Below are positions 1 to 31,400 of a stretch of DNA of 31,400 nt, piece by piece (the first letter of the stretch is position 1; each line of letters opens with the position of its first letter). The translations under genes were made by a program, and so were the position numbers. The notes beneath the pieces are model-generated. The model did not search any database and was not told the origin of the DNA. It saw only the letters and a list, made by a program, of their open reading frames with translations. The DNA comes from an uncultured Eubacteriales bacterium (GTDB lineage Bacteria; Bacillota; Clostridia; Oscillospirales; Butyricicoccaceae): assembly GCA_900555855.1 (NCBI GenBank), contig USML01000007.1, forward strand, positions 1-31,400, given 5' to 3'.

Positions 1-713
1 GCCGCCAGGGCATTGAAATTCAGGTTGGTGAGCAGGATGCCCTTGGTGGTGCCGGTGGTGCCGCCGGAATAGAGGATGACGGCGGCCTCCGTGCTCTCCT
101 TTTCCGCCCGGTATTTCCAGTGGTAGCGCTTGCCCATGCGGAGGAAATCCTTCCAGCGGAGGACGGGGGCGTCGTCGGGGATCTTGCGGATCTTGCGGCC
201 CTCGGTAAGCATATAGCCTGCCTTCAGGGGCTGGGAAAGGGCGTCCTTGATGGAGGCAATGATGATATTGCTCAGGTCCACATTCTGCCGGATGGCCTCA
301 AACTTATGATAGAACTGATCCAGCGTGATGGCGGCGATGGAGCCGGATTCCTTCAGGAAAAACTCGATCTCCCGCTCGGAGGACAGGGGATGCACCATGT
401 TGCACACCGCGCCCACCAGATTCACCGCGTAAAACATGATGGCGGCCTGGGGGCAGTTGGGCAGGCAGATGGTGACCCGGTCATTGGAGCGGATGCCGAT
501 GGCCTTCAGCGAACGGGCGCAGAGCTCGATCTGCTGGACAAAATCCCGGTAGGTGGTGCTGCGGCCCATAAAATCATAGGCCACATAGTCGGGATATTTC
601 TGCGCGACGCGCTCCACCGCCTCAAACATGGTGCCCTCGAAATACTCCAGATGGGCGGGAATGTCGCCCAGGCTCTTGAGCCAGGGCATTCTGACGCTTG
701 CTGCTTCACTCAT
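1..713 (-). CDS. AMP-binding acyl-CoA synthetase (N-terminal part, cut by window edge)
   Basis: Adenylate-forming enzyme of the ANL superfamily, expected to activate a carboxylic acid with ATP and load it onto CoA. About 237 N-terminal residues are visible. The phosphate-binding loop YSGGTTGTTKG lies at about residues 215-225. Before it are the usual N-terminal features, including a TYRDFVQQI segment, an NDRVTICLPNCPQ segment and AVNLVGAVCNMVHP. The C-terminal half, with the second adenylation motifs, lies outside the window. Two in-frame ATGs are possible. The one at 719 overlaps the upstream stop (TAATG). The one at 713 is better spaced from the AGGTG ribosome-binding site and is used here. 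It is the third gene of a marR - E2-like - synthetase operon. Family assignment is firm; the substrate (fatty, aryl or other acid) cannot be read from this part. Confidence 0.9.
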   Translation of the reverse strand, partial: MSEAASVRMPWLKSLGDIPAHLEYFEGTMFEAVERVAQKYPDYVAYDFMGRSTTYRDFVQQIELCARSLKAIGIRSNDRVTICLPNCPQAAIMFYAVNLVGAVCNMVHPLSSEREIEFFLKESGSIAAITLDQFYHKFEAIRQNVDLSNIIIASIKDALSQPLKAGYMLTEGRKIRKIPDDAPVLRWKDFLRMGKRYHWKYRAEKESTEAAVILYSGGTTGTTKGILLTNLNFNALA

Positions 714-718
714 TTGCA

Positions 719-1618
719 TTACACCTTTTTCTTATCTTTCTTGTCTTCAAGCTCCACCGTCTGCGCCGCAGGCAGCTCCAGCAGCTCCGGATGCTCCAGA
801 AGATGCTTCAGCAGGCGGATGGATTTGGAATAATAATAGCCGTCGGCCAGGCGCTCGTCGATGGTGAGGCCCAGATCCAGCGTTTCCCGCATTTCATAGG
901 TCCCGTCGGGCTGGAAGACGGGGGTCATCTTTTTCTCGCCGATGATGCAGAAGAGGGAGCAGGTGCCCCAGTTGGTGAGATGATGATAGCCGGAGCGCAG
1001 TCGGATGGAGCCCAGATTGGACAGCACCATGGTGCAGTAATAGGGGTCCGTCTCGATGATGGAGGCGGGGATCCAGCCATGAATATCCAGCCGGGTCAGG
1101 ACCCAGACGATAAACTTGCCCAGGAACCGGGGCATCCGGTTGAAGAGGTTCATATTGTCGGTGGAGGCGTCCACCTTGTCGGAGCGGCAGGAGCTGATCT
1201 GCCGGAAGATATCCGCATGAAGGCTGGTAAGGGTGCTTTCGTCCGTTGCGTGGACCACGGCCAGCGCCTCGCCGGCATCGTCGGAAAAGAGCTTTTTCAC
1301 CACGAAGGCCGCGGAGACCTCCCGGCGCTGGTAAAAGTTTTTGTTGGCGATAAAGCGGTTGAGCTTGGGCCGCAGGGTCACGGTCTTGACCAGAGCCGCC
1401 AGGATCACATGGAACAGGGTGTAGGGAAAATCCGAGGGCTGGGCGTTTTTCTGCGCCAGAAAGGCGTTTATCGGCCCCAGATCGATGCGCTCCGAGATAT
1501 AGGCCTCGTTGTCGCAGCGGTTGGGATAGATCAGCGGCGTGATAAAGTGCATCCCGTCCAGATCCCGGATGAGCGTCCCGTCCTTCCGGTCGCCAAAGCG
1601 GCGTTTTTCCTGTTTCAT
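719..1618 (-). CDS. E2-like (2-oxoacid dehydrogenase acyltransferase fold) protein lacking the catalytic His
   Basis: A 299-residue protein resembling the catalytic domain of dihydrolipoamide acyltransferases (CAT/E2 superfamily), with no lipoyl or E1/E3-binding domain. The segment FPYTLFHVILAALVKTVTLRP at about 64-84 and the C-terminal LGLTIDERLADG at about 249-260 fit the family. In E2 enzymes the latter motif is DHRxxDG, with His as general base. Here it reads DERLADG: Glu255 (codon GAG, 856-854) replaces His, while Asp259 and Gly260 remain. The protein may therefore be non-catalytic or use altered chemistry. The C-terminus is a lysine-rich tail. Its start overlaps the marR stop (ATGA) and its stop overlaps the synthetase start, so the three are probably translationally coupled. 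Pairing with an acyl-CoA synthetase suggests a role in acyl transfer or condensation, but the actual reaction is unknown. Confidence 0.75.
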   Translation of the reverse strand: MKQEKRRFGDRKDGTLIRDLDGMHFITPLIYPNRCDNEAYISERIDLGPINAFLAQKNAQPSDFPYTLFHVILAALVKTVTLRPKLNRFIANKNFYQRREVSAAFVVKKLFSDDAGEALAVVHATDESTLTSLHADIFRQISSCRSDKVDASTDNMNLFNRMPRFLGKFIVWVLTRLDIHGWIPASIIETDPYYCTMVLSNLGSIRLRSGYHHLTNWGTCSLFCIIGEKKMTPVFQPDGTYEMRETLDLGLTIDERLADGYYYSKSIRLLKHLLEHPELLELPAAQTVELEDKKDKKKV

Positions 1619-2076
1619 GCGTTTTCCCCCAATTCTGCCCCGCGGGGCTTTTCTGCTTTGCTGATAAGCTCCGTGAGCGACTGCAGCACCCGGGCGAAGG
1701 TGCGAAGCTCCTCCGGGCTGAAGCGCTCCTTCAGCGCCCGCACCGCCCGGGCCAGCGCCCCGTCGCTCTCGGTGCAGTAGCGCATGAACTTGTCTGTCAC
1801 ATGGAGATGGGATTCCCGCCGGTCCTCCGGGGAGGGCGTCTTGCGGATATAGCCCTTTTGGATCAGGTTATTCACCTTATAGGTGGCGTTTGGCTGAGAG
1901 ATGCCGATGCAGTCGGCAAACTGCTTGACGGTGGGGCCGCGGAGCAGATAGATCACATCCACGGCATAGGCCTCCGAGGCGCTGAGGCTGCCGTCCCGCT
2001 CCCGCAGGAGACGGAACAGGCCCTGGTAGCTCAGCAGCCGGAAGCTCTCATAGCATTGGATCACACAACGAAACAA
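1615..2076 (-). CDS. MarR-family transcriptional regulator (TTG start)
   Basis: A 153-residue winged-helix regulator of the MarR family, expected to act as a dimeric repressor. The helix-turn-helix lies around PTVKQFADCIGISQPNATYK and is followed by a wing with the EDRRE motif (D-x-R type). Flanking helices form the dimer interface. The reading frame is open further upstream, to 2160, but that extension contains the promoter. The TTG at 2076 is preceded by a perfect AGGAGG (2085-2090) with an 8-nt spacer, so it is taken as the start. It heads the operon with the E2-like protein and the acyl-CoA synthetase, and is probably autoregulated through the palindrome at 2102-2119. The ligand is unknown; an acyl-CoA or a fatty/aryl acid would fit the neighbours (inference). 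Confidence 0.88.
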   Translation of the reverse strand: MFRCVIQCYESFRLLSYQGLFRLLRERDGSLSASEAYAVDVIYLLRGPTVKQFADCIGISQPNATYKVNNLIQKGYIRKTPSPEDRRESHLHVTDKFMRYCTESDGALARAVRALKERFSPEELRTFARVLQSLTELISKAEKPRGAELGENA

Positions 2077-2101
2077 GAAAAGCGCCTCCTGTCGCAGAAA
2101 A

Positions 2102-2119
2102 AGTTCAAAATTTAAAACT
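2102..2119. promoter_or_regulatory. Candidate MarR operator palindrome
   Basis: An 18-bp imperfect palindrome, AGTTnnAAATTTnnAACT, symmetric at 14 of 18 positions. It lies just downstream of the marR -10 box and covers the expected transcription start. Size and position fit autorepression by a MarR dimer. Binding is inferred, not shown. Confidence 0.5.
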
Positions 2120-2124
2120 AACTC

Positions 2125-2153
2125 ATTATACCTGACAGGCTGAAAATTGTCAA
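2125..2153 (-). promoter_or_regulatory. Sigma-70-type promoter of the marR operon
   Basis: Reading on the minus strand, a perfect TTGACA (2153-2148), a 17-nt spacer and a perfect TATAAT (2130-2125). Transcription should start near 2118, leaving a short leader before the AGGAGG and TTG start. Confidence 0.9.
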
Positions 2154-2228
2154 GAACCAATGGAATGGGGGGGAAAACTTAAAAATCGGCAAAAAATAGG
2201 AAAATCAGGTGCAAAATCAAATGAAAAG

Positions 2229-2237
2229 TGCTATAGT
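2229..2237 (+). promoter_or_regulatory. Extended -10 promoter of trkA-trkH
   Basis: TGC-TATAGT is an extended -10 element. No good -35 is visible at the right distance (only GTGCAA-like bases), so the extended TG motif probably compensates. It is divergent from the marR promoter. Confidence 0.55.
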
Positions 2238-2281
2238 GGGCTTACATCCCAACGGGGAGCCCAAAACGGAAACAGAACGAC

Positions 2282-2301
2282 GCCGGGCAAGACGGCCCGG
2301 C
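2282..2301 (+). promoter_or_regulatory. GC hairpin in the trkA leader
   Basis: GCCGGGC (2282-2288) and GCCCGGC (2295-2301) form a perfect 7-bp stem with a 6-nt loop. It ends two bases before the trkA ribosome-binding site (AAGGA, 2304-2308). No U-tract follows, so it is not a terminator. It may affect mRNA stability or initiation. Confidence 0.5.
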
Positions 2302-2318
2302 AGAAGGAACAGAACAGT

Positions 2319-3710
2319 ATGTTTGAAAACAGAAAAGAGGCCCCAAAGGGCCTGAAGATCATTATCGTAGGCTGCGGCAAGGTGGGCGCCACGCTGGTGG
2401 ACCAGCTGAGCCAGGAGGGCCACGACATCACCGTGGTGGACAAAAACGCCGCGCGGGTGCAGAGCATTGCCAATCAGTATGATGTGATGGGCTTTGCGGG
2501 CAACGGCGCCAGCTACAGCGTGCAGAAGGAGGCCGGCGTGCAGGAGGCAGATCTGCTCATCGCCGTCACCGGCTCCGACGAGCTGAACCTTTTGTGCTGC
2601 ACCGTGGCCAAGCAGGCGGCAGACTGCGCCGCCATCGCCCGGGTGCGCACGCCGGATTACAGCCGGGAGGTCAGCTACCTGCGGGAGAAGCTGGGCCTTG
2701 CCATGATCATCAATCCCGAGCTGGAATCCGCCACGGAGGCGGCCCGCATTTTGCTGATGCCCACGGCGCTGGAGGTGGATTCCTTTGCCCACGGGCAGGC
2801 GGAGATGATCAAGATCAAGATCCCCGAGGGCAACCGGCTCTGCGGCATGACGCTGGCAGAGCTGGGCCGGGAGATCTCCCAGGAGATCCTGATCTGCGCC
2901 GTGGAGCGGGAGGGAAAGGTGACCATCCCCGGCGGCGGCTTTGACATCCGGGCGGGAGACATCATCTCCTTCGCCGCCTCCCGGGCGGTGAGCAAGAAGT
3001 TTCTGGCGGACATCGGCTTCAAGACCAACGCCGTCCGCAACACGCTGATCATCGGCGGCGGAAAGTCCGCCTATTATCTGACCACCCAGCTTTTGAGCAT
3101 GGGCATCGATGTGAAGATCATTGAGAACGACCGGGCCCGGTGCGAGGAGCTGAGCATCCTGCTGCCCAAGGCCGTCATCATCAACGGCGACGGCACCAAC
3201 GAGGATCTGCTCCGGGAGGAGGGCATCGCCTATGCGGAATCGGTGGTGGCGCTGACGGGCATCGACGAGGAAAATATCCTGCTGACGCTGTATGCCAGAA
3301 GGGTCTCCCAGGCCAAGGTCATCACCAAGATCAACCGGATCACCTTCAACGAGGTCATCAACGGCCTGGATCTGGGCTCCGTGGTCTATCCCAAGTATAT
3401 CACGGCGGAGGCCATCATCCGCTATGTCCGCGCCAAGAAGGACTCCATGGATAACAACAACATCGAGAGCCTTTACCACATGTTCGGCCATCGGGCGGAG
3501 GCCATCGAGTTTTATGTTCGGGCCGGCTCCGAGGTCACGGGCGTCACCCTGCAGGAGCTGCCGCTGAAGGAGGGGCTGCTGGTCTGCTGCATCTACCGGG
3601 GCGGCAGGGTCATCATCCCCGGCGGCCGGGACTGCATCCAGCCGGGCGACACCGTTATGATCGTCACCACCCACCGGGGCCTCAACGACCTGCGGGATAT
3701 TCTGGCGTGA
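2319..3710 (+). CDS. trkA: Trk potassium uptake regulatory subunit TrkA
   Basis: A 463-residue cytoplasmic gating subunit of the Trk K+ transporter, of normal length for TrkA. It holds two RCK units. The first Rossmann fold begins KIIIVGCGKVG (GxGxxG at residues 18-23), with the strand-end acidic residue in the VVDK segment, and is followed by a TrkA_C domain. The second begins NTLIIGGGKS and ends in a TrkA_C domain. These folds bind NAD(H) and nucleotides and open or close the TrkH pore. The ATG at 2319 has AAGGA 10 nt upstream. The open frame continues to 2160, but that part carries the promoter and leader hairpin. trkH follows after 16 nt, so the two form one operon. The second Rossmann motif (GGGKSA) is slightly degenerate, as is common in TrkA. 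Confidence 0.95.
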   Translation: MFENRKEAPKGLKIIIVGCGKVGATLVDQLSQEGHDITVVDKNAARVQSIANQYDVMGFAGNGASYSVQKEAGVQEADLLIAVTGSDELNLLCCTVAKQAADCAAIARVRTPDYSREVSYLREKLGLAMIINPELESATEAARILLMPTALEVDSFAHGQAEMIKIKIPEGNRLCGMTLAELGREISQEILICAVEREGKVTIPGGGFDIRAGDIISFAASRAVSKKFLADIGFKTNAVRNTLIIGGGKSAYYLTTQLLSMGIDVKIIENDRARCEELSILLPKAVIINGDGTNEDLLREEGIAYAESVVALTGIDEENILLTLYARRVSQAKVITKINRITFNEVINGLDLGSVVYPKYITAEAIIRYVRAKKDSMDNNNIESLYHMFGHRAEAIEFYVRAGSEVTGVTLQELPLKEGLLVCCIYRGGRVIIPGGRDCIQPGDTVMIVTTHRGLNDLRDILA

Positions 3711-3726
3711 GCCGCGGAGGAGCCTT

Positions 3727-5187
3727 ATGAACCGTTCCATCATCCGTTATATTTTAGGCTGTGTGCTGACGGTGGAGGGCCTTCTGATGCTCACCGTCTG
3801 CGGGGCGGCCCTCTGGTATGGCGAGGCCCAGGGCTGGACCTATCTGGCCGTGGGCGGGGGCGCGGCGCTTTTGGGCCTTCTGCTGATCCGCAAAAAGCCG
3901 GCGAGCACGGTCTTTTACCTGAAGGAGGGCTGCGTCAGCACGGCGCTGAGCTGGATGCTCATGAGCCTTGTGGGCTGTCTGCCCCTGTATCTCACCGGGG
4001 AGATCCCCGGCTTTACCGATGCGCTGTTTGAGACGGTCTCCGGCTTTACCACCACCGGCGCCAGCATCCTCTCCGATGTGGAGGCGCTGAGCCATTGCGC
4101 CCTGTTCTGGCGCAGCCTGACCCACTGGATCGGCGGCATGGGCGTGCTGGTGTTTCTGCTGGCGGTGGTGCCGCTGAACGGCGGCTACCACATGAACCTG
4201 ATGCGGGCGGAATCCCCCGGCCCCTCCGTGGGCAAGCTGGTGCCCAAGGTCCGGGCCACGGCGCGGATCCTCTATCTGATCTATATCGGCATGACGGCGC
4301 TGGAGCTTCTGCTGCTCCTGCTGGGGCGGATGCCCACCTTTGAAGCCATCTGCACCAGCATGGCCACCGCCGGCACCGGCGGCTTCGGCCTGAAAAACGA
4401 CAGCATGGCCAGCTATTCGCCCTATCTCCAGTGGGTGGTGGCCATCTTCATGCTGCTGTTTGCCGTCAACTTCAACGCCTATTACCTGCTGCTGCTGCGC
4501 CGCTTCCGGGAGGCATTTTCCATGGAGGAGGTCCATTGCTTTTTTGGCATTGTGGGCGCGGCTGTCCTGGTGATCTTCTGTGCCATCCTCAAAAGCTGTA
4601 ACGGCGTGTTTGACGCGCTGACCAAGACGGTCTTTCAGGTGGCGTCGGTGGTCAGCTCCACCGGCTACTGCAGCACGGACTTTAATCTCTGGCCCCAGAC
4701 GGCCCGGCTGACCCTGGTGCTGCTGATGTTTGTGGGGGCCTGCGCCGGCAGCACCGGCGGCGGCTTCAAGGTCTCCCGCCTGGTGATCCTGGTAAAGTCC
4801 ATCAAGAAGGAGTTTGGCTCCTATATCCATCCCAAGAGCGTCAAAAAGGTCCGCATGGACGGTAAGCCCATCGAGCATGAGGTGGTGCGCTCCACCAATG
4901 TTTATTTTATCACCTTCATGCTGATCTATGTGGCGTCGGTCTTTCTGGTGAGCCTGGAGGGGCAGGATCTGGGCACCTGCTTCACCGCGGTTCTGGCCAC
5001 GCTGAACAATATCGGCCCGGGCCTCAACGCCGTCGGCCCCGCCGCCAACTTCGGCGGACTGGCGGGCTTTTCCAAGTGGGTCCTGATCTTCGATATGCTG
5101 GCGGGGCGGCTGGAGCTGTTCCCCGTGCTGATCCTGTTCCATCCCGCCCTGTGGAAGGACGCCCTGGCCAGCCGCCGCAGGAAATGA
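3727..5187 (+). CDS. trkH: Trk potassium channel/transporter membrane subunit TrkH
   Basis: A 486-residue polytopic membrane protein forming the K+ pore of the Trk system. The four pseudo-repeated selectivity-filter loops are visible: TTTGA at about 108-112, TAGTGGFG at about 214-221, SSTGY at about 310-314 and NNIGPGL at about 427-433. The GSTGGGFK segment at about 341-348 matches the conserved loop in the third repeat. GGAGGAG lies just before the ATG. It is directly downstream of trkA with a 16-nt gap, and transcription ends at the 5216-5258 hairpin. TrkG/KtrB-type relatives share the fold, but the length and the TrkA partner favour TrkH. Confidence 0.95.
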   Translation: MNRSIIRYILGCVLTVEGLLMLTVCGAALWYGEAQGWTYLAVGGGAALLGLLLIRKKPASTVFYLKEGCVSTALSWMLMSLVGCLPLYLTGEIPGFTDALFETVSGFTTTGASILSDVEALSHCALFWRSLTHWIGGMGVLVFLLAVVPLNGGYHMNLMRAESPGPSVGKLVPKVRATARILYLIYIGMTALELLLLLLGRMPTFEAICTSMATAGTGGFGLKNDSMASYSPYLQWVVAIFMLLFAVNFNAYYLLLLRRFREAFSMEEVHCFFGIVGAAVLVIFCAILKSCNGVFDALTKTVFQVASVVSSTGYCSTDFNLWPQTARLTLVLLMFVGACAGSTGGGFKVSRLVILVKSIKKEFGSYIHPKSVKKVRMDGKPIEHEVVRSTNVYFITFMLIYVASVFLVSLEGQDLGTCFTAVLATLNNIGPGLNAVGPAANFGGLAGFSKWVLIFDMLAGRLELFPVLILFHPALWKDALASRRRK

Positions 5188-5215
5188 GCCTGGATCCGGT
5201 TTTTTGTATTTTTTT

Positions 5216-5258
5216 GCAAAAGCCCGGCGGAAGCCTTGCAAAAAAACCGGGCTTTTGC
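5216..5258 (+). terminator. Hairpin terminator after trkH
   Basis: GCAAAAGCCCGG (5216-5227) and CCGGGCTTTTGC (5247-5258) are perfect 12-bp inverted repeats around a 19-nt loop. T residues fall within the 3' arm rather than after it, so it may be only partly efficient. The downstream promoter is nested in it. Confidence 0.7.
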
Positions 5259-5264
5259 TATCAT
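5236..5264 (+). promoter_or_regulatory. Promoter of the serine hydrolase gene, nested in the trkH terminator
   Basis: TTGCAA (5236-5241), a 17-nt spacer and TATCAT (5259-5264) preceded by TGC (extended -10). The -35 lies in the terminator loop and the spacer contains the whole 3' arm of the stem. Confidence 0.75.
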
Positions 5265-5304
5265 AAGGGCAATGATTCTTTCTTTTCCAGAGGAGACCAC
5301 TGCT

Positions 5305-6720
5305 ATGAAGTATGATCTGAACGCGCTGGACGCCGCGCTGAGCGCCCGCATCCAGAAGAAAAAGCTCCCCGGCGTTTCTGTCTGCGTCCGCGGACCCGAG
5401 GGCGTCATCTTTGAAAAGGGCTATGGCGTCGCCAACGACAAGGGCATGCCCCTGAACGAGCACACCATGATGGGCATTGCGTCCATGAGCAAATCCACCG
5501 CCACGCTGGCGCTGTGTATCCTGGCCACGGAGGGCAAGTGCTCCTTCCACGATCCCGTCACCAAATATTTCCCCACCTTCCGCATGAAGGGCATCCCGGC
5601 CGACAATGTGACCCTGCATCATCTGGCGACCCATACCGCCGGCATCCCGCCCATGGAGCCGCTGGAGTGGTCCATCGCGCTGAACAGCACCCAGCGGGCG
5701 GAGACCGACTGGACCCGCGCCATGCGGGCCACCGCGCCCAACCAGATGAACACCATCCAGCAGGTGGTGGATTATATCTCCGAGGGCCGCTACCCCACGC
5801 TGGGCGAGCCGGGCCTTTATATGAGCTATTCCAACGAGGGCTATGCCATCCTCTCCTATGTGGTGGATCAGGCGGCGGGCTATCCGCTGGAGCAGTTTCT
5901 GAAGGATCGGGTCTTTGGGCCCATGGGCATGACCCGCACCGTTCTGGATGAAGACGCTTCCGAAGCCCGCGCCATGGCCGGCGGCAACATCACCAGCCTT
6001 TGGGAGCGGGACGAGGAAGGCAACTTCACCTGCGACGACGGCTGGAGCGTCCTGCCGCCCTTCCGGTCCTGCGCCTGCGTCAAGTCCACGGCCCACGACA
6101 TGGCCCGCTACTATCAGTGCATCTCCAACCACGGCGTTCTGGATGGGGAGCAGGTGATCCCCGCCGCCGCGGCGGATATGATGGTGGGCGAAGCCTTCCC
6201 CCTGACGGAAAAGCCCTATTACTGCTACGGCCTGAACAAGCGCCTTTGGAAGGGCCACACCATCTGCGAGCATTCCGGCGGCCTCCACGGCGTTTCCACC
6301 CACGGCGGCCTGCTGCTGGGCGAGAATTACGGCTTTGCCGCGTTGTGCAACGAGGGCGATCAGGACACCGACGACCTGTGCCAGATGATGTATAACATGA
6401 TCATCGGCCAGCCGCTGGAGGAGCCGCACATCTGGCTCCATCCCACGGAGCAGCCCTTCAGCGATCCGGAGATGCTGCTGGGCAGCTACATCTGCCACGA
6501 GGGCGAGCCTGTGATCATGAAGGTCTATCAGGACGAAAAGGGCCAGCTGATGGCCAGCCGTCCCGCCGGTGAATACCGCATGGTCCACTGCGGTGAGGGC
6601 TGGTTCCAGTTCTATAACAAGAACAACGAGCTGATGGGCCGCTGCCACTTCTGGGTGCGCGACGGCAAGGCCTGGGGCGTGCAGGTCTATACCCGCATCT
6701 ATCAGCGCATCGAAGACTGA
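5305..6720 (+). CDS. Beta-lactamase/DD-peptidase-family serine hydrolase (class C fold)
   Basis: A 471-residue protein of the beta-lactamase superfamily (Pfam Beta-lactamase, class C/esterase-like). The three active-site motifs are present: SMSK at 60-63 (nucleophile Ser60, Lys63), YSN at 175-177 and HSGG at 323-326 in place of KTG. HSGG-type third motifs are common in esterase and D-peptidase members. A C-terminal region of about 100 residues follows, similar to the lipocalin-like domains found after this catalytic domain. No signal peptide is visible, so it may be cytoplasmic. The ATG at 5305 has AGGAG 9 nt upstream. It is a single-gene unit with its own promoter and a bidirectional terminator after it. 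The substrate (D-amino peptide, ester or beta-lactam) cannot be assigned; a resistance role is not supported. Confidence 0.88.
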   Translation: MKYDLNALDAALSARIQKKKLPGVSVCVRGPEGVIFEKGYGVANDKGMPLNEHTMMGIASMSKSTATLALCILATEGKCSFHDPVTKYFPTFRMKGIPADNVTLHHLATHTAGIPPMEPLEWSIALNSTQRAETDWTRAMRATAPNQMNTIQQVVDYISEGRYPTLGEPGLYMSYSNEGYAILSYVVDQAAGYPLEQFLKDRVFGPMGMTRTVLDEDASEARAMAGGNITSLWERDEEGNFTCDDGWSVLPPFRSCACVKSTAHDMARYYQCISNHGVLDGEQVIPAAAADMMVGEAFPLTEKPYYCYGLNKRLWKGHTICEHSGGLHGVSTHGGLLLGENYGFAALCNEGDQDTDDLCQMMYNMIIGQPLEEPHIWLHPTEQPFSDPEMLLGSYICHEGEPVIMKVYQDEKGQLMASRPAGEYRMVHCGEGWFQFYNKNNELMGRCHFWVRDGKAWGVQVYTRIYQRIED

Positions 6721-6735
6721 TCTCTGCAAAAAAAC

Positions 6736-6766
6736 ACCGGCGGCGTGAATTGCTCACGCCGCCGGT
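6736..6766. terminator. Bidirectional terminator between convergent genes
   Basis: ACCGGCGGCGTGA (6736-6748) and TCACGCCGCCGGT (6754-6766) form a perfect 13-bp stem with a 5-nt loop. TTCTTAT follows on the plus strand. Seven A residues precede it, giving a U-tract for minus-strand transcripts. Confidence 0.9.
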
Positions 6767-6788
6767 TCTTATATGCGGTTTTTCTGCG

Positions 6789-7436
6789 TTACAGGCGCCC
6801 GCTACCTTCCTCTGCGGCAGACCGCTGGCAAAAGGCCACCAGCTCCGGCAGCAGCAGGGGCAGCAGCAGCGCCCCAAGACCGCAGCGCAGCCAGGTGGAG
6901 GCGGGCTCCAGCCGGGAGATCACAGCGTCATAAAAGCCCGGGCCCACAAGCTCCAGCATGGGCTGGTAGCCGGTCAGCGCCGTGATCTGCCAGAGCGCGC
7001 TGCCCAGCCAGGGCAGCAGAAGGAGGATGGCGGCAGTCCGCCAGGCCCAGAGCGTCTCGCAGTCGCTTTGCATCAGCCAGCGCAGCAGCAGCCACAGCGC
7101 TCCCGGCACGCTCAGCAGTCCCAGACATACCAGCGCCGGAGGGATCGTTCCGGCGGCAAAATGCAGGATCGCGCCTGCGCCGCCGCCCAGCGCTCCCAGC
7201 AGCAGAAGTCCGGCGCAGACCCGGCGCTGCCAGCCGGAGACCGCCCGGGGAAGGACGGAGAGCAGCAGGCCGCAGCCCAAAAAGGCGGGGATCCAGTTGA
7301 GAAACAGCCGGTCATACAGCGGCCGCTCCACGGTGAACTGCCCGGCGGTCAGCACCAGCGCCATGCCCCAGAAAAGCGAAAGGGCAGTCCGGCGCGCCTG
7401 CGCCGCGGGGGAACGGCCGGCTTCGGGGTTCGTCAT
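6789..7436 (-). CDS. Unknown polytopic membrane protein
   Basis: A 215-residue hydrophobic protein that I do not recognise. About five or six membrane segments are visible, for example SLFWGMALVLTAG, IPAFLGCGLLLSVL, VCAGLLLLGALGGG, PALVCLGLLSVPGALWLLL, AAILLLLPWLG and the C-terminal LGALLLPLLLPELVAF. There is a short charged N-terminus and no catalytic motif. The ATG overlaps the stop of the upstream AT-rich gene (ATGA), and GGAGG lies 10 nt upstream inside that gene, so the two are probably co-translated. Its base composition matches the GC-rich genome whereas its partner's does not. It ends at the bidirectional terminator at 6736-6766. A function as partner or anchor of the secreted protein is possible but speculative. 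Confidence 0.75.
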   Translation of the reverse strand: MTNPEAGRSPAAQARRTALSLFWGMALVLTAGQFTVERPLYDRLFLNWIPAFLGCGLLLSVLPRAVSGWQRRVCAGLLLLGALGGGAGAILHFAAGTIPPALVCLGLLSVPGALWLLLRWLMQSDCETLWAWRTAAILLLLPWLGSALWQITALTGYQPMLELVGPGFYDAVISRLEPASTWLRCGLGALLLPLLLPELVAFCQRSAAEEGSGRL

Positions 7437-8335
7437 GCGAGATACGCCTCCACTGTGTTTCTAATTATTGTTTGAACACCAGAAAAGTTATCTTCCGAAT
7501 CGTAATAATAATCAATATAGGGTTCGAGATCCATTTTGACATCGTTTGGCTCATTTATTACATCAAATGCGCGGTGGATCCTTGTGTGTGTATCTGCATA
7601 GTAGGTTGTGCCATTGATATCACCCATGCGCCCAAGGTATACCATACAATCATATAGATTAACGGAAGTGTTAGCGGGAACAAGAGCATTTGCGGTTAGG
7701 CCAAGTAAGGTGCCAAGAACGGGCCAGCGAATGCCGATTAAGGATGCTGCTGCCTGCAAAGTTTTTCCGCCAATGGAAACACCCTGCCCGGCAAATTCAA
7801 TGCGGAATTCCAGTGATTCCCGCACAGTGACCCAGTAGCCAGAATACTGCCCATATCCTACCTGATAATTATAGGGGGAACCGTAAAGAGATCTCAATTC
7901 CGCCAAAAGATCAGCATCAGTGTCGTTGATCGTAGCGTCTGGAATAGGAGAAAGAGAAATATCACCCGAAGAGCTTAAGATATCATCCAAAGAGGGAATC
8001 GATTTTATTGCAACATCAAAGACGGTGTTCCAATTGGAAATAGTGTTAAGATCCTCGCGTGTTAACCCCAGGTCAGTAATAGGAATTTCCATTTCAAATA
8101 CTTGGAATCGATCACGATAGGCAAAGGAAAAGAGGATAACTTCATCATTTAATGTTGCATTCACAGTATATTCATTTGTGCTTTTGAAATAAGAAAGGAT
8201 CCCATCAACGGTAAAAATGTCCGTTTCACCATTGTATGAAGCGGAATCCAGAGCCTGTGTCTTTGGGGCACACCACATCATCAAATTGAGAGCAAAAAGA
8301 AGCGAAAGAGCTACAGATAAAATGCGTTTCATCAT
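7433..8335 (-). CDS. Secreted protein of unknown function, AT-rich
   Basis: A 300-residue protein with a typical signal peptide: MMKR, then a hydrophobic run (about residues 5-20), with likely cleavage near TQA-LD. The mature part is rich in Asp, Asn, Ser and Tyr and shows no motif I recognise. A glycine-rich, hydrophobic stretch around the middle (SLIGIRWPVLGTLLGLTANAL) could be a membrane-active or helical hairpin segment. The C-terminus is acidic and Tyr-rich (DLEPYIDYYYDSED). Two adjacent ATGs (8335 and 8332) are possible, with GAGAGG upstream. Base and codon use are clearly more AT-rich than in all neighbours, which suggests horizontal acquisition. It is transcribed from the promoter at 8488-8516 through an unusual leader, and its stop overlaps the next gene. 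It could belong to a phage- or bacteriocin-related family, but there is no direct evidence. Confidence 0.75.
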   Translation of the reverse strand: MMKRILSVALSLLFALNLMMWCAPKTQALDSASYNGETDIFTVDGILSYFKSTNEYTVNATLNDEVILFSFAYRDRFQVFEMEIPITDLGLTREDLNTISNWNTVFDVAIKSIPSLDDILSSSGDISLSPIPDATINDTDADLLAELRSLYGSPYNYQVGYGQYSGYWVTVRESLEFRIEFAGQGVSIGGKTLQAAASLIGIRWPVLGTLLGLTANALVPANTSVNLYDCMVYLGRMGDINGTTYYADTHTRIHRAFDVINEPNDVKMDLEPYIDYYYDSEDNFSGVQTIIRNTVEAYLA

Positions 8336-8386
8336 AGTGTTTACGCCTCTCTGTTTTCATTGTCATCCCCACGAGTGATGTTTGAT

Positions 8387-8450
8387 GCTTTAGAATTTCT
8401 GCGAAAACACTAAAGCAGAATTAATTATTCATGTTATCCCTCCTTTGTTA
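8387..8450 (-). promoter_or_regulatory. Leader with a three-codon ORF and two alternative hairpins
   Basis: On the minus strand a strong AAAGGAGG is followed, 7 nt later, by ATG-AAT-AAT-TAA (8432-8421), a complete Met-Asn-Asn ORF. Next come TTCTGC (8420-8415) with GCAGAA (8402-8397), and GCTTTAG (8416-8410) with CTAAAGC (8393-8387). These two stems share bases and cannot form together. This may be a translation-dependent leader of the AT-rich gene, or only the remnant of an older start region. Confidence 0.4.
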
Positions 8451-8487
8451 TTTGTACAAAACCAGTTAACGATGTGTGTTGTATATT

Positions 8488-8516
8488 ATTTTAAATTAAC
8501 AAAAACAAATTGTCAA
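8488..8516 (-). promoter_or_regulatory. Promoter of the AT-rich secreted-protein gene
   Basis: Minus strand: TTGACA (8516-8511), 17-nt spacer, TAAAAT (8493-8488). The surroundings are strongly AT-rich. It gives a leader of about 145 nt before the start codon. Confidence 0.8.
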
Positions 8517-8603
8517 TCGCAACAGCCAAACGCGGGCAAAAACCGGCAGTCTGACCAAATTGGCAAAAAATTTTTTGTGGAAATATTTTTAACGGCGGCA
8601 CAA

Positions 8604-8630
8604 AAAAGACGGGCAAAACGCCCGTCTTTT
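8604..8630 (-). terminator. Terminator of the cysteine-rich small protein gene
   Basis: AAAAGACGGGC (8604-8614) and GCCCGTCTTTT (8620-8630) form an 11-bp stem with a 5-nt loop. Read on the minus strand, the stem ends in a run of U. It begins two bases after the stop codon. Confidence 0.9.
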
Positions 8631-8632
8631 GC

Positions 8633-8923
8633 TTATTTTTCCTCTTTTTTGGCCGCCAGGGCCATGATCTCGCCGAACTTGTCCATGATATAGCCGTAAT
8701 TCTTCGGCACATGGGGCAGCATACAGCCGGAGCAATCCTTGCAGCCGGTTTCCGTATAGGTGAAGCCGCCGCCGCATCGTTCGCCCAGGGCATACAGCGG
8801 GCAGTAGCAGAACAGGCAGTTGAACTGCTCCGGCTGCTCCGTTTTGTGGCAGGGGAAAAACTCACATTCTTTATTCTGGAAAAAGGCGTAGTGCTTGCCC
8901 TCCCAATAAGGCTTTTCGCTCAT
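8633..8923 (-). CDS. Small cysteine-rich protein (Cys_rich_small domain)
   Basis: A 96-residue protein with nine Cys at 20, 25, 36, 39, 41, 50, 61, 64 and 67, and His at 26 and 71. The core NCLFCYCPLY and the later CKDCSGCMLPH match the cysteine-rich small domain family, presumed to bind metal (zinc or an iron-sulfur centre). Its biochemical role is unknown. It has no signal peptide and a lysine/glutamate tail. The ATG at 8923 has AGAAAGGAG with an ideal 8-nt spacer. It is a single-gene unit with its own promoter (8957-8985) and terminator, divergent from the araC gene. Proteins of this family sometimes sit near cobalamin or anaerobic redox genes, but nothing here links it to a pathway. Confidence 0.88.
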   Translation of the reverse strand: MSEKPYWEGKHYAFFQNKECEFFPCHKTEQPEQFNCLFCYCPLYALGERCGGGFTYTETGCKDCSGCMLPHVPKNYGYIMDKFGEIMALAAKKEEK

Positions 8924-8956
8924 GCAAAAGGCTCCTTTCTGCCGGTGATTTTCTTT

Positions 8957-8985
8957 ATGATACCATGCTTTCGCCCGCCGCGCAA
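8957..8985 (-). promoter_or_regulatory. Promoter of the cysteine-rich small protein gene
   Basis: Minus strand: TTGCGC (8985-8980), 17-nt spacer, TATCAT (8962-8957). The -35 is weak, but spacing and position are good. Confidence 0.6.
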
Positions 8986-9071
8986 GAGGGGAGGGCAAAA
9001 GAAGGATTTGGGTAAAAGCGTCAAAGAAAACGGGAGAGATTGCATTTTTTAAAAGAAATAAATATTTGTCA

Positions 9072-9100
9072 TTGCATTTCGGCAGAAATATTGTTATAAT
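9072..9100 (+). promoter_or_regulatory. Promoter of the araC-hydrolase-dpp region
   Basis: TTGCAT (9072-9077), 17-nt spacer, perfect TATAAT (9095-9100). It lies 36 nt upstream of the araC ATG. Confidence 0.8.
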
Positions 9101-9136
9101 GGCCTTACTTACTTGAACGGGAAAGGACGGGACATC

Positions 9137-10015
9137 ATGAATAGCTGGTATCGCCGTTTCCTGTTTGAGGGAAAGCATAAGTGTCACCTGTATATCGGCG
9201 AGGGGTATCAGGGCCCCGTGCGAAAGCATCGGCATGACTTTTACCATTGTGTCTATCTGATCCAGGGACAGGTCTTGGAAATGCAGTACGGGCGGGAGAT
9301 CCTGCAGAAGCCGGGCGAGTGTTTCTTTACGCCGCCGGGCGTGGATCATAGCATGTATATTTATGAAAACACCCGATATTTCTGCCTGTCCTTCTCCCAG
9401 AGCATCGCGGACATCCTGTTTTCCAGGATCAACGGGCTTCGGCGGGATTTCAAAAACCTGCCCGATGTTTTTCCGGTGCCTGCAGAGACCAGGACACGGC
9501 TGGATCATTGCCTGAAGAGCCTCATGGATGAGCAGAGCTATGCCGGGCCGTCTGCGCTGGAGACAGCGCCGTTTTTGACGGTGTCCGCGCTGCTGATGAT
9601 GCTCCGGAGCGAGCTTCCCGGGGATGGAGCGGGCGCAGAGGAACCGGAAGATACGGACCGAACGCGGGCAGAGGTCCTGCGATGTGTGCAGCATATCCAG
9701 GCCAATTATGATCAGGCTCTGTCGGCGGAGGTCCTTTCGGGGATCACGGCGCTGCCGCGCAGCGCGATCAACAAGGCGTTCCGGCAATATACCGGCAAAT
9801 CCGTAAAGCAGTATGTGACAGAAGTGCGCATCAAGGAGGCAAAGCGCCTGATCGGGCTGGGCGAGCTTCCGCTCCAGCAGGTGGCAGAGCAGGTGGGCTA
9901 CCACGATTTTTCCACCTTCTACCGAAATTTTTTGAAGCTCGCCGGCGTTTCGCCGGCAGAATACCGCCGCAGCAATTCTCACAGCGCCAGCGAGGAAGAT
10001 CCAACGATCTCATAG
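9137..10015 (+). CDS. AraC-family transcriptional regulator with cupin sensor domain
   Basis: A 292-residue regulator. The N-terminal half is a cupin-like ligand domain, with the metal/ligand-type segment KHRHDFYHCVYLIQGQVLEM at about 30-49 and GECFFTPPGVDHSMY after it. The C-terminal 100 residues are a double helix-turn-helix AraC DNA-binding domain: ALSAEVLSGITALPRSAINKAF, then the signature region LQQVAEQVGYHDFSTFYRNFLKLAGVSPAEYR. The ATG at 9137 has AAAGGA 9 nt upstream; the frame is open from a TTG at 9113 but without support. It is followed on the same strand by a serine hydrolase and a peptide ABC transporter, so it probably senses a peptide- or cell-wall-derived ligand and activates those genes (inference). 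Confidence 0.92.
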   Translation: MNSWYRRFLFEGKHKCHLYIGEGYQGPVRKHRHDFYHCVYLIQGQVLEMQYGREILQKPGECFFTPPGVDHSMYIYENTRYFCLSFSQSIADILFSRINGLRRDFKNLPDVFPVPAETRTRLDHCLKSLMDEQSYAGPSALETAPFLTVSALLMMLRSELPGDGAGAEEPEDTDRTRAEVLRCVQHIQANYDQALSAEVLSGITALPRSAINKAFRQYTGKSVKQYVTEVRIKEAKRLIGLGELPLQQVAEQVGYHDFSTFYRNFLKLAGVSPAEYRRSNSHSASEEDPTIS

Positions 10016-10080
10016 GCAGCGCGGCCGTTCCAAATCATGGGAGCGGCTGTGCTGCCTTGTGTTTTTATGAGCAGGCAGGC

Positions 10081-10101
10081 CCTGCCGGCGGCGCCGGCAG
10101 G
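10081..10101 (+). promoter_or_regulatory. Strong GC hairpin upstream of the class A-like hydrolase
   Basis: CCTGCCGGC (10081-10089) and GCCGGCAGG (10093-10101) form a perfect 9-bp stem with a 3-nt loop. No U-tract follows. It lies 21 nt before the AAGGAGG site of the next gene and may be a processing or stability element, or a weak attenuator, between araC and the rest of the cluster. Confidence 0.45.
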
Positions 10102-10134
10102 CTTCCTTGCCAGATAAAGCTGAAGGAGGGGCTT

Positions 10135-11049
10135 ATGAGTATTGAAAGGGTTTTGCAAGTTGCGGAAAGGTTCCAGAAAAACAGCGCCGCGCCGCTGGGG
10201 TTCGCGTTTCGGGATCTGAACAGCGGCCGGACGATCTCCTATCACGGAGAACAGCCGTTTCCCACGGCCAGCGCATACAAGATCTATATCCTGGCGGAGC
10301 TGTTTCGAAAGGTCTATGCGGGAGAATGCCGGCTCAGCGACCGGCACCCGCTGACCGAGGAGATCAAATCCGCCGGAAGCGGCGTTTTGGCGGAGCTGGA
10401 TCCGGGGCTCAATCCCACGCTGAAGGATTATGCCACGCTGATGATGATCCTTTCGGATAATACCGCGACAGATTTTCTTTTTGATTTTGTGGGCCGGGAC
10501 AACATCAGAAAAAATGTTATTGATGCCCTGGGGCTGGTCCATACGAAATGTGATTGGGGCTGCGCAAAGCTGATCGACATTTACTATGAGATGAATGGGC
10601 GAAGCTTCGAACAGCTCCGCGCAGACAATGGCGGACAAAGGCCCAGTTATCATGGCTCCAAATGGTATCGCTGCATAACGGAGGAAAACGATCAGACTGC
10701 GCCGCTGGAGGCGATGCGGATGTTGGAGCTGCTTTACCGGGGAGAATGGGTCTGCCCCGAGGCCAGCGCCGGCATGCTGGACATCATGAAGCGGTGTCAG
10801 ACGGATTCCCGGATCCCCAAATATCTGCCCCAAGGCGTGGAGACGGCCCACAAGACCGGTACACTGGATAAGCTGAATGTGGATATCGGCATCATCTATA
10901 CAGCAAAGGGTGATTATATCCTCTGTATGTTTTACAACGGGAATCTCGCTTCCCGAGCGGATTATGATAAAAATGACCGGGGCCGCGTTGGAGACAGCTA
11001 TCTGGCGGAGCTCTCCGGAGCAATTTATCAGGCGTATATGGAAGACTGA
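10135..11049 (+). CDS. Class A beta-lactamase-like serine hydrolase
   Basis: A 304-residue protein with the class A penicillin-recognising fold. Motifs are SAYK at 46-49 (Ser46 nucleophile, Lys49), SDN at 107-109 and KTG at 240-242. No signal peptide or lipobox is visible, so it is probably cytoplasmic, unlike true secreted beta-lactamases. I could not place a clear omega-loop ExxLN motif. A D-amino-acid peptide hydrolase or esterase is therefore more likely than an antibiotic-resistance enzyme. The ATG has AAGGAGG 5 nt upstream. It sits between an AraC regulator and a dipeptide ABC transporter whose partner is the D-aminopeptidase DppA, which supports a role in breaking down imported muropeptides or D-amino peptides. 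This role is inference. Confidence 0.85.
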   Translation: MSIERVLQVAERFQKNSAAPLGFAFRDLNSGRTISYHGEQPFPTASAYKIYILAELFRKVYAGECRLSDRHPLTEEIKSAGSGVLAELDPGLNPTLKDYATLMMILSDNTATDFLFDFVGRDNIRKNVIDALGLVHTKCDWGCAKLIDIYYEMNGRSFEQLRADNGGQRPSYHGSKWYRCITEENDQTAPLEAMRMLELLYRGEWVCPEASAGMLDIMKRCQTDSRIPKYLPQGVETAHKTGTLDKLNVDIGIIYTAKGDYILCMFYNGNLASRADYDKNDRGRVGDSYLAELSGAIYQAYMED

Positions 11050-11109
11050 CCGCGGCGCACGCCGCCGGAAACCGGGGCGGCGGACGCTGCATGGAAAGGA
11101 GCTGTTATT

Positions 11110-12048
11110 TTGCGGTACATCGTAAAACGATTGCTGATCGGCGTGGCGCTGGTGCTGTGCGTTTCCTTCCTGGTGTTCAGCATGCTGTACCTGATGCCGG
11201 GCAGCCCGGTAATGCTGATGGCTGGCGAGGGAGCCAGCGTGGAACGCCTGGAGGAGATCGAAAAGGAATATGGCCTGGACCGGCCGCTGCTGGTGCAGTA
11301 TGTGGACTGGCTGGGCAATGTGCTTCTCCGGCGGAACTTCGGCATTTCATTCAAATACAAGCTGCCGGTCTGGGATCTGGTCAGCAAGCGGATCCCCGTG
11401 AGCCTGCGGCTTTCGGTCATCACGGCGATCCTCCAATATGGGCTGGCGATCCCCCTGGGCCTGCTGTGCGCCTATAAAAAGGATTCCTTTGTTGACCGGC
11501 TCACCGTCACTGTCTCGCTGTTTTTAACATCGATCCCGTCCTTTTGGATCTCGGTGCTGCTGATGCTTTTGTTTGCGGTCAAGCTCAAGTGGCTTCCCAT
11601 GACGGAGCTGAAGACCTGGAAGCACTATGTCCTGCCGGTGACGGCCGGCGTGCTCAGCGGCCTGGCCAGCACCATCCGCCTGACAAAGAGCGAGGCGCTG
11701 GATGTGCTCCGGGAAAAATATGTGGTCACGGCCTATGCGAAGGGCCTTTCGGAAAAAACGGTGCGGCTGCGGCATGTGCTCCGCAATTCGCTGATCATTA
11801 TCTGCGTGCAGATCTTTCAGTCGCTGCCCTGGCTGATCTCCGGCTATATCATCATTGAAAAGATCTTCGTCATTCCGGGCATGGGCGGTCTGATGATCAA
11901 CTCCATTATCTATCAGGACTTCAATGTGGTGCAGTGCCTGATCTTCATCATCTCCGTGCTGACGGTCATCTGCAACATTGCGGCTGATATCATGCTGGGC
12001 CTGCTGGATCCCCGCATCCGGATCTCTACTGGTGGAGGTGACAAATAA
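11110..12048 (+). CDS. dppB: Dipeptide/oligopeptide ABC transporter permease (DppB/OppB type)
   Basis: A 312-residue inner-membrane permease of the DppB/OppB family. It has an N-terminal membrane segment (RLLIGVALVLCVSFLVFSMLYLMPG) followed by the family's external PG-SPV region and about five further membrane helices. The cytoplasmic EAA-type loop that meets the ATPase is visible around residues 200-222 (VVTAYAKGLSEKTVRLRHVLRNSL). The start is TTG at 11110, with AAAGGAG 8 nt upstream; no better ATG exists. It forms the channel with the next gene, which overlaps by one base (TAATG). Substrate choice between dipeptides, oligopeptides or nickel cannot be made from the permease alone; dpp symbols here are by family. 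Confidence 0.92.
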   Translation: MRYIVKRLLIGVALVLCVSFLVFSMLYLMPGSPVMLMAGEGASVERLEEIEKEYGLDRPLLVQYVDWLGNVLLRRNFGISFKYKLPVWDLVSKRIPVSLRLSVITAILQYGLAIPLGLLCAYKKDSFVDRLTVTVSLFLTSIPSFWISVLLMLLFAVKLKWLPMTELKTWKHYVLPVTAGVLSGLASTIRLTKSEALDVLREKYVVTAYAKGLSEKTVRLRHVLRNSLIIICVQIFQSLPWLISGYIIIEKIFVIPGMGGLMINSIIYQDFNVVQCLIFIISVLTVICNIAADIMLGLLDPRIRISTGGGDK

Positions 12049-12899
12049 TGCACGACAGTCCGTTTAAGGAATTTTTCCGAAGCTGTTGGAAAAACATCAA
12101 CTTTATGGTGGGCATCGTTATGCTGTGCAGCGTTATTTTCGTTGCGGTATTTGCCGAGCAGGTGGCGCCCTATGCCTATGATGCCGGCGATCCCGGCACG
12201 ATCTTCAAGGCGCCCAGCGCCGCGCATATCTTCGGGACGGACAACATGGGCAGGGATCAGTTCAGCCGCATTATCTACGGCGCGCGGATCACGCTGAAGG
12301 TGGCGCTGATCGGCGGCTCTATTCAGCTGTTTCTCGGCGTGATCGTGGGGCTGTTCTGCGGTTATTACGGCGGCGTGGTAGACCGGATCATGCTGTTCTT
12401 CGCCGATCTGACCTGGTGCGTGCCCGGAATGGTCATGGCGCTGGCGGTAGTTACAGTGATCGGTATCAATTTGACCAACGCCATTGTGGCGATCGCGCTG
12501 GTGAACTGGGCCTCCATGGCCCGCACGGTCCGGGCAAAAACCATGTCGCTGAAAAATATGGCCTTTATCGAGACCGGTATCGCCTTTGGCGAAAGTGATC
12601 TGGCGCTGATGTTCCGCTATATTCTCCCCAATATCGTTCCCGCTCTGATCGTGATGGTATCCATGGCGCTGCCCGGGACCATTATGTCCACCACTACGCT
12701 GTCCTTCCTGGGCGTCGGATCCCAGCCGCCCTCGCCGGACTGGGGGCTGATGGTATCCGACGGCATCCAATATATTACCAAGGCGCCCTGGCTGGCCATT
12801 TATCCCGGCCTGGCGCTGGTCTACACGGTTTTGAGCTTTACCATTCTGGGCGAAGGCCTGCGGGATCTGCTGGATCCCCGGATGAAGTCCCAGGGCTAA
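12048..12899 (+). CDS. dppC: Dipeptide/oligopeptide ABC transporter permease (DppC/OppC type)
   Basis: A 283-residue permease, partner of the DppB-type protein. It shows the short N-terminal cytoplasmic tail, a first membrane helix (FMVGIVMLCSVIFVAVFAEQ), the conserved HIFGTDNMGRDQFSRIIYGAR segment at about 60-80 and five further helices. The EAA loop is at about FIETGIAFGESDLALMFRYILPN. A conserved SFLGVGSQPPSPDWG region near the C-terminus is diagnostic for DppC. Its ATG overlaps the preceding stop, and the ATPase gene begins 12 nt downstream, so it is in the middle of one operon. Confidence 0.93.
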   Translation: MHDSPFKEFFRSCWKNINFMVGIVMLCSVIFVAVFAEQVAPYAYDAGDPGTIFKAPSAAHIFGTDNMGRDQFSRIIYGARITLKVALIGGSIQLFLGVIVGLFCGYYGGVVDRIMLFFADLTWCVPGMVMALAVVTVIGINLTNAIVAIALVNWASMARTVRAKTMSLKNMAFIETGIAFGESDLALMFRYILPNIVPALIVMVSMALPGTIMSTTTLSFLGVGSQPPSPDWGLMVSDGIQYITKAPWLAIYPGLALVYTVLSFTILGEGLRDLLDPRMKSQG

Positions 12900-12911
12900 G
12901 GAGGTGTGCGT

Positions 12912-13880
12912 ATGAGCAACGAATTACTTCGCCTGGAGCAGCTGTCCATTGATTACAAAGTGCGGGACGGTTATCTCAGCGCCGTAAAGGATGTTTCCTT
13001 CCACATTGACCGGGGCGAGATCTTCGCGGTGGTGGGAGAATCCGGCTGCGGAAAATCCACCATCGCCCATTCCATCATGCGGCTGCTGGACAAAAATGCG
13101 CGGGTGTCCGGCAACATCCTGTTTGACGACACCGACTTGCAAAAGCTTTCCGACAAGGAGATCACGGCCGTCCGGGGCCGCGATATCGGCATGATCTTCC
13201 AGAATCCGCTGGATTCGCTGAACCCGGTCTATACCACCGGCACGCAGGTGAATGAAGCGATCATGCTGGACGGCGTCAGCAGGCTGGACGGATGGAAAAA
13301 GGTCATTGAGCTTTATCGGAGCATCAAAATGCCCGATCCGGAAAAGCGGGCAAAGGCGTTCCCGCATGAGATGAGCGGCGGTATGCGTCAGCGGGTGATG
13401 ATCGCCATGATGATCAGCCGAAACCCCGCGCTGCTCATTGCCGACGAGCCGACGACCGCGCTGGATGTGACCATAGAGGCGCAGATCCTGGAGATCATCA
13501 GCCAGCTGAAAAGCGAATTCAATACGGCCATCATGCTGATCACCCACAATTTTGGCCTGGTGGCTGAAGTGGCGGACCGGGTAGCCATCATGTATGCTGG
13601 CGAGCTGGTGGAGCAGGGAGATGTGTATGAGGTCTTTGAACGGCCGATCCACCCCTATACCCGGCTGCTGATGAAGGCGCTGCCCCGCGGCACCAAGCGC
13701 GATGCCCGCCTGCAGACCATTGACGGCACGGTGCCAAGACTCACGGAAAAGAAGCCGGGCTGCCGCTTTGCCAATCGCTGCCCCATGGCGCGGGAGATCT
13801 GCGGAAATCAGGATCCGGCTGTACGGAGCGTCAGCGCCACACATACATATCGCTGCCACTTTGCGGAGGAGGGTGTGTAA
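12912..13880 (+). CDS. dppD: Peptide ABC transporter ATPase (DppD/OppD type)
   Basis: A 322-residue ATPase of the transporter. Walker A GESGCGKS is at 42-49, the signature MSGGMRQ at 154-160 and Walker B ends in ADEP at 177-180. The switch His lies in LITHNFG. The C-terminal oligopeptide/dipeptide extension is present, with the Cys cluster of GCRFANRCPMAREICG near residue 290, which in homologues can bind an iron-sulfur cluster. The ATG at 12912 follows AGGAGG by 7 nt; a GTG at 12906 is less likely. The stop overlaps the next start (TAATG), coupling the two ATPase subunits. Confidence 0.94.
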   Translation: MSNELLRLEQLSIDYKVRDGYLSAVKDVSFHIDRGEIFAVVGESGCGKSTIAHSIMRLLDKNARVSGNILFDDTDLQKLSDKEITAVRGRDIGMIFQNPLDSLNPVYTTGTQVNEAIMLDGVSRLDGWKKVIELYRSIKMPDPEKRAKAFPHEMSGGMRQRVMIAMMISRNPALLIADEPTTALDVTIEAQILEIISQLKSEFNTAIMLITHNFGLVAEVADRVAIMYAGELVEQGDVYEVFERPIHPYTRLLMKALPRGTKRDARLQTIDGTVPRLTEKKPGCRFANRCPMAREICGNQDPAVRSVSATHTYRCHFAEEGV

Positions 13881-14878
13881 TGGAGCAAAAGAAAGAGGTC
13901 ATTCGGATCGAGCATCTGCAGAAGCAGTTTTCGGTGGATAATGGCTTTTTCAGCAAAGGAAAGAGAACCGTCAAGGCGGTCAACGATGTGTCGCTGACGC
14001 TGAACAAGGGCGAGATCCTGGGCCTGGTGGGGGAATCCGGCTCCGGCAAGACAACGCTGGCCCGCCTGATCCTGAATCTGACCCGGGCCACGCAGGGCTC
14101 TGTTACCATTGACGGGATCGATATGTCCCGGGCCAGCGCCGCCGAAGTCAAGCTGCTGCGGCAAAGGATCGCGGTGGTCTTTCAGGATCCGGCTTCCAAT
14201 CTGAACCCCCGGGAGACCGTCATGAGCAGCATCATGCGCCCCATGATCCTGCATGGCACCCCCAAAAAGGAAGCGCGGGAAAAGGCACGGGAGGCTCTGC
14301 GCAGCGTAAAGATGGACGAGCATTATCTTAACAGCTATCCGCATCAGCTTTCCGGGGGACAGCTCCAGCGCATCGCCATCGCACGGGCACTGGCCATTGA
14401 TCCGGAGATCATGATCCTGGATGAGCCGACCTCTGCGCTGGATGTTTCCGTGCAGGCACAGATCCTGAATCTGCTGCTGGATCTGCAGGAGCAGCGCCAG
14501 CTGACCTATCTGGTCATCACCCACGATCTGAATGTCATTCGTTATATCAGTGACCGGGTGGCGGTGATGTATCTGGGAAAACTGGTGGAATATGGACCTA
14601 CGGAGCTGATGTGTTCCCATCCCAGCCATCCCTATACTAGGGCACTGATGGCGGCGTCGCCCATTCTGGATCCCAAGCTGAGAAACCGGGAAAAGCATGT
14701 GATGAAGGGCGACCCGGGCAGCCTGATCGATCTGCCCTCTGGCTGCCATTTTCATCCGCGCTGCCCCTGCGCGCAGGAAGAATGTCTCCGGGAAGAACCG
14801 GAGATGCTTCGGCTGACGGAAGATCACTGGGTCTGCTGCCGTCTCTGCGGCGGGGAAGGGGATGCGGCATCGGTCTAA
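13880..14878 (+). CDS. dppF: Peptide ABC transporter ATPase (DppF/OppF type)
   Basis: A 332-residue second ATPase. Walker A GESGSGKT is at 51-58, the signature LSGGQ at 157-161 and Walker B ends in LDEP at about 180-183. The C-terminal extension again carries clustered cysteines (HPRCPCAQEEC). It pairs with the DppD-type subunit, whose stop codon it overlaps. The linker after Walker A and the length are typical of DppF. A weak hairpin and an A/T-rich stretch separate it from the binding-protein gene. Confidence 0.94.
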   Translation: MEQKKEVIRIEHLQKQFSVDNGFFSKGKRTVKAVNDVSLTLNKGEILGLVGESGSGKTTLARLILNLTRATQGSVTIDGIDMSRASAAEVKLLRQRIAVVFQDPASNLNPRETVMSSIMRPMILHGTPKKEAREKAREALRSVKMDEHYLNSYPHQLSGGQLQRIAIARALAIDPEIMILDEPTSALDVSVQAQILNLLLDLQEQRQLTYLVITHDLNVIRYISDRVAVMYLGKLVEYGPTELMCSHPSHPYTRALMAASPILDPKLRNREKHVMKGDPGSLIDLPSGCHFHPRCPCAQEECLREEPEMLRLTEDHWVCCRLCGGEGDAASV

Positions 14879-14880
14879 AG

Positions 14881-14899
14881 CGCCCGGCCAAGGGCGTTT
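14881..14899 (+). promoter_or_regulatory. Weak hairpin between dppF and the binding-protein gene
   Basis: CGCCC (14881-14885) and GGGCG (14892-14896) pair and are extended by AAA/TTT with one bulged G. An A-rich stretch follows rather than a U-run. It may protect the 5' end of the binding-protein message, a common arrangement where the binding protein is made in excess. Confidence 0.35.
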
Positions 14900-14934
14900 G
14901 AAAATAAAAAATAAATTTGAATGGAGGAAGCAAA

Positions 14935-16536
14935 ATGAAGAAGTACTTAGCGCTGCTGCTGGCCGCGATCATGGTTCTGGCAATGCTCGCCGGCTGCGGT
15001 AATGAACCCGGAAACGACTCCCCGAACACAGGCACAGGCAAGCAGATCCCGGCAGAGCTCACCGTCGTGGGCGATAACTGGGAGGGCATCGATATGTTCC
15101 TTGTGGACTCCTGGAACGACGGCGTTCAGGGCTTGGCAGCCGACAGCATCCTGACCATGGATGACGACGGCAGAGCACTGCCTCAGATCGCTTCCAAATC
15201 CGTCTGGAGCGAGGACGGCCTGACCTGGACCCTGACCTTCCCGGAGGGAATGTATTATGCCACCGGCGAGCAGCTGGAGCCGGAGGATGTGGTGGCCAGT
15301 CTGGAGCATGGTCTGGAATACAGCACCTGGGCCGACGGCTATCAGATGATTGATTCCATGGAGATCCATGGCCGGGATGTGATCATCCACCTGAAGGAAT
15401 ATCAGGCGGACATGGAGTATAATTTCATGAGCTCTTTCGTGGGCGTTATCGACAAGGATGAGCTGGACAGCATGACCAACGATGAGCTGCTGTGGGGCTG
15501 CCACCCCTATGGCGCTTACTACATCGAGGAGTTTCAGGCCGGCGCCTATGTGACGCTGAAGGCAAACCCCGGCTATGTGACCCACAATCCGCTGGTGGAA
15601 AACAAGGGCAAGCCCAATGTGGAGAAGATCAATGTGGTCATGGGCGGAGAGGCCTTCACCTATTACACCGGCCAGATCAATGGGGAATATGACCTTCTGA
15701 ACTCTGCGCCCTCCGATTATCTGGAGGATCTGCAGGCCTCTGATGCCGTGACGCTGGTGGAAAGCAGCTGTGCGATCTCCGCCTATGCGGAATTCAACAC
15801 GAAAAACGAATTCCTGGCGGATAAAAATGTCCGCCTTGCCATCATCCGGGGCTTTGACAGGGATAAGTGGGACGCCTACAGTGATGCCTACAACGGCGCC
15901 ACCTATTCGCTGATCCAGGATAATTGCCTGAACTACAGCCAGGAGGCGGCGGATTATTACAAGAAAAACTATGGATATGATGTGGAGGAGGCCAAAAAGC
16001 TGCTGGCGGATGCCGGCTGGGCCGATACCGACGGCGACGGCTTTGTGGATAAAAACGGCAAAAAGCTCAGCATCACCTTCAGCTCCCGCGATCAGGTCAA
16101 TTCCATTACCGTGGCCCAGTCGCTGCAGGAGGATATGAAGGCGATCGGCATCGAGATGAACATCACCACGCAGGATTGGTCCTATGTGAATCAGGGCGTC
16201 CGCGAGGGCAATTTTGACATCGCGTACCTGAGCCTTGGCTGGTCCGAGCCGATGCTGCTGCTGGATAATTTCTGCAACCGCAGCGACATTGCCGCGGAAT
16301 GTACGAATTTGGATCGGGAAGGCTATCTGGCGATGGTCGCCAAGGTCCGCGGCACCGTGGACTACGATGAGCGCACCAAGCTCATTGCAGAGGTCCAGGA
16401 GAAGCTGTTTGACTATGCGACCATTATGCCGCTGCTGCGGGGCACCGGCTACCGCTGCTGGAGCAGTAAGCTGGGCGGTGTGGTTTCCACGCCCACCGGA
16501 AATCTGTTCCTGAACGACGCCTATATCATGGAATGA
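14935..16536 (+). CDS. dppE: Peptide-binding lipoprotein of the ABC transporter (SBP family 5)
   Basis: A 533-residue extracellular substrate-binding lipoprotein of family 5 (DppA/OppA of enterics, DppE of Bacillus). It has a lipoprotein signal peptide with the lipobox LAGC, Cys21 being the lipid-modified residue, then an acidic/Ser/Thr linker. The mature part has the family pattern, for example SVWSEDGLTWTLTFPEGMYY with the following EDVVASLEHGLE, and a late DTDGDGFVDKNGKKLSITF segment. The ATG at 14935 follows GGAGGA by about 7 nt. As the last gene of the transporter operon, it ends at the strong terminator at 16581-16613. The symbol follows Bacillus usage because DppA in this window is the peptidase. 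Substrate is not determinable, but D-amino-acid peptides fit the context. Confidence 0.9.
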   Translation: MKKYLALLLAAIMVLAMLAGCGNEPGNDSPNTGTGKQIPAELTVVGDNWEGIDMFLVDSWNDGVQGLAADSILTMDDDGRALPQIASKSVWSEDGLTWTLTFPEGMYYATGEQLEPEDVVASLEHGLEYSTWADGYQMIDSMEIHGRDVIIHLKEYQADMEYNFMSSFVGVIDKDELDSMTNDELLWGCHPYGAYYIEEFQAGAYVTLKANPGYVTHNPLVENKGKPNVEKINVVMGGEAFTYYTGQINGEYDLLNSAPSDYLEDLQASDAVTLVESSCAISAYAEFNTKNEFLADKNVRLAIIRGFDRDKWDAYSDAYNGATYSLIQDNCLNYSQEAADYYKKNYGYDVEEAKKLLADAGWADTDGDGFVDKNGKKLSITFSSRDQVNSITVAQSLQEDMKAIGIEMNITTQDWSYVNQGVREGNFDIAYLSLGWSEPMLLLDNFCNRSDIAAECTNLDREGYLAMVAKVRGTVDYDERTKLIAEVQEKLFDYATIMPLLRGTGYRCWSSKLGGVVSTPTGNLFLNDAYIME

Positions 16537-16580
16537 TCAGAACGAGGCTCATTACTCTCTCCTTTTTCGGCAAGTCCCAG

Positions 16581-16613
16581 AAAGGCCCTTGCGGCAGAGC
16601 CGCAAGGGCCTTT
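16581..16613. terminator. Strong bidirectional terminator between the transporter operon and dppA
   Basis: AAAGGCCCTTGCGGC (16581-16595) and GCCGCAAGGGCCTTT (16599-16613) form a perfect 15-bp stem with a 3-nt loop. The genes on either side converge on it. Confidence 0.92.
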
Positions 16614-16633
16614 CCCTGTAAGAAAACAGCAGG

Positions 16634-17479
16634 TCAGCGATAAAGGTCGGCGTCGTCTCGAAAATTGCCGGCCAGAGAGGCACCGGTCAGAAAGGCCTGA
16701 TAGGCCGTCAGATAGTCGGGGCCGAAGCAGCGGACGCTGGTTTCGTCCAGTCGGCGCGTATTGGGTGCGGCAGCGGCGCGGGCGGCCTGGACCTCGGCGG
16801 AATAGCGCACATCAATACAGGCTTCGCCTTCCAGCACCATGGGCTGGGCACCTGCAGACTGCGCATGGAGCAGAGCGGCCTTGACGGTCTCTGTGATGCG
16901 CTGGGCGTTGCGCAGCGGGTGGTGGCACAGGGCGGCATTGTTGCTGATGGCAATTTTGGTCTCCACGGTGTAAACGCCGGGAATGCTCTCCCGCGCATCG
17001 GCACAGACCAGATCGTCGCCGGAAAGAAAAACGACCGGCACACCGTAAGCACCCAGACAATAGCCCACCAGATCATGCTCGGAGGCGACCTTTCCGTTGA
17101 TGAAAAGCTCCACCATGGAACCATAGGAGTAGCTGTGGCTGATAACGCCCTTGGCGCCTTTGCGCCGATGGTAGCCGATGAGCAGCGCGGCGTCGCAGCC
17201 CAACTCGGCGCCCTGGGCCATGCTCAGCGGACGAAGCGTTCCGGAGATCAGGTCGATCCGGGGATCCAGCTGCTCGATGAGCAGATTGGAGCCGTCGTTG
17301 TGAGCGTCGTTGACGATAACCTGCTCTGCTCCGGCCTGAAAAGCGCCCTCGGCAGCCGCATTGACATCGTTTGCCATCATACGGCGGGCAAATTCATATT
17401 CCCGGTGGTTGGTCATGACCTGACCGAGCTTATAGATTCCGGAGATGCCTTCCGCATCCATGGAAATGTAGACTTTCAT
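16634..17479 (-). CDS. dppA: Zinc D-aminopeptidase DppA (peptidase family M55)
   Basis: A 281-residue cytoplasmic metallopeptidase that removes N-terminal D-amino acids, typically D-Ala, from short peptides. Starting at the ATG at 17479, the sequence MKVYISMDAEGISG puts Asp8 and Glu10 at the metal site. His60 (VNDAHND) and His104 (IGYHRR) match the other known zinc ligands of Bacillus subtilis DppA; a later Glu in VASEHD would complete the set. His115 is also conserved. AAAAGGAG lies 11 nt upstream of this ATG. A GTG at 17488 would leave only 2 nt and is rejected. Its own promoter (17566-17594) means it is transcribed toward the peptide transporter rather than with it, unlike Bacillus, where dppA heads the dpp operon. 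Confidence 0.93.
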   Translation of the reverse strand: MKVYISMDAEGISGIYKLGQVMTNHREYEFARRMMANDVNAAAEGAFQAGAEQVIVNDAHNDGSNLLIEQLDPRIDLISGTLRPLSMAQGAELGCDAALLIGYHRRKGAKGVISHSYSYGSMVELFINGKVASEHDLVGYCLGAYGVPVVFLSGDDLVCADARESIPGVYTVETKIAISNNAALCHHPLRNAQRITETVKAALLHAQSAGAQPMVLEGEACIDVRYSAEVQAARAAAAPNTRRLDETSVRCFGPDYLTAYQAFLTGASLAGNFRDDADLYR

Positions 17480-17565
17480 GGCTTTCACAACTCCTTTTTA
17501 TGAAATCGCGGCGGTTCGCGGGATCGAATGCCCCGGACCGGGGAGCCGGGTTCTTTCTGAATTTC

Positions 17566-17594
17566 ATTATAAAAGGAAATCCCGGGCGGGACAA
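17566..17594 (-). promoter_or_regulatory. Promoter of dppA
   Basis: Minus strand: TTGTCC (17594-17589), 17-nt spacer, perfect TATAAT (17571-17566). A GC-rich near-palindrome, CCCCGGACCGGGG (17531-17543), lies in the leader. Confidence 0.7.
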
Positions 17595-17784
17595 GGGAAA
17601 ATTTGCAAAAAACGGAATTTTCGAACCGCAAAGCAGAAGCAGATCGTCCACTCCGCTTACCCGGACCGCAAGGGGCGGCGGGACGCAGCGCCCTTCACCG
17701 CGTTTCGTCCTTCGCAGCGCTTGGCACCCCTGGAGCATCTCAGTCCCTTTTTAATGGGCGCGGGCAAAGCCTTTCCAACAACGC
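17595..17784. other. Gap between tRNA-Gln and dppA with no recognised gene
   Basis: About 190 bases with no convincing ORF. On the minus strand the 8-mer GCGCTGCG occurs twice within about 45 nt. Several ORFs cross this gap, but none has a ribosome-binding site or a recognisable protein. I see no known RNA family. Confidence 0.5.
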
Positions 17785-17788
17785 AAAA

Positions 17789-17814
17789 ACAGCCCGTCCG
17801 ATTGGACGAGCTGT
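17789..17814 (-). terminator. Terminator of the tRNA-Gln gene
   Basis: ACAGCCCGTCC (17789-17799) and GGACGAGCTGT (17804-17814) form an 11-bp stem with one G-U pair and a 4-nt loop. On the minus strand it is followed by five U. It begins six bases after the tRNA 3' end. Confidence 0.85.
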
Positions 17815-17819
17815 CTGCA

Positions 17820-17893
17820 TGGCAGCGAGAGAAGGATTCGAACCCTCACAAACAGAGTCAGAGTCTGTCGTGCTACCCTTACACAATCTCGCT
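17820..17893 (-). tRNA. tRNA-Gln (anticodon CTG)
   Basis: A 74-nt tRNA with encoded CCA. The acceptor stem is AGCGAGA/TCTCGCT with discriminator G. The D arm is GTGT/GCAC, the anticodon stem ACAGA/TCTGT with loop CT-CTG-AC, and the T arm GAGGG/CCTTC with loop TTCGAAT. Anticodon CTG reads CAG (Gln), a frequent codon in this GC-rich genome. It is transcribed alone from a near-consensus promoter and ends at its own terminator. Confidence 0.96.
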
Positions 17894-17906
17894 AAACGCA
17901 AGAATT

Positions 17907-17934
17907 ATTATACCGCATATCCGCCGTTTGTCAA
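17907..17934 (-). promoter_or_regulatory. Promoter of tRNA-Gln
   Basis: Minus strand: perfect TTGACA (17934-17929), 16-nt spacer, perfect TATAAT (17912-17907), with the tRNA 5' end 14 nt further on. Confidence 0.92.
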
Positions 17935-17975
17935 GCGGTTTTTTCAGATTTTCCCGGATTTTTTTGCAAAAAGGC

Positions 17976-18004
17976 TTTCAAAACCGGCCGTATCCGCTTA
18001 TAAT
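17976..18004 (+). promoter_or_regulatory. Promoter of polA-rimI-tsaD
   Basis: TTTCAA (17976-17981), 17-nt spacer, perfect TATAAT (17999-18004). It is divergent from the tRNA-Gln promoter. Confidence 0.8.
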
Positions 18005-18036
18005 AAAGAAAACACATCTCCAGGGAGGATGGCAGG

Positions 18037-20721
18037 ATGAAACTGATGGTTCTGGACGGCAACAGCCTGATCAACCGGGCCTTTTACGGCGTGCGGCCGC
18101 TGAACGCCCCCGACGGGACGCCCACCAACGCGGTCTATGGCTTTGTGGCCATTTTGCAGAAGCTGCTGGAGGAGGAAAAGCCCGATGGGCTCTGCGTGGC
18201 CTTTGACCGGCGGGAGCCAACCTTCCGCCACAAGGCCTACGACGGCTATAAGGCCCAGCGCAAGCCCATGCCGGAGGAGCTGGCCCTGCAGCTGCCGGTG
18301 CTGAAATCTGTGCTGGACGCCATGGGCATCCTGCGGGTGGAGCTGGCGGGCTATGAGGCAGACGATCTGCTGGGGACCATGTGCCGTCTGGGCGCTCAGG
18401 CGGGAGACGCCTGCCTGCTGGTCACCGGCGACAAGGACAGCTTTCAGCTGATCTCCGAAAGCACCACCGTGCTCCATGTAAAAAACCGCATGGGCAAGAC
18501 GGAGACCATCCGCTACACGCCGGAGCGCTTCCGGGAGGAATATGGCTTCGAGCCGCCCCGGATCGTGGATCTGAAGGCCCTGATGGGCGATCCCTCCGAC
18601 AACATCCCCGGCGTCCCCGGCATCGGAGAAAAGACCGCCATGGAGCTGCTGCGCCGCTGGGGCAGCATGGAGCAGGTCTATGCCCATCTGGAGGAGCTGG
18701 AGCTTCGGCCTGGCATGCGCAGAAAGCTGGCGGAGGGCCTGGAGAGCGCCCGGATGTCCTATGCGCTGGCCACCATCGACACCAATGTGCCCATGGATTT
18801 TCACCCGGCGGAGACCCGCTGGACCCCGGCAGACTACAAGCCGGAGCTTTATGCCCTGTTTTTCCGGCTGGGCTTCGTCCGCTTCATTGAAAAGATGGGC
18901 CTCAAGCCCACGGAGGAGGATCTGGCGGGAGGGCCCGTCTGGGAGGGCGAATGCCATATGACGGAGCTTCTGACGGAGGAGCAGGTCCGTCAGGCGGGAC
19001 AGGCCCTTCTGGCCTGCGGAAAGACGGCCTATGTCCGGGCGGAGGCGGAGCTTTCTCTGATCGCCGTGCAGCAGTCGCCCTCGGAGGAGCAGGCGGAGGC
19101 TTATTTGCTGGATCGGGAGCGCTATACCGGCGATTGGGACCGGGCGCTGGCGCTGCTGCTGCCGCCGGCGCTGCCCAAGGCCGGCCACGGGATCAAGCCC
19201 CTGCTGTGCCGCCTGCTGGAGGCGGGCGTCCCGGCGGAAAACTGGGTCTTTGATTCCGCCATCGCCGCCTATCTGCTGGATCCGGCGGCAGGCGCTTATG
19301 AGATCGACGCGGTCTGCCGGAAATATTGCGGCTTCACCCCCTGCCGGGGGGAGGATGCCGAGCCGGAGGGACAGCTCTCGCTGCTGGACGGCCCGGCGGA
19401 GCTTCCGGACCGGGCCATGCGCTATGCCCGGGCCGCCAGCCGCGCCGCGGCGGCGGAATGTCTGCAGGAGGTGCTGGAAAAGAAGCTGCGGCAGCAGGGA
19501 ATGCGGGAGCTTTATGAGACCATCGAGCTGCCGCTGACGCCGGTGCTGGCCCAGATGCAGCAGGCGGGCATGGCTGTGGACGAAACGCGGCTGCAGGCCT
19601 TTGGGCGGGCGCTGGAGGAGGAGATCTCCGGCTGGGAAAAGGAGATCTACCGGCTGGCGGGCCATGAGTTCAAGATCGGCTCGCCCAAGCAGCTGGGGAC
19701 GGTGCTCTTTGAGGAGCAGGGCCTGAAGGCGGGCAAAAAGACCCGCTCCGGCTATGCCACCGATGCAGACACCCTGGAAAAGCGCCGGAAGGACAGTCCG
19801 CTGGTAGACGCCGTCCTGCGCTGGCGCAAGGCCTCCAAGCTGAAGAGCACCTATGTGGAGGGCCTGAGCCGCTATATCGGGCCGGACGGCCGCATCCACT
19901 CCACCTTTCACCAGACGGTGACCGCCACGGGCCGGCTCAGCTCCGCAGATCCCAACCTGCAGAACCTGCCCGTCCGGCAGCAGCAGGGAAGCGAGGTGCG
20001 CCGGTGCTTCGTGCCCCGGGAGGGCTGGCTGCTGGTGGACGCGGACTATTCCCAGATCGAGCTGCGGGTGCTGGCGCACATGGCAGACGACGCCGCCATG
20101 CAGGAGGCCTTTGCCTCTGGGGAGGATTTCCACGCGGTGACGGCCTCGCAGGTGTTCCACATCCCGCTGGAGCTGGTAACGCCCCAGCTGCGCTCCGCCG
20201 CAAAGGCGGTCAACTTCGGCATCGTTTACGGCATCTCCGCCTGGTCGCTGGCAGACGATATCCATGTGAGCAGCAAGGAGGCCCAGCAGTATATCGACGC
20301 CTATCTGGAGCGCTACCACGGCGTCCGGGACTATATGGACCGAGTCAAAAAGGAGGGCGCGAAGCAGGGCTATGTGACCACGCTCTACGGCCGGCGGCGG
20401 TGGCTGCCGGAGCTGAAGAGCGCCAACTTCCAGCTGCGCTCCTTCGGCCAGCGGGCCGCTATGAACGCCCCCATTCAGGGGACGGCGGCAGACATCATCA
20501 AGCTGGCCATGGTGCGGGTGGCCCGGCGGCTGCAGCAGGAGCAGATGCGCACCCGGCTGATCCTGCAGGTCCACGACGAGCTGATCCTGGAGACGCCCCG
20601 GGAGGAGCTGGAACGGGCCTGCGCCCTGCTGAAGGAGGAAATGGAGGGGGCCGCCCAGCTGAAAACGCCGCTGGTGGCCGAGGTGAGCTATGGAGAGACC
20701 TGGTATGACGCAAAGAAATGA
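18037..20721 (+). CDS. polA: DNA polymerase I
   Basis: An 894-residue repair and Okazaki-fragment polymerase. Residues 1 to about 290 are the 5'-3' exonuclease/flap domain: LMVLDGNSLINRAFYG, the acidic cluster ELAGYEADDLLGT, VTGDKDSFQL and the helix-hairpin-helix GVPGIGEKTA. The middle region corresponds to the 3'-5' exonuclease fold, but the DxE proofreading motif is missing, as in many Firmicutes. The family-A polymerase domain carries DYSQIELR (Asp670), the O-helix RSAAKAVNFGIVYG (from Arg719; Lys723) and the VHDE motif (His846, Asp847). GGGAGG lies 8 nt before the ATG. rimI begins 17 nt inside its 3' end. Length and motifs are normal, so it should be functional. Confidence 0.97.
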   Translation: MKLMVLDGNSLINRAFYGVRPLNAPDGTPTNAVYGFVAILQKLLEEEKPDGLCVAFDRREPTFRHKAYDGYKAQRKPMPEELALQLPVLKSVLDAMGILRVELAGYEADDLLGTMCRLGAQAGDACLLVTGDKDSFQLISESTTVLHVKNRMGKTETIRYTPERFREEYGFEPPRIVDLKALMGDPSDNIPGVPGIGEKTAMELLRRWGSMEQVYAHLEELELRPGMRRKLAEGLESARMSYALATIDTNVPMDFHPAETRWTPADYKPELYALFFRLGFVRFIEKMGLKPTEEDLAGGPVWEGECHMTELLTEEQVRQAGQALLACGKTAYVRAEAELSLIAVQQSPSEEQAEAYLLDRERYTGDWDRALALLLPPALPKAGHGIKPLLCRLLEAGVPAENWVFDSAIAAYLLDPAAGAYEIDAVCRKYCGFTPCRGEDAEPEGQLSLLDGPAELPDRAMRYARAASRAAAAECLQEVLEKKLRQQGMRELYETIELPLTPVLAQMQQAGMAVDETRLQAFGRALEEEISGWEKEIYRLAGHEFKIGSPKQLGTVLFEEQGLKAGKKTRSGYATDADTLEKRRKDSPLVDAVLRWRKASKLKSTYVEGLSRYIGPDGRIHSTFHQTVTATGRLSSADPNLQNLPVRQQQGSEVRRCFVPREGWLLVDADYSQIELRVLAHMADDAAMQEAFASGEDFHAVTASQVFHIPLELVTPQLRSAAKAVNFGIVYGISAWSLADDIHVSSKEAQQYIDAYLERYHGVRDYMDRVKKEGAKQGYVTTLYGRRRWLPELKSANFQLRSFGQRAAMNAPIQGTAADIIKLAMVRVARRLQQEQMRTRLILQVHDELILETPREELERACALLKEEMEGAAQLKTPLVAEVSYGETWYDAKK

Positions 20722-21169
20722 GAGCCTGACCTTCTGCCATCTCCGGCCGGAGCATATCGACCAGCTGGCGGAGCTGGAGGTGCAGTGCTTTTCCGATCCC
20801 TGGAGCCGGGAGAGCCTTGCGGAGGAGCTCTCCAACCCCCTGTCCGTGTATTATCTCTGCACGGAGGGGGCGCAGGTGCTGGGCTATATCGGCACGCGGC
20901 AGCTGGGAGAGGAATGGGAGATCGTCAATGTGGCCGTCCGGCCGGCGCACCGGCGGGAGCATATCGCCTCCCGGCTGCTGGAATGGCTGCTGGCAGACGC
21001 CCGGGAAAGACAGGCGGAGACGGTCTTTCTGGAGGTACGGGAGAGCAATCTCCCCGCCATTCGATGCTATGAGCGCTTCGGCTTCCGGCAGGTGGGCCTG
21101 CGGAAGCGGTATTATGAAAAGCCCGTGGAAAACGCGCTTTTGATGGCGCGGGAGGTGGAACAGAAATGA
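20705..21169 (+). CDS. rimI: Ribosomal protein S18-alanine N-acetyltransferase RimI
   Basis: A 154-residue GNAT acetyltransferase. The N-terminal RPEHIDQLAELEVQCFSDPWS is typical of RimI, followed by beta4 (WEIVNVAVRPAHR), the acetyl-CoA loop, and NLPAIRCYERFGFRQVGLRKRYY at the C-terminal side. The acetyl-CoA loop reads RREHIA at 83-88, where the family usually has RxxGxG/A; His86 replaces the first Gly. The ATG at 20705 lies inside polA and has GGAGAG about 8 nt upstream; an ATG at 20690 is less supported. The stop overlaps the tsaD start (ATGA). RimI and TsaD genes often travel together in Firmicutes, which supports the call. Confidence 0.9.
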   Translation: MTQRNESLTFCHLRPEHIDQLAELEVQCFSDPWSRESLAEELSNPLSVYYLCTEGAQVLGYIGTRQLGEEWEIVNVAVRPAHRREHIASRLLEWLLADARERQAETVFLEVRESNLPAIRCYERFGFRQVGLRKRYYEKPVENALLMAREVEQK

Positions 21170-22203
21170 GCAAGCTGATCCTTGCGATCGAAAGCTCCTG
21201 CGACGAGACGGCCTGCGCCGTCAGCCGGGACGGGAGAGAGATCCTGGCGGATGTGGTCTATTCTCAGGCGGATATGCACGCCCTGTACGGCGGCGTGGTG
21301 CCGGAGATCGCTTCCCGCAAGCATATCGAAAAGGTCTCGCTGGTGGCGGAGCAGGCGCTGCGGCAGGCCGGCGTCCGGCGGGAGGAGCTGGATGCGGTGG
21401 CGGCCACCTGTGCGCCGGGCCTTATCGGCGCGCTGCTGGTAGGGGCAAACTTTGCCAAGGCCGCGGCCATGGCGCTGGACAGGCCCTTCGTGCCCGTCCA
21501 TCATATCCGGGGCCATGTGGCGGCCAACTATGTGGCCTTTCCAGAGCTGGAGCCGCCCATGACGGCGCTGGTGGCTTCCGGCGGACATACGGTCATTCTG
21601 GACATTGCGGACTATACCCATATGCAGGTGCTGGGCACCACAAGGGACGACGCGGCGGGGGAAGCCTTCGACAAGATCGCCCGGGTGCTGGGCCTGCCCT
21701 ATCCCGGCGGCGCAGCCATGGACCGGCTCGCAAGGGAGGGCGACCCGGGCCGCTACCGGCTGCCCCACGCGGGCATCCGGGATTCGCTGGATGTTTCCTT
21801 CAGCGGCCTGAAGACTGCGGCGGTGAACCTGGTCCACAACGCCGCCCAGAAGGGCGAGACCGTCTCCGGCCCGGATCTGGCGGCGGCGGTGTCCTGTGCG
21901 GTGGCGGAGACCGTGGTGCCCAGGGTCATTGCGGCGGCAAAGCAGCGGGGAAGACGCCGGGTGGCGGCCGCCGGCGGCGTGGCGGCAAACAGCACCCTGC
22001 GGGCCATGCTGCAGCGGGAATGTGACCGGGCGGGGCTGGCGCTTTATCTGCCGCCCCTGTCCCTCTGCGGCGACAATGGCAGCATGATCGCCTGCCAGGC
22101 TTATTTTGAGCTGATGGCGGGCAATGTGGGCGCGCCGGATCAGAACTGCTTTGCCACCATGGCGGCCTCGGAGGATGTGTGCCGCTTTGACAACGCACTG
22201 TAA
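21166..22203 (+). CDS. tsaD: tRNA N6-threonylcarbamoyladenosine transferase TsaD
   Basis: A 345-residue ASKHA-fold enzyme that transfers the threonylcarbamoyl group onto A37 of ANN-decoding tRNAs. Motifs visible are the N-terminal LAIESSCDETACAV, the metal-binding HxxxH as HIRGH (His113, His117), ALVASGGHT, GEAFDKIARVLGLPYPGG and the C-terminal AAGGVAANS with LPPLSLCGDNGSMI. Length is normal. The ATG overlaps the rimI stop, and GGAGGTGGAA precedes it. tsaB and tsaE, its usual partners, are not in the window. A strong terminator follows at 22251-22275. Confidence 0.97.
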   Translation: MSKLILAIESSCDETACAVSRDGREILADVVYSQADMHALYGGVVPEIASRKHIEKVSLVAEQALRQAGVRREELDAVAATCAPGLIGALLVGANFAKAAAMALDRPFVPVHHIRGHVAANYVAFPELEPPMTALVASGGHTVILDIADYTHMQVLGTTRDDAAGEAFDKIARVLGLPYPGGAAMDRLAREGDPGRYRLPHAGIRDSLDVSFSGLKTAAVNLVHNAAQKGETVSGPDLAAAVSCAVAETVVPRVIAAAKQRGRRRVAAAGGVAANSTLRAMLQRECDRAGLALYLPPLSLCGDNGSMIACQAYFELMAGNVGAPDQNCFATMAASEDVCRFDNAL

Positions 22204-22250
22204 AGGCCGGCCGGTATAAATTGGAAGCGATCTTCCACACAGCCCTGCGG

Positions 22251-22285
22251 AAAGCGGCGTTTTTTTCGCCGCTTTTTCTTTTTTT
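22251..22285 (+). terminator. Terminator of polA-rimI-tsaD
   Basis: AAAGCGGCG (22251-22259) and CGCCGCTTT (22267-22275) form a 9-bp stem around a loop of seven T, followed by a long T-rich tract up to 22285. Confidence 0.92.
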
Positions 22286-22328
22286 GCAAGGGCAGGGCAG
22301 CGTTTGCAGCGGGAAACGGCGGGCGCTG

Positions 22329-22358
22329 TGTGGAAAACTCTGTGGAAAGTGTGAATAA
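22329..22358. promoter_or_regulatory. Cluster of three DnaA-box-like 9-mers
   Basis: TGTGGAAAA (22329-22337), TGTGGAAAG (22341-22349) and TGTGAATAA (22350-22358) each differ by one or two bases from TGTGGATAA, the complement of TTATCCACA. A fourth, weaker match (TCTTCCACA) is at 22231-22239. All lie in the non-coding gap between tsaD and rex. DnaA binding is inferred only. Confidence 0.35.
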
Positions 22359-22449
22359 CGCAGGGTAGACCCTCCCCGGCGCCGCAGCAAAGGCCGCAGA
22401 GTCTTTTCCGGTCCTTTGCCAAAAAAGCGCGCAACTTATGACAAAAACC

Positions 22450-22478
22450 TTGCAATCGAACGGGAAAACCGGTAAAAT
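22450..22478 (+). promoter_or_regulatory. Promoter of rex
   Basis: TTGCAA (22450-22455), 17-nt spacer, TAAAAT (22473-22478), about 50 nt upstream of the rex ATG. No clear Rex operator palindrome overlaps it. Confidence 0.75.
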
Positions 22479-22528
22479 AAGAAGGAATAAAACAAAACCG
22501 TGCATTGGAACGGGAAAGGAAGGCGCGT

Positions 22529-23155
22529 ATGGAAAAGGAAAAAAGGATCTCCTCGGCGGTGATCCACCGGATGCCCCGGTATTACCGGCATCTCTGCGAC
22601 CTGCTGGACGCGGGCATCACCCGCATCTCCTCGGGCACGCTTTCCCAGCGTATGGGACTGACAGCCTCGCAGGTGCGGCAGGACTTCAACTGCTTCGGCG
22701 GCTTTGGCCAGCAGGGCTATGGCTATAATGTGGCGGAGCTGCGGGCTGCCATTGCAAGCATCATGCACATCGACCGGGAGCGCCGGGCCATCATCGTGGG
22801 CGCGGGAAACCTGGGCAAGGCGCTGATGAGCAATTTCAATTTCGCGAAATACGGGGTGCGGCTGGTGGCCGCCTTTGATTCCAACCCCATGCTCATCGGG
22901 CAGGAGATCTCCGGCGTCCCCATCTTTTCCTGCCGCAGCCTGGAGCAGGTCATGGCGGATTTCCGGCCGGATATCGCCATCCTCACCCTGCCCAAGCTCC
23001 ATGCCCGCTCCGCCGCCCAGCGGCTCATCGCCAGCGGCATCCGGGGCATCTGGAACTTTACCAGCATGGATCTGCATCTGGATGTCACCGAGGTCCCGGT
23101 GGAGAACATCCATTTTTCCGAGAGCCTGATGGTGCTCTCCTACAAGATCCCGTAA
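22529..23155 (+). CDS. rex: Redox-sensing transcriptional repressor Rex
   Basis: A 208-residue repressor that senses the NADH/NAD+ ratio and controls fermentation genes. The N-terminal winged helix spans residues 1 to about 75, with SSGTLSQRMGLTASQVRQDF as recognition region and the following FGGFGQQGYGYNV typical of Rex. The Rossmann fold begins RAIIVGAGNLGKAL (GxGxxG at 91-96). The C-terminal domain-swapped helix region ends in ESLMVLSYKIP. The ATG at 22529 follows AAAGGA by 8 nt; a TTG at 22505 in frame is not supported. It has its own promoter and is followed by a short-chain dehydrogenase, 39 nt downstream, probably in the same transcript. Confidence 0.96.
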   Translation: MEKEKRISSAVIHRMPRYYRHLCDLLDAGITRISSGTLSQRMGLTASQVRQDFNCFGGFGQQGYGYNVAELRAAIASIMHIDRERRAIIVGAGNLGKALMSNFNFAKYGVRLVAAFDSNPMLIGQEISGVPIFSCRSLEQVMADFRPDIAILTLPKLHARSAAQRLIASGIRGIWNFTSMDLHLDVTEVPVENIHFSESLMVLSYKIP

Positions 23156-23194
23156 GCGCGGGCAAAACGCAGACAGAAACGAAGGGAGAAGCGT

Positions 23195-23977
23195 ATGCGT
23201 ACTGGCATCATCACCGGAGCCTCCTCCGGCATGGGAAGAGAGTTCGTCCTGCAGGCGGCGGCCCGGGGCGATCTGGACGAGATCTGGGTCATTGCCCGCC
23301 GGGCGGAGCGGCTGGAGCGGCTGAAAAAGGAGGTCTCCGTGCCGCTGTTTGTCCTGCCCCTGGACCTGACCCGGGCGGAGAGCTTTGAGACCTACCGCAA
23401 GACCCTGGAGGAGCGCCGGCCGCAGGTGACGCTGCTGATCAACGCCAGCGGCTTCGGCAAGTTCGGCCGCTATGACCAGATCCCCCTGCAGGACAGTCTG
23501 GACATGATCGACCTGAACTGCAGGGCGCTGGTGCACATCACCCAGCTGACGCTGCCCTATCTGGAAAAGGGCACTCATGTGATCCAGATCGACAGCCTTT
23601 CCGCCTTCCAGCCGGTGCCCTATCTGGGCGTCTACGGCGCCACGAAGGCCTTTGTGCTGAGCTATTCCCGCAGCCTCAATGCGGAGCTGGCGCCCCGGGG
23701 GATCCACATGATGGCCTTTTGCCCCGGCTGGGTCAAGACGGAGTTTTTTGACCATGCGGAGCAGACCTCCAAGACCGCCGTTACCTATTTCAATCAGCTG
23801 TTCACCGCCCGGGAGGTGGTGGCCTGCGCCCTGCGGGATTCCGCCCGGGGCAGGGATGTGTGCGTCCCCGGCTTCCGGATCAAGCTCCAGGTCCTGCTGA
23901 CCAAGCTGCTGCCCCACCGGCTGGTGATGCGGATCTGGCTGAAGCAGCAGAAGCACGCCGGAAAAACAGAAGCATGA
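23195..23977 (+). CDS. Short-chain dehydrogenase/reductase
   Basis: A 260-residue classical SDR oxidoreductase using NAD(P)(H). The cofactor motif TGASSGMG is at 7-14, a structural NASG at about 83-86, catalytic Ser in IDSLSA at about 132-137 and YxxxK as Tyr147/Lys151. The C-terminal basic segment (LLPHRLVMRIWLKQQKHAG) is longer than in soluble classical SDRs and could touch the membrane. A good site, GAAGGGAGAAGCGT, precedes the ATG. The stop overlaps an ATG of the next frame (ATGA at 23974). Substrate unknown; position behind rex suggests redox-linked expression (inference). Confidence 0.9.
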   Translation: MRTGIITGASSGMGREFVLQAAARGDLDEIWVIARRAERLERLKKEVSVPLFVLPLDLTRAESFETYRKTLEERRPQVTLLINASGFGKFGRYDQIPLQDSLDMIDLNCRALVHITQLTLPYLEKGTHVIQIDSLSAFQPVPYLGVYGATKAFVLSYSRSLNAELAPRGIHMMAFCPGWVKTEFFDHAEQTSKTAVTYFNQLFTAREVVACALRDSARGRDVCVPGFRIKLQVLLTKLLPHRLVMRIWLKQQKHAGKTEA

Positions 23978-23991
23978 CCGGGAGCAGGATC

Positions 23992-24873
23992 ATGGAACGG
24001 GAGCTGGACGCCTGCCAGCGCATTGAGCGCAGCATCATCAAAAAATACCGGAAGGAGCTTTGGAATCCCTTCATTCTTGCCGTCAAGCAATACCGCCTCA
24101 TTCAGGGCGGCGACCGGATCGCCGTCTGCATCTCCGGCGGAAAGGATTCCATGCTGCTGGCAAAGCTCATGCAGCAGCTGCGGGCCTACAGCGAGGTCCC
24201 CTTTGAGCTGCGCTTTCTGGTGATGGATCCTGGCTATAACGCCGAAAATCGGCAGCAGCTCCTGCACAATGCCGAGCTGCTGCGGATCCCCGTCACCGTT
24301 TTTGAGAGCGATGTGTTTCGCGTGGCCAACGGCGCGGAAAAGAACCCCTGCTATCTCTGCGCCCGGATGCGCCGGGGCCATCTCTACAGTCAGGCCCGGG
24401 CGCTGGGCTGCAATAAGATCGCCTTGGGGCACCATTTCAACGATGTGGTGGAGACCACGGTGCTGAGTATGTTTTACGGGGCGCAGCTGCAGGCCATGCC
24501 TCCCAAGCTCCACAGCAAAAATTTTCCCGGCATGACGCTGATCCGGCCGCTTTATTGCATCCATGAGGAGGACATTTTGGCCTGGAAGCGCTACAACGGG
24601 CTGGAATTTCTTCAGTGTGCCTGCCGCTTTACCGAGAAAAATGAGGGCGCCCACGATGGCGGCTCCTCCAAGCGGCAGGAGATCAAGCTGCTGCTGAAGA
24701 AGCTTCGGCAGACCAGCCCAAACATTGAAAAAAGCATCTTCCGCAGCATCCACGCGGTTGCGCTGGATACCTTTCCGGGCTATAAGTCCGGCGGCGTGGA
24801 GCACAGCTTTTTAGAGCGCTTTGATGCGCTGGAGGGGCAAGGCGCCCCGGCAGACGGAGCGGAGGGAGACTGA
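23992..24873 (+). CDS. TtcA-like PP-loop tRNA thiolation enzyme
   Basis: A 293-residue ATP-pyrophosphatase of the TtcA/TtuA group, which thiolates tRNA bases (2-thiocytidine-32 in TtcA) with an iron-sulfur cluster. The PP-loop SGGKDS is at 48-53. CxxC is at 120-123 (PCYLCARMRRG), the typical cluster ligands. A third cysteine lies in QCACRF (Cys209 or Cys211), where TtcA has its single third ligand. ALGHHFNDVVET, at about 144-155, is the conserved second ATP motif. The ATG at 23992 has GGGAG 7 nt upstream. An ATG at 23974 overlapping the SDR stop is the alternative. The C-terminus (from about 225) is longer and more basic than in enterobacterial TtcA. The exact tRNA target is not certain. Confidence 0.85.
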   Translation: MERELDACQRIERSIIKKYRKELWNPFILAVKQYRLIQGGDRIAVCISGGKDSMLLAKLMQQLRAYSEVPFELRFLVMDPGYNAENRQQLLHNAELLRIPVTVFESDVFRVANGAEKNPCYLCARMRRGHLYSQARALGCNKIALGHHFNDVVETTVLSMFYGAQLQAMPPKLHSKNFPGMTLIRPLYCIHEEDILAWKRYNGLEFLQCACRFTEKNEGAHDGGSSKRQEIKLLLKKLRQTSPNIEKSIFRSIHAVALDTFPGYKSGGVEHSFLERFDALEGQGAPADGAEGD

Positions 24874-24881
24874 GCCGCCGC

Positions 24882-24900
24882 AAAATGCACAGCATTTTTT
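24882..24900 (+). terminator. Weak terminator after the TtcA-like gene
   Basis: AAAATGC (24882-24888) and GCATTTT (24892-24898) pair with a 3-nt loop; T residues continue to 24900. The stem is AT-rich but the U-run is good. It separates this transcript from the methionine operon. Confidence 0.5.
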
Positions 24901-24962
24901 GCGAAGCGCCGGTTTTTCTCCGTGCAGCTTTCACAGACTTTTTGTCCGGCTGGTTTTTTCTG

Positions 24963-24991
24963 TTGACAGCGGACCTCGCCGGTGCTATGCT
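24963..24991 (+). promoter_or_regulatory. Promoter of the methionine leader and operon
   Basis: Perfect TTGACA (24963-24968), 17-nt spacer, TATGCT (24986-24991) with TGC just before it (extended -10). Transcription should start near 24998, about 47 nt before the leader ORF. Confidence 0.85.
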
Positions 24992-25044
24992 ACCCACAGA
25001 AAATATGCTCCGCCCCTTGGCGGGCAGAAGGGAGACCTCTCACC

Positions 25045-25185
25045 ATGGCAAACGGCTTTCTGATGGCGCGCGATATGATGTACATGTGCATGTGCATTGG
25101 CATGATGATGCTGATGTGCATGCTTTTCCGTGTCCAAAATTGCTGCCGCCCACTGCCTGCCATGCTGAGACGGGAGGCTTGCTGA
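25045..25185 (+). CDS. Methionine/cysteine-rich leader peptide
   Basis: A 46-residue ORF between the promoter at 24963-24991 and metN. Twelve residues are Met (1, 7, 11, 12, 14, 16, 20, 21, 22, 24, 26, 40) and six are Cys (15, 17, 25, 33, 34, 46), all Cys codons being TGC. Nine of codons 11-26 (25075-25122) are ATG. A GGGAG site lies about 10 nt before the ATG. The stop TGA (25183-25185) sits in the loop of a hairpin (25174-25196), and a strong terminator (25211-25248) follows before metN. This is the layout of ribosome-mediated attenuation as in trp, his or leu leaders: scarce charged tRNA-Met would stall the ribosome on the ATG run and favour read-through. The alternative, a functional Met/Cys peptide such as a metal binder, is less likely given the context. 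No database check was possible. Confidence 0.82.
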   Translation: MANGFLMARDMMYMCMCIGMMMLMCMLFRVQNCCRPLPAMLRREAC

Positions 25186-25196
25186 AAGCAAGCTTC
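25174..25196 (+). promoter_or_regulatory. Hairpin around the leader-peptide stop codon
   Basis: GAGGCTTGC (25174-25182) and GCAAGCTTC (25188-25196) form a 9-bp stem with one G-U pair. The 5-nt loop TGAAA contains the stop codon. A ribosome at the stop would melt it. GCTTC of its 3' arm (25192-25196) can pair with GAAGC (25215-25219) in the terminator 5' arm. GCCT-CC (25155-25161) upstream can pair with GGGAGGC (25172-25178) instead of its 5' arm. These are the pieces of a possible switch, but the competing pairings are short. Confidence 0.6.
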
Positions 25197-25210
25197 AGGT
25201 CTGCAATACT

Positions 25211-25248
25211 GCGGGAAGCCCGGGATGGGGCTTCCCGCTTTTTATTTT
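25211..25248 (+). terminator. Intrinsic terminator (attenuator) in front of metN
   Basis: GCGGGAAGCCC (25211-25221) and GGGCTTCCCGC (25228-25238) form a perfect 11-bp stem with a 6-nt loop, followed by TTTTTATTTT. It lies downstream of the operon promoter and 29 nt before the metN start, so genes beyond it need read-through. Confidence 0.93.
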
Positions 25249-25276
25249 CCGCTTCGAGCGAAATGGAGGGATCTGC

Positions 25277-26323
25277 TTGATCGAACTGAACCATGTATCC
25301 AAGACCTTCGGCTCTGGCCAGAGCCAGGTCCGCGCAGTGGAGGATGTGAGCCTGCGCATCGGCCCGGGAGAGATCTTCGGCGTCATCGGCTTTTCCGGCG
25401 CGGGAAAATCCACGCTGGTGCGCTGCATCAATCTGCTGGAAAAGCCTACGGAGGGCACCGTCACCGTAGATGGGCAGGAGCTGACGGCCCTTGCTCCGGC
25501 GGCCCTGCGCCAGGCCCGGCGGAGGATCGGCATGATCTTCCAGCATTTTAATCTGATGCAGTCCCGCACGGTGTTTGGCAATGTGGCCTATCCTCTGCGG
25601 GGCAGCGGCATGACCCGGGCACAGATCGCGGAAAAGGTCCGGGGGCTGCTGCAGCTGGTGGACATCGCCGATAAGGAAAATGCCTATCCCAGCCAGCTTT
25701 CCGGCGGGCAGAAGCAGCGGGTGGCTATCGCCCGGGCGCTGGCCTGCGACCCGAAGGTGCTGCTGTGCGACGAGGCCACCTCCGCGCTGGATCCCCAGAC
25801 CACCAAGTCCATTCTGGAGCTGCTGCGGCGGCTGAACGAACAGCTGGGCCTGACCATCGTGCTCATCACCCATGAGATGGCGGTGGTCAAGGAGATCTGC
25901 AGCCGGGTGGCCGTCATGGAGCACGGCCGGGTGGTGGAGGAGGGGGATGTGCTGTCTGTCTTTGCCGCGCCCCGGCAGGAGGTCACGCGGAGCTTTATCC
26001 GCACCACCTCCAATCTGCGCAAGATCGATGAGCTGGTGGCGGCAGACGAGCCCATCACCCACCTGCGTCCCGGAGAGCTCATCGTCCGGCTGTCCTATCT
26101 CAGCAGCAACGCAGCCCAGCCGGTGATCTCGGCCATTTCCCGGCTTTACAGCGTGGATATCAGCATTATTTTCGCCAACATCGAGATCATCCAGAATGTG
26201 CCCATCGGCGGCACGGTGGCCATCGTCAGCGGCCGGCGGCCGGATATCACCCGGGCCATGGAATATCTCATCGAACACAATGTAGGAGTGGAGGTCATCA
26301 AGGATGCAAGAGCTGCTGAATAA
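25277..26323 (+). CDS. metN: Methionine ABC transporter ATP-binding protein MetN
   Basis: A 348-residue ATPase of the methionine uptake (MUT) family. Walker A GFSGAGKS is at 38-45, the signature LSGGQKQR at 141-148, Walker B VLLCDE at 161-166 and the switch His199 in LITHEM. A C-terminal regulatory NIL/ACT-like domain occupies about 265-345; in Escherichia coli it binds methionine and shuts the transporter. The start is TTG at 25277, preceded by GGAGG with a 7-nt spacer; the protein then begins MIELNHVSKTF as in homologues. It lies behind the attenuator, and metI overlaps its 3' end by 20 nt. Confidence 0.96.
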   Translation: MIELNHVSKTFGSGQSQVRAVEDVSLRIGPGEIFGVIGFSGAGKSTLVRCINLLEKPTEGTVTVDGQELTALAPAALRQARRRIGMIFQHFNLMQSRTVFGNVAYPLRGSGMTRAQIAEKVRGLLQLVDIADKENAYPSQLSGGQKQRVAIARALACDPKVLLCDEATSALDPQTTKSILELLRRLNEQLGLTIVLITHEMAVVKEICSRVAVMEHGRVVEEGDVLSVFAAPRQEVTRSFIRTTSNLRKIDELVAADEPITHLRPGELIVRLSYLSSNAAQPVISAISRLYSVDISIIFANIEIIQNVPIGGTVAIVSGRRPDITRAMEYLIEHNVGVEVIKDARAAE

Positions 26324-26984
26324 ATGGATCCCCAATGTGATGGGCCGGCTGCCGGATTTCTGGCAGGCCATCGGCGACACGCTGCTGATGGTGGTCTGGT
26401 CCGGCGCCATTTCCTTTGTGCTGGGGCTGGCGCTGGGCGTGGTGGTGACGGTGACCCGGCCCGGCGGCATTCTGGAAAACCGGGTCGTCTACCAGCTTCT
26501 GGACAAGCTGATCAATTTCATCCGCTCCATCCCCTTCATCATTCTGCTGACGGCGGTGATGCCCCTTTCCCGGCTGATCATGGGAACGGCCATCTATGTC
26601 CGGGGCGCCATCGTGCCGCTGGTCTTTGGGACGGTGCCCTTCTTTACCCGGCAGGTGGAGAGCGCGCTGGCCCAGGTGGACAAGGGGCTGGTGGAGGCGG
26701 CGCTGGCCATGGGCTCCTCACCGCTGGAGATCGTCTTTCGCGTCTATCTCCGGGAGAGCATTGCAGCCATCGCCCGGGGCACCACCATCACCCTGATCAG
26801 CCTTATCGGCCTGACGGCCATGGCCGGCGTGGTGGGCGCGGGCGGCCTGGGCGATTTTGCCATCCGCTACGGCCACGACCGGAACATGACGGATGTGACC
26901 TATGTGACCGTTCTGGTGGTCTTCCTGCTGGTGAGCCTGATCCAGTTCATCGGCGGACGCATCGTAAAGAAAAACACCCATTGA
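26304..26984 (+). CDS. metI: Methionine ABC transporter permease MetI
   Basis: A 226-residue inner-membrane permease with about five membrane helices: GDTLLMVVWSGAISFVLGLALGV, then FIRSIPFIILLTAVMPL with the conserved RSIPF motif, GAIVPLVFGTVPFF, ITLISLIGLTAMAGVVGAGGLG and VTVLVVFLLVSLIQFIGG. The EAA loop facing MetN is VEAALAMGSSPLEIVFRVYLRES. The ATG lies inside the end of metN with GGAGG about 10 nt upstream. metQ follows after 57 nt. Length and order are typical for metNIQ. Confidence 0.95.
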   Translation: MQELLNKWIPNVMGRLPDFWQAIGDTLLMVVWSGAISFVLGLALGVVVTVTRPGGILENRVVYQLLDKLINFIRSIPFIILLTAVMPLSRLIMGTAIYVRGAIVPLVFGTVPFFTRQVESALAQVDKGLVEAALAMGSSPLEIVFRVYLRESIAAIARGTTITLISLIGLTAMAGVVGAGGLGDFAIRYGHDRNMTDVTYVTVLVVFLLVSLIQFIGGRIVKKNTH

Positions 26985-27041
26985 ATCCATGGGCTTTCAA
27001 TAAAGAACATCAAAGCATCCACGATTTAGGAGGAAACGAAT

Positions 27042-27893
27042 ATGAACCTGAAGAAATCTCTGGCCCTGTGCCTGGCCGCTGCCGCCATTTTGACCCTGCT
27101 GTGCGCCTGCGGCAGCCCCGCGAGCTCCAAAACCGAGACCACTACCGTGAAGATCGGCGTCACCGGAAGCTTTTATGAGGACCTGTGGCAGCCTGCCAAG
27201 GAGCTTTTGAAAAAGGACGGCATTGATTTGCAGATCGTGCAGTTTTCCGATTTTGTCACCCCAAACAACGCGCTGGCCAACGGAGAGATCGACCTGAATG
27301 CCTTCCAGCACCGGGTCTATCTGGAATCTGAGGTGAAAAACTACGGCTACGCCATCCAGAACATCGGCAATACCCTGATCATCCCGCTGAACATCTATTC
27401 CCAGAAGGTCTCCTCCGTCAGCGAGCTGAAGGACGGCGATACCGTGGCCATCCCCGACGACGAGAGCAACGGCGGCCGGGCGCTGAAGGTGCTGGAATCC
27501 GCGGGCCTTATCACCCTGAGCCCCGATGCCGGCTTCAACCCCTCCGTCAGCGATATCACCAGCTACAAGGTCAAGCTTCAGATCGAGGAGCTGAAGGCCA
27601 ATGTGATCCCCTCCGTGCTGCCCGATGTGACCGCCGCCGTGGTCAACGGCAACTTTGCGCTGGATTTCGGCCTGAAGCAGGAGGAGGCCATCTTCCAGGA
27701 TGAAAATCTGGATCAGAAGGAATATTGGTGCCTGATCGCCGCCCGCACCGCCGATTTGGAGGATGCGGACAAAAAGGCCCTGTATCAGTCCATCGTGGAC
27801 GCTTATCATTCCGCCGAAACGCAGACTGTCTTCGACACCACCTACAAGGGCTATTTCGTCTCCGTGGGCTGGGACGAGGATCTGCTGGGCTGA
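27042..27893 (+). CDS. metQ: Methionine-binding lipoprotein MetQ (NlpA family)
   Basis: A 283-residue substrate-binding lipoprotein. It has a lipoprotein signal peptide with the lipobox LCAC (lipidated Cys23), a short Ser/Thr linker and the NlpA-type mature domain: KIGVTGSFYEDLWQPAKE, then DFVTPNNALANGEIDLNAFQH, IGNTLIIPLNIYSQKV and SNGGRALKVLESAGLI. An AGGAGG with 8-nt spacing precedes the ATG. MetQ proteins bind L- and often D-methionine and derivatives with differing affinity. Ligand preference cannot be read here, but the downstream oxidoreductase and aminotransferase make D-methionine or hydroxy-analogue uptake worth considering. Confidence 0.95.
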   Translation: MNLKKSLALCLAAAAILTLLCACGSPASSKTETTTVKIGVTGSFYEDLWQPAKELLKKDGIDLQIVQFSDFVTPNNALANGEIDLNAFQHRVYLESEVKNYGYAIQNIGNTLIIPLNIYSQKVSSVSELKDGDTVAIPDDESNGGRALKVLESAGLITLSPDAGFNPSVSDITSYKVKLQIEELKANVIPSVLPDVTAAVVNGNFALDFGLKQEEAIFQDENLDQKEYWCLIAARTADLEDADKKALYQSIVDAYHSAETQTVFDTTYKGYFVSVGWDEDLLG

Positions 27894-27919
27894 CGGGAGC
27901 AGGAAAGGAGAGGTATAGC

Positions 27920-29311
27920 ATGGCTGTGGACAAAAGCATCCTCCGGTCCATTTTCCCCCGGCCGGAGCAGACGGTCTTTGACCGCATCGAGGAAAAATAT
28001 CTCAGCGATACCTTAGGCCGCAAAAAGGGCCGGGCGGAGGCTCTGGTCTTTCCGGAGAGCACCGAGCAGGTGAGCCGTCTGCTGGCCTATGCCCACGAAA
28101 ACCGGATCCCTGTCACGCCCCGGGGCGCAGGGACCAATCTGGTGGGCTCCACCGTGCCGCTGGACGGCGGCATCATTCTGGATCTTTCCCACATGAACCG
28201 GATCCTGGAGCTGGACCGGGACACCATGACCGTCACCGTGGAGCCGGGCATCCTGCTGCAGGACCTGCAGCGCTATGTGGAGGAGCGGGGCCTGTTTTAT
28301 CCGCCGGATCCCGGCGATAAGGAATCCTCCATCGGCGGCAACATCAGCACCAACGCCGGCGGGATGCGGGCCGTGAAATACGGCGTCACCCGGGACTATG
28401 TCCGCGGGCTGGAGGTGGTGCTGGCCGACGGCACCGTTTTGCAGGCAGGCGGGAAATGCGTCAAGGACGCCAGCGGCCTTTCGCTGAAGAATCTCTTTGT
28501 AGGCTCTGAGGGGACGCTGGCGGTGATCACCAAATGCATCCTGAAGCTGATCCCTAAGCCGGAGACCTCCGTCAGCGTGCTGGTGCCCTATGCCGATCTG
28601 GAGAAGGGCATCACCAGCGTGCTGGCCATCCTGCAGGCCGGCGCAGATCCCACCGCCGTGGAGTTTATCCAGCGGAAGGTGGTGGCGCTGGGCGAGCGGT
28701 ATTCTGGCGTGCAGTATCCCTGCCCGGAGGCCGGCTCCTTCATCCTGCTGACCTTTGACGGCCACGCCTCTCAGGTGCAGGAGAGCGTGGAGCGGGTCCG
28801 GAGGGTGGCGCTGGAGCACGGCGCCATGGATTATATCGTCCTCGACGATCCCGCCCGGGCCGCGGACATCTGGCGGGTGCGGGGCGCGCTGGTGAAGGCG
28901 GTGGAGGCCGTCTCCGAGCAGGAGCCGGTGGACATCGTGGTGCCCATCAGCAAAACCGCCGATTTCATCGCCTTCATCCACACGCTGGAGCAGGAGAGCG
29001 GCATGCAAATGGTCAGCTTCGGCCACGCCGGCGACGGCAATGTGCATCTCTGCGTGGTGCGGGGCGACCGGGACGAGAAGACCTGGCGGCGGGAGCTGAA
29101 GCAGAATATGGAGAAGGCCTATGCCAAGGCCTATGCCCTGGGCGGCGTCACCTCCGGCGAGCATGGCATCGGCATCAGCAAGCGCCATTATTTCCTGCGG
29201 GAAACGCCCCGGGCCAATCTGGAGGTCATGAACCGGGTCAAGGACGCGCTGGATCCCCTGCACATCCTCAACGATAAAAAATCCTACATTCTGGGAGGAA
29301 CCGACCAATGA
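27920..29311 (+). CDS. FAD-linked 2-hydroxyacid oxidoreductase (GlcD/D-lactate dehydrogenase type)
   Basis: A 463-residue flavoprotein of the FAD-binding type 4 (PCMH) family. The FAD-binding region runs from PVTPRGAGTNLVGSTVPLDGG through DPGDKESSIGGNISTNAGGMRAVKYG and ends in SLKNLFVGSEGTLAVITK. The C-terminal FAD_oxidase_C domain carries FGHAGDGNVHL and the final SGEHGIGISKR, the expected catalytic and metal-site histidines. Such enzymes oxidise D-2-hydroxyacids (D-lactate, glycolate and longer side chains) to 2-ketoacids. AAAGGAGAGG precedes the ATG at 27920, 26 nt after metQ. Its stop overlaps the start of the aminotransferase (ATGA). Placement in a methionine-regulated operon suggests a methionine-type hydroxyacid as substrate, which is inference. 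Confidence 0.9.
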   Translation: MAVDKSILRSIFPRPEQTVFDRIEEKYLSDTLGRKKGRAEALVFPESTEQVSRLLAYAHENRIPVTPRGAGTNLVGSTVPLDGGIILDLSHMNRILELDRDTMTVTVEPGILLQDLQRYVEERGLFYPPDPGDKESSIGGNISTNAGGMRAVKYGVTRDYVRGLEVVLADGTVLQAGGKCVKDASGLSLKNLFVGSEGTLAVITKCILKLIPKPETSVSVLVPYADLEKGITSVLAILQAGADPTAVEFIQRKVVALGERYSGVQYPCPEAGSFILLTFDGHASQVQESVERVRRVALEHGAMDYIVLDDPARAADIWRVRGALVKAVEAVSEQEPVDIVVPISKTADFIAFIHTLEQESGMQMVSFGHAGDGNVHLCVVRGDRDEKTWRRELKQNMEKAYAKAYALGGVTSGEHGIGISKRHYFLRETPRANLEVMNRVKDALDPLHILNDKKSYILGGTDQ

Positions 29312-30480
29312 AGCCCCTTTCCGGCCGCACTGCGGTCTTTACCGATTCCGTCATCCGCCGGATGACGCGGATCTCCGCCCAATACGGCGCCGTCAATCTT
29401 TCTCAGGGCTTTCCGGATTTTGATCCGCCGGAGGCCATCCTGCAGCGACTGGCAGAGGTCGCCCATGAGGATTTTCACCAGTATTCCATCACCTGGGGCG
29501 CAAAAAACTTCCGGGAGGCGCTGGCCGCCAAGCAGTCGCCCCGGATGGGCTATACCATCGACCCGGAGCGCGAGATCACCGTCACCTGCGGCAGTACGGA
29601 GGCCATGATGGCCGCCATGATGACGGTGGTGGATCCGGGCGATAAGGTCATCGTCTTTTCTCCCTTTTATGAAAACTACGGGGCCGACGCCATCCTCTCC
29701 GGGGCGGAGCCCATCTATGTCTCCCTGTGCCCGCCGGACTATCATTTTGATCCCGGCGCGCTGGAGCAGGCCTTCCGGCAAAAGCCCAAGGCGCTGATCC
29801 TCTGCAACCCCTCCAATCCCTGCGGCAAGGTGTTTACCCGGGAGGAGCTGCAGACCATCGCCGATCTGGCGGAGCAATACGATGCCTATGTGATCACCGA
29901 CGAGGTCTATGAGCATATCGTCTATGCTCCCTTCCAGCACATCTATTTCAGCTCGCTGCCCCGGATGCGGCAGCGGACCATCTGCTGCAGCTCGCTTTCC
30001 AAGACCTATTCCATCACCGGCTGGCGGCTGGGCTATACCATCGCGCCGGAGGAGATCACCGAGCGCATCAAAAAGGTCCACGATTTTCTCACGGTGGGCG
30101 CGGCTGCGCCGCTGCAGGAGGCCGTGATCCCCGGCCTGCGCTTCGGGCAGGACTATTACGACGGCCTGCAGGCGGAATACACCCACAAGCGGGACCTGTT
30201 TCTTCAGGGGCTGGACCGGATCGGCCTGACCCACAATGTGCCTCAGGGCGCCTATTATGTGATGCTGGACATCGGGGAGTTCGGCTTTGCCAGCGATCTG
30301 GAGTTCTGCGAGACGCTGGCGGAAAGGGTAGGGGTGGGGGCCGTCCCCGGCTCCAGCTTCTTCCGGGAGGATGTGAATCATCTGATCCGCTTCCACTTCG
30401 CCAAGAAGGACGAGACGCTGCTGGAGGCCCTGAACCGGCTGGAGCATATCCGGGAGAAGATCCCCGCCCGCCGGTCCTGA
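29308..30480 (+). CDS. PLP-dependent aminotransferase, class I/II (YbdL/KAT-like)
   Basis: A 390-residue fold-type I aminotransferase. The N-terminal AVNLSQGFPDFDPPEAI is typical of the kynurenine/methionine aminotransferase branch. ITVTCGSTEAM binds cofactor phosphate; NPSNPCGK (Asn167 to Lys174), ITDEVYEH (Asp198, Tyr201) and SSLSKTYSITGWRLGY (PLP-binding Lys232) follow. The C-terminal arginine for the substrate carboxylate lies in LIRFHFAKK. The resemblance to E. coli YbdL, a methionine aminotransferase, covers start, middle and the FAKK end. Its ATG overlaps the oxidoreductase stop, so the two are coupled and lie in the met operon. It could aminate 4-methylthio-2-oxobutyrate to methionine; aspartate or aromatic specificity cannot be excluded. 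Confidence 0.9.
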   Translation: MKPLSGRTAVFTDSVIRRMTRISAQYGAVNLSQGFPDFDPPEAILQRLAEVAHEDFHQYSITWGAKNFREALAAKQSPRMGYTIDPEREITVTCGSTEAMMAAMMTVVDPGDKVIVFSPFYENYGADAILSGAEPIYVSLCPPDYHFDPGALEQAFRQKPKALILCNPSNPCGKVFTREELQTIADLAEQYDAYVITDEVYEHIVYAPFQHIYFSSLPRMRQRTICCSSLSKTYSITGWRLGYTIAPEEITERIKKVHDFLTVGAAAPLQEAVIPGLRFGQDYYDGLQAEYTHKRDLFLQGLDRIGLTHNVPQGAYYVMLDIGEFGFASDLEFCETLAERVGVGAVPGSSFFREDVNHLIRFHFAKKDETLLEALNRLEHIREKIPARRS

Positions 30481-30502
30481 GCCGCAGCGCCATAGAAAAA
30501 AA

Positions 30503-30530
30503 GCACCCTCCCGTGTCCCCGGGAGGGTGC
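30503..30530 (-). terminator. Terminator of the Rrf2 gene; may also stop the met operon
   Basis: GCACCCTCCCG (30503-30513) and CGGGAGGGTGC (30520-30530) form a perfect 11-bp stem with a 6-nt loop. Seven A precede it, giving a U-run on the minus strand. The plus strand has only a weak T content after it. Confidence 0.85.
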
Positions 30531-30618
30531 GCTTGCAGTTCAGAAAAGATCGCGGCGGACTCATTCCACCATCAGCAGGCCAAAATGGTTCTGTTCCTCG
30601 CCCCGTTCCCGCAGGGTA

Positions 30619-30861
30619 TTAGCAGTCCAGCCCGTCCGGATCCCGGCGCATCAGGTCGGCCAGGGTGTAGCTGCTGAGATATTGCTCCATGACCTGCTGC
30701 AGGCCCGCCCAGAGGGGCAGCGTCCGGACGATGCTTTCCAGATATTTTTCCGAGATCTCCTGCCGCCGGGCGATGTCCTTCAGGGGGATATAGCCGTCGG
30801 AGGGATGCTCCGCCATATCCACCAGCACCCGCAGCGCATAGCGGCCCTTGGTGGAGATCAT
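30619..30861 (-). CDS. Shortened Rrf2-family regulator, in-frame internal deletion
   Basis: An 80-residue protein made of two ends of a normal Rrf2/IscR/CymR-type regulator (usually about 140-160 residues). Residues 1-46, STKGRYALRVLVDMA through ISEKYLESIV, give the first helices and recognition helix. The sequence then jumps to RTLPLWAGLQQVMEQYLSSYTLADL, the C-terminal dimerisation helix. The wing and the segment that carries the three sensing cysteines are missing. The only Cys is the last residue. The junction lies at a CGTCCGGACG palindrome (30721-30730). AAAGGGGG lies about 11 nt before the ATG. It may be a decaying gene, or a mini-regulator that dimerises but does not sense. Divergent from the HtrA-like gene. 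Confidence 0.75.
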   Translation of the reverse strand: MISTKGRYALRVLVDMAEHPSDGYIPLKDIARRQEISEKYLESIVRTLPLWAGLQQVMEQYLSSYTLADLMRRDPDGLDC

Positions 30862-30898
30862 TATGCGCAGCGCCCCCTTTCCCGTCTGTTCTGCCTTG

Positions 30899-30934
30899 AT
30901 TATACTATAGCCCCCCCGGCGGATTGCAACCGCC
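30899..30934 (-). promoter_or_regulatory. Rrf2 promoter region with hairpin/operator candidate
   Basis: Minus strand: TTGCAA (30929-30924), TATAAT (30904-30899), spacer 19 nt, which is long. The -35 lies inside an inverted repeat GGCGG (30918-30922) and CCGCC (30930-30934), possibly a binding site. A run of seven C lies in the spacer. Confidence 0.45.
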
Positions 30935-30976
30935 GTGTTTTTTGCAAAAGCGCTTTTCTTTTTCCGCAGTTTCCGC

Positions 30977-30982
30977 TATACT
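30977..30982 (+). promoter_or_regulatory. -10 element of the HtrA-like gene
   Basis: TATACT, 32 nt before the ATG. No good -35 is seen at 16-18 nt (only TTTTCT). Confidence 0.45.
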
Positions 30983-31014
30983 GAAGCAAATAACACCAGA
31001 ACGGAGAGCCTGCC

Positions 31015-31400
31015 ATGAACGATAGCCGCCATTTCGATCCCTTTTCCAGGCCCATGGGCCGCCCCGACTGCCGGCTCGTCCCAAAGCGCCGCCGCTGGCC
31101 GCTGCGGGTGCTGCTGGCGCTGGCGGCAGTGCTGGCCGTGGCGGCGGTTTCCGCCGCCTCTGTCTATGGGATGCTGCGGCTGTCCCAGCGGCAGGTGGAT
31201 CTGACCGGACGGAAGATCGTCTTCCACCCGGTGGAAAAGGACAGCGCAGACGCCCTCTCCCTGCCGGAGCTTTATGAGAAGTGCCGGCCGGTGGTGGTGA
31301 ATGTGATGGTGCAGGGCTCCGGCGGCGCAGCCAGCAGCAGCGGCACCGGCTTTGTGCTCACGGAGGATGGCTATATCGCCACCTGCGCCCATGTGGTGAC
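31015..31400 (+). CDS. HtrA/DegP-like serine protease (N-terminal part, cut by window edge)
   Basis: The first 128 residues of a membrane-anchored trypsin-like protease. A basic N-terminus (VPKRRRWPLR) leads into one membrane segment at about residues 28-50 (VLLALAAVLAVAAVSAASVYG). After a linker comes the start of the protease domain: ELYEKCRPVVVNVMVQGSGG, then SSSGTGFVLTEDGYIATCAHVV. The His in CAHVV is the first residue of the His-Asp-Ser triad. Asp, Ser and any PDZ domain lie beyond the window. GGAGAG lies about 8 nt upstream of the ATG at 31015. Divergent from the short Rrf2 gene. Such proteases handle misfolded envelope proteins. Confidence 0.9.
   Translation, partial: MNDSRHFDPFSRPMGRPDCRLVPKRRRWPLRVLLALAAVLAVAAVSAASVYGMLRLSQRQVDLTGRKIVFHPVEKDSADALSLPELYEKCRPVVVNVMVQGSGGAASSSGTGFVLTEDGYIATCAHVV

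Follow-up and report, generated by a model that had tools for sequence, protein, structure and literature searches.

A putative methionine-codon leader peptide and transcription attenuator upstream of metNIQ in a Butyricicoccaceae genome and similar leaders in Clostridia

The metNIQ locus and its upstream region

The window (the whole stretch of 31,400 nucleotides analysed here) carries three consecutive genes on the forward strand, for which metN, metI, and metQ were the best NCBIfam matches, though all three scored under the curated cut-offs. The genes are preceded by a promoter, a short open reading frame (ORF) rich in ATG codons, and an intrinsic terminator. The features of the locus, including those predicted by folding, are listed below.

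24963..24991, + strand: sigma-70-type promoter, TTGACA-17-TATGCT, with TG before the -10 element
25028..25034, + strand: Shine-Dalgarno-like (SD) site AAGGGAG, 10 nt 5' of the leader ATG, read from the sequence
25045..25185, + strand: leader peptide ORF of 46 codons, including 12 ATG and 6 TGC
25075..25122, + strand: Met/Cys codon cluster (codons 11-26, with 9 ATG and 3 TGC), the proposed stall zone
25088..25123, + strand: 16-pair hairpin predicted by folding, made by the ATG/TGC repeats themselves when untranslated
25149..25160, + strand: weak predicted 5' side of an antiterminator (CCC, CU, and CCUGC), with its partner within 25211-25224 if the ribosome is stalled upstream
25174..25196, + strand: 9-bp hairpin whose loop holds the stop codon, the tip of the predicted antiterminator stem
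25211..25238, + strand: intrinsic terminator stem of 11 perfect pairs (-24.8 kcal/mol)
25239..25248, + strand: T-tract of the terminator, TTTTTATTTT
25277..26323, + strand: metN, methionine ABC transporter ATPase, with a TTG start (TIGR02314, 417.2 bits; equivalog cut-off of 499.7 not reached)
26304..26984, + strand: metI, permease (NF008049, 192.9 bits; cut-off 212)
27042..27893, + strand: metQ, substrate-binding lipoprotein (NF008285, 176.1 bits; cut-off 374)

All elements described in the initial annotation were recovered at the positions given. The consensus promoter was found as a single match versus 0.1 expected from shuffles, and transcription of the leader would start at about 24998-25000. 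The ORF at 25045-25185, with the predicted product MANGFLMARDMMYMCMCIGMMMLMCMLFRVQNCCRPLPAMLRREAC followed by the stop codon, has the 46 codons, 12 ATG, 6 TGC, and nine ATG within codons 11-26 that had been reported, which corresponds to a Met score (the maximal number of non-start ATG codons per 16 codons) of 9. The stop codon (25183-25185) does lie in the loop of the hairpin 25174-25196, one of whose nine pairs is a G-U pair. The perfect 11-bp terminator stem followed by a U-tract was also present, and only its distance to metN, given as 29 nt, had to be corrected: the TTG start at 25277 is located 38 nt past the stem and 28 nt past the T-tract. The leader folded better than 200 of 200 shuffled sequences (z -5.7).

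Control of methionine genes in Firmicutes is usually described as exerted by SAM riboswitches, T-boxes, and repressors, of which T-boxes and SAM riboswitches are usual in Clostridia. According to the Rfam scan at gathering score, the leader locus had no match, and neither a T-box (RF00230) nor a SAM riboswitch (RF00162 and the other SAM families) was found before metN, in agreement with the earlier statement that T-box and S-box elements are missing there. A lax scan of positions 24800-25400 returned six matches, every one under the gathering score, and the sole SAM-type score among them belonged to SAM-Chlorobi (14.5 bits at a gathering score of 35, E 4.8). The window peptide had no match in Pfam. 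In the protein database, five near-identical leaders of 46 amino acids were found, sharing 89-96% identity with it; all five variants keep the ORF length and the Met codons except for Met16, which is replaced by Val in variant P0002.

Met-rich ORFs upstream of methionine genes in Clostridia

The comparison included metN loci from species genomes (80 loci, kept as the best among at least 576 relatives), metN loci from the family and from the order to which an Agathobaculum relative belongs, and loci from further families, with each genome search covering at most 30 loci and representing in part samples of larger groups. Regions of up to 450 nt 5' of metN were scored, and identical regions were merged, resulting in 191 distinct ones. 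The Met score was calculated for any short ORF with a threshold of 5. A Met-rich ORF was present in 40 of the 191 regions (34 Clostridial and six of the Parasutterella type, the latter differing in layout and excluded from the Clostridial statistics) and absent within 450 nt from the other 151. The same threshold was reached in 0 of 3820 dinucleotide shuffles of these regions, in 3 of 191 reverse complements (each with exactly 5), and in 5 of the 1743 other tiles taken from these loci, and the five tile matches were themselves further Met-rich ORFs, not noise. A chance origin of the Met-rich ORF was ruled out by the shuffles and tiles. Four tile matches (L158, L188, L193, and L194) are located 5' of metQ in metQ-first operons, and the fifth (L090) is found 0.66 kb upstream of a second copy of metN; L109 represents a further metQ-first operon with such an ORF. 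Altogether, six additional Met-rich ORFs were positioned farther upstream than the scored region, five of them in metQ-first operons, so the ORF tends to stand at the start of the transporter operon regardless of gene order. Longer flanks of leaderless loci (20 stretches, 12 with metQ on the same strand) contained no new clear leader, as only L210 showed one, at the same site as L090, and L197 was a weak candidate with a score of 5.

The Clostridial leaders numbered 40, or 35 after the removal of five near-duplicates. Among the carriers is Lachnoclostridium phytofermentans (L006), a species in culture. A terminator was detected in 38 of the 40, the exceptions being L140 and L158. The density of Met reaches 11 codons per 16, the start linked to an SD site is mostly found 6-10 codons 5' of the cluster, and the last Met codon precedes the stop codon by 33-54 nt in 31 of the 35 leaders. 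Three related leaders (L005, L173, and L174) differ on both sides of the terminator stem yet keep it paired, and their Met cluster is constant with a variable tail. The window leader belongs to a recurrent class in Clostridia. All three of the nearest MetN relatives (L001, L140, and L082) have Met leaders, and no Met leader was found in the next nearest, L141 and L142. The expectation of the initial annotation that the ORF and terminator are kept in relatives and the rest varies held for L001 and L082 and in part for L140, which has the ORF and a strong hairpin without a U-tract.

A search without gene information was carried out with the pattern ATGATG-N0-15-ATGTGYATG, which occurred in 76 of 394 genomes of the order versus 20 genomes, by our count, for the reversed pattern. 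Fifty loci were examined, comprising 30 taken automatically and 20 chosen by eye for dense in-frame ATG before the downstream genes were known. An ORF score of at least 6 was found in 16 of them, 14 of which precede methionine genes: metN (5, including L295, L297, and L302, which repeat loci of the first set), metQ (5), metY (3), and metG (1). The remaining two were L294, before an amidohydrolase gene, and L288, before a HAD-type hydrolase-like gene and not leader-like. Six ORFs scored exactly 5 (L286, L287, L299, L316, L326, and L327); of these, a methionine gene follows only L299, which repeats L095, and the pattern alone is therefore not specific. At the metG locus (L296), a promoter-like stretch was noticed by eye between the terminator and the gene, so that metG control may be partial. 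A search of the metY family (30 loci, 14 over the cut-off) revealed a Met-rich leader before the gene only in L239, which itself was just under the cut-off.

Rfam scans of 80 loci, 16 with and 64 without a Met leader, detected a T-box or SAM riboswitch upstream of metN in 8 of the leaderless loci and in none of the 16. A T-box was situated directly 5' of metN in L002, L009, L014, L146, L191, and L196, and a SAM riboswitch in L011 and L016. SAM riboswitch matches were present in 29 of 38 leader-bearing genomes (27 over the cut-off), mostly one in each, and all eight that were fetched adjoin a MetK gene, recognised by a sequence motif by eye. Over the 100 rows of a MetN tree, the state (leader, T-box, SAM, or other) changed a minimum of 26 times, a number that may be off by about one, with L184 labelled as T-box on the tree and its T-box located 3' of metN; weak T-boxes may also lurk in many of the rows scored as other. 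Consequently, either sensor exchange is frequent or many sensors go unrecognised. Homologous loci with a terminator and without the Met ORF, named in the initial annotation as evidence against its proposal, do occur: L146 has an Rfam T-box, L180 has a T-box motif, and in L190 neither was identified. We read these loci as an exchange of sensor.

Predicted antiterminator pairing in the class and in the window

The equilibrium probability of the complete terminator was of no use as a read-out, being about 0.99 or more at all ribosome positions, from which it follows that the switch would have to be kinetic. Pairing of the terminator 5' arm before the 3' arm exists was used instead, and the question was whether the RNA 3' of a ribosome stalled at the last Met of the cluster pairs with this arm. 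The leading edge of the ribosome was set, by assumption, at A-site +12. For the 38 leaders (unthinned), the terminator arm had a mean occupancy of 0.77 under stalling and of 0.23 when the ribosome had reached the stop codon; shuffling the spacer gave 0.59. For the 33 non-redundant leaders (the 35 minus L140 and L158, in which no terminator was detected), the Stouffer z was -10.8 for the pairing energy versus shuffles and -12.8 for the loss of pairing once the ribosome has reached the stop codon, the statistics treating leaders as independent after only five near-duplicates were dropped. The partner was hidden by the ribosome at the stop codon in 32 of the 33, with a hidden zone averaging 0.69 of the spacer. 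The sole exception was L082, a close relative of the window, which behaved in the opposite direction in the same test. Values of z above -0.5 were obtained for 8 of the 32 leaders other than that of the window (L096, L077, L195, L083, L086, L182, L001, and L082). In L084, L087, and L089, codons following the cluster were seen by eye to repeat the terminator 3' arm. The predicted switches of L084 and L149 are strong. A further set of 14 leaders, unthinned and containing near-repeats, included 13 with a terminator (none in L311; that of L314 is spurious) and gave z values of -6.3 and -7.6, the partner being hidden in 9 of the 13. With no ribosome, arm occupancy ranged from 0.08 to 1.0 over the 33 leaders (mean 0.53, window 0.12), which indicates no clear default state.

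For the window itself, folding with the ribosome stalled at the last Met of the cluster preserved the hairpin 25174-25196, which then capped a long, imperfect stem; within this stem, segments of 25149-25160 paired with segments of 25211-25224. This pairing was lost once the A-site reached about 25147, and a weaker local pairing returned later. The switch suggested in the initial annotation, where 25155-25161 would pair with 25172-25178 and free 25192-25196 to invade the terminator, is not what folding predicts; the first of these pairings was absent from the minimum-energy structures shown. The modelled behaviour of the window fits attenuation in part. Its antiterminator was no better than shuffles (z -0.37), and the occupancy of its terminator arm was 0.60 both in the stalled state and with the ribosome at the stop codon. 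For this reason, the leader class is claimed with confidence and the exact pairing in the window is offered as a guess; its own antiterminator is unconvincing and constitutes the weakest point of our reading.

Attenuation model, alternatives, and a second leader-like peptide

The window contains a predicted translatable ORF with an SD site, a cluster of cognate codons, and an intrinsic terminator before metN. On the basis of this structure and codon usage it was assigned to the leader-peptide attenuators, and the element is very probably a ribosome-mediated transcription attenuator of metNIQ. In the best reading, charged tRNA-Met would be sensed, and probably charged tRNA-Cys as well. The leader ORF would be translated by a ribosome close behind the RNA polymerase. 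With ample Met-tRNA and Cys-tRNA, the ribosome would pass the cluster, reach the stop codon, and cover the RNA between the two, whereupon the terminator at 25211-25238 would form and the operon would be off. When charged Met-tRNA or Cys-tRNA is scarce, the ribosome would stall in the cluster and leave the RNA just 3' of it free to pair with the terminator 5' arm ahead of synthesis of the 3' arm, allowing transcription into metNIQ. At the class level, comparison supports the ORF with its biased codons and ribosome-binding site, the terminator, and a complementarity located where a ribosome at the stop codon would cover it; the sensing of tRNA charging, the direction of control, the kinetics, and the exact pairing in the window are inferred. 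The central idea of the initial annotation, a Met-codon leader and attenuator sensing tRNA-Met and perhaps tRNA-Cys, is thus well supported by comparison, since varied Met/Cys leaders with terminators precede metN, metQ, metY, and metG, the 16 scanned leader loci lack T-box and SAM elements, and the antiterminator geometry is class-wide; the pairing proposed with it was not predicted by folding.

A refinement that we consider somewhat favoured is that Met and Cys codons together make up a two-amino-acid sulphur sensor, as the Thr and Ile codons of thrL are sensed together. Cysteine accounts for 68 of 234 non-Met residues in the clusters of the 35 leaders versus 26 of 478 residues in the tails, it is encoded by both TGC (50) and TGT (18) in the clusters, and at least one Cys occurs in 31 of the 35 clusters (the 34% Cys in the further leader set is biased, as the search pattern contains TGY). 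However, four clusters (L174, L005, L101, and L140) contain none, and the Cys codons could have another purpose. Cys and Met codons are also mixed in the predicted metL leader of Streptomyces lividans, according to its description (PMC8079986).

It is also conceivable, although rather unlikely, that the class acts by attenuation and the switch of the window is degenerate or operates via translation coupling, Rho, or another structure. The z of the window antiterminator, the opposite behaviour of L082, and the missing U-tract of L140 point in this direction, whereas the promoter, SD site, ORF, hairpin, and perfect terminator of the window are all intact, and the five protein variants conserve the ORF as described above. 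Much less probable is an RNA- or protein-binding terminator-antiterminator or a new riboswitch with an incidental ORF, in which the ATG repeats would matter as the hairpin 25088-25123. The repeats do form this hairpin and the window leader folds better than its shuffles, but the excess of ATG in the clusters of the 35 leaders is confined to a single frame (254 in frame versus 5 and 2 out of frame). Moreover, an SD-like site of at least 4 nt precedes the in-frame start in 35 of 35 leaders (the window enters this count with a 4-nt match, AAGG), and 24 of them have one of 5 nt or longer, versus fractions of 0.52 and 0.19, respectively, expected at random; the sequences outside the cluster differ widely by eye. 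Met/Cys-rich peptides can bind copper or other metals, so a small functional protein co-transcribed with the methionine genes might be considered, but this is the most improbable reading in view of the 14 of 16 gene-blind leader-like matches followed by methionine genes, peptides with little in common beyond Met/Cys by eye, and the window peptide without a Pfam match.

The proposed attenuator resembles those of the trp, his, leu, and thr operons in its run of regulatory codons, a stop codon near the switch, an intrinsic terminator before the first gene, and, at the class level, a predicted antiterminator partner hidden by a ribosome at the stop; it differs in that methionine would be sensed, with Cys codons interspersed, and in its occurrence in Clostridia. 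T-box and SAM control is found directly before metN in relatives, in contrast to the window without a match at gathering score. The closest precedent seen is the predicted metL leader (29 amino acids, MSTTSDRTPATEATTTPGARCMCRRMCAF) before metNIQ in S. lividans TK24 (PMC8079986). Like the window leader, it is a proposed Met leader before metNIQ, mixing Met and Cys codons near the stop, but it has two internal Met and three Cys codons on a leaderless transcript, and its authors report no typical Rho-independent terminator, whereas SD sites, strong terminators, and as many as 11 Met per 16 codons characterise the Clostridial leaders. The passages of that paper considered here offer neither comparative nor pairing evidence for metL. 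BLASTP of the window peptide against metL gave no local alignment at E up to 100, a comparison of low power at this length. In Actinobacteria, cysteine leader peptides without terminators were described, and the same authors state that they saw no conserved RNA structures before methionine operons (PMC1262725); in Rhodobacterales, the Cys leader uORFC-8-2 precedes cysS (PMC8632094). In both cases a short ORF containing Cys codons likewise precedes genes for sulphur amino acids, but the cognate residue is Cys only. His leaders were reported in bacilli (PMC2965389). Among the matches listed, no title or abstract opening in the open PMC literature named a Met-codon leader in Clostridia.

A Met/Cys attenuator in Clostridia would add translation as a direct sensor of Met-tRNA. 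MetRS charges both the initiator and elongator tRNAs, and this raises the puzzle of how the leader is initiated under methionine shortage. The data also suggest sensor exchange at one operon and provide annotators with a rule for finding the regulon.

A second, distinct short ORF, ending in or after LRxNFRxGRM, was first seen in nine loci before metY, metQ, or metN. The corresponding DNA pattern was present in 25 of 391 Clostridia genomes versus 6, by our count, for the reversed control. In 19 of these 25, the gene directly following encodes a PLP enzyme of Cys/Met metabolism, and in 2 the ORF precedes a gene for an NlpA/MetQ lipoprotein; another corresponds to the locus of the second metN in G001, and the remaining 3 seem to be unrelated. 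In 30 distinct copies, an Arg outside the pattern (column 1) is invariant and spelled with six codons, and the last Arg is CGA in 9 of 9 loci found by the peptide motif, a search that puts no constraint on this codon. The motif NFRxGRM, in four spellings, did not occur in the PMC open literature. Tentatively, Clostridia may have a translation-based regulon for sulphur amino acids that employs leader peptides of two kinds: Met/Cys attenuators responding to tRNA charging at metN, metQ, metY, and metG, and a self-arresting NFRxGRM peptide, with the SAM riboswitch kept for metK. As part of the same conjecture, the sequence L-R-x-N-F-R-x-G-R-M (with invariant CGA ATG) before metY or metQ would arrest the ribosome on methionine or a derivative, e.g., SAM. 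Ligand-induced arrest occurs in plant cystathionine gamma-synthase, and the NFRxGRM peptide is proposed as a bacterial counterpart. In L107, L168, and L233, the bases shortly after the ATG match by eye the 5' arm of the downstream terminator; a ribosome stalled at GRM would therefore favour termination.

The NFRxGRM leader peptide and its tandem arrangements

A second conserved leader peptide of the Clostridia, L(L/V)RxNFRxGRM, was found upstream of metY, metQ or metN. Its DNA pattern occurs in 25 of 391 genomes, 21 times directly 5' of metY-type or metQ genes. The loci assigned to this type were L107, L168, L090, L189, L102, L228, L230, L233, L239, and L255-L279 (excluding L262, L264, and L278). 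The Arg and Asn/Phe codons of the peptide vary synonymously, and the CGA ATG pair is invariant. The peptide is a candidate ligand-induced arrest peptide.

Both leader types occur in tandem at two loci. In the metY locus L239 (1165-1500), a Met/Cys-rich ORF with its terminator is followed by an NFRFGRM ORF and metY, while in L090 (about 400-850), the locus with a second metN copy, an NFRCGRM ORF with a terminator precedes the Met/Cys-rich ORF. Very short ORFs ending in Arg-Met-stop (CGA ATG TGA) are present in the terminator-metN interval of three metN loci with Met-rich leaders (L084, L087, and L089); their ends are similar to the C-terminal end of the NFRxGRM peptides.

Met-rich leaders at other genes and further genes in the window

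A Met-rich leader with a terminator precedes metG, encoding methionyl-tRNA synthetase, on the reverse strand of L296, with a promoter-like stretch between the terminator and metG. The same genome (G066) carries such a leader 5' of metN (L089). An amidohydrolase gene is preceded by a Met/Cys-rich leader and terminator in L294 (about 1450-1654), and its genome (G061) also has a Met/Cys-rich leader at metN (L084); the enzyme perhaps releases methionine from a conjugate. Two further genes were annotated in the window:

17820-17893, minus strand, tRNA-Gln gene with a CTG anticodon
23875-24870, TtcA-like tRNA thiolation gene, ending about 90 bp upstream of the leader promoter

Terminator sequence and the Parasutterella-type layout

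GGAAGC or a close variant was observed on the 5' side of the stem in several terminators (the window, L001, L005, L083, L086, L101, L173, L174, and L193), the leaders of these loci being otherwise different. In Parasutterella and relatives (L017, L117, L119, L120, L121, and L123), a short ORF is located about 200 nt 5' of metN, a layout that differs from that of the Clostridial leaders. This ORF has the conserved end MRMCMMTMVL, with a conserved hairpin set directly downstream; in L120, both sides of the second stem are changed and the pairing is kept.
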